Shown: positions 1-64,000, numbered from the stretch's first letter. The stretch is 64,000 nt of DNA from Gemmatimonadota bacterium (GCA_023554245.1 JAMJQL010000061.1:1-64000), one strand, 5' to 3'. Numbers and translations are program-made. The notes: generated by a model from the sequence alone, not told the origin.

Positions 1-1
1 T

Positions 2-1042
2 GCTGCCGTGCTGGCCACAAGCGCATGCGGCGAATCACTGTCCAGTACTACGGTTGAGGAACAGGAGGTCGCAGCCCTCTCGGTCGATCCGGCGGAATTC
101 GAGGGAGAGATGCGACCCTGGACGTCGGGTGAATTCGCGAACGACCCGAACGAATTTCAGTTCGTCATCATCGGTGACCGGACGGGAGGCGCGAACGTGC
201 AGGAGACGTTCAAGCTCGCGGTGGGCCAGCTCAACCTGCTGCAGCCCGAATTCGTCATCAACGTCGGCGACATGATCGAAGGGTACAGCGACGATGCCGC
301 CGAGCTGAACGCCGAGTGGGACGCCCTCGACGAGATGTTGGAGCCGCTCACGATTCCGTTCTTCCGAACGCCCGGAAACCACGACATTGCAAACCAGACT
401 GCGGCAGAGGTCTGGCTCGACCGATACGGAGCCCGCATGTACCACTTCGTCTACAAAGACGCGTTGTTCGTGGTCCTCAACAGCGAAGACACGCCTCGCG
501 AGGCTCCCGAGGGCATCAGGGAAAAGCTCGAATTGTACAACAGGCTGCAGACGGAGGATCCTGCCAAAGCTGACGCGATGCTGGCCGAATTCATGGCTGA
601 CTCTGCGGTCGTAGCGGGACTCGCCGAGCCGGTCGACTTCGGCGACGAGCAGGTGGCATGGGTCAGCGGTATCCTCGAGCAGAATGCCGACGTGCGTTGG
701 ACGTTCCTGTTTCTCCATGAGCCTGCCTGGGAGAATCCGTCCCAGAGCTTCACCGCGATTCAGGACCTGCTCAAAGACCGCGAGCATACCTTCTTCGCCG
801 GGCACCTTCACTACTACGACTACGACGAGATCGACGGCTACGAGCACATTACGATGGGGCCCGCCGGGGCGTCCTTCCACCACGACGGTCCCGGCAACGT
901 CGATCACCTGACCTGGGTGACGATGACCGGGGACGGTCCCGAGATCGCAAACATTGCGCTCAAGGGGATTTTCGACCGAAAGGGCCTCGATCCCTCGCTG
1001 TTCGGCGCGTATGACCGGAAGGGTGCTGAGACGAGCGACTGA
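2..1042 (+). CDS. Secreted calcineurin-type metallophosphoesterase, 5' end cut by window
   Basis: The reading frame is open from the first bases, so the N-terminus lies outside the window. The visible start reads AAVLATSAC, which looks like the end of a lipoprotein signal peptide with its lipid-acceptor Cys. The five metal-binding blocks of the calcineurin-like superfamily are present in order: IGDRTGG, NVGDMIEG, GNHD, FLHEP and AGHLHYY. The enzyme should hydrolyse a phosphoester outside the cytoplasm; the substrate cannot be predicted. A GC-rich hairpin lies just after the stop codon. The GTG at position 8 is only an internal codon. Family assignment is firm, the role is not. Confidence 0.85.
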   Translation, partial: AAVLATSACGESLSSTTVEEQEVAALSVDPAEFEGEMRPWTSGEFANDPNEFQFVIIGDRTGGANVQETFKLAVGQLNLLQPEFVINVGDMIEGYSDDAAELNAEWDALDEMLEPLTIPFFRTPGNHDIANQTAAEVWLDRYGARMYHFVYKDALFVVLNSEDTPREAPEGIREKLELYNRLQTEDPAKADAMLAEFMADSAVVAGLAEPVDFGDEQVAWVSGILEQNADVRWTFLFLHEPAWENPSQSFTAIQDLLKDREHTFFAGHLHYYDYDEIDGYEHITMGPAGASFHHDGPGNVDHLTWVTMTGDGPEIANIALKGIFDRKGLDPSLFGAYDRKGAETSD

Positions 1043-1051
1043 ACGAAGAAT

Positions 1052-1075
1052 GGCGGCGGCCTTCGGGTCGCCGCC
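1052..1075 (+). terminator. GC-rich hairpin after phosphoesterase gene
   Basis: A perfect 7-bp stem (GGCGGCG with CGCCGCC) encloses a 10-nt loop containing CTTCGG, 9 nt after the stop of the phosphoesterase gene. No T tract follows, so intrinsic termination is only plausible. Confidence 0.45.
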
Positions 1076-1512
1076 GTGCAACCGCCCGTGGTAGAAACGA
1101 GGTGTATGCGCTGTGGAACGGAAACCCGGGAGTCAACAGTAGAAGGCGGTCAGTATGCGAGTTCTTAGTATCCTGAGTTCCTGCCGGACGCCCGCGGTCC
1201 TGCTTCTGTGCCTGCTGGAGTCACGCGACGACCAGGGATCTCCTGGAGATCCGGAGGTGTCTCTCCCCGACTCCACCACTCGGGGTGATTCGCTCGAGAC
1301 TGCTTCCGCGCTGACTCCGAGGGCATTGCAGGCCCCCACCGTCGTTGGGGCCAGGACTTCGAACAACGGCTCGCGACCCCGAGAGTGGCGAGGAGGTCGG
1401 CGCGATCGCGCGGCGGTCCATTGACAACGTGCTCGGCCCTTTATCGACGGCGCCTTGAAGTTGAATAGCTTGCCGGCTCGCAGCCTGGCTGCAGTTGTTC
1501 CAGTCACTGAGA
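1076..1512. other. Intergenic, no convincing gene
   Basis: About 437 bp lie between the plus-strand phosphoesterase and the 3' end of a minus-strand barrel gene. An imperfect hairpin (GGCCCC at 1331-1336 with GGGGCC at 1347-1352) may terminate either side. A short open frame from ATG 1155 starts with a hydrophobic stretch but then becomes low-complexity and has no recognisable domain, so it is not called. Confidence 0.5.
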
Positions 1513-3609
1513 CTACAGTGGCGGACGAAAGGCCGGTGTTACCGAGACCATCCACTCCCACTCGCCCTCGCTCAGTCCGCGTGCGACATCGAGTCGCACC
1601 AGGTCGTAGAACAGGCCGAGGCCGGCGCCGAGCGAGGTCCTGACATTTCCGGTCGCCCTCGCCCCGAATCGAGCCGCGGCCTCGGACCCCGGGTCGCCGA
1701 GATCCGTCCAGCCGGCGGCGGCGATGCCCCGGATCCGAATCCATGGTGACCACACGGACCTGGACACTGCGCCGTTCAGGAAAGCGGCCACGTCGCCCGC
1801 GAAGGGCCGGAATTCATAGCCGGGGACCGTTCCCCGGCCGCCCAGGAGCAACAGTTGCTGCTCGGGGAGGGACCCCGTGCCGACGCCGGCGCCGAGAGCA
1901 GCTTCCCACGACCAGGTCGCGTCGGGCTCCTCCGGTCGGGTCGTCAGCAAGGCGTGCCATCGGGTATAGCCGAAGTCGGCCGCCCCCGACAGCTGCCCGC
2001 GGAGGTTGAGGACCGCCTGGGAGCCGGCCCAACTGCCGAATCCGCGCTCGATGCCGAGCTCGATCCGAAGGTCCGTGCCTTCCGTCACGGGACGAACTGC
2101 CCGCGCCGTGGCGCTTCCGACAGGATCCAGCTCCAGTTCGGCACCTTCCTGGTGTTCGGCTACCAGGGCGAAATCACCCCGGCCGATCGGTCCGAGTGGA
2201 GTCCGCACTCCGAGACGCCCGCCGCTTCGGAAGTAGGGGTCCGTCCAGTCGTCTCCGCGGAACGTCGCTCCCATCGTCGAGACTATGCCCGACGAAGCCT
2301 CGAAGGGACCGATGTCGGACAGCTCGTTGATCCACCCGTCCAACCTCAGGGTGCTGCTTCCGACGGCTGCCTGAACGCCAGCGCGAAGTTCACCGGCCCC
2401 CCGTCCGAACGCCCAGCCGGCGGTTGCGTCGAGGGAGACTCTACTGCTCGGTTCCCATCGAGCGCCCGCACCGAGGTAGACTCCCTCCGCCCGCCGCACG
2501 CGAAAGGCCGAGGATACGTTGGGGATGTACAGCCGGAGGGGCGCGTTGCCCCCCAGGTAGCCGTCCCGTGCGATCGACGTCGCCTGTGAGCGGACCTCCG
2601 CCATGCTGATCGAATCGGTCGTCACCTCTTCGGGCCATGCATCCACTTCGGGCATTCGCCAGCCGGCGTAGCGGCGCAGCTCCGAGTCCGGCCGGGCACG
2701 GACGTGGTGCCCGGTCACGACGCCACCCCTGCCCTTCGGTTCCAGGTCGTAGTCGAACACCCGGAAGCTGGCACGGATGGTCGAACCGAATGGCAGTTCC
2801 ATGTACTCGAGCCGGCGTCGGATCTCCACACGCTGAGAGCTGGGGAGCCACCAACGGCCGAGCACGAGGGCGTTTTCCAGCTCGATGCTGACATCCACGA
2901 GGCGCGGGTCCACGTACGATGCGGGGGTGAAGCCGACCGCCAAACGAGTCAATGCGCTGGACGAGCGCTCCAGGTCCATCGTTCCGATCACGGCGGGAAG
3001 CGAGGAATCGAGAGGTCGTACCTCCAGCCGGTACAGTCGCTTCCATTCTCCTCCCAGCGCCATCGCCAGCGAGTCCACCAGCCGGTACTCGTAGATCGAA
3101 AGAGCGCCGGGTGCGAGCGGATGCGGCGCATGTCGGATCTCGTCTCCTTCCCCCACCCGGATCCGGTCCCCGTAATTGTCCACCACGAGCGTCAGGTGAT
3201 CGATGTGGTAGTGGAGCTTCGTCGGAAACCACTCGGTCTCCTGGCGGCCCACGATCTCCTGCATCGAGCCTAGCCCGCGGCGCCACCGGAGCTCGAGCGC
3301 CACCTGGTCGGCCCGGATCGCCTGCTGGCCCGCTGCGCCCCCGAAGTCGGCGAGGTAGTGGACATGCCCCTCGGCGTAGATGTTGAATCCGGTCAGCGCG
3401 CTGTCGCCCCAGGCGTGTCGCCGGGCCTCGATCGCCGACTCGACCAGTGCGATCGTTCGTCCGCCATTCCAGGACTCGTGAGTCGGAGTCTCCTGGGCGT
3501 TCAGGACGGCGGCAGGAGCCAGGAGGAGGGCGAGCATCGAGGTCCGTCCGACGCGGGACGTGCTGAAGGCGGGCCGCCGTGGCCGGCGACGAGAGCGAAG
3601 CGAGATCAC
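1513..3609 (-). CDS. Secreted outer-membrane beta-barrel protein, unknown function
   Basis: A 698-residue protein. The basic N-terminus followed by MLALLLAPAAVLNAQ is a signal peptide with likely cleavage after NAQ. Residues about 40-350 form a soluble domain of unknown type. The C-terminal half shows alternating polar and hydrophobic residues rich in Gly, Arg and Trp, as in outer-membrane barrel strands, and a stretch resembling the D15/surface-antigen style (GGRGTVPGYEFRPF). Start is GTG at 3609; an internal ATG (MLALLL) would also keep the signal peptide. It lies 49 nt after the RemA-like gene on the same strand. I do not recognise a specific family; transport or surface-structure roles are both possible. 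Confidence 0.65.
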   Translation of the reverse strand: MISLRSRRRPRRPAFSTSRVGRTSMLALLLAPAAVLNAQETPTHESWNGGRTIALVESAIEARRHAWGDSALTGFNIYAEGHVHYLADFGGAAGQQAIRADQVALELRWRRGLGSMQEIVGRQETEWFPTKLHYHIDHLTLVVDNYGDRIRVGEGDEIRHAPHPLAPGALSIYEYRLVDSLAMALGGEWKRLYRLEVRPLDSSLPAVIGTMDLERSSSALTRLAVGFTPASYVDPRLVDVSIELENALVLGRWWLPSSQRVEIRRRLEYMELPFGSTIRASFRVFDYDLEPKGRGGVVTGHHVRARPDSELRRYAGWRMPEVDAWPEEVTTDSISMAEVRSQATSIARDGYLGGNAPLRLYIPNVSSAFRVRRAEGVYLGAGARWEPSSRVSLDATAGWAFGRGAGELRAGVQAAVGSSTLRLDGWINELSDIGPFEASSGIVSTMGATFRGDDWTDPYFRSGGRLGVRTPLGPIGRGDFALVAEHQEGAELELDPVGSATARAVRPVTEGTDLRIELGIERGFGSWAGSQAVLNLRGQLSGAADFGYTRWHALLTTRPEEPDATWSWEAALGAGVGTGSLPEQQLLLLGGRGTVPGYEFRPFAGDVAAFLNGAVSRSVWSPWIRIRGIAAAGWTDLGDPGSEAAARFGARATGNVRTSLGAGLGLFYDLVRLDVARGLSEGEWEWMVSVTPAFRPPL

Positions 3610-3658
3610 GGAGGGGGAGTACCGGCGAGGCGCACAGGGGTTTCGCCTCTCCGACGGG

Positions 3659-4063
3659 TCAGCCCTCGTCGAAGAGCTCCTCCTGAGGTGTCTCCTCGGG
3701 CCCGGCTTCCCGGTCGGCGAGTGCGCGCAGACGTCGGATCCAGAAGTCGGCGTCCAGACCTCCCTCCCGCTTCAGCAGCCGGCGGAGCACGGGAGGCATG
3801 TCGGCCAGTTCCTCGAGCAGGCTCTCGAGGGCGGCCTGCATCTCTGAAGCGTTGTCGGCATCGCCCGGCAGGCTGGCCATCTCTCCGAGAATCGTCTGCT
3901 CGGAGCGAGAGGCCAGGATCGGCTCCTCACGGGTTGCCACCCAGACTTCCGTTCTTCGACCGGGACCCCGGCCTTCCTCGATCGGAAGCAGCCCGACGAT
4001 CTCGTCGGAGCGCCAGAATTTCCCGTAGCCCAGGTAGATCATTCGGCCCGGAAGGATGTTCAC
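3659..4063 (-). CDS. RemA/DUF370-like protein with C-terminal extension
   Basis: Predicted 134 residues from GTG 4063, preceded by AGGGGGG with suitable spacing. The N-terminal block (NILPGRMIYLGYG, RSDEIVGLLPIE, TEVWVATREE, PILASRSEQTIL) follows the layout of the DUF370/RemA family: an initial IxxGxG strand, an xxIVxIxxP segment, then a hydrophobic strand and a DxxHVILSAV-like segment. RemA is known from Bacillus as a DNA-binding activator of matrix genes. Here the usual roughly 80-residue domain carries an acidic helical tail of about 55 residues ending in EETPQEELFDEG. It is divergent from maeB across 190 bp. Homology is by pattern only, so DNA binding is an inference. Confidence 0.6.
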   Translation of the reverse strand: MNILPGRMIYLGYGKFWRSDEIVGLLPIEEGRGPGRRTEVWVATREEPILASRSEQTILGEMASLPGDADNASEMQAALESLLEELADMPPVLRRLLKREGGLDADFWIRRLRALADREAGPEETPQEELFDEG

Positions 4064-4253
4064 GGTCCCCCCTGTGGAGCGAGAAACGAGCACCTCGCCG
4101 TGAAAGTGTCCGGGCTGCCGACGAGGTGCAAGCGGGTCCCGGCTGGACTGGCGCGACGGCCGCCGCGGAGGCAGGGTATTTGCACTGCTGCGATCGGTCC
4201 CTTCTCGCCGAGAAGAGCACCAGAACGCGGACCAGAGAACGGAGCAACGCACC

Positions 4254-6533
4254 GTGGCCAAGATTCGGAAGGAAGTGGCGCTCCAGTATCACAGCGAAGG
4301 CAGGCCGGGGAAGATGGAAGTGATCCCCACCAAGCCCTGCGCCACCCAGTGGGATCTCTCACTGGCTTACACCCCCGGCGTCGCCGAGCCCTGCCGGGAG
4401 ATCGATCAGGACGTCGAGAACGTCTACAAGTACACGGCCCGGGGGAACCTCGTCGCCGTGGTGTCGAACGGCACTGCGATTCTCGGCCTGGGGGATCTCG
4501 GACCCGAAGCCTCCAAGCCGGTCATGGAGGGCAAGGGCGTACTGTTCAAGCGCTTCGCCGACATCGATGTGTTCGACCTCGAGATCAAGGCCGATACGCC
4601 CGCCGACGTGATTCGATTCTGCGAGATGCTGGAACCCACGGTCGGAGGGATCAACCTCGAGGACATTCACGCGCCCGACTGCTTCGAGATCGAGCAGACT
4701 CTGAAGGAGCGGCTCGACATTCCCGTGTTCCACGATGATCAGCACGGGACGGCCATCATCTCGGGTGCAGCGCTGATCAACGCCCTGGAACTGGCCGATA
4801 AGAAGATCGACGAAGTTCGAGTCGTATTCTCCGGCGCCGGCGCCGCCGCGATCGCCACCGCCTGGCACTACGAGCGTCTCGGCGCGAAGCGGGAGAACCT
4901 CTGGTTCGTCGATTCGAAGGGCGTGATCAACACGAAGCGGGACAACCTGACCCCTGAGAAAGCCCGCTACGCGGTTGAGACGGATGCGAAGACGCTGGCC
5001 GAAGCGGTCGAGGGGGCGGACGTGTTCATCGGATTGTCGATCGGCGGGCTGATGAAGCCGGAGATGGTCGCGTCGATGGCGCGCGACCCGATCGTGTTCG
5101 CCATGGCCAACCCGGATCCCGAGATCCTGCCCGAGGACGCGCTCGCGGTACGGGACGACGTGATCATGGCGACCGGCCGATCGGATTATCCCAACCAGGT
5201 GAACAACGTCCTCGGCTTCCCGTTCATCTTCCGCGGGGCGCTGGACGTGCGGGCCAGCACGATCAACGACGAGATGTTCATCGCGGCCACGATGGCCCTC
5301 GCGGAGCTGGCGAAGGAGGACGTGCCCGAGTCGGTCTCGGCGGCCTACGAGGGGCGCGCGCTCCACTTCGGACGCGACTACCTGATCCCGACCCCCTTCG
5401 ATACTCGCGTCCTGCTCTGGGAGGCCTCGGCCGTGGCCCAGGCGGCCATGGATACGGGCGTCGCCCGAAAGCCGGTGGATATCGAAGACTACAAGCGGCA
5501 GCTCGAGGCCCGTCTCGGACCCGCCCGCGAGCTCATGCGCTCGATCATGGATCGCGCCAAGCGAACGCCGAAGCGAATCGTGCTTCCGGAGGGCGAGGAG
5601 CCGGTCGTGGTGCGTGCCTCTCATGCGATCGTGGAGGAGGGTCTCGGCACCCCGATTCTGCTCGGGCGCCCGGACCGGATCCGCGAAGTGGCCTCCGCAA
5701 ACGAGGTCGATCTGGAGGGAGTGGAGATCCTGGATCCCCGCACGTCGGAGAAGTTCGACGAATACGTCGAAGCGTTCTTTGATCGCCGACACCGCAAGGG
5801 CATCACGATCGAGAACGCGCGCTCCCACATGCAACAGCCGATCTACTACGCGGCCATGATGGTGGAGCGGGGCGACGCCCACACCCTGATCGGGGGGGCC
5901 AACATGAGCTACCCCGACTCGCTGCGCCCCGCCCTGCAGACGATCGACCTGATGCCGGGGATCGAGAAGGTGGTCGGCCTGTACATGCTGTTGATCAAGG
6001 ATCGGCTGTATTTCTTCGCCGATACGACGGTAAACATCGATCCGGACGCCGAGATTCTGGCCGAGACGGCGGAGATGACGGCGGACTTCGTGCGAAGGCT
6101 GGGTATCGAGCCCTACGTGGCGATGCTCTCCTTCTCGAACTTCGGATCGGCTCCGCACCCCTCGTCGGAAAAGGTCCGGCAGGCGGTGCGTCTCATCAAG
6201 GAACGGCGGCCCGACATCACCGTCGACGGTGAGATGCAGGCTGACACGGCGGTAGTGAAGGGGATTCTAGAGAGCACCTATCCGTTCTCCGATCTCAAGC
6301 GTCCGGCCAACGTACTGATCTTCCCGGACCTTTCCGCCGCCAACGCCTCGTACAAGCTGCTCAACCGGCTCGGTGGTGCCGAGGCGATCGGGCCCGTGTT
6401 GCTCGGTCTGAGCAAGCCGGTCCATCTCACGCAGCGCGGGGCGACGATGGCGGACATCACCAATCTCGCGGCGATCAGCGTCGTGGACGCCGAGCAGCGC
6501 AAGCACCAGGACGGAGGCGCAGGCGGATCCTGA
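4254..6533 (+). CDS. maeB: NADP-dependent malic enzyme fused to phosphotransacetylase-like domain
   Basis: 759 residues, the usual length of MaeB-type malic enzymes, which convert malate to pyruvate and CO2 in the cytoplasm. The N-terminal malic domain carries [12 protein letters not shown] near residue 36. A Rossmann motif [13 protein letters not shown] lies near residue 194. From about residue 427 ([16 protein letters not shown]) the protein continues as a phosphate acetyltransferase-like domain that in this family is regulatory rather than catalytic. Start is GTG 4254, giving [13 protein letters not shown]. The next gene begins 7 nt after the stop, so they are probably cotranscribed. Confidence 0.95.
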
Positions 6534-6540
6534 ACGAAGA

Positions 6541-7893
6541 GTGACCGGAGGTTTCGTGGAGCGGGCGGGCGCGAGCGGCGCCCGCACCGTCCGCGACCCG
6601 CTGTGGGGCAACGTGACGCTCGACCGGGCGGCCGCTTCGATCGTGGACGCTCCGGAATTCCAGCGGCTGCGGCGAGTCAAGCAGCTCGGCTTCGCGCATC
6701 TCGTCTACCCCGGGGCCGTCCACACTCGATTTCTTCACGCCCTGGGCGTCTATCACCTCTCCCGGCGTGCAATGGACGCGCTGGACCGAAAAGGCCTTCT
6801 TTCCCAGCTGAACACGGACGAGTTGGAGGCCCTTCCCGTCGTACGCCTCGCGGCGCTCCTCCACGACGTCGGTCACTATGCTTTTTCTCACGCGATGGAG
6901 GAGCTCGAGGCAGACGCGATCCCCGGACACCACGAGGAAGCGGCCGCCCGATTCCTGGAGTCGCCCGCGATCAGCGCTGCGCTGGGAGGATCCGGCGACG
7001 GGGCCAGGCAGCTCGTGATGGATCTGATCCGGGGTCGCTCGAGTCACCCGCTGCAGGGCCTGGTGTCGGGCTCGCTGGACCTCGACAAAATAGATTACTT
7101 GCGGCGTGACAGCCTGTTCTGCGGTGTGCCGTATGGCGCCGTGGATGTCGAGCGTCTTCTCGAATCGCTCACATTGGCGCGCGAGCGTGAAGGCGCCCCT
7201 CTCGAAGTCGCCGTGACCGAGAAAGGCCTGAGCGCGCTCGAATCGCTGCTGTTCGCCAAGTACCAGATGTTCCGGAACGTCTACTGGCACCACGCCGTTC
7301 GCTCGGCGACGGTCGCCTTCCGGCATCTGGTCGAGGGCTCGTTGAACGAGGGGCTGCTGGTCAGGGAGGATCTCGCGGGCCCGACCGACGAAGAACTTCT
7401 CGGGCTGATCGCCGCCCGGATGCGGGACGTGCCAGTCTCGCCCGTTCTCGGACGCCTGCTCTCTTCGCTCGTCAACCGGAACCTGCCGAAGCGGGTCGTC
7501 GAGCTGCAGGGCGATGAACTTCCCGTCGGCATGGCGGAATGGGTCCCTGAGAGCCGCGAACTCGTCCGACGGGTGGAGGACAGACTGGCGCGCGACTGGG
7601 GCCTCGAGACGGGCTCGGTGTTCCTCGACTATCCCGCCAATCCGAACATGCTGCAGCTCAGGTTGTTACTGGTTCGGAGGCGTGGCGAAGTGCAGCGTCT
7701 GACCTCGGAGGGAGAGGAGCACCTGATCGACCTGCCCCGACTCGGAAGGTCGTTGCACCAGGCAACCCGAGCCCTGCGAGTATTCTGCCTGGAGCCCAGA
7801 AGCCTGCCCGACGTAACGCCGCTGCTGGATCTGCTCTCATCGCCGGCCGAGGAGGCCCGGATGCGCCTCGACGAGGACCGGTCTATTCTCTGA
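6541..7893 (+). CDS. HD-superfamily phosphohydrolase (dNTPase-like)
   Basis: 450 residues. The N-terminal region matches the HD phosphohydrolase subgroup related to dGTP triphosphohydrolases: DPLWGNVTLD, HTRFLHALGVYH near residue 60, the metal motif HDVGHYAFSHAMEE near residue 107, and DLDKIDYLRRDS near residue 180. The C-terminal third is less conserved. It probably hydrolyses a nucleotide or another phosphoester in the cytosol. GTG 6541 is taken as the start; GTG 6556 is an alternative. Its 3' end overlaps the convergent PP2C gene by 11 nt. Confidence 0.85.
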   Translation: MTGGFVERAGASGARTVRDPLWGNVTLDRAAASIVDAPEFQRLRRVKQLGFAHLVYPGAVHTRFLHALGVYHLSRRAMDALDRKGLLSQLNTDELEALPVVRLAALLHDVGHYAFSHAMEELEADAIPGHHEEAAARFLESPAISAALGGSGDGARQLVMDLIRGRSSHPLQGLVSGSLDLDKIDYLRRDSLFCGVPYGAVDVERLLESLTLAREREGAPLEVAVTEKGLSALESLLFAKYQMFRNVYWHHAVRSATVAFRHLVEGSLNEGLLVREDLAGPTDEELLGLIAARMRDVPVSPVLGRLLSSLVNRNLPKRVVELQGDELPVGMAEWVPESRELVRRVEDRLARDWGLETGSVFLDYPANPNMLQLRLLLVRRRGEVQRLTSEGEEHLIDLPRLGRSLHQATRALRVFCLEPRSLPDVTPLLDLLSSPAEEARMRLDEDRSIL

Positions 7894-8641
7894 CCGGGGC
7901 CTCCGAGACATCGACCACCAGAGCGGTGACGTTGTCGGTTCCGCCGGCGAGGTTGGCTTCGCTTACGAGCCGGGACGCCGCGGGGCGTGGCTCATGGACC
8001 GTCTGGAGTATCCGGGCGATCCGAGTCTCCTCGACCATGTCTGTCAGTCCGTCCGTGCACAGCAGGTAGCGATCGCCAGCTTCGACGGAGCCCACGAACA
8101 GGTCCGGCGCGGGGATTGGATCGGTTCCCAGCGCCCGGGTGATGATGTTCGATTGTGGGTGCCGAAACGCCTCTTCTCGCGTGATCATCCCGCGTTCGAT
8201 CTGTTCCTCGACCCACGAGTGGTCGGTCGTGATCCGCACCAGCTCCTCGCCCCGATACACGTAAGCGCGGCTGTCCCCGATGTGTCCGACGACCCGGTTG
8301 TCGTCGGGGCGGAGCACGAGCACGGTGGCCGTCGTGCCCATTCCGTCACGTGAGAGGTCCGCCTGAGCCTGACGGACGATCTCGTTTCCGGCTTCCATGA
8401 AGGCCATGCGAAACCGACTGCGAGCCTCGTCGAGCCCATCCTCGTCCTCCATGCCACACAGACGGACTCCGATCATCTCGGACGCGATGGCGCTCGCGAC
8501 CTCGCCGGCCGCGTGTCCGCCCATGCCATCTGCTACCACGAACACGCCGGACTCCGCATCGCAGAATACGGAATCCTCATTGGACTCGCGGACTCGGCCG
8601 ACATCGCTGACGGCCGCACAGGTCCAGACGAAGCGTCCCAT
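7883..8641 (-). CDS. PP2C-family Ser/Thr protein phosphatase
   Basis: 252 residues from ATG 8641, chosen because AGGAGAG lies just upstream; an earlier GTG-type start adds a low-quality extension. The PP2C motifs are complete: SDVGRVRESNEDS, VADGMGGHAAGEVAS, GTTATVLVL, HIGDSRAYVYR and LLCTDGLTDMVEE, with the aspartates that bind the two metal ions. This is the single-domain PrpC/Stp type, with no membrane segment, normally opposing Hanks-type Ser/Thr kinases. No such kinase gene is adjacent. It is transcribed towards the HD gene and divergently from the sigma-factor gene. Confidence 0.93.
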   Translation of the reverse strand: MGRFVWTCAAVSDVGRVRESNEDSVFCDAESGVFVVADGMGGHAAGEVASAIASEMIGVRLCGMEDEDGLDEARSRFRMAFMEAGNEIVRQAQADLSRDGMGTTATVLVLRPDDNRVVGHIGDSRAYVYRGEELVRITTDHSWVEEQIERGMITREEAFRHPQSNIITRALGTDPIPAPDLFVGSVEAGDRYLLCTDGLTDMVEETRIARILQTVHEPRPAASRLVSEANLAGGTDNVTALVVDVSEAPVRE

Positions 8642-8781
8642 TCTCTCCTCTTGCACGATCTTCGCGATGGCCGGCTCGCCCCCTTCGTCCCGTCTTCCGG
8701 TCCGGCCATACCCCGTCACTGGATCGGGACAACTTGCACAACGCTCGTGCGATTGCCACCCCCTTGCGTTTTCGAGCCAGT

Positions 8782-8810
8782 TTGACGGTATGCGGAGGCG
8801 CGGCTATTTT
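8782..8810 (+). promoter_or_regulatory. Sigma-70-type promoter for the sigma-factor gene
   Basis: TTGACG at 8782-8787 and TATTTT at 8805-8810 are separated by exactly 17 nt. The predicted start of transcription is near 8817, giving a leader of roughly 92 nt before ATG 8909. Confidence 0.55.
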
Positions 8811-8908
8811 TCCGTCCCCTAAAAACCCTGGAGGGTCCTACGGCTGCAGCGAAGCGGGTCCGGAATGGTCGTTTTGAGGGCACGGTTCTTACCACGGAAC
8901 GCGCCAGC

Positions 8909-9724
8909 ATGGTGGACCTCTATCTCGAGGACGTGAGCCGGCACCCCCTGCTCACGCCGGAAGAAGAAGACCGTCTCGCGCGACTTGCCCAGGCCGGAGA
9001 TCCTCTCGCACTCGAACAATTGATCCGGGCCAACCTCAGGTTCGTCGTATCCGTGGCCAAGCGCTATCAGAATCGGGGACTCGCCTTCGGCGACCTGATC
9101 CAGGAAGGGAACATCGGGCTGGTCACGGCGGCGAAGAAGTTCGATCCGGACCAGGGCGTCAAGTTCATTTCCTACGCGGTCTGGTGGATACGCCAGGCGA
9201 TTCTCGCCTCTCTGGCTCGACAGAGCCGTTCCGTTCGGCTGCCGCTCAACCGGGCCACGGAACTCGCCAGGGTGTTGCGAGTGTCGGAGGAACTGAAGCA
9301 GAGCCTGGGGAGAGACCCTACGGCGCCGGAGATCGCACTGAAGGCCGAATTGAAGCCCGCCATCGTCGAGATGCTCCTCGCGCTGAACGTGGCCGAGTTA
9401 CGGCTCGACGCGCCGATCGGGGAAGCCGAGGACAGTAACCTGATCGAACGGTTCCTCGTGGACGACGACCGGGTGGATGTCTCGGTCGAGCACCGGATTC
9501 TCCAGGAGCACATCTCCAGCGCGCTGGGAGAGATCCGCCCGCGGGACGCGAGGGTGCTTCGACTCTACTATGGACTCCAGGGCGAGTCGGAACACACGCT
9601 CGAACAGATCGGACAGATCCTGGGCGTCACCCGGGAACGGGTCCGCCAGCTGCGTGATCGAGCGCTGATGGAGATCCGACGCAGCGAGAACGGCAAGGCG
9701 CTCGAGACCTTCGCCGTCGCCTGA
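8909..9724 (+). CDS. Primary-like RNA polymerase sigma-70 factor (region 1.1 absent)
   Basis: 271 residues containing region 1.2 (DLYLEDVSRHPLLTPEEE), region 2 (LRFVVSVAKRYQNRG, GDLIQEGNIGL, ISYAVWWIRQAI), region 3 and region 4.2 (LEQIGQILGVTRERVRQL). The region 2.4 and 4.2 helices match housekeeping-type sigma factors, so -10/-35 recognition of TATAAT/TTGACA type is expected. It is shorter than most RpoD proteins because region 1.1 is missing. Either it is the main sigma factor of the organism, as in some phyla, or a group 2 factor. The reading frame remains open upstream of ATG 8909 without another standard start codon. Confidence 0.9.
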   Translation: MVDLYLEDVSRHPLLTPEEEDRLARLAQAGDPLALEQLIRANLRFVVSVAKRYQNRGLAFGDLIQEGNIGLVTAAKKFDPDQGVKFISYAVWWIRQAILASLARQSRSVRLPLNRATELARVLRVSEELKQSLGRDPTAPEIALKAELKPAIVEMLLALNVAELRLDAPIGEAEDSNLIERFLVDDDRVDVSVEHRILQEHISSALGEIRPRDARVLRLYYGLQGESEHTLEQIGQILGVTRERVRQLRDRALMEIRRSENGKALETFAVA

Positions 9725-9750
9725 CGGCCGCTGCTGCCGGCGGCGCGCGG

Positions 9751-10686
9751 CTACTGAGCCAGCAGGGTCTCGACCCGACAGTCACTGCCTTCGATCCAGT
9801 CCAGCCCACGCTCGTCCTCCGTGGCCCTGCTGCCCGCGAGACGGCGCACACCTGATCCATCCCGCATCTCCACGAAGTCGATTCGTCCGGACGGTCCCTC
9901 GACGGCATCGACGTACGTGTAGATCTCCTTGCCCGAACCGCCCTCGTACCGTCGGAATTCGGACCAGACGGGATAGTAGCCACGCTGCGGGTCGAATCGT
10001 GCCAGGTAGAACAGGGAAACAGCGTTTCCGGTCGGCGCCGGTCCTTCGAGGTCGTCGCTGATCAGGTAGGTGGCGGCGAAAGCGGGATTGGCATCACCCG
10101 GCCAGGCGACAGCGTCCAGGGCTACCCGCTGGGCCAGATACGGCCGATTCTCACCCCGGGAGCGCAGAAGCTGCTCGGCGAGGATGGGTCCGAACGTCCG
10201 CATCCGGTTGTCCGCTTCGAACGAGACGTACCGCTCGGGGTCACCGGCCAGCGAATCGCGCTCGAAGGCGAACGCCAACCGCGGTGCGGAACTGCCAGCG
10301 GGGACCAGGGAGCGACCGGTGGCGACCGGCAGACACCCGGAACGGGGAGCGGTGACCTCTCCGTCGAGAACGAGGCTTCCAATCCTTCGTCCCGATGAAT
10401 GAAGCTCGAGCTCGCGACCGGCCGGAAGGAAGCGCTCCGCGAATCTCGGTTGCCAGCTCTCGTCAGGGTTGTCCGGAACGGCGAGCGGTTCCAGTCCGTC
10501 CACATCGAAGCGGGAAATCGGTGTTGCGCGTGAGGCGCCGGAACTCGGATCGATCCGCACGGCAAACAGCAGGGGCCCGTCGGGAAGGGGAGTCGGCGGC
10601 ACGGCTGCTTCGCTTCCCACCTCGGGTTCCGGCGGTTCCTCGGGCGCCGGGTTCTCGAGCCGGAACTCGGCACCTCCCCATTCCAC
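9751..10686 (-). CDS. Putative lipoprotein, unknown function, uncertain start
   Basis: At least 311 residues after GTG 10686. Just upstream in the same frame is a clear lipoprotein signal (LLLVLGAGFGAAGC, Cys codon at 10692-10690), so the protein very probably starts further 5'. No ATG, GTG or TTG exists between that signal and the preceding stop; only ATT 10764 or CTG 10737/10725 are available. The mature part begins with a Pro/Glu-rich linker and then a roughly 270-residue domain I do not recognise. Its last 60 residues contain GYYPVWSEFRRYEGG. It points away from the deacetylase operon. Confidence 0.6.
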   Translation of the reverse strand: MEWGGAEFRLENPAPEEPPEPEVGSEAAVPPTPLPDGPLLFAVRIDPSSGASRATPISRFDVDGLEPLAVPDNPDESWQPRFAERFLPAGRELELHSSGRRIGSLVLDGEVTAPRSGCLPVATGRSLVPAGSSAPRLAFAFERDSLAGDPERYVSFEADNRMRTFGPILAEQLLRSRGENRPYLAQRVALDAVAWPGDANPAFAATYLISDDLEGPAPTGNAVSLFYLARFDPQRGYYPVWSEFRRYEGGSGKEIYTYVDAVEGPSGRIDFVEMRDGSGVRRLAGSRATEDERGLDWIEGSDCRVETLLAQ

Positions 10687-10917
10687 CTCGCATCCGGCCG
10701 CACCGAATCCAGCTCCGAGGACCAGGAGAAGGCGCAGGACACGTCTCGCGGGCGGTAGATCAATCGCAACGGGGCTGTAGATTGTAGCTTCTCCGAGTCG
10801 AACGGGTTAACGGAAGGCGATGCCGGGAAGCTAGAACCGGACTCGGGACCGATCAACCTCGGCCCCGATCGCTCCGGATGCCGGACTCGCAGCATTCACA
10901 CGAACCGGGACGGACGA

Positions 10918-11952
10918 GTGGCCGACATCGGATTGTTTCATCACGAGGCCTGCAGTCGGCACGACACCGGCTGGGGCCATCCCGAACACCAGGGTCGGCT
11001 TCGCGCCGTGGTCCAGAAGATGGCCCGGTCGCTGCCGGATCTGCACGGATGGGTGGAACCGGTCGAGGGCGCCCCTCTCGATGCAGAGATTCTGGCCCGC
11101 GTGCATACGCAAGCTCACATTGCGACCATTCGAGCCGCCGTAAACCGGGCCGCCGAATCGAACCAGATCGTGCAGCTGGATGCCGACACCGTCGTATCGG
11201 CAGGTTCGTGGGACGCCGCGGTTGCCGGGGCCGGTTGTGCCGTTGATGCGGTACGCGCCGTGATGGCGGAGAGATATCGTGCGGCGTTCTGCGCGGTGCG
11301 CCCGCCGGGTCACCACGCGACTCCGGACCGGGCAATGGGGTTCTGCCTGTTCAACGGAGTGGCGATCGCCGCTCGCAGTGCGATCGAGGAAGGTCTCGCG
11401 GATCGGGTGCTGATCGTGGACTGGGACATTCACCATGGCAACGGCACCCAGGACGCATTCTTCGACGATGAATCGGTCTTCTACCTCTCCATGCACGCCA
11501 GCCCGCACTACCCGGGAACCGGCGCCGCGGACGAGCGAGGCGTGGGCGTGGCCGAGGGGACGACGCTCAACCTGCCGCTCCCCATGGGACTCGAAGCAGA
11601 GCGCTACGTGGCTGCGCTGGTCGACGGACTCGAGACGGCCGCTCGATTCGAGCCCCAGCTGGTGTTGATATCCGCAGGATTCGACGCCGCGCTCGGCGAT
11701 CCTCTCGGGGGCTTCACGCTGGAGCCGGATGATTTCCGCAACCTGACTCTCGCGGTTCATTCGCTGACATCGGGAAGCGCCGGGGGCAGGATCGTCTCGA
11801 TTCTGGAGGGTGGGTACGATCCTCCAGCTCTGGGACTCAACGTCGATGCTCATCTTCGGGCCCTGGTGGAAGCGACGACCGGCGTTGCTCCGCCGAACGA
11901 TGCGGCAGCGTATTTCACCCATTCGCCTTCCACCGGGGAGGAAAAGCAATGA
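10918..11952 (+). CDS. Histone deacetylase family protein (AcuC/HdaH type)
   Basis: 344 residues, full length for class II-like bacterial histone deacetylase homologues. Motifs visible: HPEHQGRLRAV, the His-His pair in RPPGHHAT near residue 131, the zinc ligands in DWDIHHGNGTQ near residue 168, and GFDAALGDPLGG. These zinc amidohydrolases remove acyl groups from lysine, polyamines or small molecules. Start is GTG 10918. The stop overlaps the ATG of the next gene (ATGA), showing translational coupling to a dipeptide epimerase. The physiological substrate is unknown. Confidence 0.9.
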   Translation: MADIGLFHHEACSRHDTGWGHPEHQGRLRAVVQKMARSLPDLHGWVEPVEGAPLDAEILARVHTQAHIATIRAAVNRAAESNQIVQLDADTVVSAGSWDAAVAGAGCAVDAVRAVMAERYRAAFCAVRPPGHHATPDRAMGFCLFNGVAIAARSAIEEGLADRVLIVDWDIHHGNGTQDAFFDDESVFYLSMHASPHYPGTGAADERGVGVAEGTTLNLPLPMGLEAERYVAALVDGLETAARFEPQLVLISAGFDAALGDPLGGFTLEPDDFRNLTLAVHSLTSGSAGGRIVSILEGGYDPPALGLNVDAHLRALVEATTGVAPPNDAAAYFTHSPSTGEEKQ

Positions 11953-12980
11953 AGCTGAGCTGGGAACGCCTGCCGCTGCAGGCCGCGGTTCCCTTCCGGA
12001 TCAGCCGCTCTGTGCAGGATCGGATCGAGAGGGTATGGGCGCGGATCGAGTTCGAAGGCGAGGAGGGCTGGGGGGAGGCGGATCCATCTCCCTACTACGG
12101 CGAATCGGCCGAGTCTGTCGAGGCGGCCCTGGGCCGGATGCGTCCGGTCCTCGCCGGGCAATCCGATCCGGATCGTATCGAGTCGATCGAAACGCAGCTC
12201 CGCGAGGCGGTCCCCGGAAACGGGGCGGCCCATGCCGCGGCGTCGGCCGCTCTCCACGATCTGTTCGGGAAGCGAGCGGGCCTCCCCGTCTGGAAGCTCT
12301 TCGGACTCGATCCGTCCGTCACGCCGCCGAGCTCATTCACGATCGGGATCGACGAGCCCGAGGCGATGGCGGAGCGAGCGGCGGCGGCCAGCGGCTGGCC
12401 GATTCTGAAGATCAAGCTCGGCACCGATCGCGACCGGCAGATGGTCGAGGCGATCCGCGCCGCCGATCCGACGAGACGGCTGCAGGTGGACGCCAACGCT
12501 GCATGGAGCCCCGACGAAGCGGTCGAGAACATCCGGATGCTGGCCGACCTGGGTGTCGAGATGGTCGAACAGCCGCTTCCTCCCGGCCGACCCGACGAAT
12601 GGCGGTGGGTGAGAGAGCGTTCACCGCTGCCGATCTTCGCCGACGAGTCCTGCATCAAGTCCTCCGATGTGCCCGGACTGATCGGTCTGGTCGACGGCGT
12701 CAACATCAAGCTGACGAAATGCGGCGGAATTCGTGAAGCGTTGCGGACCGTTCATACCGCCCGCTCGTGCGGGCTGGAAGTCATGTTCGGGTGCATGCTG
12801 GAGAGCACGCTGGGAATCGCCGCTGCCGCTCACCTGGCGCCGCTGGCTGATCGGCTGGATCTGGATGGTGCGGTTCTCCTCGCCGACGATCCATTCGAAG
12901 GTCCCGTACTGAAGGACTCGCGGCTCGAGCTCGGCCCGGAGCCTGGACTCGGGGTCCGTCGGGCAGGTGCCACGGAATGA
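11949..12980 (+). CDS. Dipeptide epimerase (L-Ala-D/L-Glu epimerase type, enolase superfamily)
   Basis: 343 residues with the muconate-lactonizing-enzyme subgroup layout. The KxK catalytic pair is in ILKIKLGTD near residue 154. Metal ligands are in VDANAAW, MVEQPLP and FADESC, and the second catalytic Lys is in NIKLTKCGG. The C-terminal FGCMLESTLGIAAAAH also fits the dipeptide epimerase branch, which inverts the C-terminal residue of dipeptides such as L-Ala-L-Glu from cell-wall recycling. Other enolase-superfamily racemases such as o-succinylbenzoate synthase remain possible. It overlaps both neighbours by 4 nt. Confidence 0.8.
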   Translation: MKLSWERLPLQAAVPFRISRSVQDRIERVWARIEFEGEEGWGEADPSPYYGESAESVEAALGRMRPVLAGQSDPDRIESIETQLREAVPGNGAAHAAASAALHDLFGKRAGLPVWKLFGLDPSVTPPSSFTIGIDEPEAMAERAAAASGWPILKIKLGTDRDRQMVEAIRAADPTRRLQVDANAAWSPDEAVENIRMLADLGVEMVEQPLPPGRPDEWRWVRERSPLPIFADESCIKSSDVPGLIGLVDGVNIKLTKCGGIREALRTVHTARSCGLEVMFGCMLESTLGIAAAAHLAPLADRLDLDGAVLLADDPFEGPVLKDSRLELGPEPGLGVRRAGATE

Positions 12981-14143
12981 TCGGAGTCGGGCCTCTGGTC
13001 CGGGGGGGGCTTCTGACGGCCGCCTCCATCGCGGTGTGCCTCTCCGTTCGCCCCGCGCCCGCAACCGCGCAGGCGATCTCGGGCATCGTGGAGGACTCCT
13101 CCGGTGCACCCATCTCGGGCGCCTTCGTCGTGCTGGAGGACTCATCGGGCGCGGTCGTGGCGAGGACGCTGACCCGTGACGGCGGCGGATATCGTCTCGC
13201 TGCGCCCGTGGCGGGGAGGTTTCGTCTGAGGACCGATCGGATCGGATACGTGGGGGCGGTGTCGCCGTGGCTTCGCCTCGAAGCCGATGAAACTCTCGAG
13301 CATCGGTTCCGGGTCGAACCGGTTCCGATCCGGCTCCAGCGGATCACCGTGAGCGAGCGAGCCCGCTGCGAGCTGCTTCCCGACGAGGGCGTCCAGCTTC
13401 AGAGCGTCTGGGATGAGGCCCGGAAGGCGCTCACGGCCACGTCCTGGACCGGCCAACAACCGTACTTCCGATTCGATGCGGTCATGCACAGCCACGCGCT
13501 GGACGCACGGGGAAGACCGCTCTCGGAGGCCGTCCTCGAAGAAGTCAGGTTCTACGGGCGACATCCGTTCCGTTCGATCCCGGCGCGGGACCTCGTGTTC
13601 GGCGGCTTCGTTCAGGAGCCCGAGGGTCGTGTCGCATACTACGCACCCGACGCGGATGTTCTGCTCTCCGAGACCTTCGTGAGGAGGCACTGTTTCCGGC
13701 TGGTCCGGGGCGGCGCAGATCGGGCCGGGCTTCTCGGGCTCGAGTTCGAAGCGCTTCCCCAGAGCCGCCTGCCGGACATCGAAGGCATCATGTGGCTGGA
13801 TCCAGCTACCTCGGAGCTCCGGAGACTGGACTATTCCTACGTGAACCTGGATGTGCCCGTGGACACCGATCGACTCGGCGGGCAGGTCGAATTCGCCCGG
13901 CTTCCCACCGGGGCCTGGATCATCCGGGGATGGAAGATCCGCGTGCCTGTCATCGAGTGGGTGGAGGGCCGGCCGGGCCGAACGGCGGGGCGTTACCGGT
14001 TGACGGGGATCAACGAAGGGGGCGGACAGGTACTGGCCGTCTGGCTGACCGCCCGGATCGCCGGGCTTCTGCCCACGGACACGCTGCGCGTGACCCCTCC
14101 TCCCGACTCGCTGCTGGTCCGATTCGAGCTGCGCGAGCCCTAG
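12977..14143 (+). CDS. Secreted protein with carboxypeptidase-regulatory-like domain
   Basis: 388 residues. A signal peptide (GGLLTAASIAVCLS) ends near PATAQA. Residues about 30-115 form a carboxypeptidase regulatory-like beta-sandwich (ISGIVEDSSGAPISGAFV, GRFRLRTDRIGYV). The remaining 270 residues form a beta-rich domain (LPDIEGIMWLDPATSELR) of the kind found in secreted proteins beside this fold; no catalytic motif is seen. It probably sits in the periplasm or outer membrane. It is the last gene of the deacetylase-epimerase operon (ATGA overlap) and meets priA tail to tail. Confidence 0.75.
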   Translation: MIGVGPLVRGGLLTAASIAVCLSVRPAPATAQAISGIVEDSSGAPISGAFVVLEDSSGAVVARTLTRDGGGYRLAAPVAGRFRLRTDRIGYVGAVSPWLRLEADETLEHRFRVEPVPIRLQRITVSERARCELLPDEGVQLQSVWDEARKALTATSWTGQQPYFRFDAVMHSHALDARGRPLSEAVLEEVRFYGRHPFRSIPARDLVFGGFVQEPEGRVAYYAPDADVLLSETFVRRHCFRLVRGGADRAGLLGLEFEALPQSRLPDIEGIMWLDPATSELRRLDYSYVNLDVPVDTDRLGGQVEFARLPTGAWIIRGWKIRVPVIEWVEGRPGRTAGRYRLTGINEGGGQVLAVWLTARIAGLLPTDTLRVTPPPDSLLVRFELREP

Positions 14144-16410
14144 AGGAGGTTTTCGGGGTCCCTGTCGATCTCCAGCCTCGAGCCACCGGGAACAGGCGCA
14201 TGTGTCGCCGCGAAGCGGAGAATCGCACCGAGGCGGCCTGCGTGGGCCTGCTTGATCAGCATGTGCCAGCGCCAGCGTCCGCGAAGCCGGTCGATCGGGC
14301 AAGGTGCGGGTCCCAGGAGCCGGGTCCCGGTCAGTTCGGGTCGCGCCTCGACGAGTCCTTCCAGCCACTCCCCGAGAGCCAGCGCTGCGCTCTCGACCTC
14401 GTCTCCATCGCGACCGCTGATCACCAGGTTCGCGAGCCTGAGATGGGGCGGGTATCCGGGCTCTTCGCGGTCCGACAGTTCACGTCGGGCAAATCCTTCG
14501 TAGTCGTGCTGGAGGGCGCTCCGAATCGCGAAATGGGACGGTCGGGAGGTCTGGACCAGCACCTCTCCGGGTCGCGTCCCACGGCCGGCGCGGCCGGCAA
14601 CCTGCGCGAGCAACTGAAACGTCCGCTCGGAGGCCCTGAAATCCGGCAGGTTCAGACCCACGTCGGCGTCGATCACTCCGACCAGTGTGACCCCGGGGAG
14701 GTCCAGTCCCTTCGAGATCATCTGGGTGCCGAGCAGGATGTCCACCTCGTTGCGCCGGACCGAATCGAGGATGTCGCGATGCGACCATTTCCGGCCCGTC
14801 GTGTCCACGTCCATCCGCGCGATTCGCGCCCCTGGAAACAGCTCCCCCAGCCTCCGCTCGACCTGTTCCGTGCCCACGCCGGTATAGATGAGAGTTTCCT
14901 CTCCACACTCCGGACATCGTTCTCGGGCCGGTTCTTCGTACGCGCAGTGGTGGCAGACGAGCCGCCCGCGACTCCGGTGCCAGGTCAGTGTAACGTTGCA
15001 GCTCCGGCAGACGGCGATCCAGCTGCAGGCATCGCAGGAGACCCAGGTGGAGTGCCCCCGACGGTTCAACAGCAGGATCGACTGCTCCTTCCGATCGATC
15101 CGGGTCTTGAGAGCCTTCCTCAGTCGGTCGGAGAGGACAATGGGTACCGGCCCTTCTTCCTCTCGCAGGTCGACGAGCTCGACCTGCGGGAGAGGATGGG
15201 GCGTGGCACGGTCCGAAAGTTCCAGCCCGGTCCAGGCGCCGCTGCGGACCCGGGCCCAGGATTCGAGCGATGGAGTCGCGGATCCAAGCAGGCAGAGAGC
15301 GCCGGACCGTTCGGCTCGGACGATCGCCACCGACCGCGCGCTGTAGCGTGGCGTCTCACCTTGCTTGTAGCTGCCGTCGTGTTCCTCGTCTACGATGATC
15401 ACTCCGAGGTCGCTGACCGGAGCGAAGATGGCCGATCGCGTACCGACCGCGACCCGCTTCCTCCCTTCCCGCAGTGCTCTCCAGGCGTCCTGCCGTTCAC
15501 CGTCGGAGAGACCCGAATGCAGCACGGCCACTTCGTCACCGAACTCGGCACGGACCCGAGCCACCGTCTGAGGTGTCAGGGAGATCTCGGGAACCAGCAG
15601 AATCGCGCCTCGGCCATGCTCTACGACGTGCCGCATCAGTCTGATGTAGACCACCGTCTTCCCGGATCCCGTCACGCCGCGCAATACGGCGACTCCAGGC
15701 TCTGATCGATCCGTCAGCCGCGAGAGGTCTGCGAGAGCGTGCTGTTGCTGCGGGTTGAGTTCGACCTCCGCTTCCTCGCTCTCGACATCGGAGAACGGAT
15801 CCCGCTCGACGATCTCGTTCGTGATCTCGACCAGGCCGCGATCGACCAGGCCGGACAGGATGCCCCGCCCGAATCCGAGCCGACGCTCCATGTGGGCAAC
15901 CTCCGCCTGTCCGCCGATCGACTCGAGCGTCTCGTAGGCTTCCCGCTGACGGCGGGCCCTGCCAAAAGCCGCCTCCCGCTCCGTGAGCGTCGGCAGTTCC
16001 TCGAGGATGCGCACCACCTGCCTTCGCAACCCGGCACTCTCCCGGCTGCCGCCCCCGAGCAGGCCCGGTGGCAACGCCGCCCGGTAGACCAGGCCGGCGG
16101 GAGCCACGTAGTAGTCGGCTACCCAGCCGCAGAGATCGAGCAGCTCGGCAGAAAGCACGGGCTCCGGATCGAGCACCCGCTCGATCTCTCGGAGCTTCCT
16201 GTCGGGAGTCGAATCCGGATCGAGAAGAGCTTCGATCACCCCCGTTTCCCGTCGCCGGCCGAAAGGCACGACCACGCGAGTTCCGGGCAGCGCGGACGAT
16301 CGAAGCCGCTCGGGCACCCGGTAATGGAAACCCTGCAGCACGGGCTTCGGCAGGCTGACCCGGGCGACGCTCGCTTCCTTTACGCCCTCGCCGGCATTGG
16401 ATCGAGTCAC
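14140..16410 (-). CDS. priA: Primosomal protein N' (PriA replication-restart helicase)
   Basis: 756 residues. An N-terminal 3' DNA-binding domain (FHYRVPE, GTRVVVPFGRR) precedes the helicase core with Walker A GVTGSGKTVVY near residue 246 and the DEEH box (IIVDEEHDGSYKQ). An eight-cysteine zinc module follows (CDACSW, CRSCN, CHHC, CPECGEE; about residues 460-505), then the C-terminal helicase lobe (QMISKGLDLPGV, QVAGRAGRG). It restarts stalled replication forks. The N-terminal 15 residues before VARVSLPKP are poorly conserved, so a start slightly downstream is possible. Confidence 0.95.
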   Translation of the reverse strand: MTRSNAGEGVKEASVARVSLPKPVLQGFHYRVPERLRSSALPGTRVVVPFGRRRETGVIEALLDPDSTPDRKLREIERVLDPEPVLSAELLDLCGWVADYYVAPAGLVYRAALPPGLLGGGSRESAGLRRQVVRILEELPTLTEREAAFGRARRQREAYETLESIGGQAEVAHMERRLGFGRGILSGLVDRGLVEITNEIVERDPFSDVESEEAEVELNPQQQHALADLSRLTDRSEPGVAVLRGVTGSGKTVVYIRLMRHVVEHGRGAILLVPEISLTPQTVARVRAEFGDEVAVLHSGLSDGERQDAWRALREGRKRVAVGTRSAIFAPVSDLGVIIVDEEHDGSYKQGETPRYSARSVAIVRAERSGALCLLGSATPSLESWARVRSGAWTGLELSDRATPHPLPQVELVDLREEEGPVPIVLSDRLRKALKTRIDRKEQSILLLNRRGHSTWVSCDACSWIAVCRSCNVTLTWHRSRGRLVCHHCAYEEPARERCPECGEETLIYTGVGTEQVERRLGELFPGARIARMDVDTTGRKWSHRDILDSVRRNEVDILLGTQMISKGLDLPGVTLVGVIDADVGLNLPDFRASERTFQLLAQVAGRAGRGTRPGEVLVQTSRPSHFAIRSALQHDYEGFARRELSDREEPGYPPHLRLANLVISGRDGDEVESAALALGEWLEGLVEARPELTGTRLLGPAPCPIDRLRGRWRWHMLIKQAHAGRLGAILRFAATHAPVPGGSRLEIDRDPENLL

Positions 16411-16453
16411 TGGCGCCAGCCTTCCGTCCGTTGCATACGGTATCGCGACATTC

Positions 16454-16482
16454 TTGACGATTGGATCGACGGTCCTCTAAAC
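16454..16482 (+). promoter_or_regulatory. Possible promoter for HNH-tatA genes
   Basis: TTGACG (16454-16459) and a weak -10 CTAAAC (16477-16482) are spaced by 17 nt in the divergent gap between priA and the HNH gene. The -10 match is poor. Confidence 0.35.
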
Positions 16483-16518
16483 TCCGGCGACACGCAGTTC
16501 AAACCTTGAAGAGAATAC

Positions 16519-17067
16519 ATGGGCTGTCTGGCACTAAACGCATCGTACGAGCCGCTTACGATCCTCCCCGTGCGACGGGCCCTGCGCCTGGTCATCGACC
16601 ACAAGGCCGAAGCGCTGGAGGTGGATCCCGACCGGCCGTTCAGGTCGGAACAGACCACCTGGCCGACTCCCGTGGTCATCCGGCTCGTGCGCTACATACA
16701 GGTGCCCCGGCGCTTCCGGCGACAGGTCACGAACACGTTCCTGTTCGCGCGGGACAGCTACAGCTGCCAGTACTGCGGCCGACACAAGCGGGATCTCGGC
16801 TATCGTGAATCCCTGACGCGAGACCACGTAGTTCCGATATCCCGGGGCGGCGACAACGGCTGGCTCAACGTCGTGACCGCGTGCAGCCGCTGCAATCTCC
16901 GCAAGGCGAATCGGCTTCCATCAGAGTGTGGATTCCGGCTGTTGAGTCAGCCCGGCGTACCGAGCGGAGTGGAGCTGATCTGGGCCGTGCGTCGCGTAAC
17001 ACCGATCCAGGCCCGCTACATCCGGATGTTCTACGGAGAAGACGTTCTCAACGCCATATCGGTCTGA
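16519..17067 (+). CDS. HNH endonuclease family protein
   Basis: 182 residues. The N-terminal MGCLALNASYEPL and the following region match the widespread stand-alone HNH proteins of bacterial chromosomes. A zinc-supported HNH nuclease fold occupies about residues 84-140: CQYCGRH, RDHVVPISRGGDN, NVVTACSRCNLRKANR, with the DH...N...H set intact. Such genes are common beside housekeeping loci and their cellular role is unclear; DNA repair or genome maintenance has been suggested for relatives. The tatA-like gene starts 12 nt downstream. Confidence 0.88.
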   Translation: MGCLALNASYEPLTILPVRRALRLVIDHKAEALEVDPDRPFRSEQTTWPTPVVIRLVRYIQVPRRFRRQVTNTFLFARDSYSCQYCGRHKRDLGYRESLTRDHVVPISRGGDNGWLNVVTACSRCNLRKANRLPSECGFRLLSQPGVPSGVELIWAVRRVTPIQARYIRMFYGEDVLNAISV

Positions 17068-17079
17068 GGACTTAGACTC

Positions 17080-17520
17080 ATGGGCTTCGGCAGTCTCGGG
17101 ATCTCCGAGCTCCTCGTCATCTTCGTCATCGTGCTCGTCTTCTTCGGGCCGAAGCGCATGCCCGAGGTCGCCCGATCCCTCGGCAGTGCCATGCGTGAGT
17201 TCCGTCGCAGTCTCAACCAGATTCAAAGGGAACTGGAGGAGGCCGATCCGACTCGCGAACTGCGCAAGGAGACGAAGGACATCCTGAGTCGGCTCCCCGA
17301 GGAAGTCCGTCCCGGAACCCCGGGCGCCTGGCCACGCACGTCGCAATCTTCCGGCGACTCGCCGTCGGCGACCCGCCCGACGGCAGCGCCGGACACGCAG
17401 CCCGCACCTGGCCCGTCGCCAGACCCGGCTCGCGCTCCGAAGCCGGACACGGAGCCTGCGGCGGAGGCGGAAACCCGTCCGGACGTCAGCGACTCGAAGC
17501 CGGGCAGCGAATCCGGCTGA
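17080..17520 (+). CDS. tatA: Twin-arginine translocase subunit TatA/TatB
   Basis: 146 residues. One N-terminal membrane helix (ISELLVIFVIVLVFF) is followed directly by the hallmark FGPKRMPEVARSLG and an amphipathic helix (MREFRRSLNQIQRELEEA). The C-terminal half is a Pro/Ala/Glu-rich disordered tail, longer than in typical TatA and more like TatB. No tatC is adjacent. It would form the membrane pore or receptor component for folded-protein export. Its last 35 nt overlap the 3' end of the convergent lipoprotein gene. Confidence 0.88.
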   Translation: MGFGSLGISELLVIFVIVLVFFGPKRMPEVARSLGSAMREFRRSLNQIQRELEEADPTRELRKETKDILSRLPEEVRPGTPGAWPRTSQSSGDSPSATRPTAAPDTQPAPGPSPDPARAPKPDTEPAAEAETRPDVSDSKPGSESG

Positions 17521-18430
17521 GCTGGGGCGGTCGACCGCCTCGTCCTTCGCTCGCCAGCCACAGTACCTCTCCGTCCGCGCTCCACGTCACTCCCTCGCCC
17601 TGCGGCTCGAGCGCTCCCAGCAGGGATACGGTCAGGACCTCGGCCGTCGTGTCCTGATCCAGCGCTCCGTGCCATGGAATGAAGTGGAGACTCGCATAGC
17701 TGCGCAGCGCGAGCCAGTTGCGATCTGCCGAGAGATCCGCTCCAGTCACGAGCTGCGATGAGTGACTGCCGATCTCGACGGGAAGCCGGCCAACGCGCGT
17801 CAGTGCCTGGGCGACTTCGCTTCCCGACTCGAGCTCGGAGAGAGATGCGCCGTACAGGACGACTTCGTCTTCCCTTCCCTTGGAGATAATCCCGATCTCT
17901 CCTCGCAGGTCGTCGAACACGAGCCCCTCGGCGTCCCGCGGGCCGTCCGGAAACACCAGCTTCCAGGTGTCCAGAGGTTCGAGAGGCTCGAGTCGTACGG
18001 TCGACGGACCACCGAGAGCATCGAGGGGTGGAATCTCCACCCGTTGGACGGTGATGCTCGAATGCGCGGCGAGGTTGTCCCCGATGTCTCCCACGTATGC
18101 ACACCACGTCTCTCCACAGCGGCCGATGGCGAGGTCCTCCACGTCGCGGGCCGCCGCACGGGAGATCGGAGCTGAACCGAGAAGCCTCCCGGTGCTGTCG
18201 ACAGCGAACAGAATCGGGTCGTTTCCACTGTCGTTGTGGAGCCAGAACAGGTCGGAGCGCCTCGGGTCCCTCGCGATTCCCGACACTTCCATGAGCGCCG
18301 TGTCGAGCGCCGCGACGACTGTGGCGCTCGAGCAAATCAAATTCGAGTCCGGCTCCGCCCGTTGCCACGCCGAACCGTCCGCGCAACCGGCGAGGACGAG
18401 GACGATTGCGAGGACCCGGGCCGTGGTCAC
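17486..18430 (-). CDS. Lipoprotein with predicted beta-propeller fold, unknown function
   Basis: 314 residues. Signal peptide and lipobox are RVLAIVLVLAGC. The mature protein reads as propeller blades (MEVSGIARDPRRSDLFWLHN, DVEDLAIGRCG, VTWSADGEVLWLASE), resembling SMP-30-like or esterase-like surface proteins, but no catalytic residues can be assigned. GTG 18430 overlaps the stop of the upstream jelly-roll gene (GTGA), so the two secreted proteins are translationally coupled and may act together. Confidence 0.7.
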   Translation of the reverse strand: MTTARVLAIVLVLAGCADGSAWQRAEPDSNLICSSATVVAALDTALMEVSGIARDPRRSDLFWLHNDSGNDPILFAVDSTGRLLGSAPISRAAARDVEDLAIGRCGETWCAYVGDIGDNLAAHSSITVQRVEIPPLDALGGPSTVRLEPLEPLDTWKLVFPDGPRDAEGLVFDDLRGEIGIISKGREDEVVLYGASLSELESGSEVAQALTRVGRLPVEIGSHSSQLVTGADLSADRNWLALRSYASLHFIPWHGALDQDTTAEVLTVSLLGALEPQGEGVTWSADGEVLWLASEGRGGRPPQLSRIRCPASSR

Positions 18431-19770
18431 GGGGACGGATCCCCCTCCGGGGCGCCCGTGACCGGGGGGAGCGAACTCCAGGCACCCTTAGACCTCGCCA
18501 GGATCTCGATCTTCTCCCCGCGCCTGCAACGAGAGCAGAGCGGGACGCGATCGGACCCGCCGAACGCCCGGTCGCCGATGCGGAAGTCGCCGGGGGTCGC
18601 CGACGTATCCAGATAGAGATCCCGTCCCTCGAGTGCCTCGGGAACCTTCCACTCGCCCGCCAGCATCCAGCCGGCGGCGTCGGGGAGCGGTCCGGCGGGA
18701 CCGAGCTCGTCGGGCTTCTCGCCCGCCGGCACTGCGCGGACCTTCCAGCCCGACAGCCGAATCTCCTCGGCGCCCGCGGTCGGCGCCGCGCCAAGATCCG
18801 ATCCCCCCACCCTCTGCTTCACCTCCTCGTCGGCCCACTCCAGCTCCACTTCCCCGCCCGGTCCGCGCAGGCGGGGAAGTCGGTCCAGCGGGATCCAGAG
18901 TCCGACCGGCGCCGGCGCGCCGGGGGTGAGCCAGCGGGCGCCTCCACGCACGTCGATGCCGTCCCCCCGGAGGCGGACCCGCACGGTGTCGACCGGGGCG
19001 CGACTCCAGGCGGTTACTTCCAGAACGGCCTCTCCGAGCAACTCCTCCTCCTGCCAGGCGACCTGACCTGACGACCGGAGCTCCGGCGCCGCGATTACCC
19101 AGGGCTCCGGGCCCGTGCGGATCTCTCCGGGAGGCCGTGAGGCCTGGATACGGATCGTGGTGCCCCCCTGTATGGTCGACAGACGAGCGGAAAGACCGAA
19201 CAGACCCGCGGCCGGATCGAGCTCGGTGATTCGGAAGAGAAGCGTGTTCCAACCGCCCCCCAGCCGGACGCGTACGGAGCGCTCGTCCTCCGCCTCGATC
19301 GGCTCTCCTCCCGACCGCTGCAGCCTGCGCCCGTTGATCCAGACGCCGGCCTGTGCATCGCCGATGGCGCCCCAGGTCAGGGTCATCGTCCGGTCTGCCG
19401 GGAGTCGCACGTAGGAGTGGGCGTAGATGACTGCCGGGGTTTCCCTGTCCGCCCGGAGCGAATCGAGCCGAAGCGAGTCCCTGCCGTCCCGGCGGACCAG
19501 CATCCAGGAAGCGCCCGCCTGCTCACGACCCCGATCGGGCAGAATCCCCTCTTCGCCCGGTCCGGCAAGCCTCGATTCGTCAGCCAGATCACCGGCAGAA
19601 AACGGGGACGACACGAGCCACCTGTCGATTGGCGCAGCGTCCTCCGGCCCATCCAGCGTGGACTGCTGCGCCGGCGCCTCCGACGCGAACAGGAGACCGG
19701 TCGCAATCGCGACAGCCGCTACGAGAGCACGGTGCCTTGCAGTGACTGAGCTGCTGGAAATCGAACCCAT
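18427..19770 (-). CDS. Secreted jelly-roll-domain protein, unknown function
   Basis: 447 residues from ATG 19770 (MGSISSSSVTARHRAL); the longer frame upstream is low-complexity and runs into the divergent gene's promoter. Signal peptide AVAIATGLLFASEAPAQQ. Residues about 90-190 resemble a galactose-binding-like jelly roll (YVRLPADRTMTLTWG, AGVWINGRRLQ, GWNTLLFRI). Further beta-rich segments follow, and a Cys pair (PLCSRCRRG) near the C-terminus could bind metal. No enzymatic motif was found. It is coupled to the downstream lipoprotein and divergent from the molybdenum-hydroxylase genes. Confidence 0.65.
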   Translation of the reverse strand: MGSISSSSVTARHRALVAAVAIATGLLFASEAPAQQSTLDGPEDAAPIDRWLVSSPFSAGDLADESRLAGPGEEGILPDRGREQAGASWMLVRRDGRDSLRLDSLRADRETPAVIYAHSYVRLPADRTMTLTWGAIGDAQAGVWINGRRLQRSGGEPIEAEDERSVRVRLGGGWNTLLFRITELDPAAGLFGLSARLSTIQGGTTIRIQASRPPGEIRTGPEPWVIAAPELRSSGQVAWQEEELLGEAVLEVTAWSRAPVDTVRVRLRGDGIDVRGGARWLTPGAPAPVGLWIPLDRLPRLRGPGGEVELEWADEEVKQRVGGSDLGAAPTAGAEEIRLSGWKVRAVPAGEKPDELGPAGPLPDAAGWMLAGEWKVPEALEGRDLYLDTSATPGDFRIGDRAFGGSDRVPLCSRCRRGEKIEILARSKGAWSSLPPVTGAPEGDPSP

Positions 19771-19785
19771 GAATCCTCGACGTGC

Positions 19786-19815
19786 TTGACCGTTGGAAGC
19801 GCAGGAGTCTAACCT
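19786..19815 (+). promoter_or_regulatory. Possible promoter for hydroxylase small subunit
   Basis: TTGACC (19786-19791) and TAACCT (19810-19815), 18-nt spacer, upstream of the 2Fe-2S subunit gene. The -35 is good and the -10 weak. Confidence 0.35.
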
Positions 19816-19895
19816 CCCCGACGGAATACCGCACCGCTGCGCCCGGAGGTCCGCCCGGCGGACTCCGTCGGCTCGAAACGCGCCGGAGGTCCTCA

Positions 19896-20390
19896 ATGAA
19901 GCAGATCGTGCGCCTGACAGTGAACGGGGAGCGCCAGGAACTGGCAGTTCCCGCTCATCACACGCTGCTCGAGACACTTCGTTATGGCCTCGGTCTGACC
20001 GGAACGAAGCAGGGCTGCGACAAGGGGGACTGCGGCGCCTGCACCGTCTTGCTGGATGGAGAGGCGATCCTGTCCTGCCTCCTGCCCGTATGGGAAGCCG
20101 AGGAGCGGCCCGTGACAACCGTCGAAGGTCTCGGGGATCCGCGCGAACTGCACCCGTTGCAGGAAGCGTTCGATCTCACCGGAGCCGCCCAGTGCGGCTT
20201 CTGTACCCCGGGAATGCTGTGCAGCGGGGTCGCCCTGCTGGAGACCCGTTCCAGTCCGACGCGTGACCAGATCGTCGAGGCCCTGTCCGGGAATCTCTGT
20301 CGTTGTACCGGCTACACGAAGATCATCGAGGCAGTCGAGCAGGCGGCACGTACGCTGCGCGAGCGAGAGAGTGCCGATGCATCCCGATGA
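19896..20390 (+). CDS. hcrC: Molybdenum hydroxylase 2Fe-2S subunit (4-hydroxybenzoyl-CoA reductase gamma-like)
   Basis: 164 residues from ATG 19896, which has GGAGGT just upstream. An N-terminal plant-type ferredoxin domain (KQGCDKGDCGACTVLLDG then LSC) and a C-terminal helical domain (QCGFCTPGMLC, LCRCTGYTKI) bind the two 2Fe-2S clusters typical of the xanthine-oxidase family. It passes electrons between the Mo centre and FAD. The large subunit starts 14 nt before its stop. The subfamily name comes mainly from the distant FAD subunit and the large subunit. Confidence 0.88.
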   Translation: MKQIVRLTVNGERQELAVPAHHTLLETLRYGLGLTGTKQGCDKGDCGACTVLLDGEAILSCLLPVWEAEERPVTTVEGLGDPRELHPLQEAFDLTGAAQCGFCTPGMLCSGVALLETRSSPTRDQIVEALSGNLCRCTGYTKIIEAVEQAARTLRERESADASR

Positions 20391-22803
20391 ACTGAACGAG
20401 ATCCAGGCGGCTCTCGCTGGAGCGGCGGGTCCCGTCGGAGCACCGAAGCCAGGCGAAATGTCCGTTCTCGGCCGGCGAAATCGCCGGTACGAAGGACATT
20501 CCAAGTCCACCGGCCGGGAGCTCTACACGGACGATCTGGCACTCCCCGGCATGCTGCACGGAAAGATCCTCCGCAGCCCCCACCCGCACGCGCGGATCCT
20601 GTCGATCGACACCTCTGACGCCGAGGCGATTCCAGGAGTAGCTGCCGTAATCACCGGCGCCGACATGCCCGTGGAATTCGGCATCATTCCCTGGACTCGC
20701 GACGAGCATGCCCTCGCGGTCGAGAGGGTTCGCTACGTCGGCGACGCCGTGGCAGCGGTAGCGGCCCGGGACGAGGACACCGCGAATCGAGCCCTCGCGG
20801 CGATCCACGTCGAGTACGAGACCCTTCCGGCGCTCCTCGAGCCGCGGGACTCGTTGAACACCTCTGCCGTGCAGATCCACGAGCCGAAGAGGGAGGGCCG
20901 CAACGGCAACGTGACCAAACACGTCCGGCTCGAATTCGGACCGGTGGACGACGAAATGGACGCGTCCGACGTGGTCGTCGAGGGGGAGTACTACTTCCAT
21001 GGGACTACGCATGCGCCGATAGAGCCGCATTGTGCGATCGCACACGCGGGAGCCGACGGACTTCTGACCATCTGGTCGTCGACGCAGGTGCCCCACTACC
21101 TGCAGCGCGAGCTCGCCAGGGTGCTCGGACTCGATGTGGCCCGGATCCGGGTGATTCAGCCTGCGGTGGGAGGGGCGTTCGGAGGCAAATCAGAGCCGTT
21201 CGACCTCGAGTTCTGCGTCGCGGCGCTGTCCATCCGCACCGGACGACCGGTCAAGGTGCTCTATACCCGGGAGGAGCTCTTCTACTCGCATCGAGGCCGC
21301 CATCCGATCGAGATGTGGTACCGCGTCGGTGCTTCGAAAGATGGCGCCCTGAAGGCGGTGGACGCCCGGTCGCTGCTGGACGGTGGTGCGTACGCGTCAT
21401 TCGGACTGGTGACGACCTACTACAGCGGCCAGCTTCTGACGGCCCCTTACCGCCTGGGTTCGTACCGATTCGAATCCACGCGGGTCTACACCAACAAACC
21501 GGCCTGCGGGCCGAAGCGCGGTCATGGCTCGGTTCAGCCCCGCTTCGCCTTCGAAGTATCGCTGGATAAGCTGGCCACCGAACTGGGCATCGATCCGATC
21601 GAGCTTCGACGCCGGAATTTCATGGGCACGGGCGAGACGGTGAACGAGTTCCGAGTCCGCTCGAACGGGTTTCTCGAGTGCCTCGACGCGGTCGAGAGGG
21701 CCAGCGGCTGGAAACAGAAGTACGGTCGTATGCCGTTCGGCCGCGGGCTCGGAGTGGCTGGGTCGTGCTACATCAGCGGCACCAACTACCCGATCTATCC
21801 GAATTCGATGCCACAGGCGGCTGCACAGGTTCAAATCGAACGCTCGGGACGGGTCACGGTATTCCACGGCGCCTCCGAGATCGGGCAGGGCTCCGATTCC
21901 ACGATGGCGGCGATCGCCGCCGAAGAACTCGGCGTTCCGCTCGGCTACGTACGCGTCGTATCGGCCGATACCGACCTGGTTCCGGTGGATCTGGGTGCGT
22001 ACTCATCGCGCGAGACGCTGATGGTCGGGAACGCGACTCGGTCGGCCTGCCGGGAACTGGCGGAGAGGGTGGTCGGGGCACTCGCCACGGCGTGGGACCT
22101 GCCCGAAGCCCGGATCCGCCTCGCGAACGGCTGGGCTCACGAGCTGGCAGAGGACGGGGTCTCCGATGGTTCCGTGGGCGACGAGCGGTCGAACGGGCTC
22201 CGTCGAATTCCGATCGCGGAGGCGTTTCAGCTCGCGGAGGCGGCGCACGGCACACTCGGAGCGGTCGGACACTACGACACGCCCAAGGATGTCCACGGGG
22301 AGTATCGGGGCGGTACGATCGGAGCGTCCCCTGCCTATTCCTTCACGGCTCACGTAGCCGAGGTCGAGGTGGATGCAGATACCGGATTCGTGGATGTGAA
22401 GACGATCTGGGTGGCGCACGACTGTGGGAAGGCGCTGAATCCGATGCTCGTGGAAGGCCAGATGGAGGGCTCGGCGTACATGGGATTCGGAGAGGCATTG
22501 ATGGAGCACCACGCGGTCAAACGGGGCGGTCCCGAGCATGGTCTGCACGATGCGCCGTCGCTTCTCGACTACCGGATTCCGACCTCGCGGGACTGCCCCG
22601 AATTCGTCTCACTGGTCGTGGAGTCGAACGACCCCGAGGGGCCCTATGGGGCCAAGGAAGCCGGCGAGGGGCCGCTTCATCCGTCCCTGCCGGCGATCGC
22701 CAACGCGATTTATGACGCGGTAGGAATCCGCATGGACCGGCTGCCCTTCACGCCCGATCGGGTATGGCGGGCGCTCAGAACTTCTCGCCCTTCTTCTCCC
22801 TGA
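20377..22803 (+). CDS. hcrA: Molybdenum hydroxylase large subunit (4-hydroxybenzoyl-CoA reductase alpha-like)
   Basis: 808 residues from ATG 20377. The xanthine-dehydrogenase molybdopterin-binding fold is complete: RNRRYEGHSKSTGRELYTDD, PAVGGAFGGKSEPFDLEF, HGASEIGQGSD, and near the C-terminus GAKEAGEGPLHPSLPAIAN. The last block holds the Glu at the catalytic position and resembles the 4-hydroxybenzoyl-CoA reductase alpha subunit more than purine dehydrogenases. The expected reaction is reductive removal of a ring hydroxyl or a related aromatic hydroxylation in the cytosol. The FAD subunit is about 3.4 kb away instead of adjacent. Its 3' end overlaps a convergent membrane gene by 29 nt. Confidence 0.87.
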   Translation: MHPDELNEIQAALAGAAGPVGAPKPGEMSVLGRRNRRYEGHSKSTGRELYTDDLALPGMLHGKILRSPHPHARILSIDTSDAEAIPGVAAVITGADMPVEFGIIPWTRDEHALAVERVRYVGDAVAAVAARDEDTANRALAAIHVEYETLPALLEPRDSLNTSAVQIHEPKREGRNGNVTKHVRLEFGPVDDEMDASDVVVEGEYYFHGTTHAPIEPHCAIAHAGADGLLTIWSSTQVPHYLQRELARVLGLDVARIRVIQPAVGGAFGGKSEPFDLEFCVAALSIRTGRPVKVLYTREELFYSHRGRHPIEMWYRVGASKDGALKAVDARSLLDGGAYASFGLVTTYYSGQLLTAPYRLGSYRFESTRVYTNKPACGPKRGHGSVQPRFAFEVSLDKLATELGIDPIELRRRNFMGTGETVNEFRVRSNGFLECLDAVERASGWKQKYGRMPFGRGLGVAGSCYISGTNYPIYPNSMPQAAAQVQIERSGRVTVFHGASEIGQGSDSTMAAIAAEELGVPLGYVRVVSADTDLVPVDLGAYSSRETLMVGNATRSACRELAERVVGALATAWDLPEARIRLANGWAHELAEDGVSDGSVGDERSNGLRRIPIAEAFQLAEAAHGTLGAVGHYDTPKDVHGEYRGGTIGASPAYSFTAHVAEVEVDADTGFVDVKTIWVAHDCGKALNPMLVEGQMEGSAYMGFGEALMEHHAVKRGGPEHGLHDAPSLLDYRIPTSRDCPEFVSLVVESNDPEGPYGAKEAGEGPLHPSLPAIANAIYDAVGIRMDRLPFTPDRVWRALRTSRPSSP

Positions 22804-23230
22804 ACTGACTGCCCACGGGCCGGATACGCGGCCACATGGTGTGGAAGTAGAGCGCGAATCCCACGAACTGAGCCGCCGCTGCCGCGACGATCACCCAGCC
22901 GTGCCAGCCGCCCGGTTCCGCCGGCCCGGTCGCTTCCGCCACGAACCTCAGGGCCGTGGCCGGCGCCAGAAGCCACCACGCGACCTCGATCCGACGCGGA
23001 CGATACCGATCGTCGTCCCTGGCGGGGCGTGGAAACATCCACAGCGCGACTCCGAGGATCAGGAACATCACGAAGCCGATGGCCACCAGATGAGAGTGGG
23101 CCGAGACCTGGTGAGGAGTGGGCCAGATACCAAGGATCTCGCGTCGGTAGAGAAGCCAGCCCCCGTATGCCAGTCCTGTGAAGAGAAACAGGATTGCGGT
23201 CTTGATGAACCGTCGGACCGTCGAAAACAT
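22775..23230 (-). CDS. Four-helix membrane protein, haem-copper-oxidase-subunit-I-like
   Basis: 151 residues with four predicted membrane helices (AILFLFTGLAYGGWLLY, HLVAIGFVMFLILGVALW, WWLLAPATALRFVA, VIVAAAAAQFVGFALYF). The segment HQVSAHSHLVAIGFVMF followed by WMFPRP resembles the His-bearing helices of cbb3/NorB-type oxidase subunit I, but the protein is far too short to be an oxidase. It may belong to the small family annotated as cytochrome-oxidase-subunit-I-like. It lies 51 nt downstream of rph on the same strand. Confidence 0.6.
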   Translation of the reverse strand: MFSTVRRFIKTAILFLFTGLAYGGWLLYRREILGIWPTPHQVSAHSHLVAIGFVMFLILGVALWMFPRPARDDDRYRPRRIEVAWWLLAPATALRFVAEATGPAEPGGWHGWVIVAAAAAQFVGFALYFHTMWPRIRPVGSQFREKKGEKF

Positions 23231-23281
23231 GCGGTCAGATCTCCGGCGTCGTGGGCCTCTCGAGCGGATTGTCCCGATCGC

Positions 23282-24004
23282 TCACGTTCCCCTCCGGCTC
23301 GCCGCCTGCTGGGCCCGGACCAGAGTGCGAATCCCCGCCTCGCCCAGCTGCAGCAGTTCGCTGAGTTCCTGACTCGAAAAGGGCTGATCCTCGGCCGTGC
23401 CCTGGACCTCGACGAACCGCCCGTCCTCCAGCGCCACGAGGTTGAAATCGGAATCGGCACCGGAGTCCTCGATGTAATCGAGGTCGAGGCAGGGAGTGCC
23501 GCGGACGATGCCGACGCTCACGGCCGCGACGCGAGAACGCAGCGCCGGTCCGTCGATGTGCCCTTTGTCGCGCAACCAGTCGATGGCCTGCTCGAGTGCC
23601 AGGCACGCACCGGTGATCGATGCCGTGCGGGTGCCTCCATCGGCGACCAGAACGTCACAGTCGACGATCACGGTGAACGCTCCGAGCGCCTCCAGATCCG
23701 TGGCTGCACGCAGCGATCGCCCGATCAGTCTCTGGATCTCCTGCGTCCGTCCGCGCGGGCCGCGTCGCTCGCGATCGGATCGGGTATTCGTGGATCGCGG
23801 CAGCATCGCGTACTCGGCGGTCACCCACCCACCTTTCCCTTCCCGGTGTGGCGGGACGCCCTCGAGCACGGATGCCGTGCACAGGACTCGGGTCCGGCCG
23901 AACGAGACGAGACAGGATCCTTCGGCGTTCGGTGCCGCGCCGAGCTCGAAGCTGACCGGCCGCATCTCGGCGGGCTCCCGCCCATCGTGCCTTCTATCTG
24001 ACAT
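23282..24004 (-). CDS. rph: Ribonuclease PH
   Basis: 240 residues from ATG 24004, preceded by GAGGAG. Matches RNase PH throughout: an N-terminal [71 protein letters not shown], and a C-terminal [14 protein letters not shown]. This phosphorolytic 3'-5' exoribonuclease trims tRNA 3' ends as a hexamer. It is divergent from msrA. Confidence 0.96.
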
Positions 24005-24242
24005 CGTGCTCCTCGCTTCGGGGGAACCTCGCAATACGTGCCGACAGCCCCAGGTCGAGTTGGCCTGTATCCACGCGGTTGAAACTGCCTGCAGACAGTC
24101 TCCGCCGCGAGAACCCGGTCGGGGTGGCGGGAGGGACGCTGAAGACGGACCTCCCGGAGGACAGCACGGTAGTCGAGATCACGAAGGAGAGGGTGAGCGG
24201 CATGGCGCCCTGTCGTTGAACGGGATACGGAGGGTTCAGGGT

Positions 24243-24773
24243 ATGGAGAAGGCGACGCTCGGCGGCGGATGCTTCTGGTGCACCGAGGCCGTGTTCGGAC
24301 GCGTAGAAGGCGTTGATTCAGTGGTGCCGGGGTATACCGGGGGGAAAGTCGAGAATCCCACCTACGAGCAGGTATGCGGGGGAAATACAGGGCACGCCGA
24401 AGTCGTGCAGCTCAGCTTCGATCCGCAGGTGATTTCCTACAGGGAGATCCTCGAGATATTCTTCGCGACGCACGATCCGACGACTCGGGACCGCCAGGGA
24501 AACGACGTCGGCACGCAGTACCGATCTGTCGTCTTCGCCCACGACGAGGGGCAGGAGCGGACGGCGGCGGAGGTGATGGCAGGGCTCGAAGCCGAGAATG
24601 CGTTCGAGGCTCCGATCGTGACCGAACTCGCGCGACTGGAGACCTTCTGGCCGGCAGAGGACTACCACCACGACTACTTCGCCCGCAACGGACGGCAGCC
24701 CTACTGCATGTTCGTCATCGCACCCAAGGTCGCGAAGATGCGGAAGGCGTTCGCGCACCGGCTCAAGGACTGA
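24243..24773 (+). CDS. msrA: Peptide-methionine (S)-S-oxide reductase MsrA
   Basis: 176 residues from ATG 24243. The catalytic motif GGGCFWCTEAVF is at residues about 7-18, followed by VVPGYTGG, GNTGHAEVV, FFATHDPT and DVGTQYRSVVF. It repairs oxidised methionine in proteins using thioredoxin. The C-terminal region has a single further Cys (PYCMFVI) that could act in resolution. No MsrB domain is fused. The next gene starts 20 nt downstream. Confidence 0.95.
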   Translation: MEKATLGGGCFWCTEAVFGRVEGVDSVVPGYTGGKVENPTYEQVCGGNTGHAEVVQLSFDPQVISYREILEIFFATHDPTTRDRQGNDVGTQYRSVVFAHDEGQERTAAEVMAGLEAENAFEAPIVTELARLETFWPAEDYHHDYFARNGRQPYCMFVIAPKVAKMRKAFAHRLKD

Positions 24774-24793
24774 ACCAGAACAGGAAGGCACCG

Positions 24794-25927
24794 ATGCGAT
24801 TCCGCCCCTTCGAAATGGAACGCTGGCAGTCTCTGTGGGAGAATCGGGTCCGGTACAACCTGTCGGAAAGCGGAGTCTCGCCGTTCTCACTCAGCGAGCT
24901 GAGTGAGCTGACCGGCACCGATCCGGCCGGCACGGTGCTCGGTTATGGTCACACGGAGGGCTCGCCGCTTCTGCGTGAGCGAATCGCGGCCCTGTATCCG
25001 GGAGCGACGCCGGAGGAGGTGCTCGTCACCAGCGGCAGCGCGGAGGCGAATTTTGTCGCCTGCTGGTCGCTGATCGAGGCCGGAGACCGGGTGGTGATCG
25101 TGACACCGACCTACGGGCAGACTCCGGGTCTGGCAGAGAGCCTGGGTGCGGAGGTCGTGGAGCTGCCGCTCGAGGAGGATCGAGGCTGGCAGCCCGCACC
25201 GGGGGCCGCCGCCAGTGCGATCGGTCCAGGGACGCGGCTCGTCGTCATCACGAATCCCAACAACCCGACCGGTGCCGTGCTGACGCCTTCCTCGATGGCC
25301 GAGATCATCGAGGCGGCGGAACGAGCCGGCGCGTGGATTCTCGCCGACGAGGTGTACCGCGGTGCCGAGCTCGCCGGTCCGGAAACGGAATCCCTGTGGG
25401 ATGGTGCACGGCGCGTGATAGTCACGGCGTCGCTCTCCAAGGCCTACGGTCTTCCGGGCCTGCGGATCGGATGGCTGGTGGCCGATCGTGGCTTTCGAGA
25501 CGAGGTGTGGGCGCGGAAGGACTACACGACGATCACGCCCTCGGTTCTGTGTGACCGGCTCGCAACGGCCGCTCTCGAGACGGAGAATCGCGCGAAGATC
25601 CTCGCCCGCACGCGGGAGATACTCGTGCGGCACCTGTCGATCCTCGATGCGTGGGCTGCCGCTCACGCTGAAGTCCTGCGTTACCGCCCTCCCGACGCCG
25701 GAGCGATAGCGCTGTTCGGCTACGATCTCCCGGTCGGGTCGGCCGAACTGGCCGAGCGGCTGAAGGGCGAGCGAGACACGCTTCTGGTTCCGGGGATCCA
25801 CTTTGGTCTCGAGGGCCACTTCCGGGTGGGATTCGGATACTCGGAGGAACAGCTTCGCGGCGGCCTGGAGGCGCTCTCGAGTCTGCTCTCGGAACTGACC
25901 GAAACCCGGATCGCTTCCTCTCCGTAG
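24794..25927 (+). CDS. Class I/II PLP-dependent aminotransferase
   Basis: 377 residues, fold type I. Visible signatures: LGYGHTEGSPLLRERIA, TSGSAEANFVACW, TNPNNPTGAVL, the cofactor-binding Asp/Tyr in LADEVYRGAE, and the Schiff-base Lys in SLSKAYGLPGLRIGW. It transfers an amino group between an amino acid and a 2-oxoacid. Closest in style to capreomycidine-synthase-like or aspartate-aminotransferase-like members; the substrate cannot be told from sequence. Likely cotranscribed with msrA. Confidence 0.88.
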   Translation: MRFRPFEMERWQSLWENRVRYNLSESGVSPFSLSELSELTGTDPAGTVLGYGHTEGSPLLRERIAALYPGATPEEVLVTSGSAEANFVACWSLIEAGDRVVIVTPTYGQTPGLAESLGAEVVELPLEEDRGWQPAPGAAASAIGPGTRLVVITNPNNPTGAVLTPSSMAEIIEAAERAGAWILADEVYRGAELAGPETESLWDGARRVIVTASLSKAYGLPGLRIGWLVADRGFRDEVWARKDYTTITPSVLCDRLATAALETENRAKILARTREILVRHLSILDAWAAAHAEVLRYRPPDAGAIALFGYDLPVGSAELAERLKGERDTLLVPGIHFGLEGHFRVGFGYSEEQLRGGLEALSSLLSELTETRIASSP

Positions 25928-25981
25928 GGTACCGCGAGGCGAATCATCTGTGATCCGCCCCGTACGAACAGGAGGAAGATG

Positions 25982-26188
25982 ATGCGTAATCCCGGAACCG
26001 CCGCGGTCCTGAGCCTGCTCGTGCCCGGCGTTGGTCAGATATACAACGGGACGTTCTGGCGAGGCCTGTTCTGGCTCATCGTCACGCCCGGATTCTGGAT
26101 CGGCACCGGAGGGTTCCTCGGCTGGGTCGCACACGTGATCTCGGCGATCACGGCGCACAACTACGCGAAGGAGAATCCTCACCGCTGA
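25982..26188 (+). CDS. Small TM2-like membrane protein
   Basis: 68 residues. ATG 25982 gives better spacing from GGAGG (25971-25975) than the adjacent ATG 25979. The sequence AVLSLLVPGVGQIYNGTF followed by GLFWLIVTPGFWIG is typical of small TM2-like proteins with two short membrane helices; the C-terminus is HNYAKENPHR. Function unknown. It lies between the aminotransferase and the FAD-subunit gene on the same strand. Confidence 0.7.
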   Translation: MRNPGTAAVLSLLVPGVGQIYNGTFWRGLFWLIVTPGFWIGTGGFLGWVAHVISAITAHNYAKENPHR

Positions 26189-26209
26189 AGTGCGGGAGCG
26201 GGTCTCTCG

Positions 26210-26238
26210 TTGGTACGAAGCTGAATCTGCACTATCTT
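26210..26238 (+). promoter_or_regulatory. Promoter giving an apparently leaderless hcrB transcript
   Basis: TTGGTA (26210-26215) and TATCTT (26233-26238) are 17 nt apart. The -10 ends 7 nt before ATG 26246, so transcription would begin at the start codon itself. No Shine-Dalgarno sequence precedes this ATG. Confidence 0.45.
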
Positions 26239-26245
26239 GCCGGCC

Positions 26246-27247
26246 ATGCTTCGACTTCACCCCTACGAGTATCACCGTCCCGTCCGACTGGATGAGGCTC
26301 TGGACCTGCTCGACGAGCATGGCGACGACGCCATGCCGATCGCTGGCGGAACGGACCTCGTGCCCAACATGAAGCATGGCCTGTTCACCCCGGGCCATCT
26401 CGTTTCCCTCGGCCGCGTTCGAGAATTGCATGGAATCGATCGAGCCGACGACGGCTCGATCCGTATAGGTGCGGCTGAGAGCCTCGACTCCGTGAGTCGG
26501 GATGCGGCGGTTCTCGAGGACTGGCCCATGCTGGCAGATGCCTGCTCGAAGATCTCGGGACCCCAGCTGCGGCGTGCCGGAACGATCGGCGGAAACGTCT
26601 GCCTCGACACCCGTTGCACGTACTACAATCAGACTCGCTTCTGGCGCGAGTCGCTGGGCTTCTGTCTGAAGAAGGACGGCGACGTCTGTCACGTCGTGCC
26701 AGGTGGAACGCGCTGCGTCGCCGCTCATTCAGCGGATGGGGCGACCGCCCTTTCCGCGATAGGAGCCCGACTGGAGATCGCCGGCCCCGGCGGAGAGCGA
26801 CGAACTGTACCGATCGATTCGTTCTTCACGTCGGACGGCGTGTGGAACCGGCGCATGAAGCGGGGCGAGCTTCTCGTGGCGCTCTCGTTGCCGCCTCCTG
26901 CGCCCGGGACCCGGGCGGCCTTCCGCAAACTCCGGATTCGCGACTCGATCGATTTCCCGCTCGCCAACGTCGCCGCCGTGGCAAGAATCGACCAGGCCGG
27001 CTCCACGGAATCGCTTCGATTGTACGTGTCCGGAATGGGGTCTTATCCACGCAAGGTGGGGAAGGTCGAGGAAATCGTCGCAGGCGGCCCGCTCGACGCA
27101 GAACGTATCGAAGGGGTCGCGGAGCAGGCTTTCCGCCAGTGCCACCCTCTGTCCAACATCACGGTGGACGCCGAGTGGCGGCGGGCCATGGTCCCGGTCA
27201 TGGTCTCCCGTGTTCTGCACGGTCTGGGTGAGACGATCGCGGGCTGA
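26246..27247 (+). CDS. hcrB: Molybdenum hydroxylase FAD subunit with 4Fe-4S insertion (4-hydroxybenzoyl-CoA reductase beta)
   Basis: 333 residues from ATG 26246. The FAD motif PIAGGTDLVPNMKHG lies at 31-45 and the second one, AGTIGGNVCLDTRC, at 111-124. Cysteines 124, 140, 148 and 157 are spaced 16, 8 and 9 residues apart. That is the spacing of the extra 4Fe-4S cluster ligands (Cys122, 138, 146, 155) in the Thauera 4-hydroxybenzoyl-CoA reductase beta subunit, a feature absent from ordinary xanthine-dehydrogenase FAD subunits. In that enzyme reduced ferredoxin drives reductive dehydroxylation to benzoyl-CoA. The partner subunit genes lie about 3.4 kb upstream. No benzoyl-CoA pathway genes are visible nearby. 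Confidence 0.88.
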   Translation: MLRLHPYEYHRPVRLDEALDLLDEHGDDAMPIAGGTDLVPNMKHGLFTPGHLVSLGRVRELHGIDRADDGSIRIGAAESLDSVSRDAAVLEDWPMLADACSKISGPQLRRAGTIGGNVCLDTRCTYYNQTRFWRESLGFCLKKDGDVCHVVPGGTRCVAAHSADGATALSAIGARLEIAGPGGERRTVPIDSFFTSDGVWNRRMKRGELLVALSLPPPAPGTRAAFRKLRIRDSIDFPLANVAAVARIDQAGSTESLRLYVSGMGSYPRKVGKVEEIVAGGPLDAERIEGVAEQAFRQCHPLSNITVDAEWRRAMVPVMVSRVLHGLGETIAG

Positions 27248-27260
27248 GCCGGACACCCGG

Positions 27261-27325
27261 CGGTTTCGGTTCGGCGCAGGAAACCGCAACGAGAAGAGGG
27301 TGCGAAGCCTCGCGGCCCCGCACCC
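27261..27325. terminator. Two hairpins between convergent genes
   Basis: Two perfect 7-bp stems lie in the 143-bp gap: CGGTTTC (27261-27267) with GAAACCG (27280-27286), and GGGTGCG (27298-27304) with CGCACCC (27319-27325). They are probably transcription end signals for hcrB and the opposing lipoprotein gene, though neither has a clear T tract. Confidence 0.45.
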
Positions 27326-27390
27326 CCATCCCCCGCTCCAGTTCTTGCGGCCGGAGTCTGAACGCGCCCCGGTCGCAGGACACACCTGCC

Positions 27391-28482
27391 TTACACCGAT
27401 GCCGCCTCGGCGCCGAACGGCTCGAAGACATCTTCGACGAAGTCGAAGACGTCGTCGAACAGGTCGAAAATCTGAGTCAGTGCGACCACTTCAGCGTTCG
27501 TCAGCGGATTCCCGCCTGCATCCGTGAACGCCGGTGCTGAAGACGTACCGCTGATCAGCACCACGGTCTCGCCGTTGTGAATCACGGTCCCGGACAGGCT
27601 GTCATCCTGACCGACCATCGCGTCGAACACCGTGACGTTACCGCCATCCGTGATGGTCATCATCACTTCGAGCCCGATCTCCGACGCGCTCAGATCGATC
27701 TCCGTCCCCGCGTCTACGACCACCCGGACTCCCTCGTCGTCCATCCGAAGGTCGTACAGGAGGTCCACCTGCATCGTCCCGGTATCGTTGTTGAGCGTGA
27801 CGGTCTGTACGAGGTCGAAGTCCAGTCGTCGCGTCCCATCGCTGATGAAGCCTGCTCCCGTGGCCGTCGCCTGGATGTTCTCGCCCAGCAGGGCATAACT
27901 GGCCGTGACCAGGTAGTCGAGTCGCGTGACACCGCCTGTCTCGGCCCGCACACCAAGGCGCGTGGCGGCCGCGTCTCCCTCGTCGGTGAGGTCCAGCAGC
28001 CCAACTTCGTTCAAGGGCGTTGCAGGCTGCTCGGTGAACGGATCGACGGCATAGAGAATGAACCGGATTCCGTTCGTCGGAGCCCCCATGCGATCGGTCA
28101 TCGCATAGCGGCCGAGCCCTTCATCCCACTCGAACGTCTTGCCGAGGAAATTGGCGGGAAAGATCGGCTCCATCGAGAACGTCGGGTCGACCAGCGACTG
28201 TGCGTCGAACGACTGCGTCGGCCTCGTGACACCGCCCGGAATGAGTTGCGGGAGCATGCCACCCTCGGCCTCGATGGCCGGGTTGACCAGTGCCAGCGAC
28301 ATCATGACATCACTGTCGCCATCCAGCCGGTCCTCCATCTCCGACACGGCCTGGGCCGTGGCGCTGGGATCGAATGGCGTTACCGGTCCGGTTGGACCGT
28401 CGTCATCGCTGCACCCGGCGATTCCGACGCCGATGAGAGCGGTAAGCAGCATGAAAGGTCGTGCGGTCGTGCGATAATGCAT
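27391..28482 (-). CDS. Secreted lipoprotein, unknown function
   Basis: 363 residues from ATG 28482, preceded by AGGGGG. Signal peptide and lipobox are FMLLTALIGVGIAGC, followed by an Asp-rich linker (SDDDGPTGP). The mature protein is acidic and beta-rich (DLTDEGDAAATRLG, VMMTITDGGNVTVFDAM) and ends in helical repeats of Phe/Asp (QIFDLFDDVFDFVEDVF). I recognise no family. It is divergent from the phosphofructokinase gene. Confidence 0.65.
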   Translation of the reverse strand: MHYRTTARPFMLLTALIGVGIAGCSDDDGPTGPVTPFDPSATAQAVSEMEDRLDGDSDVMMSLALVNPAIEAEGGMLPQLIPGGVTRPTQSFDAQSLVDPTFSMEPIFPANFLGKTFEWDEGLGRYAMTDRMGAPTNGIRFILYAVDPFTEQPATPLNEVGLLDLTDEGDAAATRLGVRAETGGVTRLDYLVTASYALLGENIQATATGAGFISDGTRRLDFDLVQTVTLNNDTGTMQVDLLYDLRMDDEGVRVVVDAGTEIDLSASEIGLEVMMTITDGGNVTVFDAMVGQDDSLSGTVIHNGETVVLISGTSSAPAFTDAGGNPLTNAEVVALTQIFDLFDDVFDFVEDVFEPFGAEAASV

Positions 28483-28820
28483 CGGAGTCCCCCTGGATTT
28501 CCGGATGTACGGCCGTGCAGCGGCACAGCTTGACTCCTGCGGACCGAGCAAGAGACATGCCCCGGACGATAATACGGATAAGTTCATTGATCGTGGTATG
28601 ATGTGACTGGCGGACTTCCTGGTCGAGCGATCACCTTCCTGATGAATCTGCATTCCGTTGCCACGAATTGCGTCACTCCCGCCAACTTGACGGGAGGACG
28701 ACACGCCGGGAACTTGCGCCGCCCGCGTTCCGGCCCGGGCGGGTCGTCACCCGACGACGTCCGGCGGCGGGCTCCCGGAGTCAGGACCCGAAACAACGAA
28801 TGCAGAAGGCAGGAGACCCT
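28483..28820. other. Divergent regulatory region before phosphofructokinase gene
   Basis: 338 bp without a gene. It holds an extended -10 on the plus strand (see separate entry), a TATTAT on the minus strand at 28569-28574 that could serve the lipoprotein gene, and a hairpin (CTCCCG 28675-28680 with CGGGAG 28690-28695) in the predicted leader of the phosphofructokinase mRNA. Confidence 0.5.
28594..28602 (+). promoter_or_regulatory. Extended -10 promoter element for phosphofructokinase
   Basis: TGGTATGAT contains the TGn extension and a 5/6 match to TATAAT. No good -35 precedes it. It predicts a leader of about 210 nt. Confidence 0.35.
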
Positions 28821-30104
28821 GTGTCACGTATAGGCATACTGGTCGGGGGCGGTCCCGCACCCGGCATCAACAGCGCAATCAGCTCGGCGGCCCTGAAGGC
28901 GATCGACGAGGGATACGAGGTCATCGGGATCTACGACGGTTTCTCGCATCTGATCGATGGACGCACCGACATGGTTCGTTCCTTGACCGCGGAGGAAGTG
29001 TCCCGGATTCACGGAACTGGCGGTTCGATCCTGCGCACCTCCCGGGCGAATCCCACCCGTTCCCCGGAGATGCTGGCGCGGGCCGTCGGCTCGCTCGATG
29101 CGCTCGGAATAACTCGGCTGGTGACCATAGGAGGCGACGATACGGCCTTCGGTGCGCGCGAAATCGCAGCGGCTGCGGAGGGCCGTATCCGGGTCGCTCA
29201 CGTTCCGAAGACGATCGACAACGACCTCCCGCTGCCCGGTGACATGCCGACCTTCGGCTTCGAGACGGCACGGGACCTCGGGTCGCGAATCGCCCAGAAC
29301 CTCATGGAGGACTCGCGCGCCACGAGCCGCTGGTTCTTCGTGACCGTGATGGGGCGGAAGGCCGGGCACCTGGCACTCGGGATCGGCAAGTCGGCGGGAG
29401 CCACGGTGACCGTCATACCCGAGGAATTCACGACCGAGCCGATCACGGTGGATCGTGTCTGCACGATTCTCGAGGGCGCGATTCTCAAGCGACGTGTCCT
29501 CGGCCGGCCGGACGGGTTGATCGTCCTGGCGGAGGGGCTCGGTGAGAAGATGGACCCCGAAGAGCTGGCCCGGATGCCCGGCGTGGAGGTCGAATACGAT
29601 TCGTACGGTCACCTGCGGCTGGCCGAGATTCCGCTCGAGACCATACTGCGCCGCGAAGTGCAGCGGAGGTTCGCGGCGCGCGGCGAGAGTGTCCCGATCA
29701 CTGACCTGCGTGTGGGTTACGAGCTCCGCTGCGCTCCTCCCGTGCCTTTCGACGTCGACTACACCCGTACCCTCGGCTACGGCGCCGCGCGATTCCTCCT
29801 CGCCGACCAGGTCAGCGATTCCCTGAAGCTGGGAGGCATCGTGACCCTCTCGCATTCGGGGCACCTGAGCGTTCGACCGTTCGAGGAGTTCCGTGATCCC
29901 GACACCGGACGCACGGCGGTGAGGCTGGTGGAGATAGACTCCGAGGACTATCGGGTTGCGAGGCAGTACATGCTCCGGCTCGAAACCCGGGACCTGGAAG
30001 ATCCGGAAATGCTCGAGAAACTGGCCCGAGAAGCCAGGATGGAACCGGGAGAATTCGTCGAGCGTTTCGCCGGCGCCGTCAACGGCTACTCGAACGGCTC
30101 CTGA
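28821..30104 (+). CDS. pfp: Pyrophosphate-dependent 6-phosphofructokinase
   Basis: 427 residues from GTG 28821, chosen because AGGAG lies 5 nt upstream; ATG 28800 would add seven residues. The PFK fold is clear: GILVGGGPAPGINS, HGTGGSILRTSR, TIGGDDTAFGA, PKTIDNDLPLPG, TVMGRKAGHLALGIG. Asp107 in the GGDDT motif (where ATP enzymes have Gly) and Lys130 in PKTIDND are the two residues that mark pyrophosphate specificity. It would phosphorylate fructose-6-phosphate reversibly. The HAD phosphatase gene follows after 2 nt. Confidence 0.88.
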   Translation: MSRIGILVGGGPAPGINSAISSAALKAIDEGYEVIGIYDGFSHLIDGRTDMVRSLTAEEVSRIHGTGGSILRTSRANPTRSPEMLARAVGSLDALGITRLVTIGGDDTAFGAREIAAAAEGRIRVAHVPKTIDNDLPLPGDMPTFGFETARDLGSRIAQNLMEDSRATSRWFFVTVMGRKAGHLALGIGKSAGATVTVIPEEFTTEPITVDRVCTILEGAILKRRVLGRPDGLIVLAEGLGEKMDPEELARMPGVEVEYDSYGHLRLAEIPLETILRREVQRRFAARGESVPITDLRVGYELRCAPPVPFDVDYTRTLGYGAARFLLADQVSDSLKLGGIVTLSHSGHLSVRPFEEFRDPDTGRTAVRLVEIDSEDYRVARQYMLRLETRDLEDPEMLEKLAREARMEPGEFVERFAGAVNGYSNGS

Positions 30105-30106
30105 TC

Positions 30107-30781
30107 ATGTCCCGGCCCGCGGGGAGGACACGATTCGACACCGTCGTGTTCGATCTGGACGGGACGTTGATCGACAGCGAGGATCTGATTCTCGCATCGT
30201 TCCGGCACACGATGCGCACTCACCTGGGCGAAGCGCCGCCTGACGAGTCGTGGCGCAGAACGATCGGTCAGCCGCTCGCGGTTCAGGTCCGTGACTTCGC
30301 CCGCAGTGACGCGGAAGCCGACGCGATGATCCGGACCTACACGGATCACAACCTTTCGGAGCACGACCGGCTGGTGCGTCCGTTCGAGGGAATCCGGGAT
30401 GCGCTCGAGGAACTCCGCCGGCGCGGCCGAACGCTGGCGATCGCGACCAGCAAGCGCCGCGTGGCCACGCAGATGGGGCTTGCGGCCTGCGGGCTTCCTG
30501 AAGACTGGTTCGCTTCGATCGTCACTGCCGACGACGTGACTCGCTACAAGCCCGATCCCGAGCCGGTTCTGCGGGCCCTGTCAGAGTCGGGAGAGGATCA
30601 GGCCGACCGGGCCGCGTACGTGGGAGACAGCGTACACGACATGCGATCGGGCCGTGCGGCGGGAGTGTGCACGGCGGCTGTCCTCTGGGGCCCGAACGAT
30701 CGTGCGGTCCTGTCCCCCGAGTCGCCCGATCTGTGGATCGAACGACCGGGGGAGATTCCGGAGCGGCTGGGCGCGGACTGA
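30107..30781 (+). CDS. HAD-family hydrolase (phosphoglycolate phosphatase/PpaX-like)
   Basis: 224 residues. HAD motifs I-IV are present: FDLDGTLIDSED, the Thr/Ser of AIATSKRR, Lys in RYKPDPEPV, and AYVGDSVHDMRSG. A helical cap lies between motifs I and II, as in phosphoglycolate phosphatases and pyrophosphatase PpaX. The tight link to the pyrophosphate-dependent phosphofructokinase would suit a phosphosugar or pyrophosphate role, but this is speculative. It ends 27 nt from the convergent lon gene. Confidence 0.87.
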   Translation: MSRPAGRTRFDTVVFDLDGTLIDSEDLILASFRHTMRTHLGEAPPDESWRRTIGQPLAVQVRDFARSDAEADAMIRTYTDHNLSEHDRLVRPFEGIRDALEELRRRGRTLAIATSKRRVATQMGLAACGLPEDWFASIVTADDVTRYKPDPEPVLRALSESGEDQADRAAYVGDSVHDMRSGRAAGVCTAAVLWGPNDRAVLSPESPDLWIERPGEIPERLGAD

Positions 30782-30808
30782 CGGACGGACGTCGCTTCGT
30801 CGACTCCC

Positions 30809-33433
30809 TTACGCGCCGCCGGCTTCACCGCTCCCGCCGGACGGCGCCTCTGCCGGCTGGCCCTCTGTCGGAAGCAGGGCGACTTCCATGGCATCGTCGA
30901 GGGTCTCTGCGAGGTGGAAGTCGAGTGTCTCGCGCGTCTCCTGTGGAAGATCGTCCAGGTCTCCCTCGTTGTCCTTCGGCAGAATGATGTGCTGGATGCC
31001 CGCCCGCTGGGCCCCGAGCACCTTCTCTTTCACGCCGCCGATCGCCAGGACTCGCCCGGATAGCGTCAACTCTCCGGTCATGGCGACATCCGCCCGTACC
31101 GGACGCTCGCTCAGGGCCGAGATCATCGCGATCGACATGGCGATTCCCGCCGAAGGGCCTTCCTTCGGTACGGCGCCCGCGGGCACGTGTATGTGAATCT
31201 CGTGATCCTTGAGCTTCTCCTCAGGGATGCCCAGCGCATCGGCGTGAGTGCGGGCATAGGTCAGGCCCGCACGGGCGCTTTCCTTCATCACGTCACCCAA
31301 CTGGCCGGTCAGCACCAGTCCGTCGCGCCCGGGCATGACGCTGCACTCTACGAGCATGATGTCGCCGCCGAACGGGGTGTAGTACATGCCGGTAGCGACG
31401 CCGACGGTGTCCTCCTCGAGCTTCTTCGCCGGGTGGACCTTCGGCTGGCCGATGAGATCCCGCAGTTCATCCGCTCCCACACTTACCGTTTCGGCCTCGC
31501 CCGAAGCGATACGCCTGGCGCTCTTTCTAGCGATCGAGCCGAGCTCCCGCTCGAGGTTTCGAACCCCGGCTTCTCGCGTGTAGCTGGAGATGATCTCCCG
31601 TATGGCCTCGTCCTCCACGACCAGCTGGTCGTCTCGGAGCCCGTTCAGCTCTTCCTGACGCGGCAGCAGGTACCGCTTGGCGATCTCCAGCTTCTCGTTC
31701 TCTGTGTAGCCGGCGAACTCGATCGCTTCCATCCGGTCCTTGAGCGGACCGGGGATCTGGTGCGGGAAATTCGCCGTCGCGATGAACATCACGTCCGAGA
31801 GATCGAACGGGATCCCCAGGTAGTGGTCCACGAACGCCTCGTTCTGAGCCGGGTCGAGCACCTCCATCAGCGCTGCCGAAGGATCGCCCTGAAAGGAGAC
31901 CCCGAGCTTGTCGACCTCGTCCAGGAGGAATACCGGGTTCTTGCTGCCCGCGCGCTTGAGTCCCTCGATGATCCGTCCCGGCAGAGCGCCCACGTAGGTC
32001 CGCCTGTGGCCGCGGATGTCTGCTTCGTCTCGTGCCCCTCCCAGGGAAACTCGCACGTACTTGCGGCCCATCGCATCGGCGATCGACTTGGCGATCGAAG
32101 TCTTGCCGACTCCGGGCGGACCTACGAACAGAATCGTCGAACCCGTCCGATCGTCGGGTTGGCCTTTCAGCGCAGCCTCGACCGTGTCACCGTCACCGGT
32201 GGATTCACCCTCTTCCGACTCAGGCTCGCTCCCGCTGCTGTCGGCGGCCGCTTCACGCTCGGCCGCCCGGTCGCTCTGGAGCTTGCGCACCGCCAGGAAG
32301 TCCAGGACGCGATCCTTGACGTCCTTCAGTCCGTAGTGATCCCGCTCCAGGATCTCTTCGGCGAGCTCCAGGTCGAAGCGATCGTCGGTGGTCTCGTCCC
32401 AGGGAAGGTCGGCCACGGTCTCCAGGAACGTCCTGATGACCTGCGATTCCGCCGCCTCTCGAGGGATCCGCTCCAGTCGACGCAGCTCGCGGTCCACCTC
32501 GGCGCGGGCTTCTTCCGGCAAGTCGAGAGCGTCCAGCCGTTCCTTCAGCTCTTCGATGTCCTCCGAGTCGGCATCATCGCCCAGCTCCGACTGGATCGCC
32601 TTCATCTGTTCCCGCAGAAAGATCTCCCGCTGACGCTCGCCCAGCTCCTCCTGGACCTTGCTGCGGATCTGCGCCTGCGCCTCGAGCAGGCCGATCTGTC
32701 GCTGCAGGTGAAGCAGGAGCTTCCTGAGCCGTTCCTCGACCGACAAGGTCTCGAGCAGTTCCTGCTTCTCCTCCGCCTCGAGCTCCGTGTAGAAAGCAAT
32801 GAGGTCGGTCATCTCCCCGGGGTTGGTCACGCTGCCGAGGAGGTGGTCCACGATCTCCTTGGGCACGCCACGAAGGCGGCTCAGCTGAGCCGCACGCTCC
32901 TGGACCTCCTTGTAGAGCGCGGCGAAGGCGGCGTCCTCGGCATCGATCGGCTGAAGCGGGTCGAGCCTGCGTACCACGGCCTCCAGGTATCCGTCCTTCT
33001 CGTCGATCTCGAGCATCGATCCCCGTCCGACGCCCTGGACGACCAGCTGGATGCCTCCGGGCACCTTCTGGACCTGCGCGATCCGGACGATGGTTCCCAC
33101 CCGGTGCAACGACTCGGGGGTCGGCTCTTCAATCGCGGCGTCCTTTTGAGCAACGGCGAACAGCAGCCGATCCCCATCCATCGCACTATCGATCGCGGCC
33201 ACGGTCTTGTCCCGCCCGGCGGCGATCGGCGCCGCCACAGAGGGGAAAACCACGGTTCCACGGAGCGGGAGGACCGGAAGCCGAAGTCGGCCCGGAAGCT
33301 CCTCTCCATCGCCGTTCTGGGGATGCTCTTCGTCCTCGGGGTCCCAGGCGATTTCCACGTCGTCGGATTCGACGAGAACATGCTTGCCTTGCTGGAGGTA
33401 CAGGACCGGGGAAGTATTATATCGGTCGATCAT
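30809..33433 (-). CDS. lon: ATP-dependent protease La (Lon)
   Basis: 874 residues from ATG 33433; upstream frame is not Lon-like. The N-terminal LON substrate domain starts near residue 50 (LRLPVLPLRGTVVFPS). A coiled region follows, then the AAA+ module with Walker A FVGPPGVGKTSIAK near residue 436 and the sensor region. Protease motifs: PKEGPSAGIAM with catalytic Ser near 760, and GGVKEKVLGAQRAG with Lys near 800. An acidic low-complexity insertion (AADSSGSEPESEEGESTGDG) sits just before the AAA+ domain and is unusual. It degrades damaged and regulatory proteins in the cytosol. Confidence 0.95.
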   Translation of the reverse strand: MIDRYNTSPVLYLQQGKHVLVESDDVEIAWDPEDEEHPQNGDGEELPGRLRLPVLPLRGTVVFPSVAAPIAAGRDKTVAAIDSAMDGDRLLFAVAQKDAAIEEPTPESLHRVGTIVRIAQVQKVPGGIQLVVQGVGRGSMLEIDEKDGYLEAVVRRLDPLQPIDAEDAAFAALYKEVQERAAQLSRLRGVPKEIVDHLLGSVTNPGEMTDLIAFYTELEAEEKQELLETLSVEERLRKLLLHLQRQIGLLEAQAQIRSKVQEELGERQREIFLREQMKAIQSELGDDADSEDIEELKERLDALDLPEEARAEVDRELRRLERIPREAAESQVIRTFLETVADLPWDETTDDRFDLELAEEILERDHYGLKDVKDRVLDFLAVRKLQSDRAAEREAAADSSGSEPESEEGESTGDGDTVEAALKGQPDDRTGSTILFVGPPGVGKTSIAKSIADAMGRKYVRVSLGGARDEADIRGHRRTYVGALPGRIIEGLKRAGSKNPVFLLDEVDKLGVSFQGDPSAALMEVLDPAQNEAFVDHYLGIPFDLSDVMFIATANFPHQIPGPLKDRMEAIEFAGYTENEKLEIAKRYLLPRQEELNGLRDDQLVVEDEAIREIISSYTREAGVRNLERELGSIARKSARRIASGEAETVSVGADELRDLIGQPKVHPAKKLEEDTVGVATGMYYTPFGGDIMLVECSVMPGRDGLVLTGQLGDVMKESARAGLTYARTHADALGIPEEKLKDHEIHIHVPAGAVPKEGPSAGIAMSIAMISALSERPVRADVAMTGELTLSGRVLAIGGVKEKVLGAQRAGIQHIILPKDNEGDLDDLPQETRETLDFHLAETLDDAMEVALLPTEGQPAEAPSGGSGEAGGA

Positions 33434-33626
33434 GTTCGATTCCGTTCTCTTCTCGAGTCTGGGGACCGGCAGTCCGGTCGGCTCGCAGCCACGCTCCACC
33501 GAGGGAACGTCGCCCGTGCGTAGTTCAGGACCTAGCTGCACGTGCAGGATACAGGCCGCCCTCGACGGCTCTGACGGCCGGTTTTCACGCCGTTCTGGCA
33601 CGTTTCGCGAGGGCGCCGCCGCGTCT

Positions 33627-34913
33627 GTGCGCCGTATCGGCAGACGGATCGCGATATCGACCTCGATCGCCGGATTCGCGCTGGTGGCCGGCTGTTTCCC
33701 TTCTCCCGTGGATACCGCTCCGACCGTCGCGAGTTCTGATTCCTTCGTCCGGGCTCCCTACGTCCAGAACGTCTCTCAGGATGCTGGTACGATCGTCTGG
33801 ATGACGGGCGAAGGCTCGCGAGACTCATTCAGGTACCGCACCGTAGATTCTACCGGCGAGGGAGCGCAGTCGAGGGGCGATTCGATCCGATGGCGATCAG
33901 TTGCGATCGAAGACCGCGGACGTGGAGTTCGTGCAGCACGGGTAGCGGGGCTGCCCGCCGGGGCGGCAATCGAGTACGAGGTTCTGACGGAGGGAATCTC
34001 GTCGGGGATCCACTCGTTCCGAACCGCCCCAATTCCAGGTCCTGCCGGATCGGTTCGCGTCCTGCTGTTCGGCGACTCGGGCTGGGGATCCGAAGGGCAG
34101 ATCGAACTCGCCGGACGGATGGAGCGATTGGAGTCGGACCTTTCGATCCACGTAGGCGACATCGCCTACAACGACGGATCGGAGACTGACTTCACCGAGC
34201 GTCACTTTCGGGTGTATCGACGCATGCTCGCCGGCCAGCCGTTCTTCCCGTCGGTCGGCAATCACGACGTGCGCGCCGACGCGGGGGCTTCCTACGACCG
34301 GGCATTCGACTGGCCCGGCCGGGATGCCGGACGGCGATACTACGCATTCCGCTGGGGAACCGTGCTGTTCCTGGCGCTCGATACCAGCAGTAAGACGGCG
34401 GATGTAGAAGGGCTCTGGGCCGGAACCGGCCCGCAATTCGACTGGCTGGAAGGACAGCTGCGGGCGGCGAGCGTGGACTCGACCGTGGAATGGACCATCG
34501 TATTCGGGCACCACCCGCCATACAGTCACGCGGTGGGAATCAGCGGACATGGCCAGAACCGGGATCTCCGACGGAATCTGACCCCGCTCTTCGATCGCTA
34601 CGGGGTCGATCTCGTGGCGTCGGGCCACGATCATCACTACGAGAGGCTTCGCCCGGTGCGTGAGGGAAGGCCGGTTCCGGACGGGTGCGGGCCGGTTTAC
34701 ATCGTCCAGGGAGCGGGAGGCGCCTCACGGTATGCCCGTCACGTGGACAGCTCTCAATTCACGGCCTTCGCGTCACGCGCCTACTCGTTCACGGAGTTGA
34801 CCGTCGAGGGAGACAGGTTGCGTGGACGGACGATCGGGACGGATGGCGACGTGATCGACCAGTTCCTGATCCGGCCCTACGCGGGACCGGATACCTCCGG
34901 TTGCGGCGACTGA
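33627..34913 (+). CDS. Purple-acid-phosphatase-like secreted metallophosphatase (lipoprotein)
   Basis: 428 residues from GTG 33627 (VRRIGRRIAISTS); the longer upstream frame overlaps the lon promoter. Signal and lipobox are SIAGFALVAGC. Residues about 45-140 form a purple-acid-phosphatase N-terminal beta-sandwich (RAPYVQNVSQDAGTIVWMT). The catalytic domain has all metal motifs: FGDSGWG, HVGDIAYNDG, SVGNHD, VFGHHPPYS and SGHDHHYER. It should dephosphorylate something outside the cytoplasm. Its 3' end overlaps the start of an outer-membrane barrel gene, which in turn overlaps a kinase-like lipoprotein gene. Confidence 0.88.
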   Translation: MRRIGRRIAISTSIAGFALVAGCFPSPVDTAPTVASSDSFVRAPYVQNVSQDAGTIVWMTGEGSRDSFRYRTVDSTGEGAQSRGDSIRWRSVAIEDRGRGVRAARVAGLPAGAAIEYEVLTEGISSGIHSFRTAPIPGPAGSVRVLLFGDSGWGSEGQIELAGRMERLESDLSIHVGDIAYNDGSETDFTERHFRVYRRMLAGQPFFPSVGNHDVRADAGASYDRAFDWPGRDAGRRYYAFRWGTVLFLALDTSSKTADVEGLWAGTGPQFDWLEGQLRAASVDSTVEWTIVFGHHPPYSHAVGISGHGQNRDLRRNLTPLFDRYGVDLVASGHDHHYERLRPVREGRPVPDGCGPVYIVQGAGGASRYARHVDSSQFTAFASRAYSFTELTVEGDRLRGRTIGTDGDVIDQFLIRPYAGPDTSGCGD

Positions 34914-36268
34914 CACCCGGTCGGGCGAGCGTCCCGATCCGGACGACGAGGCACGCGCGCGCCCTGCTCGCGTCAGGACTGGTCGCGCTCATGGTCCATC
35001 CCGCGGGAGCCGCCGCGCAGGAGTCAGAGTCGCCCGCGAATCCGCAGAGTCAGGATCCCGTCGCCGCGGTGGATTCCATCCGGGCCTCGTATGATCGTCC
35101 GGCAGCCGAGCCGCCGACGGACTGGGTGGACGTCGTGGAGTTCCCTCTCAAGGTGGTGGCCTTTCCCTTCAAGCTCGTGCTGGTGGACTTGCCCGGATGG
35201 ATCGCCGGTCAGGTCCTGGTTCCGCGCGCACCGAGCGGGTTCGTGCGGGCCTACCGATCGATGCTGAACTGGGGATTCCGCCCGACGATCCGAGCCTCGA
35301 TCGGTCCACGAAGCGCAGCCGCGATCGAAGGGCAACTGTTTCGCTACGATCCCCTCTACGTCCACTCCGCCCTCTCCCGCCGCGGTTCGCAGAGACACAG
35401 GGTCGGAGTTCTGGTCGCGGATCCGCGCCACTCGTTCGTGGCCGAGGCGCGGTGGCAGCGGGATGCGCAGCTCACCTTCTACGGCATCGGACCGGACAGC
35501 GACCCGGATCGTGGCCTCTACAGCCGCGACTACTGGGACCTGCGAGCCCGGGGCACGACCCGGCTGAGCAGGCGCACAGGCCTCGACCTCGGGCTCGGAT
35601 TCGAGAGCAACAAGATCGATGAGCCGGTGTGGTCGGACGACGAATCGATCTGGGACGAGTTCGACACTTCCGACCTGTACGGCGCGAACGATGACACCCG
35701 CTACTTGCGCATCGACGGGGGTGTCACGCTCGACCTCACCGGGCGCCGGGAGTTTCAGGACACGGGCGCCTGGCTGCGTCTCCAGGGGGCCGCGTGGCGC
35801 GGAGTCGCCGACACTCCCTCCGACTTTCACGCGATAACGGCGATCGCGCAGGGATACCTGCCGATCAACCGCCGCCAGCAGCTCGCCCTTCGGGGGGTAA
35901 CGCGGATTGCCCGTTCCGACTCGGACGAGATGGTTCCTTTCTTCCACCTGAGCCAGCTCGGGGGCAGCCGAACCGCGATCGGTTATTCGACCTCCCGGTT
36001 CACCGACAACGACATGCTCTCGCTCGTCGCCGAGTGGAGGTACGAAGTCTGGCGGGACATCCACGACATCGTCCGCTCGGAGTTCTTTCTCTACTTCGGA
36101 GAAGGAACGGTCCAGCGGCGCCTGGGCGAAGTATCATCCGGTGACTGGCAGGCGTCTTACGGAATCGGCGCGCGGATGGTGATGAAGGAGCGTCTGCTCG
36201 GCGTAGCCTTTCTCGGGTTCAGCGACGAGGACGTTCAGGTGGGGATTCGCGGAGACTGGCCCCTGTGA
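34901..36268 (+). CDS. BamA/TamA-like outer-membrane beta-barrel protein
   Basis: 455 residues from TTG 34901, the only start giving a full signal peptide (ARALLASGLVALMVHPAGAAAQ). A short periplasmic part (VEFPLKVVAFPFKLVLVDLP) precedes a barrel: strand-like segments, QLGGSRTAIGYSTSRFTD corresponding to the conserved barrel region of the D15/surface-antigen family, and C-terminal GIRGDWPL. No POTRA repeats are evident, so this is a short member. It overlaps the phosphatase gene by 13 nt and the kinase-like gene by 4 nt, which points to joint production of all three. Confidence 0.75.
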   Translation: MRRLTPGRASVPIRTTRHARALLASGLVALMVHPAGAAAQESESPANPQSQDPVAAVDSIRASYDRPAAEPPTDWVDVVEFPLKVVAFPFKLVLVDLPGWIAGQVLVPRAPSGFVRAYRSMLNWGFRPTIRASIGPRSAAAIEGQLFRYDPLYVHSALSRRGSQRHRVGVLVADPRHSFVAEARWQRDAQLTFYGIGPDSDPDRGLYSRDYWDLRARGTTRLSRRTGLDLGLGFESNKIDEPVWSDDESIWDEFDTSDLYGANDDTRYLRIDGGVTLDLTGRREFQDTGAWLRLQGAAWRGVADTPSDFHAITAIAQGYLPINRRQQLALRGVTRIARSDSDEMVPFFHLSQLGGSRTAIGYSTSRFTDNDMLSLVAEWRYEVWRDIHDIVRSEFFLYFGEGTVQRRLGEVSSGDWQASYGIGARMVMKERLLGVAFLGFSDEDVQVGIRGDWPL

Positions 36269-38034
36269 TCTCGAGTGCTGACGTGCTGCGACCGGGAGGA
36301 GACATCGGCGGAACGTGGCCGGCATGGTGGCTCGGGCTGCTGGCCATGGTCGTGGCCGGTTGCGCCGACCCTGTTCCACCCTCGCTCCGGCCGGAGCCGA
36401 TCGCCTGGGCCGATACGTTGCCGATTCCAGAGCCGGAGGCACGTGACCCGATCGAAGTTCCGAAGATCATGAAAGACGCCATGGCAGGCGAGATGTCGCG
36501 TGTGATCACGATACGGAACCTCGCCGGCGAGCAGCACGAGGCCCTGAACGTCACGCGTTGGGATGACGTGGTTCCCTCAGCCTGGTTCGAGCATAGAAAC
36601 GCGGCACATCCCCTGACGCCCGCACAGGTGGAGGTCGGGCCTACGGTCGGAAACGGACCTGACACCACGGGTGCTCTGGAGATCATCTCCGCCAAGGTTC
36701 AGGGCGTATCGCCCGGATTCAACATCCGCGACGCGCGGGGCGACCGGTACGTCGTGAAGTTCGATCCGAAGGGATTCCTGCACATGAGCAGTGCGGCAGG
36801 GGTGATTTCGAATCGCCTGCTCCATGCCGCGGGCTACCACGTGCCCGAGGACTTCGTGTTCGTGTTCTCGAAGTCGAAGCTCGCGGTGGCCGAGGGCGCC
36901 ACGATCAGGGGCGAAGATTTCGAAGAGCGGCCGCTCACCCTGGATGTGGCCTTCGACGTACTGGCGATGACCGATACTCTGCCCGACGGGCGCTACCTCG
37001 CGGTCAGTTCGAAGTTCGTGCCCGGTCCGCCCAAGGGCCCGTTCTTCTTCGACGGAGTCCGCGACGACGATCCGAACGACTGGTACCACCACGAGTACAG
37101 GCGCGAGTTGAGAGGCCTCTACGTGGTCTCCTCGTGGATCAACCACGTGGACATGCGCTTCATGAACACGATGGACGCGTACGTGCCGCCGGGCTACCTG
37201 AAGCACTACCTGATCGATTTCGCCGCCAGCCTCGGATCCGGGACCACCCGGCCGCACGAGCCACGTGAGGGCACCGAGTACAACGTGGACCTCTGGCCCT
37301 CGCTCGGACGGGTGTTCAGCCTCGGTTTCTACCGGGTCGGGTGGGAAGGCAGGGAGTGGGAGGTGATCGACCCGACGATCGGCTGGCTCGAGGCGGAAGA
37401 GTTCGACCCCGCCGGCTGGAAACCGAACTGGCCCAATCGGGCATTCCAGCTCGCGACCGACCGCGACGGGTACTGGGGCGCAAAGCTGGTGGGCTCGTTC
37501 ACGGACGAGCAGATTCTCGCGGCAGTGAGAGCGGGCCGGTTGCCGACGGCTCGCGCGACGGACACGCTGGCGAAGATTCTGATGGTCCGTCGAGATCGAG
37601 TCGTGGACCACTGGTACCGCAAGGTATCGCCGCTCGAGAACTTGTCGGTCGTGCCGCAGTCCGCGACGGGCGCTGAAGAGAACGTGCTGCCGGTCATCGT
37701 ACGATTCGACGACCTCGGGCTCCGGAAGGGCCTGTGGCGGGCGGACGAGATCGGCTACCGCTGGACGCTTGAGCACGAAGCGCTGCGCCGCGACTGGCGA
37801 GGTCGCGGCGCGGCCGAAGCTGGAGATGGCCGGCAGCGCATCGTCCTGGGGCCGGGCGACCGGGATCCGGGGGAGCGGCCGTCGGACGACGCTCCGACCG
37901 GCCCGGACGCAATCGCGAAACTGGAGATCGAGGTGGAACACCTGACGGGAGGAGAACGGCAACCGGCGGTCACCGTCTGGCTGGAGTGGGACGCCTCAGC
38001 GGGGCGCTATCGTGTCGCCGGCCTGGAGCACTGA
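36265..38034 (+). CDS. Lipoprotein with protein-kinase-like (HipA/CotH-type) catalytic domain
   Basis: 589 residues. The signal peptide WLGLLAMVVAGC places lipidated Cys33 outside the cytoplasm. A kinase-like core follows: GDRYVVKFDPKG with candidate ATP-binding Lys165, an alphaC-like helix after it, ELRGLYVVSSWINHVDMR with Asp296, Asn301 five residues later (the spacing of the catalytic loop in protein kinases), and HYLIDFAASLGSG with Asp318 in a DF pair like the DFG metal site. HipA, CotH and Fam20 kinases use similar reduced motifs. The residues from about 330 to 500 (FDPAGWKPNWPNRAF, RRDRVVDHWYRKV) are helical; the C-terminus is a beta-rich tail. Catalysis is not proven; it could be a pseudokinase. 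Confidence 0.65.
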   Translation: MISSADVLRPGGDIGGTWPAWWLGLLAMVVAGCADPVPPSLRPEPIAWADTLPIPEPEARDPIEVPKIMKDAMAGEMSRVITIRNLAGEQHEALNVTRWDDVVPSAWFEHRNAAHPLTPAQVEVGPTVGNGPDTTGALEIISAKVQGVSPGFNIRDARGDRYVVKFDPKGFLHMSSAAGVISNRLLHAAGYHVPEDFVFVFSKSKLAVAEGATIRGEDFEERPLTLDVAFDVLAMTDTLPDGRYLAVSSKFVPGPPKGPFFFDGVRDDDPNDWYHHEYRRELRGLYVVSSWINHVDMRFMNTMDAYVPPGYLKHYLIDFAASLGSGTTRPHEPREGTEYNVDLWPSLGRVFSLGFYRVGWEGREWEVIDPTIGWLEAEEFDPAGWKPNWPNRAFQLATDRDGYWGAKLVGSFTDEQILAAVRAGRLPTARATDTLAKILMVRRDRVVDHWYRKVSPLENLSVVPQSATGAEENVLPVIVRFDDLGLRKGLWRADEIGYRWTLEHEALRRDWRGRGAAEAGDGRQRIVLGPGDRDPGERPSDDAPTGPDAIAKLEIEVEHLTGGERQPAVTVWLEWDASAGRYRVAGLEH

Positions 38035-38038
38035 AGCG

Positions 38039-38752
38039 ATGCCTGCCCGTCTGGCCCGACACCGGGTGGATGTCCCGGACGCGTTCGATCATGTCGCCCA
38101 CCGCTACGACCTGCTCACGGGCATGAATCCGGGCTATCGCAGACACCTGGCCTTGAGCGCCCGTCGGCTGGCGCTCGATCCCGGATCCCGTGTGCTGGAT
38201 CTGTGTTGCGGCACGGGTCTCTCCACACAGGCGATCGCATCGGAGATTCCCGATGCCGAGATCGTGGCGCTCGACGCGTCCGCGGGCATGCTGGCCGTCG
38301 CGCGTCGCAAGCGGCTCGGCTCCGGGGTTCAATTCGTACTCGGCGACGCGATGGCACCGGAGGAGGCGGGGATCCGGGGTCCGTTCGACGGCATCCTGAT
38401 GGCGTATGGAATCCGGAACGTGCCGGAGCCGGACGCCTGCCTTACGCGACTGTATCGACTCCTGAGCCCTGGAGGTTCGATCTGCTTCCACGAGTATTCG
38501 GTTGCAGACTCCCGGTGGAGCCGATTCGTCTGGAACGCCGTGAGCCTGGGAGTGGTGATCCCCAGTGGTCTGTTGTTCTCCGGCTCCTCCCGGATCTACC
38601 GTTACCTCCGCCGCAGCGTGAACGAATTCGACGGCGTGAGGGCATTCGAGCGGCGACTCTCCCGGGCCGGTTTCGAGGCCGTTCAAACGGAACCGATGGA
38701 CGGGTGGCAACGCGGAATCGTGCATTCCTTCCTGGCAAGGAGGCCCGGATGA
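38039..38752 (+). CDS. UbiE/COQ5-family SAM methyltransferase (CrtT-like)
   Basis: 237 residues from ATG 38039. SAM-binding motif I is VLDLCCGTGLSTQ; motif II is IVALDASAGML; the UbiE-family signature appears as MAYGIRNVPEPD. By family it could methylate a quinone, but the ATGA overlap with crtU copies the crtT-crtU pair known from Streptomyces carotenoid clusters, so a role with carotenoids is more likely here. No menaquinone genes are adjacent. It starts 4 nt after the kinase-like gene. Confidence 0.8.
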   Translation: MPARLARHRVDVPDAFDHVAHRYDLLTGMNPGYRRHLALSARRLALDPGSRVLDLCCGTGLSTQAIASEIPDAEIVALDASAGMLAVARRKRLGSGVQFVLGDAMAPEEAGIRGPFDGILMAYGIRNVPEPDACLTRLYRLLSPGGSICFHEYSVADSRWSRFVWNAVSLGVVIPSGLLFSGSSRIYRYLRRSVNEFDGVRAFERRLSRAGFEAVQTEPMDGWQRGIVHSFLARRPG

Positions 38753-40287
38753 GCGGGGGTCGGCCAGTTCCGCTCTGGTCCGGGTCCCGGCAGGAAGCCC
38801 CTCCCGGCCTGACGGCGATCGTATGCGGGGGTGGGCTCGCGGGCCTGGCGGCGGCGACGGTGCTCGCTGAGCGGGGCGTACCGGTGACGGTCATCGAGGC
38901 AGAGAACGAGCTCGGGGGCCGGCTTCGCACCTGGCCGGTGGCGCTTCCCGATGGAAGTGTGCTCGGTATGGAACGTGGCTTCCACGCATTCTTCCGCCAG
39001 TACTACAATCTCCGGGCTCTGCTTCGTCGCATCGACCCGGATCTGTCCCGCCTGACACCGCTGAGGGATTATCCGGTTCTTGGTCCCGGCGGTCTCGTTC
39101 AGTCGTTCGAGGACCTCCCGACGCGAGTCCCGGCGAATTTCTTCGCGATCGTGAGGCGGGCAGATACGTTCCGCTGGCGCGACCTGCTTCGCGTGAACGG
39201 ACGGGCGGCACTCGAGATGCTCCGTTACAGTTCCGATCGGACATACGCCCGTTTCGACGGGCGAACCGCCCGTGAATACCTGGACTCGCTGAATTTCCCG
39301 CCGGCTGCCCGCCGCATGCTCTTCGATGTCTTCTCGCACTCGTTCTTCAATCCCGAGGAGAAGATGTCGGCGGCCGACCTCCTGATGATGTTCCACTACT
39401 ACTTCCTCGCGAACGAGGAAGGACTGGTGTTCGATGTGCTGGACGACACTTTCGAGCGATCACTCCTGACCCCTCTGCGCGACTACCTGGAAGCTCGAGG
39501 CGTCAACTTCGAGCTCGGTCGTCGGGTTACGGCCCTGTCACCAGCGGCTCGATCCATCGAGGGCAGCGTGCCGGGCGGCGCTCAACGCGATGGTTGGAGG
39601 GTCTCTCACCAGGCCACCGACGGGATGGGGAGCTCGCGGGAACAGGATGCCGATCTCGTCGTTCTCGGCCTCAACGTGTCCGCGCTCCGAGCGCTGGTCG
39701 AAGCCTCCCCCGCGGCGGGGGACCCGCCGTGGCGGTCACGTGTCGATTCCTTGAGCGAAACCAGTCCGTTCGCGGTGTGGAGGATGTGGCTGGACCGCCC
39801 GACGGCGGAGGGACGAGCGGCGTTCGTGGGAACGGCGGGATTTCCCCTGCTGGACAACATCTCGCTCTATCACCTGTTCGAGGCAGAGAGCAGCGAGTGG
39901 GCTGCCCGAACCGGTGGAAGCGTCATCGAGCTGCACGCCTATGGGATGCCGGAGCACTCGACGGAAGCGGAAATCAGGACCGCAATGCTGGCGGGTCTCC
40001 ACGAATTGATCCCCGAGAGTCGAGACGCCGGCCTCGTGCACGAGGAGTTCTTCATCGAGCGCGACTGCCCGGCGTTTCCGCCGGGCGGACACGCGCAGCG
40101 CCCCGGCGTCGAGACACCGGAGCCGGGACTGGCGCTCGCCGGTGATTTCGTCCGGATGGACTTCCCCACCGCATTGATGGAACGTGCCACGGCGTCCGGA
40201 TTCCTCGCCGCCAGCGTTCTGCTGCGTCCGCATGGCGTCAGTCCGGAACCACTCCAATCGGTTGCACGGAAGGGTCCGCTCGCCTGA
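38749..40287 (+). CDS. crtU: Isorenieratene synthase CrtU (carotenoid desaturase/methyltransferase)
   Basis: 512 residues. The FAD-binding N-terminus is VCGGGLAGLAAATVLAERG with VIEAENELGGRLRTW. Diagnostic blocks of actinobacterial CrtU follow: GFHAFFRQYYNLRALLRR, FDVFSHSFFNPEEKMSAADL, MMFHYYFLANEEGLVFDV, RTGGSVIELHAY and a C-terminal FPTALMERATASGFLAA. CrtU converts beta-ionone rings to aromatic phi rings by desaturation plus methyl shift, acting on beta-carotene in the membrane. Start ATG overlaps the methyltransferase stop. CrtY and the other carotenoid genes lie 3-8 kb downstream. Confidence 0.87.
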   Translation: MSGGRPVPLWSGSRQEAPPGLTAIVCGGGLAGLAAATVLAERGVPVTVIEAENELGGRLRTWPVALPDGSVLGMERGFHAFFRQYYNLRALLRRIDPDLSRLTPLRDYPVLGPGGLVQSFEDLPTRVPANFFAIVRRADTFRWRDLLRVNGRAALEMLRYSSDRTYARFDGRTAREYLDSLNFPPAARRMLFDVFSHSFFNPEEKMSAADLLMMFHYYFLANEEGLVFDVLDDTFERSLLTPLRDYLEARGVNFELGRRVTALSPAARSIEGSVPGGAQRDGWRVSHQATDGMGSSREQDADLVVLGLNVSALRALVEASPAAGDPPWRSRVDSLSETSPFAVWRMWLDRPTAEGRAAFVGTAGFPLLDNISLYHLFEAESSEWAARTGGSVIELHAYGMPEHSTEAEIRTAMLAGLHELIPESRDAGLVHEEFFIERDCPAFPPGGHAQRPGVETPEPGLALAGDFVRMDFPTALMERATASGFLAASVLLRPHGVSPEPLQSVARKGPLA

Positions 40288-40312
40288 ACCGCCCGGGTCG
40301 AGGTCGAGCCCG

Positions 40313-41050
40313 CTACAACGTCTGCTGGAACAGCACCATCGCTACCATCGCGATGCTGACGAGCAGCGCGATCACCGATCGGCGGCCGGTCTCGAAGGCA
40401 TCCGGCAGCAGCTCCACGAGAACCATGAATACCATTGCGCCCGCCGCGAAGCCGATCCCGTACGGCAGTAGCGACTGAAAGGACTCCACGAACAGGTATG
40501 AGGGCACGGCCAGAAGTGGCTGAGGCAGGGACGAGAGGATGCTCCAGCCTGCACAGGCCGCGAGGCTCACCCCGCGCGGCCGGAGCACCGCGCTGATCGC
40601 CAGACCCTCGGGAATATTGTGTACGGCGATCGCTGCGGTGATGACGACGGCCAGAGAGGTGCCGCCCGCGAACGCGGTGCCGATCGCGACCCCCTCAGCC
40701 ACCGAGTGCACCGTCATCACGAGGACGATCAACGCCATCTTGCGGGCATCCTCGCCGCGGATCGCTCCAAACTGCAGTTCGTGATCGCCGAGCAGCCGGC
40801 CGGCAGCGAGCACGAACAGCACTCCGAGATTCGCCCCCACCAGTGTCGCCAGCCGTCCGAGGTCGGCTCCTTCGGAGAGAAGACCGAAGCTCGCCCCCAG
40901 CATCAGGCCGGAAGCGAGCGCGCTGGTATAAGCCAGTGTACGTGGCGAGATGGTGCGGGCGAACGCGAACGGAACGGCGCCGAGACCGGTCGCGAGCGCG
41001 GTCAGCAGGCCGTACAGGAATACCTGCAGCAGGGGGGGGAAGGAGCTCAT
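40313..41050 (-). CDS. ZIP-family metal transporter, copy 1
   Basis: 245 residues with about eight membrane helices. The two metal-binding helices carry HSVAEGVAIGTAF and HNIPEGLAISAVL, the ZIP signature (HxxxE twice) for zinc or other divalent metal uptake. Helix III is preceded by a short loop without the His-rich stretch of some ZIPs. Its ATG overlaps the stop of copy 2, so both are in one operon transcribed against crtU. Confidence 0.9.
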   Translation of the reverse strand: MSSFPPLLQVFLYGLLTALATGLGAVPFAFARTISPRTLAYTSALASGLMLGASFGLLSEGADLGRLATLVGANLGVLFVLAAGRLLGDHELQFGAIRGEDARKMALIVLVMTVHSVAEGVAIGTAFAGGTSLAVVITAAIAVHNIPEGLAISAVLRPRGVSLAACAGWSILSSLPQPLLAVPSYLFVESFQSLLPYGIGFAAGAMVFMVLVELLPDAFETGRRSVIALLVSIAMVAMVLFQQTL

Positions 41051-41778
41051 CCGGCCAGTCCCCCGAGCAGGACCACGAATCCCGTCGCGACGGAGGTGAC
41101 GAGGCCGATGCTCACCGGGCCGGCCCGTTCATAGGCCTGGGGGAGCAGCTCGGAGAGAACCAGGTACGAGAGACCGCCTGCTGCGAATCCGAGGGCCCAC
41201 GGCAGAAGCCCGGGAATCGCGGGAACCACCGCGAACGCCACGACCGCGAACAGGACCTGTCCGACGTTCGCCGCGACGGCGAGACCCGCCGTCCGGCTCA
41301 CCCCGAGCCCCGCGGATCGAAGCACCGATCCCAGGATCGCCGCTTCGGGAATGTTGTGGACTGCCAGGGCAAGCGCGACGAGGATGCCGAACGGAAGGCT
41401 CTCCAGCATCGCCAGCCCGATGGCGAGGCCTTCCATGGCTCCGTGCAGCCCCCCTACGAAGAGAATCCGATATCCGTACAGCGGATCGACGTCCTCGAGT
41501 CGATTCAGGTCCACGTCCTCCACGCCCGACGCGAGATGCGAGAGATAGGCATAACCGATTCCGAGGAGCCCTCCGACCGCCGCCCGCACGGGATGTCCGA
41601 TGAGTGCGATCTCGGCGAGCAGGTAAGCGGTGCCCAGCATGAATCCGGCGGCCAGTGAGTTGGCCCAGCCTATCCAGGCCGAGGGGACGGCCTGCCGGGT
41701 TCGAAGTGGCAGGACGCCGATCGGCGCCATGAACGCCGAGAGCGTGGCGAATGCGAGCACGACCAGGATCGGCTCCAT
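41047..41778 (-). CDS. ZIP-family metal transporter, copy 2
   Basis: 243 residues from ATG 41778. Eight predicted helices. The metal motifs are HGAMEGLAIGLAM and HNIPEAAILGSVL, so the second motif has Ala-Ala where most ZIPs have Gly-Leu. The copies are clearly diverged, suggesting different metals or a heterodimer. The loop VEDVDLNRLEDVDPLYGY between helices III and IV differs from copy 1. First gene of the pair. Confidence 0.88.
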   Translation of the reverse strand: MEPILVVLAFATLSAFMAPIGVLPLRTRQAVPSAWIGWANSLAAGFMLGTAYLLAEIALIGHPVRAAVGGLLGIGYAYLSHLASGVEDVDLNRLEDVDPLYGYRILFVGGLHGAMEGLAIGLAMLESLPFGILVALALAVHNIPEAAILGSVLRSAGLGVSRTAGLAVAANVGQVLFAVVAFAVVPAIPGLLPWALGFAAGGLSYLVLSELLPQAYERAGPVSIGLVTSVATGFVVLLGGLAG

Positions 41779-41866
41779 GCCCTGCAAGCTAGCCCGCGGG
41801 ACGGAATAGCGGGAGCGGCCGGCTCAAGGGATCGCTCGTACCGGCCGGAGCGGGTCTGAAATACGC

Positions 41867-41901
41867 GACGTCCCGGCCGACGACAGGACGACCGGGACGT
41901 C
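41867..41901 (-). terminator. 10-bp perfect hairpin after DUF4136 gene
   Basis: GACGTCCCGG (41867-41876) pairs with CCGGGACGTC (41892-41901) over a 15-nt loop, 26 nt past the DUF4136 stop. On the minus strand GCGTATTTC follows; the T run is short. Confidence 0.5.
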
Positions 41902-41926
41902 AGGAAGCCGCAAACAGGAAGCGGGT

Positions 41927-42484
41927 TCAGCCGCCGGGAGGGAAATCCTCCATGACCTTGGCGACTGCCTCGTTGATGTTCTTCTCGCGTTCCTCGGGGC
42001 TCTGATTTCCCTCGGACAGCGTCTTCGTGCCGACCCCCTGCCAGACCATCTTCTGCGAGTCGGTGTCGAACAGTCCGATGATCAGAGACCCATCGGTGTA
42101 ATTCTGGCTGTACGTGGTGCTCGAACCGCCGCCCCAGCCCCCGTAGCCGTAGCCGCCATAATACCCGCCGGGCCATCCGGAACTGACGGTCTGCAGGGTG
42201 GTCCGGTCCTGCGTCGTGATCTGGAACCCGATGCCAAGATCCGCGTCGCGCCCGGAGGTCGCCTTGCGCAGTCCCTTGGCATTCAAGTTCGCCTCGATGG
42301 CGGCCTGGACGCGCGAGTCCACGAGGTCTCCGTAGCCACTCGTGTAGGCGCCATCGACCCATGCGTACGTCTGGTACGAGCTGAAATTGGCGGTGGGATC
42401 CCAGTCTGAGTGGGCGTCGATCCCGCTGCCGCACGCCGTCAGCGTGATGGTGGCCGCGATGCAGGCCAGGAGGTTGCGTCTCAT
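41927..42484 (-). CDS. DUF4136-domain lipoprotein
   Basis: 185 residues from ATG 42484 (MRRNLLACIAATITLTAC, lipobox Cys18). The DUF4136 pattern is present: HSDWDPTANFSSYQTYAWVD near the N-terminus, AIEANLNAKGLRKA, and GSLIIGLFDTDSQKMVWQGV near the C-terminus, with a Gly/Tyr-rich loop (YYGGYGYGGWGGG) between. Periplasmic-facing lipoprotein of unknown function. An AT-rich TATGATAAT on the minus strand at 42513-42521 is a probable -10 for this gene. Confidence 0.85.
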   Translation of the reverse strand: MRRNLLACIAATITLTACGSGIDAHSDWDPTANFSSYQTYAWVDGAYTSGYGDLVDSRVQAAIEANLNAKGLRKATSGRDADLGIGFQITTQDRTTLQTVSSGWPGGYYGGYGYGGWGGGSSTTYSQNYTDGSLIIGLFDTDSQKMVWQGVGTKTLSEGNQSPEEREKNINEAVAKVMEDFPPGG

Positions 42485-42554
42485 GATCAAGCCTCTTCTG
42501 TTCGAGCGATGCATTATCATATCCCTCGAATCTAAGAGCCCCGGCCCGAATCGC

Positions 42555-43526
42555 CTAGGGAATCCGGGGGGAGCTCGTCCGGTCCGCCGACTGTCGGAGC
42601 TCGTAGGTCCGCTCCGCGTACGCGGCGTCCTCCACCCACAGCCGTCGCTGGGCCTTGAGGATGAAAGGACGAATCATCCAGGCTGCCTTGAGGGCCCGGC
42701 GGAAACCCGTCCGCTCCGATGTGGCGAGCGTGGCCTCGAGGATCGCGGTCCGTCCGGCTCCGAGCGGCGTGGCATGGGTTTCGACTACACTCCCGGTGCC
42801 CTCTCCGTCCACGATCGTCATCGTGATCGTGCGGGGATCGGGGCAGTGGAAGGTGGCGTCGACTTCGATCCCGACCCGGTCGCTCATGCCGTACACCACC
42901 CGAACTACCAGCCGGTCTTCGCGGATGCCGATTACCCGGAGGCGTTTGAACGTATGGGGGTGGTAGTGAACGCCGTGCCAGGGATCGAGCCGATTCGCGA
43001 TCACGTCGCGGGGCTCGCAACTCGCCTCCATCCGCATGACCGAGTCGAGGAATACCGCCGGACGCTCGGAGAGGATCGGCCGAGCGGTGGGGTGCTCCCC
43101 TTCCTCCGGGAGACGGACCCATGCCAGCACGCCGTCATCGTGTGCCTCGAAGGGACACCAGGCGCCGTGCTTGCCGTCAGCCAGCTCGAGACCATGCCAG
43201 GGGCAGACGAGCCGGCCCTCCCGCACATGTCCATCCGACAGTCTCGCCCCCATGTGCGGACAGGCGTCGGGCGCGACCCGGAGCGCTCCCTCGACCCGCC
43301 AGACCACGAGCTCATGCCCTGCTACCCGATACGGACGGGGCGCACCCGTGATCGCCGAGGAGGCGTCGATCGCGAACCAGCCGCCCGTGGGCATGGCCAG
43401 CGCCCTGTCGAGATGCTCCTGGATGAGCACGGGATTCGCCTGGACCCAATCCGGCCCGCGAAGCTCGGGCGGCAATTGCTCCGGGAGGCGGGAGAGTTCC
43501 TTGCCGAAGGTTCGTATGCCGGTCAT
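42555..43526 (-). CDS. Rieske 2Fe-2S oxygenase-like protein (DUF5914 type)
   Basis: 323 residues. The Rieske cluster motifs are CPHMGARLSDGH and CPWHGLEL (about residues 88-110). Downstream, RLDPWHGVHYHPHTF supplies an Asp/His arrangement like the mononuclear iron site of Rieske oxygenases, so it may be a real oxygenase or desaturase. Similar Rieske proteins accompany crtT/U/Y in actinobacterial carotenoid clusters. It is the last gene of a four-gene minus-strand unit after crtY (gap 65 bp). The reaction is unknown; ring or end-group oxidation of a carotenoid is a reasonable guess. Confidence 0.8.
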   Translation of the reverse strand: MTGIRTFGKELSRLPEQLPPELRGPDWVQANPVLIQEHLDRALAMPTGGWFAIDASSAITGAPRPYRVAGHELVVWRVEGALRVAPDACPHMGARLSDGHVREGRLVCPWHGLELADGKHGAWCPFEAHDDGVLAWVRLPEEGEHPTARPILSERPAVFLDSVMRMEASCEPRDVIANRLDPWHGVHYHPHTFKRLRVIGIREDRLVVRVVYGMSDRVGIEVDATFHCPDPRTITMTIVDGEGTGSVVETHATPLGAGRTAILEATLATSERTGFRRALKAAWMIRPFILKAQRRLWVEDAAYAERTYELRQSADRTSSPRIP

Positions 43527-43591
43527 TCCGTTGGTCGCCTATTGTCGTCATCGGTTCCGCAGCCGGCATCACGCCAGTGCGGGTGTCTGAT

Positions 43592-44803
43592 TCAAGGTAC
43601 ACTCGGCTCTCGCGGCTCGCCCGCGCCCGGCAGTGCGGCGTACTGGCGCAGCGTCTCGCCGATGAGCGGAGCGGCCGGCAGCGCTGCCATGACCCGCAGG
43701 TCATCCAGCGGCAGACCTCCGTCGAACAGGAATCGCGCCAGGGCATCGGGGCGGACTCGGTCGAACAACCTGAGAAAGAGATCAGGTCCCGCCTCCGGTG
43801 TCCGCGCGAGATGCGAGACGAATACTCGATCGAGGAACACCGACCGCCGTGAATAGTGACGCGGCGGCCGCGGAGGCTCCTGCGAGGGATCATGCGCCCA
43901 TCCCGTCAGGCCGCGTGCGAGGGCGGCCGCAAAGCGCTGGATGGAAAGGAAGGCATAGCCGGTCGAGGGCCGTGCAGCTCCGCCTCGCGTACCGATGTCG
44001 ATCTGGCGAGGCCCGTCCGGGGGCTCGATCGGCCGCGGATCCATCGGAATCGCGCCCGTCTCGGAATGCAGGGCCTCGTAGCGTACCACATCGAACCGAT
44101 CGGCCAGGTATCGGGAAATCTCCTCCTCGTAGCTCTCCACGGGCCGCGGCTCGTCGGAGAACCAGGTGTCCTCGATGAGGGCGGTTCTTTCATCGTAGGG
44201 AAGCAGGTAGATGAAGTGAATGCCGTCGTTCCTCGCCTCCACGAAATCCATGATCGTTGCGACACCCGCCGAAAACACGGGCTTTTCCGAGCGCACCGTC
44301 TTCCCGTGGAAGTGCTGCAGAAAGTGGCCGGGCGCGTTGCGCGAGCTTCGATCCAGCTCGAGTCTGGCGCCGCGCGGCCGCGAGTCGAGCACGAGGCTGG
44401 CGGTCAGCGGGCCTTCATCCGTCATCGCGAGGGCCTGGTTGTCTTCCGGCTTCGATTCCACCCGCTTCACCCGGTCGCCCAGGCGCAACTCGACGTTCGG
44501 GTCAGCCGCGAGCAGCGAAGTGGCCTTCTCGTAGAACGCGTCGGCAGGCAAATGCTGGTAGACGAGCCCCGGCCAGGATCTGTCGATTCGGCGCTGCCCA
44601 TCCGATACGCTCCACGTGTGCCAGGAGTCCGAAACGCAGTCCTCGAAGGGATGCGGAATGACGTTCCAGAAGCACCAGGTGCGATCACGTTCGTACCGGG
44701 AACGTGGCTCGATGATCAGGACCCGAAGGAAGCGTGTGAGCCCCTGCAGGGAAAGCTGCACGGCACAGGACAGGCCTGCCGCTCCCCCTCCCGCGATCAG
44801 CAC
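43592..44803 (-). CDS. crtY: Lycopene beta-cyclase (CrtY type)
   Basis: 403 residues from GTG 44803. The N-terminal dinucleotide site is VLIAGGGAAGLSCAVQL; then RYERDRTWCFWN, the CrtY-family motif, GLVYQHLPADAFY, and FIYLLPYDERTALIEDTWFS. These mark the flavin-dependent cyclases that form beta-rings on lycopene. The frame continues upstream through DADV without another standard start. The 17-nt gap from the SRPBCC gene implies cotranscription. Its product beta-carotene would feed CrtU. Confidence 0.88.
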   Translation of the reverse strand: MLIAGGGAAGLSCAVQLSLQGLTRFLRVLIIEPRSRYERDRTWCFWNVIPHPFEDCVSDSWHTWSVSDGQRRIDRSWPGLVYQHLPADAFYEKATSLLAADPNVELRLGDRVKRVESKPEDNQALAMTDEGPLTASLVLDSRPRGARLELDRSSRNAPGHFLQHFHGKTVRSEKPVFSAGVATIMDFVEARNDGIHFIYLLPYDERTALIEDTWFSDEPRPVESYEEEISRYLADRFDVVRYEALHSETGAIPMDPRPIEPPDGPRQIDIGTRGGAARPSTGYAFLSIQRFAAALARGLTGWAHDPSQEPPRPPRHYSRRSVFLDRVFVSHLARTPEAGPDLFLRLFDRVRPDALARFLFDGGLPLDDLRVMAALPAAPLIGETLRQYAALPGAGEPREPSVP

Positions 44804-44820
44804 GTCGGCATCGGTTCGGC

Positions 44821-45366
44821 TCAGCGGGGCCTCCGTATGGCGGGTCTCCCCAGCAGGCGGCGTAGCACACGAACCCGGTATGACCAGGACTCACGCCGGC
44901 CGGCCCCCGTCCCGAGGGCGGATTCCGCCCGGTCCAGCGCATCCTCGATGAGGGCGTCGTGCAAGGGCTCGTACAGCAGCGGCCAGCTCAGCCTCGTCAG
45001 GCCTTCCAGTCGCGCCTCGAGCACGTGACGCAGAGCGCACTCCTCGCCCGCGGGCACGACCGCGAACTCGTGAAATCCCTTGAGGCCCCTGGGTGCGAAA
45101 AACCGAAAACGGACCCGTCGTCCGGGCTCGTAGGCCTCCACCTCGTATCGGATCGGTCCGTGTCCGCCGCAGGCTCCCACGCGGAGGTCGGGGGTGAGGT
45201 GCATCGAAGGCCAGGCATCGCGGGGCCAGAGTCGATCCCGAGGGGAGGACAGTCCGTCGATCAGCGCACCCGCCTCCCCGGCGGAGACCGGGAGCGTGCG
45301 CTCGTGAACGGAGTGCACCTCTGCGGCCGATTCCCGCTGCCACGCGAGCTCGGGATTCGGGGCCAT
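44821..45366 (-). CDS. SRPBCC-fold (START/Bet v1-like) protein
   Basis: 181 residues from ATG 45366. The pattern HSVHERTLPVSAGEAGALID at the start, IRYEVEAYEPGRRVRFRFF in the middle and a long C-terminal helix (LLYEPLHDALIEDALDRAES) fits the SRPBCC ligand-binding fold. The basic C-terminus (VRVLRRLLGRPAIRRPR) is notable. It sits between a secreted protein gene and crtY in the same unit; binding of a hydrophobic carotenoid intermediate is possible but unproven. Confidence 0.7.
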   Translation of the reverse strand: MAPNPELAWQRESAAEVHSVHERTLPVSAGEAGALIDGLSSPRDRLWPRDAWPSMHLTPDLRVGACGGHGPIRYEVEAYEPGRRVRFRFFAPRGLKGFHEFAVVPAGEECALRHVLEARLEGLTRLSWPLLYEPLHDALIEDALDRAESALGTGAGRRESWSYRVRVLRRLLGRPAIRRPR

Positions 45367-45370
45367 TGGC

Positions 45371-46138
45371 CTACTCCAGTGCTCCGAACAATCGCTCTTC
45401 CTCCGCCACGATCATCGCGCAGTCCGCCTCGAGGCTCACGGGAGCCCAACTGAACGGGTTATGCTCCGGCTCGGTGTCGGGAACGAAGGTCGGAGTGAAC
45501 GCACGCAGAATGAAGTTGCTGGCGCCCAGCTTCCTCTGCTGATTCGAGCCGATGACGGTGCCCGACATTCTCCCGTCCGACGTGAGCCGTCCTTCGAGCG
45601 CGCGCTCGAGTCGCTGAACCACGTAGACGCCCCCGCTGACCACTCCCTCCACGCGGACCGTAAGTCCCGGCTTTCCATCCCCATCCGGATCCGTGACACT
45701 GGAATCGTCCGGGTCTCCAGGCAGCGGATCGTTCTCGGGGTCCGCCAGATCTGCTCCGACCACGGCCACGAACCGGGAAGTGCGGACTTCCCAGGGCCCC
45801 GTTCCCTCTATCGTCGCAGTCGCCTCCCAGGAAGGCAGGGCCGCTACGAACGCTGAGTCGAGAACCGTTCCCGCAGGCCCGATCCTGTCCTGCCGCACGT
45901 CACAGAACCGGGTGCTGATCCGAATCTCGTCCGCTTCGCGCCGGACCGTGTGCCGGGCGAGGGCCACGGTGCGCACTCGAACCCGGCCGAGTCTCGGGCC
46001 CGGCTTCGTGCTCGAGGTCATGATCTGCCGGCTCGCGTAGCTCCCGTCGGGAAGAGGAAGCGTGTCGGGCGAAGTGGCCGGAGACGGGAGCGTCACCTGA
46101 GCGGCGGACACGAACAGGGCGAGAAGGCTGTTTATCAT
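45371..46138 (-). CDS. Secreted protein, unknown function
   Basis: 255 residues from ATG 46138; earlier residues in this frame come from the crtI leader. Hydrophobic N-terminus MINSLLALFVSAAQVTLP is a probable signal peptide. A beta-rich domain contains a calcium-binding-like loop (DPDGDGKPGL) and VVSGGVYVVQRLERALEG. No family recognised. First gene of the minus-strand unit with SRPBCC, crtY and Rieske genes, 4 nt before the SRPBCC start, and divergent from crtI across 82 bp. Confidence 0.6.
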   Translation of the reverse strand: MINSLLALFVSAAQVTLPSPATSPDTLPLPDGSYASRQIMTSSTKPGPRLGRVRVRTVALARHTVRREADEIRISTRFCDVRQDRIGPAGTVLDSAFVAALPSWEATATIEGTGPWEVRTSRFVAVVGADLADPENDPLPGDPDDSSVTDPDGDGKPGLTVRVEGVVSGGVYVVQRLERALEGRLTSDGRMSGTVIGSNQQRKLGASNFILRAFTPTFVPDTEPEHNPFSWAPVSLEADCAMIVAEEERLFGALE

Positions 46139-46220
46139 GAATCGACGGTATCGAAGCGACGGCAGATACGGCAAGCACCGGCAGGCGGCGAAATGGACCA
46201 CGGACCCGTATCTTCGCCGC

Positions 46221-47711
46221 ATGAAAGAGAAACCACATGCCTTGATCATCGGGTCGGGATTCGGCGGACTGGCTGCCGCGGTGAGGCTGGGTGCACGCGG
46301 ATATCGAGTGACCGTTCTCGAACGTCTCGATCAGCCAGGAGGCAGAGCACGGGTGTTTCGTGAGAACGGCTTCGTCTTCGATGCCGGACCGACCGTCATC
46401 ACGGCTCCTTTCCTGCTCGAGGAGCTATGGGAGCTGTGCGGGCGACGGATGGAGGACGAAATCGACCTTCGCCCCGTCGATCCCTTCTACCGGATCCGTT
46501 TCGACGATGGATCGGAGTTCGACTATACCGGCGATGCGGACCGGATGCGCGCCGAGGTCGCCCGGTTCTCGCCCGGAGATGTGGAAGGTTACGATGCCTT
46601 CGTCCGGATGAGCGAGAAGATCTTCCGAGTCGGCTTCGAGGAATTGGGTCACGTCCCGTTCTCCTCGCCGCTCGACATGGCGAGAATAGCGCCGGCGATG
46701 GTCCGCCTGAAGAGCTATCGGACGGTGTACGGGCTCGTTTCCTCTTACATCCGCAACGATAAGCTGCGACAGGTGCTCTCCTTCCATCCGTTGCTGGTCG
46801 GGGGCAACCCGTTCACGACCACCTCGATCTATTCGCTGATCGCCTACCTGGAACGAAAGTGGGGCGTGCACTTTCCGATCGGTGGAACCGGTGCGCTCGT
46901 GAAAGGCATTCTCGGGCTCATCGAAGGGCAGGGTGGCACGCTCCGGCTCAACGCCGATGTGGCGTCGGTGATCGTCGAGAACGGACGGGCACGCGGCGTC
47001 CGACTCGCGAGCGGAGAGGAGATCGCCTCCGACATCGTCGTTTCCAATGCCGATGCCGCCTGGTTGTATCGTCACCTGGTTCCGGAGTCCGACCGTCGGC
47101 GGTGGACCAACCGCAAGATCGAGAGCGCCCGCTACTCCATGGGTCTTTTCGTCTGGTACTTCGGGACCGATCGCACTTATCCCGACGTCGCACACCATAC
47201 CATTCTGCTCGGACCCCGCTACAAGGAACTGCTCGAGGACATCTTCGGCCGGAAGCACCTGGCGGAAGACTTCAGTCTCTACCTCCATCGGCCCACGATG
47301 ACCGATCCTTCCCTCGCCCCCGAGGGAAAGGACGCTTTCTACGTCCTGTCGCCGGTTCCGAACCTGGAAGGTGACGCGGATTGGACTCGTCAGACGGAGC
47401 CCTACCGGGCCCGGATCGAGGCCTATCTCGAGTCGACTGTGATGCCCGGGCTGTCTGACTCCCTCGAGGTGTCTCGGGTCCTGCAACCGCTCGACTTCAA
47501 GGAGCAGCTGCTGGCATACAGGGGAGCTGCATTCGGCATGGAGCCCGTTCTCACGCAGAGCGCCTGGTTTCGCCCCAACAACCGGAGTGAAGACGTCGAG
47601 GGCCTGTACCTGGTCGGAGCCGGCACCCATCCCGGGGCCGGGCTTCCCGGCGTGCTGTCTACGGCACGGGTGCTGGACGAGGTCGTGCCCGATCCGGGGC
47701 GACCGGATTGA
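46221..47711 (+). CDS. crtI: Phytoene desaturase CrtI
   Basis: 496 residues from ATG 46221 (MKEKPHALIIGSGFGGL). CrtI signatures: GSGFGGLAAAVRLGARGY, VLERLDQPGGRARVF, DAGPTVITAPFLLEELW and the C-terminal LYLVGAGTHPGAGLPGVL. It introduces double bonds into phytoene to give lycopene, using FAD, at the membrane. Its TGA overlaps the TTG start of crtB, so both are coupled. No Shine-Dalgarno is evident before the ATG. Confidence 0.95.
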   Translation: MKEKPHALIIGSGFGGLAAAVRLGARGYRVTVLERLDQPGGRARVFRENGFVFDAGPTVITAPFLLEELWELCGRRMEDEIDLRPVDPFYRIRFDDGSEFDYTGDADRMRAEVARFSPGDVEGYDAFVRMSEKIFRVGFEELGHVPFSSPLDMARIAPAMVRLKSYRTVYGLVSSYIRNDKLRQVLSFHPLLVGGNPFTTTSIYSLIAYLERKWGVHFPIGGTGALVKGILGLIEGQGGTLRLNADVASVIVENGRARGVRLASGEEIASDIVVSNADAAWLYRHLVPESDRRRWTNRKIESARYSMGLFVWYFGTDRTYPDVAHHTILLGPRYKELLEDIFGRKHLAEDFSLYLHRPTMTDPSLAPEGKDAFYVLSPVPNLEGDADWTRQTEPYRARIEAYLESTVMPGLSDSLEVSRVLQPLDFKEQLLAYRGAAFGMEPVLTQSAWFRPNNRSEDVEGLYLVGAGTHPGAGLPGVLSTARVLDEVVPDPGRPD

Positions 47712-48688
47712 CGTCAGCCGATCGGCGCGCCTGTAGAGAGATTCTCCGGCACGGTTCGAAGAGCTTTCACGCCGCGTCCCTGCTGCTCCCCGCCGAGGTT
47801 CGCGATGCGGCCGCGGCGCTCTACGCATTCTGCCGGGTGGCCGACAACGCGGTGGATGAGAGGGAGGACTCTGCCGCAGCGGCCGGCGAGGACGTGCTGG
47901 TCGGGCTGGATCGTCGGCTCGATGCCGTTTATTCGGATGCTCCGCTGTCTGGCCCCGTCGAGCGGGCCTTCCGGTCGGTCGTCCGGGAGTATGCGATCCC
48001 GCGCGAGGTGCCGGCGGCTTTGCTCGAAGGCCTTCGCTGGGACGAGGAGGGGCGGGGATACGAGGAGCTGTCCGATCTGTACGACTACGCCGTGCGGGTC
48101 GGTTCGACGGTCGGCGTGATGATGACCCTGGTCATGGGACGACGCGATGCGGAGACCCTGGCCGACGCGGCCGAGCTGGGCATGGCCATGCAGCTGACCA
48201 ACATCTGTCGGGACGTCGGCGAGGATGCCCGGCGCGGGAGGCTGTACCTCCCCGCCAGACCGCTGCGCGAATCGGGAATGCACATCGACGACTGGCTCGC
48301 GAGTCCGGCGATGCGACCGGAGATCGCGAACTCGATATCCCTGCTGCTCGACGACGCCGACCGTCTCTACGCCCGTTCCTGGAAGGGAATCGCACGGCTT
48401 CCGTCGCAGAGCCGGCCCGCGATTCGAGCCGCTTCTCTGCTGTATGCGGAGATCGGCAACGAAATCCGGAGCGCCGGATTCGACTCGGTGAGTCGACGGG
48501 CGTGGACGAGCCGAGGCACGAAGCTGGCGATCCTGGCAAGGGCGGCTCTCTTCGCTCGAGCGCCCCGTTCGGCGTTTCCGGCGGCGGCCGGATCGGTCGG
48601 GGGCGCGACTGGACAGCCGGATCTCGCCCGTCAGGCGGCCGCGGGGCTGGTTCGAGCCGCTTCGAACTTCCGGCCCGGTGCGGGTTAG
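47708..48688 (+). CDS. crtB: Phytoene synthase CrtB
   Basis: 326 residues from TTG 47708. Head-to-head prenyl synthase motifs: SKSFHAASLLLP, the first Asp-rich site DNAVDERED near residue 48, YDYAVRVGSTVGVMMTLVMG, and the second, NICRDVGEDARRGRLYLP near residue 165. It joins two geranylgeranyl diphosphates to phytoene. No GGPP synthase gene lies in the window. The C-terminal 40 residues are variable. ispH starts 11 nt downstream. Confidence 0.95.
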   Translation: MTSADRRACREILRHGSKSFHAASLLLPAEVRDAAAALYAFCRVADNAVDEREDSAAAAGEDVLVGLDRRLDAVYSDAPLSGPVERAFRSVVREYAIPREVPAALLEGLRWDEEGRGYEELSDLYDYAVRVGSTVGVMMTLVMGRRDAETLADAAELGMAMQLTNICRDVGEDARRGRLYLPARPLRESGMHIDDWLASPAMRPEIANSISLLLDDADRLYARSWKGIARLPSQSRPAIRAASLLYAEIGNEIRSAGFDSVSRRAWTSRGTKLAILARAALFARAPRSAFPAAAGSVGGATGQPDLARQAAAGLVRAASNFRPGAG

Positions 48689-48699
48689 GAGGAACGACG

Positions 48700-49935
48700 A
48701 TGAGCGAAAACGGCAATTACTACCGACGCGGTCTCGGCTTGAAGGCCGAGGTGAAGCCGGTGCTGAAGAAGGAATACGGCAGCGCCGTCATCGAAGCGAT
48801 GAAGGCCTCCGACTATCGTCTCGAGGTGGGGCGTCTGACGTTTCGTCTGGCACGCAGTCTCGGATTCTGCTATGGCGTGGATCGCGCGGTGGAGTACGCC
48901 TACGAGACCTGCCGGAAATTCCCCGACCGGAGGATCTGGCTCGTCGGAGAGATCATTCACAACCCGCTCGTGAACTCCCAGCTCGAATCGATGGGTGTCA
49001 CCTTCCTGTATCCCGACGAGGACGGTGACTTCGACTTCGCTCCGGTGGAGCCGGCGGATGTCGTGATCCTCCCCGCATTCGGCGTCTCGATCGACGCCTT
49101 CCAGAGGCTGCGGGACCTCGATTGCGTCCTGATCGATACGACGTGCGGATCCGTGCTCCACGTCTGGAAGCGGGTTGAGAGCTACGCGCGTGACGGGTTC
49201 ACCTCCCTGGTGCACGGGAAATACCGACACGAGGAAACGCGAGCGACGAGCTCACAGGCCCTGCGGTACGAAGGGGGCAGCTTCCTGATCGTACGCGACA
49301 TGGATGAGGCCCTGCTGATCTGCGACTTCATCCGAGGGGACAGGGACGCCGCCGAGATCCGGAGTGCGTTCGAAGGCAAGACTTCGGAGGGCTTCGACCC
49401 GGAAACTCACCTGCAGCGGATCGGCGTCGCCAACCAGACGACCATGCTCGCCACCGAATCGCTCGAGATCGCCCGGGTGGTCGGTGAGGCGATTCGTGAT
49501 CGGTGGGGCGAGGACGAGTTTCCCGACCGGTTCCGCAGCTTCGATACGATCTGCTCGGCGACGCAGGACCGACAGGATGCGGTTCTGGAGCTGATGCAGG
49601 ACCGTCCGGACCTCATGGTCGTCGTGGGAGGGTACAACTCTTCCAATACCACCAACCTGGCGCGGATCTGCGCGCAGCACGTGCCGACCTACCACATCGA
49701 GGCTGATGGCAGCATCGACCCGGAACGCGGAGTCATCTCGCATCGGCAGGTCGATACGGGAGACGTGGTGGAAGAGTCGGGCTGGTTGCCGGAGGAGGGC
49801 ACGCTGGAGATCGGCCTCACGGCCGGCGCTTCCACGCCGGACAGCCTGATCGGACGAACGGTGAGGGCGATTCTGGAAACATTCGGAGAGGACCCCGAAC
49901 TGGCGCTCGCCGCGTCGACTACGGTCGCTCGCTGA
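48700..49935 (+). CDS. ispH: 4-hydroxy-3-methylbut-2-enyl diphosphate reductase IspH
   Basis: 411 residues from ATG 48700 with GGAGGA upstream. Long form, as in cyanobacteria and relatives, with an N-terminal extension (NYYRRGLGLKAEVKPVLKKE). 4Fe-4S ligands and active-site motifs: GFCYGVDRAVEYAYE, GEIIHNPLVN, IDTTCGSVLHVW, VHGKYRHEET, TICSATQDRQDAV and GGYNSSNTTNLA. It performs the last step of the MEP pathway, producing IPP and DMAPP. Being downstream of crtI-crtB suggests precursor supply is co-expressed with carotenoid synthesis. Tail overlaps convergent argH by 17 nt. Confidence 0.95.
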   Translation: MSENGNYYRRGLGLKAEVKPVLKKEYGSAVIEAMKASDYRLEVGRLTFRLARSLGFCYGVDRAVEYAYETCRKFPDRRIWLVGEIIHNPLVNSQLESMGVTFLYPDEDGDFDFAPVEPADVVILPAFGVSIDAFQRLRDLDCVLIDTTCGSVLHVWKRVESYARDGFTSLVHGKYRHEETRATSSQALRYEGGSFLIVRDMDEALLICDFIRGDRDAAEIRSAFEGKTSEGFDPETHLQRIGVANQTTMLATESLEIARVVGEAIRDRWGEDEFPDRFRSFDTICSATQDRQDAVLELMQDRPDLMVVVGGYNSSNTTNLARICAQHVPTYHIEADGSIDPERGVISHRQVDTGDVVEESGWLPEEGTLEIGLTAGASTPDSLIGRTVRAILETFGEDPELALAASTTVAR

Positions 49936-51328
49936 GCCTCTTCCGGGCTTCCGACAGCTGACGGCCGACCGCTTCGCGGGACGATCCCCCGATCGCTCCC
50001 CTGCGCTGCAGGGCTGCTTCCCGGTCGAATCGTGTCTCCCACGACCCCACCAGCCCCGGCTCGATCGATCGAACCTGCTCGTCGTCGAGATCAGCCAGGG
50101 CCACGCCGAGATCTTCCGCCTTCGCCACCAGCCGGCCCACGACCTCGTGCGCTTCACGGAAAGGAAGTCCACCCTCCGCCAGACTCTCGGCCAGATCCGA
50201 AGCGAGCACGGAAGCGTCGATGCTCGCGAGTGCCCGATCGTGGTGGAGTCGCATCGAAGATACGGTGCCCGCGAGCACTTCCAGCACGCCGGCAAGTCGA
50301 TCGTACGCGGCGAACAGAGCCCGCTTGTCCTCCTGCAGGTCCTTCTGATATCCGGAAGGAAGTCCTTTCAGAGTAGAAAGCAGGCCGGTCAGAAGTCCGA
50401 GCATCGAACCTCCCGCCGCGCGGGCCAGTTCCGCACCGTCGGGATTCCTCTTCTGCGGCATCAGGCTCGAACCTGTCGTCCATTCGTCCGCGAACCGCAG
50501 CAGGCCGAACTCCGCTGACGAGTAGAGGACCAGGTCCTCGGCCAGCCGGGACAGATCGATGGCGATCATCGTCCACGCCCAGAGCAGCTCTGCCGCCCAG
50601 TCACGGCTTCCGACCGCATCGAGGGAATTCGGACCGGCGGTATCGAAGCCGAGTCGCACGGCCAACCTCTGTCGGTCGACGTCGATTCCGGTTCCCGCGC
50701 CGGCCGCCGCACCGAGTGGAAGCTCACTGGCTCGCGCCACGGCGTCGGCCAGCCGACTTCGACCACGATCCAGGGCCCAGAAATGTGACAGCAGCCAGTT
50801 CGCCGCACGCGTGGGCTGGGCCGGTTGCATGTGCGAATAGAGAGGGAAGGGGATTCCTCCCTCATTTTCCGCGACTTGGAGCAGGGCGTCCTGAAGCTCG
50901 GCGACGAGCAGATCGGAGCGCATGGCGTAATCGCGGGCCCACATCCGCCCGCCGGTCGCGACGACATCGTTCCGCGATCGACCCAGGCGGACCTGGCTCG
51001 CAGATACTCCGACTTCCTCCTCCAGCCAGCGCTCGATGAGCGAGTGAATGTCCTCGTCGGGCTCGCAGGCGGGTTCTCCGGCCTCGAGCCGCCGTTCCAC
51101 CGCGTCCAGCCCCAGCTGCAGCTGCCGCGCCTCGCTCTCCGCGATCGCCCCGACCCGGGCGAGCTCGTCTACCCAGGCCCTGTCGATCTCGATCTCGAAA
51201 GGTCCGAGCCGATGGTCGAACGGAAGTGACCTGTTCAGCCGGTCGAGTGCCGGAGCGGGTCCTGTCGAGACCCTGCCACCCCACAGGCGCGACTCTCGCA
51301 CCTCGTGATCTGACTCGTTGGGAGTCAC
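49919..51328 (-). CDS. argH: Argininosuccinate lyase
   Basis: 469 residues. Family signatures: LWGGRVSTGPAPALDRLN near the N-terminus, EDIHSLIERWL, LGRSRNDVVATGGRMW, SHMQPAQPTRAANWLLSH, and the fumarase/aspartase signature GSSLMPQKRNPDGAEL with the catalytic Ser loop. It cleaves argininosuccinate to arginine and fumarate. ATG overlaps the argG stop by 4 nt, making an argGH operon. Confidence 0.96.
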   Translation of the reverse strand: MTPNESDHEVRESRLWGGRVSTGPAPALDRLNRSLPFDHRLGPFEIEIDRAWVDELARVGAIAESEARQLQLGLDAVERRLEAGEPACEPDEDIHSLIERWLEEEVGVSASQVRLGRSRNDVVATGGRMWARDYAMRSDLLVAELQDALLQVAENEGGIPFPLYSHMQPAQPTRAANWLLSHFWALDRGRSRLADAVARASELPLGAAAGAGTGIDVDRQRLAVRLGFDTAGPNSLDAVGSRDWAAELLWAWTMIAIDLSRLAEDLVLYSSAEFGLLRFADEWTTGSSLMPQKRNPDGAELARAAGGSMLGLLTGLLSTLKGLPSGYQKDLQEDKRALFAAYDRLAGVLEVLAGTVSSMRLHHDRALASIDASVLASDLAESLAEGGLPFREAHEVVGRLVAKAEDLGVALADLDDEQVRSIEPGLVGSWETRFDREAALQRRGAIGGSSREAVGRQLSEARKRLSERP

Positions 51329-52626
51329 CGCAGAACGAGGTTCGAGGCCCGCACCCCGTCCGCCCGCGCCTCGACCGTCGAAGGATCGATCGCAGCGGGC
51401 GCGGCCGCTGCCTGCGGCTCGGCGGTCGATCCGGGTCCGGCAACACGATAGGGCAGTCCGTAGAGACGGATGAAGCCGGTGGCGTCGGAGTGATCGTAGA
51501 GGTCGCTCGCCTCGAAGGTCGACAGCTCTTCCCGGTAGAGAGCGTGGCCGCTTCGCCGGGAGACGATGGAGACGGAGCCGCGGCAGGCCCTGAGACCGAC
51601 GGAGCCCGTCACTTTTCTCTGCGTAACCTCGATGAACGCGTCCAGTGCTTCACGCTCGGTGCCCCACCAGCGGCCCTCGTAGACCAGCGAGGCATATTTC
51701 CGCGCGAGATCGTCCTTGAGCTCCAGAGTGCCACGGTCGAGCACCAGCTGTTCCAGCTCCGAATGCGCCGCGAAGAGCAGGGTGCCACCGGGCGTCTCAT
51801 AGATCCCGCGGGACTTGAGTCCCACCACGCGGTCCTCGATCAGGTCGATCCGCCCGATGCCGTTCCGGCCTCCGATCCGGTTGAGCGTTTCGAGCAGGGC
51901 GACAGGAGACATTTCAAGGCCATCGATCGAAATCGGCGTTCCGGCCCGAAATCCGATCTCAACCGTCTCGCCCTCCGCCGGAGCAACGGCCGGATCTGAA
52001 GTGATCCGAAACAGGTCAGCCTCCGGTGCATTCGCCGCATCCTCCAGCGGACCGCCCTCGTGAGAGCAGTGCCAGAGGTTCCGGTCACGCGAATAGAGGC
52101 TCGTCTTTTTCGGGGGGACGGGAACCCCTTTCGCGATCGCGTATGCCTCTGCGTCCTTACGGCCGCGGATCGCCCATTCCCGCCACGGCGCGATCACCTC
52201 GAGGTCAGGCGCCAGCCAGCCGAACGCCAGCTCGAATCGAACCTGGTCGTTTCCCTTGCCCGTGCAGCCATGCGCCAGCGCATCACACCCCTCGAGCCTG
52301 GCCACGTTCACGATTTCCCGGGCGATCAATGGACGGGCCATGGATGTGCCGAGCAGATACTTGCGGCTGTATACCGCGCCAGCGCGGAGTACCGGCCAGA
52401 TGAAGTCCGTAACCAGTTCCTCCCTGACGTCGACGACGTGGCAGGCCACTGCTCCGGCCGCCGCCGCTTTCGCCTCGATCCCCGCCAGCTCGGAGGCCCC
52501 CTGCCCCACGTCGACCGCCACGCAGACGACCTCGCAGCCGTAGTGTTCGATCAGCCAGGGCACGGCCACCGAGGTGTCCAGACCGCCCGAGTAGGCAAGT
52601 GCGACTCTCTCGATCCGCTTCTCCAT
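51325..52626 (-). CDS. argG: Argininosuccinate synthase
   Basis: 433 residues from ATG 52626, placed 7-8 nt after GGGGA; an ATG three codons upstream is less well spaced. PP-loop ATP motif LAYSGGLDTSVAVPWL, then DVGQGASELAGIEAKA, LLGTSMARPLIA and HGCTGKGNDQVRFE. It makes argininosuccinate from citrulline, aspartate and ATP. The C-terminal tail is Ala-rich (EPQAAAAPAAIDP). A candidate ArgR operator lies 42 nt upstream of the start. Confidence 0.95.
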   Translation of the reverse strand: MEKRIERVALAYSGGLDTSVAVPWLIEHYGCEVVCVAVDVGQGASELAGIEAKAAAAGAVACHVVDVREELVTDFIWPVLRAGAVYSRKYLLGTSMARPLIAREIVNVARLEGCDALAHGCTGKGNDQVRFELAFGWLAPDLEVIAPWREWAIRGRKDAEAYAIAKGVPVPPKKTSLYSRDRNLWHCSHEGGPLEDAANAPEADLFRITSDPAVAPAEGETVEIGFRAGTPISIDGLEMSPVALLETLNRIGGRNGIGRIDLIEDRVVGLKSRGIYETPGGTLLFAAHSELEQLVLDRGTLELKDDLARKYASLVYEGRWWGTEREALDAFIEVTQRKVTGSVGLRACRGSVSIVSRRSGHALYREELSTFEASDLYDHSDATGFIRLYGLPYRVAGPGSTAEPQAAAAPAAIDPSTVEARADGVRASNLVLR

Positions 52627-52667
52627 GCGCGTCATTCCCCGGAATCGTGACTGTTATGCACAGAACA

Positions 52668-52681
52668 TGAATAAAAATGCG
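52668..52681 (-). promoter_or_regulatory. Candidate ARG box (ArgR operator) upstream of argG
   Basis: TGAATAAAAATGCG matches 12 of 14 positions of the palindromic ARG-box core TGAATwwwwATTCA. A weaker partner (TGACTGTTATGCA, 52648-52660) lies closer to argG. It sits between argR and argG, as expected for arginine repression. Confidence 0.5.
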
Positions 52682-52757
52682 AAGGCCGAGACTACAGTCG
52701 GAAGGTGACCGGCGTCAAGGGAGGGTCGCTGCCACGGCCTTCAGCGGCGGCGAAACG

Positions 52758-53225
52758 TCAGTCGTACAGACGGGCCAGGCGACGGACGCGGTCAGCCAGC
52801 GCTTCGGCCGAATCGGAAGAGCGAAGCACGATCAGCACCGTGTCATCGCCCGCGATCGTACCGACGACTTCCGGCCATCCGGCGTCATCGAGGGCCGCTG
52901 CTACCGTCTGTGCGGCTCCCGTAAGCGTCTTGACGACCAGCAGGTGGCCTGACGGAAGGGCGTCGCGCATCAGGTCCGGAAGCAGTCGGCCAAGCGTGTG
53001 GGCCTCCTGAACGCTCCGTGTCCTGGGGCGTGTGTAGAAGACACCTCCGTCGGCCGCGGGTCTCTTCACCAGTCCGAGGCGTCGGATATCCCGGGACAGC
53101 GTGGACTGGCTGACCTCGAAACCGCGATCCGCCAGCCTCCGACGCAGCTCCTCCTGGGTGGAGATCGCCTCTGCATCGACGATCGCCTCGATGGCGGCGC
53201 GCCGGGCGGCCTCAGTCTTCGGCAT
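52758..53225 (-). CDS. argR: Arginine repressor ArgR
   Basis: 155 residues from ATG 53225. N-terminal winged helix (EAISTQEELRRRLADRG, VSQSTLSRDIRRLGLVKRP) and C-terminal arginine-binding oligomerisation domain (LLVVKTLTGAAQTVAAALD, VVGTIAGDDTVLIVL). It controls arginine genes as a hexamer. Located 131 bp upstream of argG on the same strand, and its first 14 nt overlap the DUF2203 gene stop. Confidence 0.93.
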   Translation of the reverse strand: MPKTEAARRAAIEAIVDAEAISTQEELRRRLADRGFEVSQSTLSRDIRRLGLVKRPAADGGVFYTRPRTRSVQEAHTLGRLLPDLMRDALPSGHLLVVKTLTGAAQTVAAALDDAGWPEVVGTIAGDDTVLIVLRSSDSAEALADRVRRLARLYD

Positions 53226-53655
53226 GACAGCCGGCGCCACTCGCGGCCAGGACGCCGGGAAGTGGACGGCGATCGCCATGCGACTGTCCGGGCTCGTGCC
53301 AGTGACAGACCTCCGACTCACCCAGCCGCCAGCAGAGAGCAATCGGGCGCCCATCCAGCATCGCCCGAAAGTCGATCACGCCAGTCGGCTCATGCAGTAT
53401 GCACCCGACCTGGCGCAGCTCGTCGAGAAAGGACTCGAGGCGGGCAGACGATACCGCCACCCGCTCGCGAATCGACTCGAGATCGCCCTGATCCCCCGTC
53501 CTGCGGGCCCTGAGCCGGGTGGACCGGAGCTCGGGAAGGAGCTTCTTCAATCTCTCGTTCTCCTCCGCGATGTCTCCGGCGATGCGACCGACGAGCGGCA
53601 GCGTGCGTGTGGCTTCTTCGGCGGTGAACATTCTCGGACTCTCGCCGTCCGTCAT
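53212..53655 (-). CDS. DUF2203 protein
   Basis: 147 residues from ATG 53655. Pattern FTAEEATRTLPLVGRIAGDI, a coiled helix (ENERLKKLLPELRST), then QVGCILHEPTGVIDFRAMLDGR and LCWRLGESEVCHWHEPG, which is the signature of the DUF2203 family. Function unknown. Overlaps the upstream membrane gene by 4 nt and argR by 14 nt, so it is part of the argR transcription unit. Confidence 0.85.
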   Translation of the reverse strand: MTDGESPRMFTAEEATRTLPLVGRIAGDIAEENERLKKLLPELRSTRLRARRTGDQGDLESIRERVAVSSARLESFLDELRQVGCILHEPTGVIDFRAMLDGRPIALCWRLGESEVCHWHEPGQSHGDRRPLPGVLAASGAGCHAED

Positions 53656-53987
53656 TCCGGCTCCTTCCTCGATTCCCTGTTCGGATCCCATCTCGGCTGC
53701 AGGTCCGGAATCTCGACTCTGACCCCACCGACCAGCGAGGCGACTGAATTGTACAGCGCCGCAGCGATGGCTCCCAGAAGTCCGGCTCCGATTCCGTAGA
53801 TCAGCGGAAACACCACGACCGACCAGATCCCGAGCCGGCTGAGCAAATTCGGCTCCGTGCCGGCGGGGACATCCACGGTGGCGACGATCGCCAGGATGAG
53901 TCCAACCAGGAATCCCACGATCCCGTTCAGCGCCATGGTCACCAGAAAGACCGAGCGCAGGCTGATACGACGAATCTGGACCTGCAT
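53652..53987 (-). CDS. Small membrane protein
   Basis: 111 residues from ATG 53987. MQVQIRRISLRSVFLVTMALN leads into two hydrophobic helices (IVGFLVGLILAIVATV; IWSVVVFPLIYGIGAGLLGAI) and ALYNSVASLVGGVRVEI. The RxSLRSV...YNxVAxxVGGVxVE layout occurs in small bacterial membrane proteins of unknown function (DUF3566-like, tentative). First gene of the unit with DUF2203 and argR; divergent from a zinc-ribbon gene. Confidence 0.72.
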   Translation of the reverse strand: MQVQIRRISLRSVFLVTMALNGIVGFLVGLILAIVATVDVPAGTEPNLLSRLGIWSVVVFPLIYGIGAGLLGAIAAALYNSVASLVGGVRVEIPDLQPRWDPNRESRKEPE

Positions 53988-54061
53988 GTCGGAGAGAATA
54001 GCACCGGTCGTCGGCCGATGCACCTCGCGCGCTGGACCCCTGAAACGGTATCCTGTCTCCC

Positions 54062-54316
54062 ATGAATGACAATGGAACCGACGCGGAAACGGCCCGCCGC
54101 GGGCCCCTGCTGGATCCTGAGGCAAGCGAGAACCTGGAAGCGGACGATCGAAATCGTCCGGTGCCGGGCGGCGAGCCAGGGTGTCCGCTGTGCGGCACGT
54201 CCATGATACGCCGCGTGGAACGGCACCCCGCTCCCCGCGGAGGCGGATCTCCGTTTCGCGTCCGACTGGAGTGTCCTGCGGACGACTGCGGTGCCTGGAC
54301 GGTCTACGACTGGTAG
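54062..54316 (+). CDS. Small zinc-ribbon protein
   Basis: 84 residues. Disordered acidic N-terminus, then PGCPLCGTSMIRRVER and LECPADDCGAWTVYDW: a CxxC and a CxxxxC pair that could bind one zinc. Starts 74 bp from the divergent membrane gene. No family known to me; a real gene is likely because of the Cys pattern, but expression is unproven. Confidence 0.6.
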   Translation: MNDNGTDAETARRGPLLDPEASENLEADDRNRPVPGGEPGCPLCGTSMIRRVERHPAPRGGGSPFRVRLECPADDCGAWTVYDW

Positions 54317-54420
54317 CGGACCAAACAACGCTGTAGGGGCATACTTCCGCCTTCATCGCGTTTCGCTCCCTTCGGATTGTAAGTGGATTGTATGGGCTAG
54401 CGGAGACTCCAGGTCGTTTC

Positions 54421-54765
54421 TTCGGCACCGTGCCTCCTGGCGTGAACGGCCCCACCGTCTTCTGAGATTTGATCCCTGCTTGACCACGCGGTGTTAGGTT
54501 CAAGCGCCCCCCTCCACAAACCGGAGGTACCCATGCAAGATCGAGAGCCGACGTACGTCGTCATCCACGACATTGACATGAGCTTCTTGAGCATCGTGTT
54601 CTTCACTCTCAAATGGTTCGTGGCCACGATCCCGGCGGTGGTGATCATGATGCTCTTCTGGGGAGCTCTGATGTATTTCATGACTGCCATCGGCCTCTTT
54701 CCTACTCCCCCCGCCTACTAGAAGCGGGCGGCAACCGTCGGTCTTCGTTTCGGCACCGTGCCTCC
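54421..54765. repeat. 17-bp direct repeat inside the small-ORF island
   Basis: TTCGGCACCGTGCCTCC at 54421-54437 recurs exactly at 54749-54765. Sequence after each copy is also similar (GGCCCCACCG..TCTT and GGCCCACCGGGTCTT), so the repeat is imperfectly about 45 bp. The copies flank the 62-residue membrane protein gene. Confidence 0.55.
54533..54721 (+). CDS. Small single-helix membrane protein
   Basis: 62 residues from ATG 54533, preceded by GGAGGT. DREPTYVVIHDIDMSFLSIV leads into a long hydrophobic helix (WFVATIPAVVIMMLFWGALM). Unknown function; the good ribosome-binding site and coherent membrane helix support it. Confidence 0.6.
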   Translation: MQDREPTYVVIHDIDMSFLSIVFFTLKWFVATIPAVVIMMLFWGALMYFMTAIGLFPTPPAY

Positions 54766-54787
54766 GAACCGGCCGGCCCACCGGGTC

Positions 54788-54931
54788 TTAAGCAGGGTGA
54801 GCGCCCTGTCGCGCCTTCACGGCCTCGTGCCGCTTCTGGCGTGCGCGACGTTCGTAAGCCTTCGCCGTCGATTCCGCTTCACGTGACTGTCGGAGCAGGT
54901 TCTCGATCAGCCATTCGTTCGATTTCGCCAT
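54788..54931 (-). CDS. Small basic helical protein
   Basis: 47 residues from ATG 54931, with GAAGGAGA upstream. MAKSNEWLIENLLRQSREAE then a highly charged, Arg/Lys/Ala-rich helix (AYERRARQKRHEAVKARQ). Unknown function. It lies 97 nt downstream of the 89-residue gene on the same strand, probably cotranscribed. Confidence 0.5.
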   Translation of the reverse strand: MAKSNEWLIENLLRQSREAESTAKAYERRARQKRHEAVKARQGAHPA

Positions 54932-55028
54932 GATCTTGTCTCCTTCCGAGCAGGGCGGGACCGGAGGCCGTGTGTATTCCCCGGGGCCGCTGAGGTACGC
55001 CGCCGGATCTTCCCGGCCACCGTATCGT

Positions 55029-55298
55029 TCAGTGCCAGTCGGATCGGCCTGGGGCCACGTCGTCCTCGGGCTCCGGCTCGGTCGGAATGAGCAGCGCCCG
55101 CACCTTCGACACCTCGCGCTCCACCAGTTTGTCGGCGCGTTCCTGCCCGACTTTCCGAGCGAGCTCCGTGTACATATCGCCATAGATTTTGGTAACGAAG
55201 CCAACCAGGTCGGCAGGCGACATCGCACCGTTCACGCATCGGTCAACGCAGATGCCCATGCGGGCCACGCCCTGGGCGTAAAACTCAACCGTATTCAT
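55029..55298 (-). CDS. Small helical protein, unknown function
   Basis: 89 residues from ATG 55298, with AGGAGAG upstream. MNTVEFYAQGVARMGICVDR, a second Cys shortly after, then amphipathic helices (VTKIYGDMYTELARKVGQE, ADKLVEREVSKVRALL) and an acidic tail. No family recognised; helical dimer possible. Confidence 0.55.
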   Translation of the reverse strand: MNTVEFYAQGVARMGICVDRCVNGAMSPADLVGFVTKIYGDMYTELARKVGQERADKLVEREVSKVRALLIPTEPEPEDDVAPGRSDWH

Positions 55299-55449
55299 CG
55301 GGTCTCTCCTGTGGTTGTGATGCAGCCGCCGCAGGCGCAGAAGTAGCCACGCGGCGAGTCGGGGGATTCACACCGGCAGAACACGCTCGGTGTAAGTGGA
55401 TTGTTAGGGTTGTCGAGCGGTTTGGCTCGATTTGCCGTAGGAGAGAGTG

Positions 55450-55485
55450 GGACGGACTCCTCAGCTAAGTCGCTGGAGTCCGTCC
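55450..55485. terminator. 11-bp perfect inverted repeat downstream of SDR gene
   Basis: GGACGGACTCC (55450-55460) pairs perfectly with GGAGTCCGTCC (55475-55485) around a 14-nt loop, and pairing can extend outward with one bulged G. It is 88 nt past the SDR stop on the minus strand. No T tract, so it could be a terminator or a palindromic repeat. Confidence 0.45.
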
Positions 55486-55572
55486 ACTTGTGGAATAACG
55501 TGGGTTGTTGCGGAACCGTCCCAAAATTACGACTGGTAGACTGCCGGCCGGTTCTGCTCGAACGCGGCTGTC

Positions 55573-56295
55573 CTACACCGACTCCCGATCGAACTCCTTC
55601 GCCCTGAAACGTCTGCCGGTGACGTCACGCGCCCGGTCCGAGGCGAGCCAGACGAAGATATCCGCGACCTCGGCGGGAGTCGGAACCCCTGAGGGATCCT
55701 CTTCCGGGTAAGCTGCTGCCCGCATTTCCGTGCGCATCGATCCGGGATCGACCGCATTGGACCGGATACCGTACTCATCGAGCTCTCCCGCGAGCATTTC
55801 GGAGAGCGCCTCCAGCGCGTTCTTCGAGGCGCAATAGGCCCCCCACAGCGGCCTTCCGTGGTCTCCGACGCCCGACGAGACGTGGATCATCGAGCCGCCT
55901 CGTTCGCGCAGTGCCGGAATCACCGTCTTCGCGGCGAGAAAGGCGCCATTCAGATTCACGTCGATCACCTGTCGCCAGGCTTCTTCCGGATACGACTCGA
56001 TCGCCACGCGCGGGCCCAGCATCGAAGCGTTGTTGACGAAGATGTCGATCGAACCGAACTCCGCCTGCGTGTCCTCGAGCCATAGGTCCAGATCGGCCTG
56101 CGAGGTTACATCAGCGACCGTTCCCCGAGCTCGCCCGCCCGCCGATTCGATCTCCGACACCACGGCCGCGATTTCGCCCGAATCGCGGGCGCAGATCGAA
56201 ACGGCGGCTCCCTCGGCCGCGAATCGCCTGGCGAGCGCCGCGCCCAGGCCCTTCGAGCCTCCCGTGATCATGGCGGTCTTCCCCCTCAGTTCCAT
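55573..56295 (-). CDS. Short-chain dehydrogenase/reductase
   Basis: 240 residues. NAD(P) site ITGGSKGLGAALARRF, NNAS motif (FVNNASMLGP), catalytic Ser in HVSSGVGDHG and the YxxxK pair in GAYCASKNALEAL. C-terminal NAVDPGSMRTEM is typical of classical SDRs such as FabG-like reductases. Substrate unknown. Divergent from the class III aminotransferase. Confidence 0.9.
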   Translation of the reverse strand: MELRGKTAMITGGSKGLGAALARRFAAEGAAVSICARDSGEIAAVVSEIESAGGRARGTVADVTSQADLDLWLEDTQAEFGSIDIFVNNASMLGPRVAIESYPEEAWRQVIDVNLNGAFLAAKTVIPALRERGGSMIHVSSGVGDHGRPLWGAYCASKNALEALSEMLAGELDEYGIRSNAVDPGSMRTEMRAAAYPEEDPSGVPTPAEVADIFVWLASDRARDVTGRRFRAKEFDRESV

Positions 56296-56371
56296 CGGAT
56301 CTCCTCTCGATTGTCTCGCATTGCAGTCTCGCCTCGTTGACGCTCTTCGGACGCCGGTACAGCTTGCGCCG

Positions 56372-57742
56372 ATGAGCGCTCACGATTCGAACCTGCCTCC
56401 CCGTATTCGGGTTAACCCTCCCGGCCCGCGTTCGCGGTCCCTGGCACGGCGGCTGAGGTCGGTCGAGTCCCGCAACATCACCTTCGTTTCCGACGAGTTT
56501 CCCATCTTCTGGCGGCGGGCTCGCGGCAGCAACGTGTGGGACGCCGATGGGAACCGGTTCGTGGATCTCTCGGCCGGATTCGCGGTCGCAGGTTCGGGGC
56601 ACCGGAATCCGAGAATCGTCAAGGCCCTTCGCCGACAGATCGCGCACCTGCTGCACGGCATGGGAGATGTACACCCGCCCGAGTTGAAGGTCCGACTGCT
56701 GGAGCGACTCGCGAAGCTCTCTCCCTGGTCCGAATCTCGCGGCATCCTGGCGAATTCGGGATCCGAAGCGATCGAAGCGGCACTGAAGACGGCGCGTCTG
56801 CGCACCGGAAAGCCGGGCGTAATCGCGTTCACGGGCGCATACCACGGACTCACGTACGGCGCCCTCGCGGTGACCGACCGGGAGCTGTTCCGGGTACCCT
56901 TCGAGGACCAGCTGAACCGGCACGTGTTTCGAGCGCCGTTTCCGCAGTCGTTCCGGCCCGCATCCGGGATCGAGGGCTGCTCGGACCCCGTCGCGGCCTC
57001 GCTGGCCGCAGTCGAGAGGATCCTGACCGACCCCGGCGGAGAGACGGTGGGCTGCGTGATCGTCGAGCCGGTGCAGGGAAGAGGCGGCGACGTCGTGCCT
57101 CCACCGGGATTCCTCGCGGGCCTGGCCCGAATCTGCCGCGAGCGAGACCTGGTTCTCGTGTTCGACGAGATCTATACCGGCCTCGGTCGAACTGGCCGGA
57201 TGTTCGCATTCGAGCACGAAGAAGTAGTGCCGGACGTGATCTGCATCGGCAAGGCTTTGTCGGGAGCGCTGCCGATCGCCGCCTGTCTGGGGTCCGCACA
57301 GGTGATGGAGGCCTGGCCAGCCTCGAGCGGCGAAGCCAAGCACACCTCGACATTCCTCGGGAACCCGCTCGCCTGTGCCGCCGCGATCGCCTCCCTTGGA
57401 GAGATCGAGAGATTGCACCTGCCGGCCCGGGCGGAGGAAATGGGAGAGTACCTGCGGGGACTGCTCGATTCGCTGGCCGGCCGCCAGTCCCGGATCGGCG
57501 AGATCCGGGGACGGGGGCTGATGATCGGGATCGACCTGGTGCTCGATCGCGGCTCGACGGACCCCGATCCGACGCTGGCCGAACGGCTGACTCTTTCGGC
57601 GCTGCGCCAGGGCTGGATCCTGCTTCCGGGCGGGCCGCATGGAAATGTCATCTCGCTCTCACCGCCGCTGACGATCTCCCGGGACCTGCTCCGCCTCGCC
57701 GTTCGCATGCTCGATGAGACCCTCGAGGAACTCACGAGCTGA
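56372..57742 (+). CDS. Class III PLP-dependent aminotransferase (4-aminobutyrate aminotransferase-like)
   Basis: 456 residues from ATG 56372. Signatures: VWDADGNRFVDLSAGFAV, NSGSEAIEAALKTARL, GAYHGLTYGALAVT, VIVEPVQGRGGDVVPP, the Asp in LVFDEIYTGLGRTG and the Schiff-base Lys in ICIGKALSGALPIA. The family includes 4-aminobutyrate, acetylornithine and ornithine aminotransferases; the arginine genes 4 kb away make acetylornithine conceivable but the sequence is more GabT-like. Confidence 0.9.
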   Translation: MSAHDSNLPPRIRVNPPGPRSRSLARRLRSVESRNITFVSDEFPIFWRRARGSNVWDADGNRFVDLSAGFAVAGSGHRNPRIVKALRRQIAHLLHGMGDVHPPELKVRLLERLAKLSPWSESRGILANSGSEAIEAALKTARLRTGKPGVIAFTGAYHGLTYGALAVTDRELFRVPFEDQLNRHVFRAPFPQSFRPASGIEGCSDPVAASLAAVERILTDPGGETVGCVIVEPVQGRGGDVVPPPGFLAGLARICRERDLVLVFDEIYTGLGRTGRMFAFEHEEVVPDVICIGKALSGALPIAACLGSAQVMEAWPASSGEAKHTSTFLGNPLACAAAIASLGEIERLHLPARAEEMGEYLRGLLDSLAGRQSRIGEIRGRGLMIGIDLVLDRGSTDPDPTLAERLTLSALRQGWILLPGGPHGNVISLSPPLTISRDLLRLAVRMLDETLEELTS

Positions 57743-57763
57743 ACAATCCGTAATTGCCCGGAT

Positions 57764-57791
57764 TTGCCATGCGAAGCCCGGCGGATACATT
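57764..57791 (+). promoter_or_regulatory. Possible promoter for nfu-type gene
   Basis: TTGCCA (57764-57769) and TACATT (57786-57791), 16-nt spacer, giving a leader of about 50 nt before the Nfu-type gene. Confidence 0.4.
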
Positions 57792-57847
57792 GCGGCCGCA
57801 TCCGTTCGAGGACGGACGGTGCGCCGTAACCGAGGAGACGACCTTCC

Positions 57848-58120
57848 GTGTCCCGATTGAACATTGAAGTAGAGGGAACGCCGAATCCGAGCGCGGCCAA
57901 GTTCGTGCTTGGAAGCGGCAGTCTCGGAGAGGACAGCCGCAGCTACTTTTCGGCTGCGGATGCCGAGGGCGACCCGCTGGCGGAGCGACTGTTCGGGATC
58001 CAGGGCGTCAGGGCCCTGTTCATGGTCGACAATTTCATCACGGTGACCAGGACGGATGACACGGCCTGGGACGAGATAGTGGAGGAAGTCCTTTGCGCGA
58101 TTCGCGAGGAATTGGAATAG
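57848..58120 (+). CDS. Nfu N-terminal-domain protein (iron-sulfur scaffold related)
   Basis: 90 residues. VEGTPNPSAAKFVLGSG, PLAERLFGIQGVRALFMVDNFITVTR and TAWDEIVEEVLCAI match the Scaffold protein Nfu/NifU N-terminal domain. The C-terminal CxxC cluster-binding domain is absent, so it is a stand-alone N domain. Its last 28 nt overlap the next gene in another frame. Confidence 0.85.
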   Translation: MSRLNIEVEGTPNPSAAKFVLGSGSLGEDSRSYFSAADAEGDPLAERLFGIQGVRALFMVDNFITVTRTDDTAWDEIVEEVLCAIREELE

Positions 58121-59265
58121 CCGGTCTGCCCGGGGGCGCTGGAGCGACGTTCTTGCTCACCCTGCTCGCGGGCCTGGCGGCCTGCGGGGGCCAGGAGGAG
58201 CAGGAAGCCGAAGCATCCGCAGGCGGGATGGAGGCACCGGTCCAGACGGTCGCTGCGGTGGACCCGGGTTTCGAGACCGGGTCCCGGGCGGTCGACTCGC
58301 TGATTCACCCGGACGAGGTGCACCTGACGAACCTGCGGCAGCTGACCTATGCCGGTCAGAACGCCGAGGCCTACTGGTCGGTCGATGACGAGTGGATCAT
58401 CTTCCAGGCCACGCCCCGGGACGGCAACTGCGACCAGCAGTACGTGATGCGTCCGGACGGAAGCGAGCTGCGCATGGTGAGCACGGGCAAGGGTCGCACC
58501 ACCTGCGGCTACTTCATTCCCGGCACCGACAAGATCGTCTACGGCTCGACCCATCTGGCCAGTGACGAGTGCCCGCCCGATCCGGATATGTCCCAGGGGT
58601 ACGTCTGGGGACTCTTCCCGGGATACGACGTGTTCGTGTCCGATGTGGACGGCTCGAACCTGACCCGGCTCACCGACAATCCGCGCTACGACGCGGAGCC
58701 GACGATGTCCCGCGACGGCGAGTGGATCGTGTTCACCTCGATGCGCGAGGGGGACCTCGACATCTACAAGATGCGCACCGACGGTTCGGAGCTGACGCGT
58801 CTGACCGACACCCCCGGATACGACGGCGGGCCGTTCTTTTCCTATGACGGGACGAAGATCATCTACCGGGCTTCCCACCCGGAGGGCGACGAGCTCGCCG
58901 ACTACGAGCGGCTACTGGCCCAGGACATGATCCGGCCCTCGCAGCTGGACATCTGGATCATGGACGCCGATGGCGGCAACAAGCGCCAGATCACGGACAA
59001 CGGCGCTGCGAACTTCGGCCCCTACCTGTTTCCGTCGGGCGACCGCCTGATCTTCTCTTCGAACCTCGGCAGCGACAACGGCCGCGAGTTCGACCTGTGG
59101 GCAATCGACGTGGACGGGACGAACCTCGAGCAGATCACGCACACCGGCGACTTCGACGGCTTTCCGATGTTCAACTCGGACGGCACGAAGCTGATCTTCG
59201 CTTCGAACCGGGGCAACGAGCTGCCGCGGGAGACCAACGTGTTCATCGCTGACTGGGTGGACTGA
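58093..59265 (+). CDS. TolB-like PD40 beta-propeller lipoprotein
   Basis: 390 residues from TTG 58093. Signal and lipobox: FLLTLLAGLAAC. Six WD40-like PD40 blades are visible (AYWSVDDEWIIFQA, GYFIPGTDKIVYGS, EPTMSRDGEWIVFTS, GPFFSYDGTKIIYRA, PYLFPSGDRLIFSS, FPMFNSDGTKLIFAS). Similar to the TolB propeller but without its N-terminal domain. Extracytoplasmic; binding partner unknown. Confidence 0.85.
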   Translation: MRDSRGIGIAGLPGGAGATFLLTLLAGLAACGGQEEQEAEASAGGMEAPVQTVAAVDPGFETGSRAVDSLIHPDEVHLTNLRQLTYAGQNAEAYWSVDDEWIIFQATPRDGNCDQQYVMRPDGSELRMVSTGKGRTTCGYFIPGTDKIVYGSTHLASDECPPDPDMSQGYVWGLFPGYDVFVSDVDGSNLTRLTDNPRYDAEPTMSRDGEWIVFTSMREGDLDIYKMRTDGSELTRLTDTPGYDGGPFFSYDGTKIIYRASHPEGDELADYERLLAQDMIRPSQLDIWIMDADGGNKRQITDNGAANFGPYLFPSGDRLIFSSNLGSDNGREFDLWAIDVDGTNLEQITHTGDFDGFPMFNSDGTKLIFASNRGNELPRETNVFIADWVD

Positions 59266-59639
59266 GGGCAGAGGCGGTAGTCGAGGGGAATGGGTGGCAG
59301 CCCGGAGCGCCCCAATCCATGTGGTAGCTGAAAAGATATCGGAAGGTGTCCACTGAACCGGGGCAACTCAGACATGAGTTCAATCGCGCCAAACTTCATA
59401 CTGAATCGGCCAATGGGTTCGGACCACTTCAATGCCTCAGGCGAATTCAAGAGTACTGTGGTCTTGCCTCGGCGTGTCTTCTTGGCTGGCTGGGTCACGC
59501 AATTGATTCCGTTGAGAAGAGAGGTCTAACGGCCAACGCCTGAGTTGCGCGGCGACTACTACTGACGTCCGTCGGACATGTCACCGCGCCAACTCCAGGT
59601 GCGTCTAGGTGTGGAGCCAGGACCGCGAAAGAGCTGGAC
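59266..59639. other. Intergenic, no gene, holds an attC-like inverted repeat
   Basis: 374 bp between convergent propeller genes. No convincing gene: short frames have no ribosome-binding site or domain. Base composition is lower in GC than the flanking DNA. An attC-like structure is listed separately. Confidence 0.5.
59524..59609. repeat. attC-like imperfect inverted repeat
   Basis: GTCTAAC (59524-59530) fits the integron core RYYYAAC. The arm CGCCTGAGTTGCGCGG (59537-59552) pairs base for base with 59584-59603 apart from four extra bases on the right arm, like the extrahelical bases of attC sites. The right end GCGTCTAGGT resembles GCGTTAGGT with one inserted C. Confidence 0.35.
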
Positions 59640-61112
59640 TTACCGGAGCTCCGGCCCCCAATCCGGAACACCATCGTTTGAATCGGCGGTCGTGAGTTGG
59701 GTCGGACTGCCACCGGCAACATCAACGACGAAGATGTTGAACTGCGTTCCCGGCATGTCCCGGAAGGCGATTTGCCCGCCGTCCGGTGACCAGCTAGGGT
59801 CGGCATTGCTGGCGTGCAGTCGGTCCGCAACGAGCCTCAGGCCAGACCCATCGGCGTTCATCACATATAAGTCCGAACCCACAACGGAGGTCATCGCGAG
59901 ACGGGTCCAGTCCGGCGACCAGACGGGGCCAACGAAACCATCCGGAATCGTCTCGAGATTCTCCGGAAGCCAGTGGGGGTCCAAGGCGGCCGCCTCCTCA
60001 AGCGTAAGGAGTGTAAGCCCTGACCCGTCCGGATTGACCACGGCCGGTCCATGCCCGAAGTATTCGAAGTAGATCTGGCTGCCGTCCGGAGACCACGCGG
60101 GCCACCAGTCGTTTCCGCCCGGGTTGTTCGAGAGGTTGACGAGCCCGGTAAGATCGGCGTTCACGACAGCGATCTCGGTTTCATCAAAGCCCGGGGCACC
60201 GGCCGTTTCCCATACGAACGCGAGCTTGCTTCCATCCGGTGACCAGGACAGATCATAGAAGTTGCCCGCTTGGCGCATAATCGGCCCGGCATCCGTTCCG
60301 TCCGGCCGAAACATGCGGATCTCGGCGGTTGTCCCGTCACCGCTAATGAATGCGATTCGTTTTCCGTCGGGAGACCACACGGGATGACCCAGGTAGCCGC
60401 GATACGCGTGGAGCTGTGTGATCTCGTTTCCATCGGAATCAGTGGCGTAGATTCCGACGAGCCCAGAACGGTCGCCAGAGAACACTATCCGTGACTGGCT
60501 GACGTAGCACGAGACGCTCAGGCCCTTAGTCGCGGTCTCGCCGTAGGCGACGACGACTTCGAATGATTCTCCTTCCCGCACCTCACAGTTCTGTGCCACA
60601 TCGGTGACCGTGACCGTGTTTGCTCCGACCGCTACGCCGCCGAGGGTGACAGACCCAGTTGCCGGCAGAGGTTGTGAATCGACTCCGGGTACTGTGATCA
60701 CATAGCCATCCGGGTCGAGATCAACCCCATTCGTCCATACCGAGATCTCGATCGACCCAACGTTGGCAGCGCAGCCAATAGACATGTCAACCGTTGATGT
60801 CTCCCCACCTGCCAACGACACGACAGCCGGGTTTTCTGTTGTGGCAGTGCAGTTTGACGGTATGCCCGAGACAAGAACACTGTGTTGCCCATGCGGCAGG
60901 TCGGAGAATGTGACAGACCCGTCCGCCTGAATGGTGCGAACTTCGCCGTCGTCTACCGCCACCGTGAATGCGGCAGGCGCATCCTCCCCTGTCACGCTCA
61001 GGCTGACCGTGATCGAACCTGTGGAAGGGCCCGTGGTGGGTTCTCCATCACATGTCGCGACAAGCAATGTGGAGACAAAGGCAGGAAAGAACCCTCTGCG
61101 AAGCTTTCGCAA
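59640..61112 (-). CDS. Secreted PD40 beta-propeller protein with N-terminal Ig-like/PEGA-like repeats
   Basis: 490 residues. N-terminus RGFFPAFVSTLLVATC is a signal peptide, possibly lipidated. Residues 30-200 form two beta-sandwich repeats (GSITVSLSVTGEDAP; GSIEISVWTNGVDLDPDGY). The C-terminal propeller has five recognisable PD40 blades (PVWSPDGKRIAFIS, LSWSPDGSKLAFVW, PAWSPDGSQIYFEY, PVWSPDWTRLAMTS, PSWSPDGGQIAFRD). Lower GC than neighbours. Role unknown. Confidence 0.8.
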   Translation of the reverse strand: MRKLRRGFFPAFVSTLLVATCDGEPTTGPSTGSITVSLSVTGEDAPAAFTVAVDDGEVRTIQADGSVTFSDLPHGQHSVLVSGIPSNCTATTENPAVVSLAGGETSTVDMSIGCAANVGSIEISVWTNGVDLDPDGYVITVPGVDSQPLPATGSVTLGGVAVGANTVTVTDVAQNCEVREGESFEVVVAYGETATKGLSVSCYVSQSRIVFSGDRSGLVGIYATDSDGNEITQLHAYRGYLGHPVWSPDGKRIAFISGDGTTAEIRMFRPDGTDAGPIMRQAGNFYDLSWSPDGSKLAFVWETAGAPGFDETEIAVVNADLTGLVNLSNNPGGNDWWPAWSPDGSQIYFEYFGHGPAVVNPDGSGLTLLTLEEAAALDPHWLPENLETIPDGFVGPVWSPDWTRLAMTSVVGSDLYVMNADGSGLRLVADRLHASNADPSWSPDGGQIAFRDMPGTQFNIFVVDVAGGSPTQLTTADSNDGVPDWGPELR

Positions 61113-61543
61113 GCCGCACCTCCTTGGTCATTGGCGGTCTGCCTACTTACTCGCAAGGGCCGACCACATGAGAAGAAGGCCGCCCAGAGCACAAATCTAA
61201 CGTCCTCAGCCTGACAACCGCGAGGAAAGTTTCTACAAGCAAGAATCACACCCTCAACGAATACGTATCTCGGGTCTGACTTGGTGGTCTTACCTCACAA
61301 TATCTAACTGTCAGCTCGACGCGACTCCCGGAGACGTGAGGCCGCACGAACTGAGCTGTAGGTGCCATCCTGGGGCATGCCGACAAAAGCTCGACGCGCC
61401 GCCTACAGGGCGGCAACGGTGAGCGTTAATCTGTGGGGGAAGCGGTAGATGCACGCAGCGTTGATCTAGGCGATGTGTGCGCGTATTGTTCCATGCTGCG
61501 CCCCGTTGACCTTTTAGTGTTCATCTCACGAAGGGAGGCGGAT
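61113..61543. other. Divergent intergenic region, lower GC
   Basis: 431 bp between two secreted-protein genes. Contains two ATCTAAC sequences (61195-61201, 61302-61308) and a hairpin GCCGCC/GGCGGC (61398-61414). No gene is supported. Confidence 0.5.
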
Positions 61544-62842
61544 GTGCGCTCAGCAACCACGGCCCTAGCTGTTCTCATCCTCTTGTCGGCATGCACTCCA
61601 GATGCCGACCCGCCAACCAGTGTTACTACAACTCCTCCGCCGGACAGGGTCACGTTTACCATGGTGCCAAGTGGGTCGACATACCTACTTGACTCCACCT
61701 ACACTGTCAGTATCGACGCTACTTCCGGGAGTGACCCTGTCACTCAGGCCGAAGAGACCGCAGTTGAACAGGCTTTTGACAGTCTGGCGGTTCTGTTCGA
61801 CCACGCCAACGACGGACTACCCGAGTTCAGTGTCGTTTACGGTCAAACTGGTGACATTCAAGTCATGTTCGATGGTGATGACTCGGACGAGTACTACTGC
61901 GGGGGTGCCTCAGGCGGCGTGATCACGCTTGAACGGTTCTCATCATCTGCAACCGACTGCGGCACCAGTGGTGGGCAGCTCACGAGCAAACTGGCTGGGT
62001 TGGTCATGCATGAATTCGGCGAGGAGGTCGGCGCAGTACCTCTCGCCAACGTTAATCTTGACACCACTGACCTGACGTACTTGAAGTGCATCTGGCCCCA
62101 CTATTCATACAACAAAAACAGCGGTTATCCGTCCCAGCTGTGTAGGTGGGACGAACAGTGGGTCTATGCCCTTTTTGAACTCCGACCAAGCCCGCCTACC
62201 GACTTCTACGAGAACTCCCTGATCGTAAATGTCGCCCTGACGGCCTCAGGAGCAAACGTTCTTCGATATGATACCGTCACATTCACCGCGTCTCTAACAC
62301 AGTGGAACGGTGTCTATGAGAGTTCTGCAGATGAGGCACTGAAGACTTGGTGGAAGGACGGCGGCATGTATGTCAGCCCAGCGCACGGCGACAGTATGTA
62401 CGTCGACGTCAAGGCCGGCGCCTCCGATGAGACTCTCGTCGTCAGAGTAACCGTCGACGACTCGACAGGCTACGCAGTGTGGCCTTGGGGGCAGGCGTCG
62501 GATACCGTGCTTGTCACTGACCCCGTGCCAACATCTGTCACGTTGCCTGACTCTTTAGTCCTTACCGATGACAATGACAGCACGTTGTACCAGGATCTTA
62601 CGGCAGTGACCACGCCCGCCGATCCAAACGGTTTGTACGACTACGATTGGACGATCGGTAACACGAACATTGCACGCATTGTCGGTGGTGGTCGAACCGT
62701 AACCATCGAGGGCTACTCCGCAGGAACTACCACTGTAATTGTCGAGGTCGAGGAAACAGTGTCGGATACCACGACTGTAGTGGTCGACTGCGGGACGAAG
62801 CGGAATCCCTCATGTATCCAGTACGGACCGATTCCGATGTGA
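61544..62842 (+). CDS. Secreted lipoprotein with degenerate zincin-like motif, unknown function
   Basis: 432 residues from GTG 61544, preceded by AAGGGAGG. Signal and lipobox: TTALAVLILLSAC. A central segment SKLAGLVMHEFGEEVGAVPLAN resembles the metzincin helix (HExxHxxG) but has Glu at the second His position. Further C-terminal are two beta-sandwich Ig-like repeats (NVALTASGANVLRYDTVTFT; SVTLPDSLVLTDDNDSTLYQ). Codon usage is lower in GC than most of the window. Function unknown. Confidence 0.7.
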   Translation: MRSATTALAVLILLSACTPDADPPTSVTTTPPPDRVTFTMVPSGSTYLLDSTYTVSIDATSGSDPVTQAEETAVEQAFDSLAVLFDHANDGLPEFSVVYGQTGDIQVMFDGDDSDEYYCGGASGGVITLERFSSSATDCGTSGGQLTSKLAGLVMHEFGEEVGAVPLANVNLDTTDLTYLKCIWPHYSYNKNSGYPSQLCRWDEQWVYALFELRPSPPTDFYENSLIVNVALTASGANVLRYDTVTFTASLTQWNGVYESSADEALKTWWKDGGMYVSPAHGDSMYVDVKAGASDETLVVRVTVDDSTGYAVWPWGQASDTVLVTDPVPTSVTLPDSLVLTDDNDSTLYQDLTAVTTPADPNGLYDYDWTIGNTNIARIVGGGRTVTIEGYSAGTTTVIVEVEETVSDTTTVVVDCGTKRNPSCIQYGPIPM

Positions 62843-62929
62843 TTGGAGGCTTCTAGCCGACGACAAGTGCGGTTCCGTTCGATGCGAGGGACGTCCGGCG
62901 ACCTGCGGAGAGCCTGTCCTTACCTCCCG

Positions 62930-63586
62930 CTACTGCGGTGGCGCGACACGAGACAGGAAATCCTGAACGGCCGCGTGCGTGAGTCCCCAGATCACCGCGC
63001 CTGCATGCTCGATCGTCTGAAACTCCCGATCGGGGCGATCCGCGAGTATCAGCGTCGAACGATTCTCCGGCGCGATGAGTGTGCGCAGCGGCACCCAGAT
63101 GTGACCGGCCAGCTCGTGATTCTCGCGGATCGTGGGCCGGTCCGGTAGCCAGGCCACGAACGGGGCCACCCCGATCGAGGGGAGGTGGACGCTGCGTGGG
63201 TGCAGCTCGTGCAGACGTCCGAGAAAGGCCTCGCGGCCGAGATCCACCGCGGTCTCCTCGAACGTCTCGCGACGGGCCGTGTCGATCAGGTCCGCGTCTC
63301 CGTCCTCGACGCGGCCACCGGGAAGGCCGACCTGCCCGGACCAGGGATCGCCGTCGTGGGAAGCCCGCAGGACAAACAGGGCCGAGACGGAGTCGTCCAG
63401 AATGCTGTTCGGAGCCGGGCCGCTTCCTGCCGCGTCGGGGTCCGGCGAAAGCAGGAGGGTCACGGCCGCGCGCCGCTCACACTCCTCGTCGGGCAGGCGG
63501 ATCGCCGGGACGCGATGCAGCGCCCGCCGAACCAGGTCGGGGAAATCGCTCCAGGCATTCTCCGGCCCGGTCCGTACGGCGGACAC
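62930..63586 (-). CDS. NUDIX hydrolase, CoA-pyrophosphatase (NudL) type
   Basis: 218 residues from GTG 63586. NUDIX box GGRVEDGDADLIDTARRETFEET is complete (GX5EX7REUXEE), preceded by the CoA-specific-looking WSGQVGLPGG. The N-terminal ERRAAVTLLLSPDPD and C-terminal HELAGHIWVPLRTL are also as in NudL. It would cleave CoA or acyl-CoA to phosphopantetheine and ADP. Four bases separate it from the rsgA stop, so they form an operon. Confidence 0.87.
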   Translation of the reverse strand: MSAVRTGPENAWSDFPDLVRRALHRVPAIRLPDEECERRAAVTLLLSPDPDAAGSGPAPNSILDDSVSALFVLRASHDGDPWSGQVGLPGGRVEDGDADLIDTARRETFEETAVDLGREAFLGRLHELHPRSVHLPSIGVAPFVAWLPDRPTIRENHELAGHIWVPLRTLIAPENRSTLILADRPDREFQTIEHAGAVIWGLTHAAVQDFLSRVAPPQ

Positions 63587-63590
63587 GCGC

Positions 63591-64000
63591 TCAGCCCGGT
63601 CCTTGGCGGTCCCACGGCCGCGCCGCCCGTTCCGCCGACTCGAGCAGCGCGAGATAGCTCTCGTGCCGTCGCTCGCTGAGCCCGCCCTGTGCCACCGCCT
63701 CTCGAACGGCACAGCCGGGCTCGTCCCGGTGACGACAATCGGCGAACCGGCAATGGTCGAGAAACGGCCGGAATTCCCGGAACACGCACGACAGTTCACC
63801 CGGCTCCAGCGCCGCCGGCTCGAAGTTCTGAACGCCCGGCGTGTCCGCGAGGAACGAGCCGTCGCCCAGCGGGATCAACTGACCGGCGGTCGTGGTATGC
63901 CGGCCCCGTCCCGAGCGGGCGCCGACGGTCCCGACCCTGAGCCCCAGGTCCGGAACGAGGGCGTTCAGGAGACTGGATTTGCCCACTCCGCTCGCCCCGG
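63591..64000 (-). CDS. rsgA: Ribosome small-subunit-dependent GTPase RsgA, 5' end cut by window
   Basis: C-terminal 136 residues. Begins in the Walker A region (GASGVGKSSLLNAL), then RSGRGRHTTTAGQLIPL, DTPGVQNF (G3 motif) and the zinc-binding CRFADCRHRDEPGCAV. This circularly permuted GTPase aids maturation of the 30S ribosome subunit. The OB-fold and remaining G motifs lie beyond the window end. Confidence 0.93.
   Translation of the reverse strand, partial: GASGVGKSSLLNALVPDLGLRVGTVGARSGRGRHTTTAGQLIPLGDGSFLADTPGVQNFEPAALEPGELSCVFREFRPFLDHCRFADCRHRDEPGCAVREAVAQGGLSERRHESYLALLESAERAARPWDRQGPG

Follow-up and report, generated by a model that had tools for sequence, protein, structure and literature searches.

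A kinase-fold lipoprotein paired with a POTRA-less Omp85 barrel: a candidate envelope phosphorylation cassette in many bacterial phyla

Introduction

The closest described counterparts of the locus reported here include kinases that work outside the cytoplasm. The Fam20-type kinases of the secretory pathway, including Fam20C, the Golgi casein kinase, are atypical kinases whose ATP must cross a membrane, as we propose for the protein designated P3 below. CotH spore-coat kinases are bacterial kinases that act outside the cytoplasm. The common view is that ATP is missing from the periplasm, and kinases acting there would therefore need a supply. A third point of reference is provided by the HipA-like kinases (HipA, HipT and CtkA), two of which, HipT and CtkA, are matched by the predicted fold of P3.

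At the outer membrane, Heinz and Lithgow (2014; PMC4104836) identified Omp85 proteins that lack POTRA domains (noNterm) and fusions of Omp85 to a PF00149 domain (Metallo), and they noted that the barrel of the fusion resembles that of noNterm. The word "kinase" is absent from the text of that paper. NTT carriers of free-living bacteria, with PF03219 domains that occur with and without HEAT repeats, were treated by Major et al. (2017; PMC5381601); that article assigns no function to these NTT and NTT-HEAT proteins.

Here we analyze a three-gene locus within a 64-kb stretch of DNA from a member of the Gemmatimonadota, hereafter the window. A sequence-only reading had proposed that it may encode a matched extracytoplasmic kinase and phosphatase, made together with an outer-membrane partner and acting on surface substrates, a composition for which no described system was known; a search of open-access papers likewise found none. 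Each component belongs to a known fold, and what appears new is their combination. The locus shares with the noNterm and Metallo proteins a POTRA-less barrel and, in its neighborhood, a PF00149 phosphatase that echoes the fusion, but in this locus phosphatase and barrel are not fused, the phosphatase being a lipoprotein of its own, and a kinase-like lipoprotein accompanies them.

Results

A three-gene locus and its flanks

P1, P2 and P3 are open frames on the forward strand of the window (Table 1). With start codons taken as GTG, TTG and GTG, respectively, which are plausible predictions, the frames overlap by 13 and 4 nt as had been claimed, the exact overlaps hinging on the choice of start. 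Signal peptides had been ascribed to all three products, and inspection by eye reveals an N-terminal hydrophobic segment on each, with a lipobox in P1 (LVAGC) and P3 (VVAGC) and an AxA-type cleavage site in P2. In P1, both Metallophos (PF00149) and Metallophos_C (PF14008) exceed the Pfam cut-off, plant purple acid phosphatases are the best solved relatives in a search of PDB chains, and all five metal motifs can be read (FGDSG, GDIAY, GNHD, GHHP and GHDH). Together with the lipobox, these features bear out its description as a secreted purple-acid-phosphatase-like lipoprotein with a complete set of metal motifs.

Table 1. Features of the locus and positions in the window.
Feature	Position	Strand	Evidence or remarks
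P1, purple-acid-phosphatase-like (calcineurin-like) predicted lipoprotein, 428 aa	33627..34913	+	PF00149 E 6.9e-15, PF14008; facultative cassette member
P2, POTRA-less Omp85 barrel (predicted), 455 aa	34901..36268	+	PF01103 E 9.5e-7, model, BamA match
P3, predicted lipoprotein, protein-kinase-like fold (predicted) and C-terminal beta-sandwich, 589 aa	36265..38034	+	AlphaFold model, structure matches, alignment
P3 K165, beta-3 lysine (VVKFD)	36757..36759	+	invariant 74/74; end of model strand 161-166
P3 G179, alpha-C position	36799..36801	+	in helix 174-189; Glu in 44/74 relatives, Gly in window's clade
P3 catalytic loop H294-x-D296-x-R298-x-x-N301	37144..37167	+	after helix 280-292, before strand 302-307
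P3 D318 of DF[GAS] (window: DFA)	37216..37218	+	74/74; after strand 311-316
UbiE-type methyltransferase	38039..38752	+	PF01209 E 7.4e-28; 4 nt past P3; same downstream place in L046, L047, L048
Flavin amine-oxidase-type oxidoreductase	38749..40287	+	PF01593 E 1.2e-33; overlaps methyltransferase gene; kept in L046, L047, L048

Upstream of P1, a divergent gene encodes a Lon-like protease, recognized by reading its sequence. Downstream of P3, the UbiE-type methyltransferase gene probably shares an operon with P3 in the window's clade. Because this gene and that of the flavin oxidoreductase were found adjacent only in that clade, we place both outside the core cassette. Elsewhere in the window, a second calcineurin-like phosphoesterase frame occupies the extreme start (2-1042, +; PF00149 E 3e-7), and two long frames, for which Pfam gave no match at E 1e-5, are putative genes (24887-26728, -, 613 aa; 61433-62842, +, 469 aa).

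Predicted folds of P2 and P3

The PF01103 (Omp85) match of P2 exceeds the Pfam cut-off. Its structural model (pLDDT 84.4 overall) consists of the signal peptide, helices at residues 75-106 and 113-123, and 16 strands, and a structure search matches it to BamA barrels (E 3.6e-11). The N-terminal helices, which are modeled with lower confidence, stand where POTRA domains would be, and no POTRA domain was found by Pfam search or in the model. The earlier assignment of P2 to BamA/TamA-like barrels without POTRA repeats is thus upheld, and on the strength of the PF01103 match, the model and the BamA match we place the protein in the POTRA-less (noNterm) type of the Omp85 superfamily.

For P3, the AlphaFold2 model is of high confidence (pLDDT 92.2, pTM 0.91) and its elements follow a kinase-like order: beta3-Lys, alpha-C, alpha-E, HxDx[KR]xxN, beta7, beta8 and DF[GAS]. 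The spacing of HxDx[KR]xxN is that of a protein-kinase catalytic loop. An alignment of 74 relatives shows K165, D296, N301, H314 and D318 to be invariant, with K or R at position 298 in 74/74 and H294 retained in 62/74. The kinase-like catalytic residues noted from the sequence therefore prove to be fixed across the family, and the Lys, Asp, Asn and DFG Asp are placed as expected on the model. A prediction lacking a kinase fold would have spoken against the original proposal; the confident model has kinase topology, and P3 is accordingly predicted to have a protein-kinase-like (PKL) fold.

One residue departs from the canonical pattern. The alpha-C Glu, which pairs with the beta3 Lys, is typical of active canonical kinases and is not retained in all PKL families. 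It is absent from 30/74 relatives, and the Gly that replaces it in the window weakens the claim of that P3 to be an active canonical kinase while leaving the claim for the fold unaffected.

A Foldseek search of the PDB with the P3 model returned a Fam20 Golgi casein kinase as top match (E 5.6e-4, prob 0.98), then PI4KIIalpha, with HipT, CtkA and BMP2K also among the best matches and some unrelated weak matches between them. The weak structural matches also include a phage CotH-type protein. Since the PDB E-values are modest and whole-chain TM-scores are low (0.26), P3 is assigned to the kinase fold and not to any subfamily. Identity to Fam20 is 9% over the aligned region and no sequence-level match between them was found; P3 differs from those kinases in being a lipoprotein of bacteria whose gene stands with that of an Omp85 barrel, and its kinase activity is predicted. 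Pfam and NCBIfam contained no match to P3, its sequence and profile gave nothing but spurious matches against PDB chains, and a scan of viral contigs found nothing. The commonest sub-threshold Pfam matches among the 74 members were HipA_C (9/74, best E 0.035) and HipA_2 (4/74, best E 0.016).

Membership of known families was considered and rejected. All HipA_C and HipA_2 matches lie below the family threshold, far from membership, and P3 is unlike HipA-like kinases in its signal peptide, its C-terminal beta-sandwich and its surroundings, in which no toxin-antitoxin context was seen. No CotH or Fam20 Pfam match occurs in the 74 members; the likeness to Fam20 is structural, and CotH kinases belong to another gene context and other organisms.

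Linkage of the barrel and P3 across phyla

In a single profile scan of about 85,000 species genomes, 465 relatives of P3 were confirmed; within the phylum of the window, one was present in 21/298 genomes. Our neighborhood counts use the best 80 of the 465. Judged by record titles, they represent roughly a dozen phyla and candidate phyla, including Gemmatimonadota, Zixibacteria, Calditrichota, Latescibacterota, Nitrospirota, Acidobacteriota, Bacteroidota, KSB1, Poribacteria, Eisenbacteria, Krumholzibacteria and Aminicenantes. Because the 80 loci are top-scoring relatives that share descent, the counts and densities taken from them are not independent. Neighboring genes were defined as open frames and not as gene-caller output, and the profiles for calcineurin-like (MPE) phosphatases, PAP2 and NTT were seeded from matches in these same loci.

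Among the best 80, 67 loci have at least 1.2 kb of sequence upstream of P3, and in 64 of these the barrel gene immediately precedes P3, an arrangement that is not due to chance. The proposal would have lost its footing had the genes never been neighbors elsewhere; in fact barrel and P3 adjoin across many phyla, and this pair forms the core cassette. In L086, L087 and L109 (and L066, with a partial match only) the upstream flank is present and the barrel was not found or appeared as a fragment by profile; the P3 frame of L109 contains unknown residues. At L116:1644-5109, on the same record as L040, two tandem P3 genes stand right behind one barrel gene.

This pairing, the strictest linkage in the cassette, would also fit an account in which P3 serves the barrel as an accessory lipoprotein, comparable to BamB, that has a kinase fold and either binds nucleotide or is a pseudokinase, and the pair assembles or displays outer-membrane or surface proteins, with phosphorylation not its main job. 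The barrel is of the Omp85 type, a part in the biogenesis of membrane proteins has been suggested for POTRA-less Omp85 proteins (PMC4104836), and the alpha-C Glu missing from part of the family points the same way. However, invariance of the Lys, catalytic Asp, Asn and DFG Asp over 74 divergent sequences would be unusual in a scaffold, and the NTT and phosphatase neighbors described below are left unexplained. We regard a mainly accessory role as unlikely, although it is the strongest of the alternatives.

Phosphatases vary with lineage

Some phosphatase is encoded within 1.5 kb in 27/80 loci, and two unrelated folds are represented: calcineurin-like enzymes (17/80) and PAP2-type enzymes (12/80), with both kinds at two loci. 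Even the calcineurin-like genes differ in type and position. In the window's clade (L046, L048, L049 and L059) a P1 homologue stands upstream of the barrel gene, whereas in Zixibacteria, KSB1, LCP-89, Marinimicrobia and others the gene immediately after P3 encodes a different type of calcineurin-like lipoprotein. The phosphatase is thus a facultative member of the cassette, and its kind varies with lineage; from the differing folds, sequences and positions we infer that phosphatases were recruited separately. Of the original proposal, the pairing of barrel and P3 and the predicted kinase fold stand, while "matched kinase and phosphatase" is too strong.

Several other genes near the pair were recorded. 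At L095:11671-12969 and L125:4107-5438, P3 is directly followed by a protein of 430-440 aa that begins like a signal peptide and has no match in Pfam, and in L125 a long NTT-type carrier lies behind it. Seven Nitrospirota loci (L080, L081, L091, L092, L094, L111 and L118) have a predicted lipoprotein of ~340 aa without a Pfam match after P3, either directly or at most 3.3 kb downstream, and in these loci PAP2 precedes the barrel. At L067:3610-8376, upstream of the barrel, a multi-PAS/GAF histidine kinase of 1588 aa is encoded, and a related large frame occupies that place in L063.

The PAP2 genes bear on what P3 might modify. P3 could be catalytic but act on a small molecule, glycan or lipid in the manner of Fam20B or PI4K, or transfer AMP instead of phosphate, with the PAP2 and calcineurin-like enzymes sharing that lipid or glycan. 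Lipid-phosphatase-type PAP2 genes beside the pair in 12 loci and the lipid kinase PI4KIIalpha among the structural matches both lean in this direction, but the protein kinases among the matches (the Fam20 casein kinase, HipT and CtkA) score comparably or better, and no lipid or glycan biosynthesis neighbor stood out in clustering, in which most clusters carried no annotation. Next in order after the accessory role, this is an improbable alternative.

NTT-type carriers beside the pair

Although they lie outside the three-gene span, recurrent NTT-type ATP/ADP carriers bear most on mechanism. With the seeded profile, 34 NTT genes (PF03219) were detected within 1.5 kb, 31 of them on the same strand, in 29/80 loci; the other 51 have none inside that distance, and flanks are short in some of these. 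On the same contigs, NTT density per kb falls from 0.166 within 1.5 kb to 0.061 between 1.5 and 3 kb and to 0.015-0.027 at distances over 3 kb, so that the density beside P3 is about eightfold that further out. NTT-type carriers adjoin barrel and P3 in L062, L063, L064, L067, L078, L079, L106, L107, L108, L100, L101 and others, and a single-domain NTT is often paired there with a longer NTT-HEAT-type one. These carriers, with and without HEAT repeats, resemble those treated by Major et al. (2017), although the barrel-P3 gene context was not found in the passages of that article that were examined, and no role is assigned there to the fusions.

Representative adjacent NTTs exceed the curated PF03219 cut-off, as do NTTs in 10/10 genomes tested, and no NTT gene was found in 14 well-known control genomes. 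The ten genomes were picked for NTT-P3 adjacency and cannot serve as a rate; each has few NTT genes, and in four of them (L067, L098, L107 and L108; positions matched by hand) every NTT gene detected adjoins P3. One group of adjacent NTTs matches ATP/ADP carriers of known structure from plants and chlamydiae (E 2.3e-13). In this group, a Lys aligned with AtNTT1 K527, a residue reported as required for ATP binding (PMC3306366), is present in 10/10 members, the PDB numbering being inferred from two lysines at equal offset; an L110-type group has no equivalent lysine.

The window itself has no NTT gene beside P3. Homologues are encoded on contigs C152, C65 and C42 of the same genome, so the link is weaker for that organism. 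Related genomes in which no P3 was detected also carry NTTs, and these carriers are thus not exclusive to P3.

Discussion

The analysis shows the gene arrangement, its repeated linkage, the predicted folds and the conserved residues, and the simplest account that covers barrel, P3, phosphatases and NTT carriers together would be a phosphotransferase that acts outside the cytoplasm, at the outer membrane. We propose that P2 and P3 constitute an envelope module, the kinase-fold lipoprotein acting together with the POTRA-less Omp85 barrel, with NTT-supplied ATP in many lineages and phosphatases as partners, a reading we consider plausible and just short of probable. P3 would most likely be a nucleotide-using phosphotransferase whose target, outside the cytoplasm, is a protein, glycan or lipid, and it would contact the P2 barrel at the outer membrane, perhaps exposed to the surface. 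In many lineages, an inner-membrane carrier of the NTT type, encoded alongside, may exchange cytoplasmic ATP for ADP made outside, a supply that can be likened to the reliance of secretory-pathway kinases on nucleotide import into the lumen; in the window's own organism, this supply would depend on the NTT genes located on other contigs. An extracytoplasmic phosphatase, either PAP2 or the calcineurin-like lipoprotein, would undo the modification or deal with by-products.

The direction of NTT transport would be the opposite in a scavenging role. Frequent phosphatase neighbors would suit a cassette that scavenges external nucleotides or organic phosphate, with capture by the barrel or lipoprotein, trimming by the phosphatase and import by the NTT, but we know of no Omp85 barrel that serves as a nucleotide pore, the invariant catalytic Asp and Asn are not needed for capture alone, and the NTT and phosphatase are each missing from most loci while barrel and P3 remain together, making this the least probable of the alternatives and a distinctly unlikely one. 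In its favor, the characterized NTTs of intracellular parasites take in host nucleotides (Major et al., 2017; PMC5381601).

Extended to its full reach, the envelope module would represent a cross-phylum phosphorylation system in which the NTTs of free-living bacteria export ATP to the periplasm for a barrel-docked outer-membrane kinase, countered by an extracytoplasmic phosphatase; we advance this broader version more tentatively, with the balance somewhat against it. P3 adds to the kinase-like superfamily a family that has no Pfam or NCBIfam model and occurs in hundreds of genomes. If the NTT reading is true, the cassette offers an ATP supply for periplasmic kinases and gives a testable role to the NTT and NTT-HEAT proteins of free-living bacteria. 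The composition of the cassette suggests that bacteria may put ATP to use outside the cytoplasm in a manner so far undescribed.
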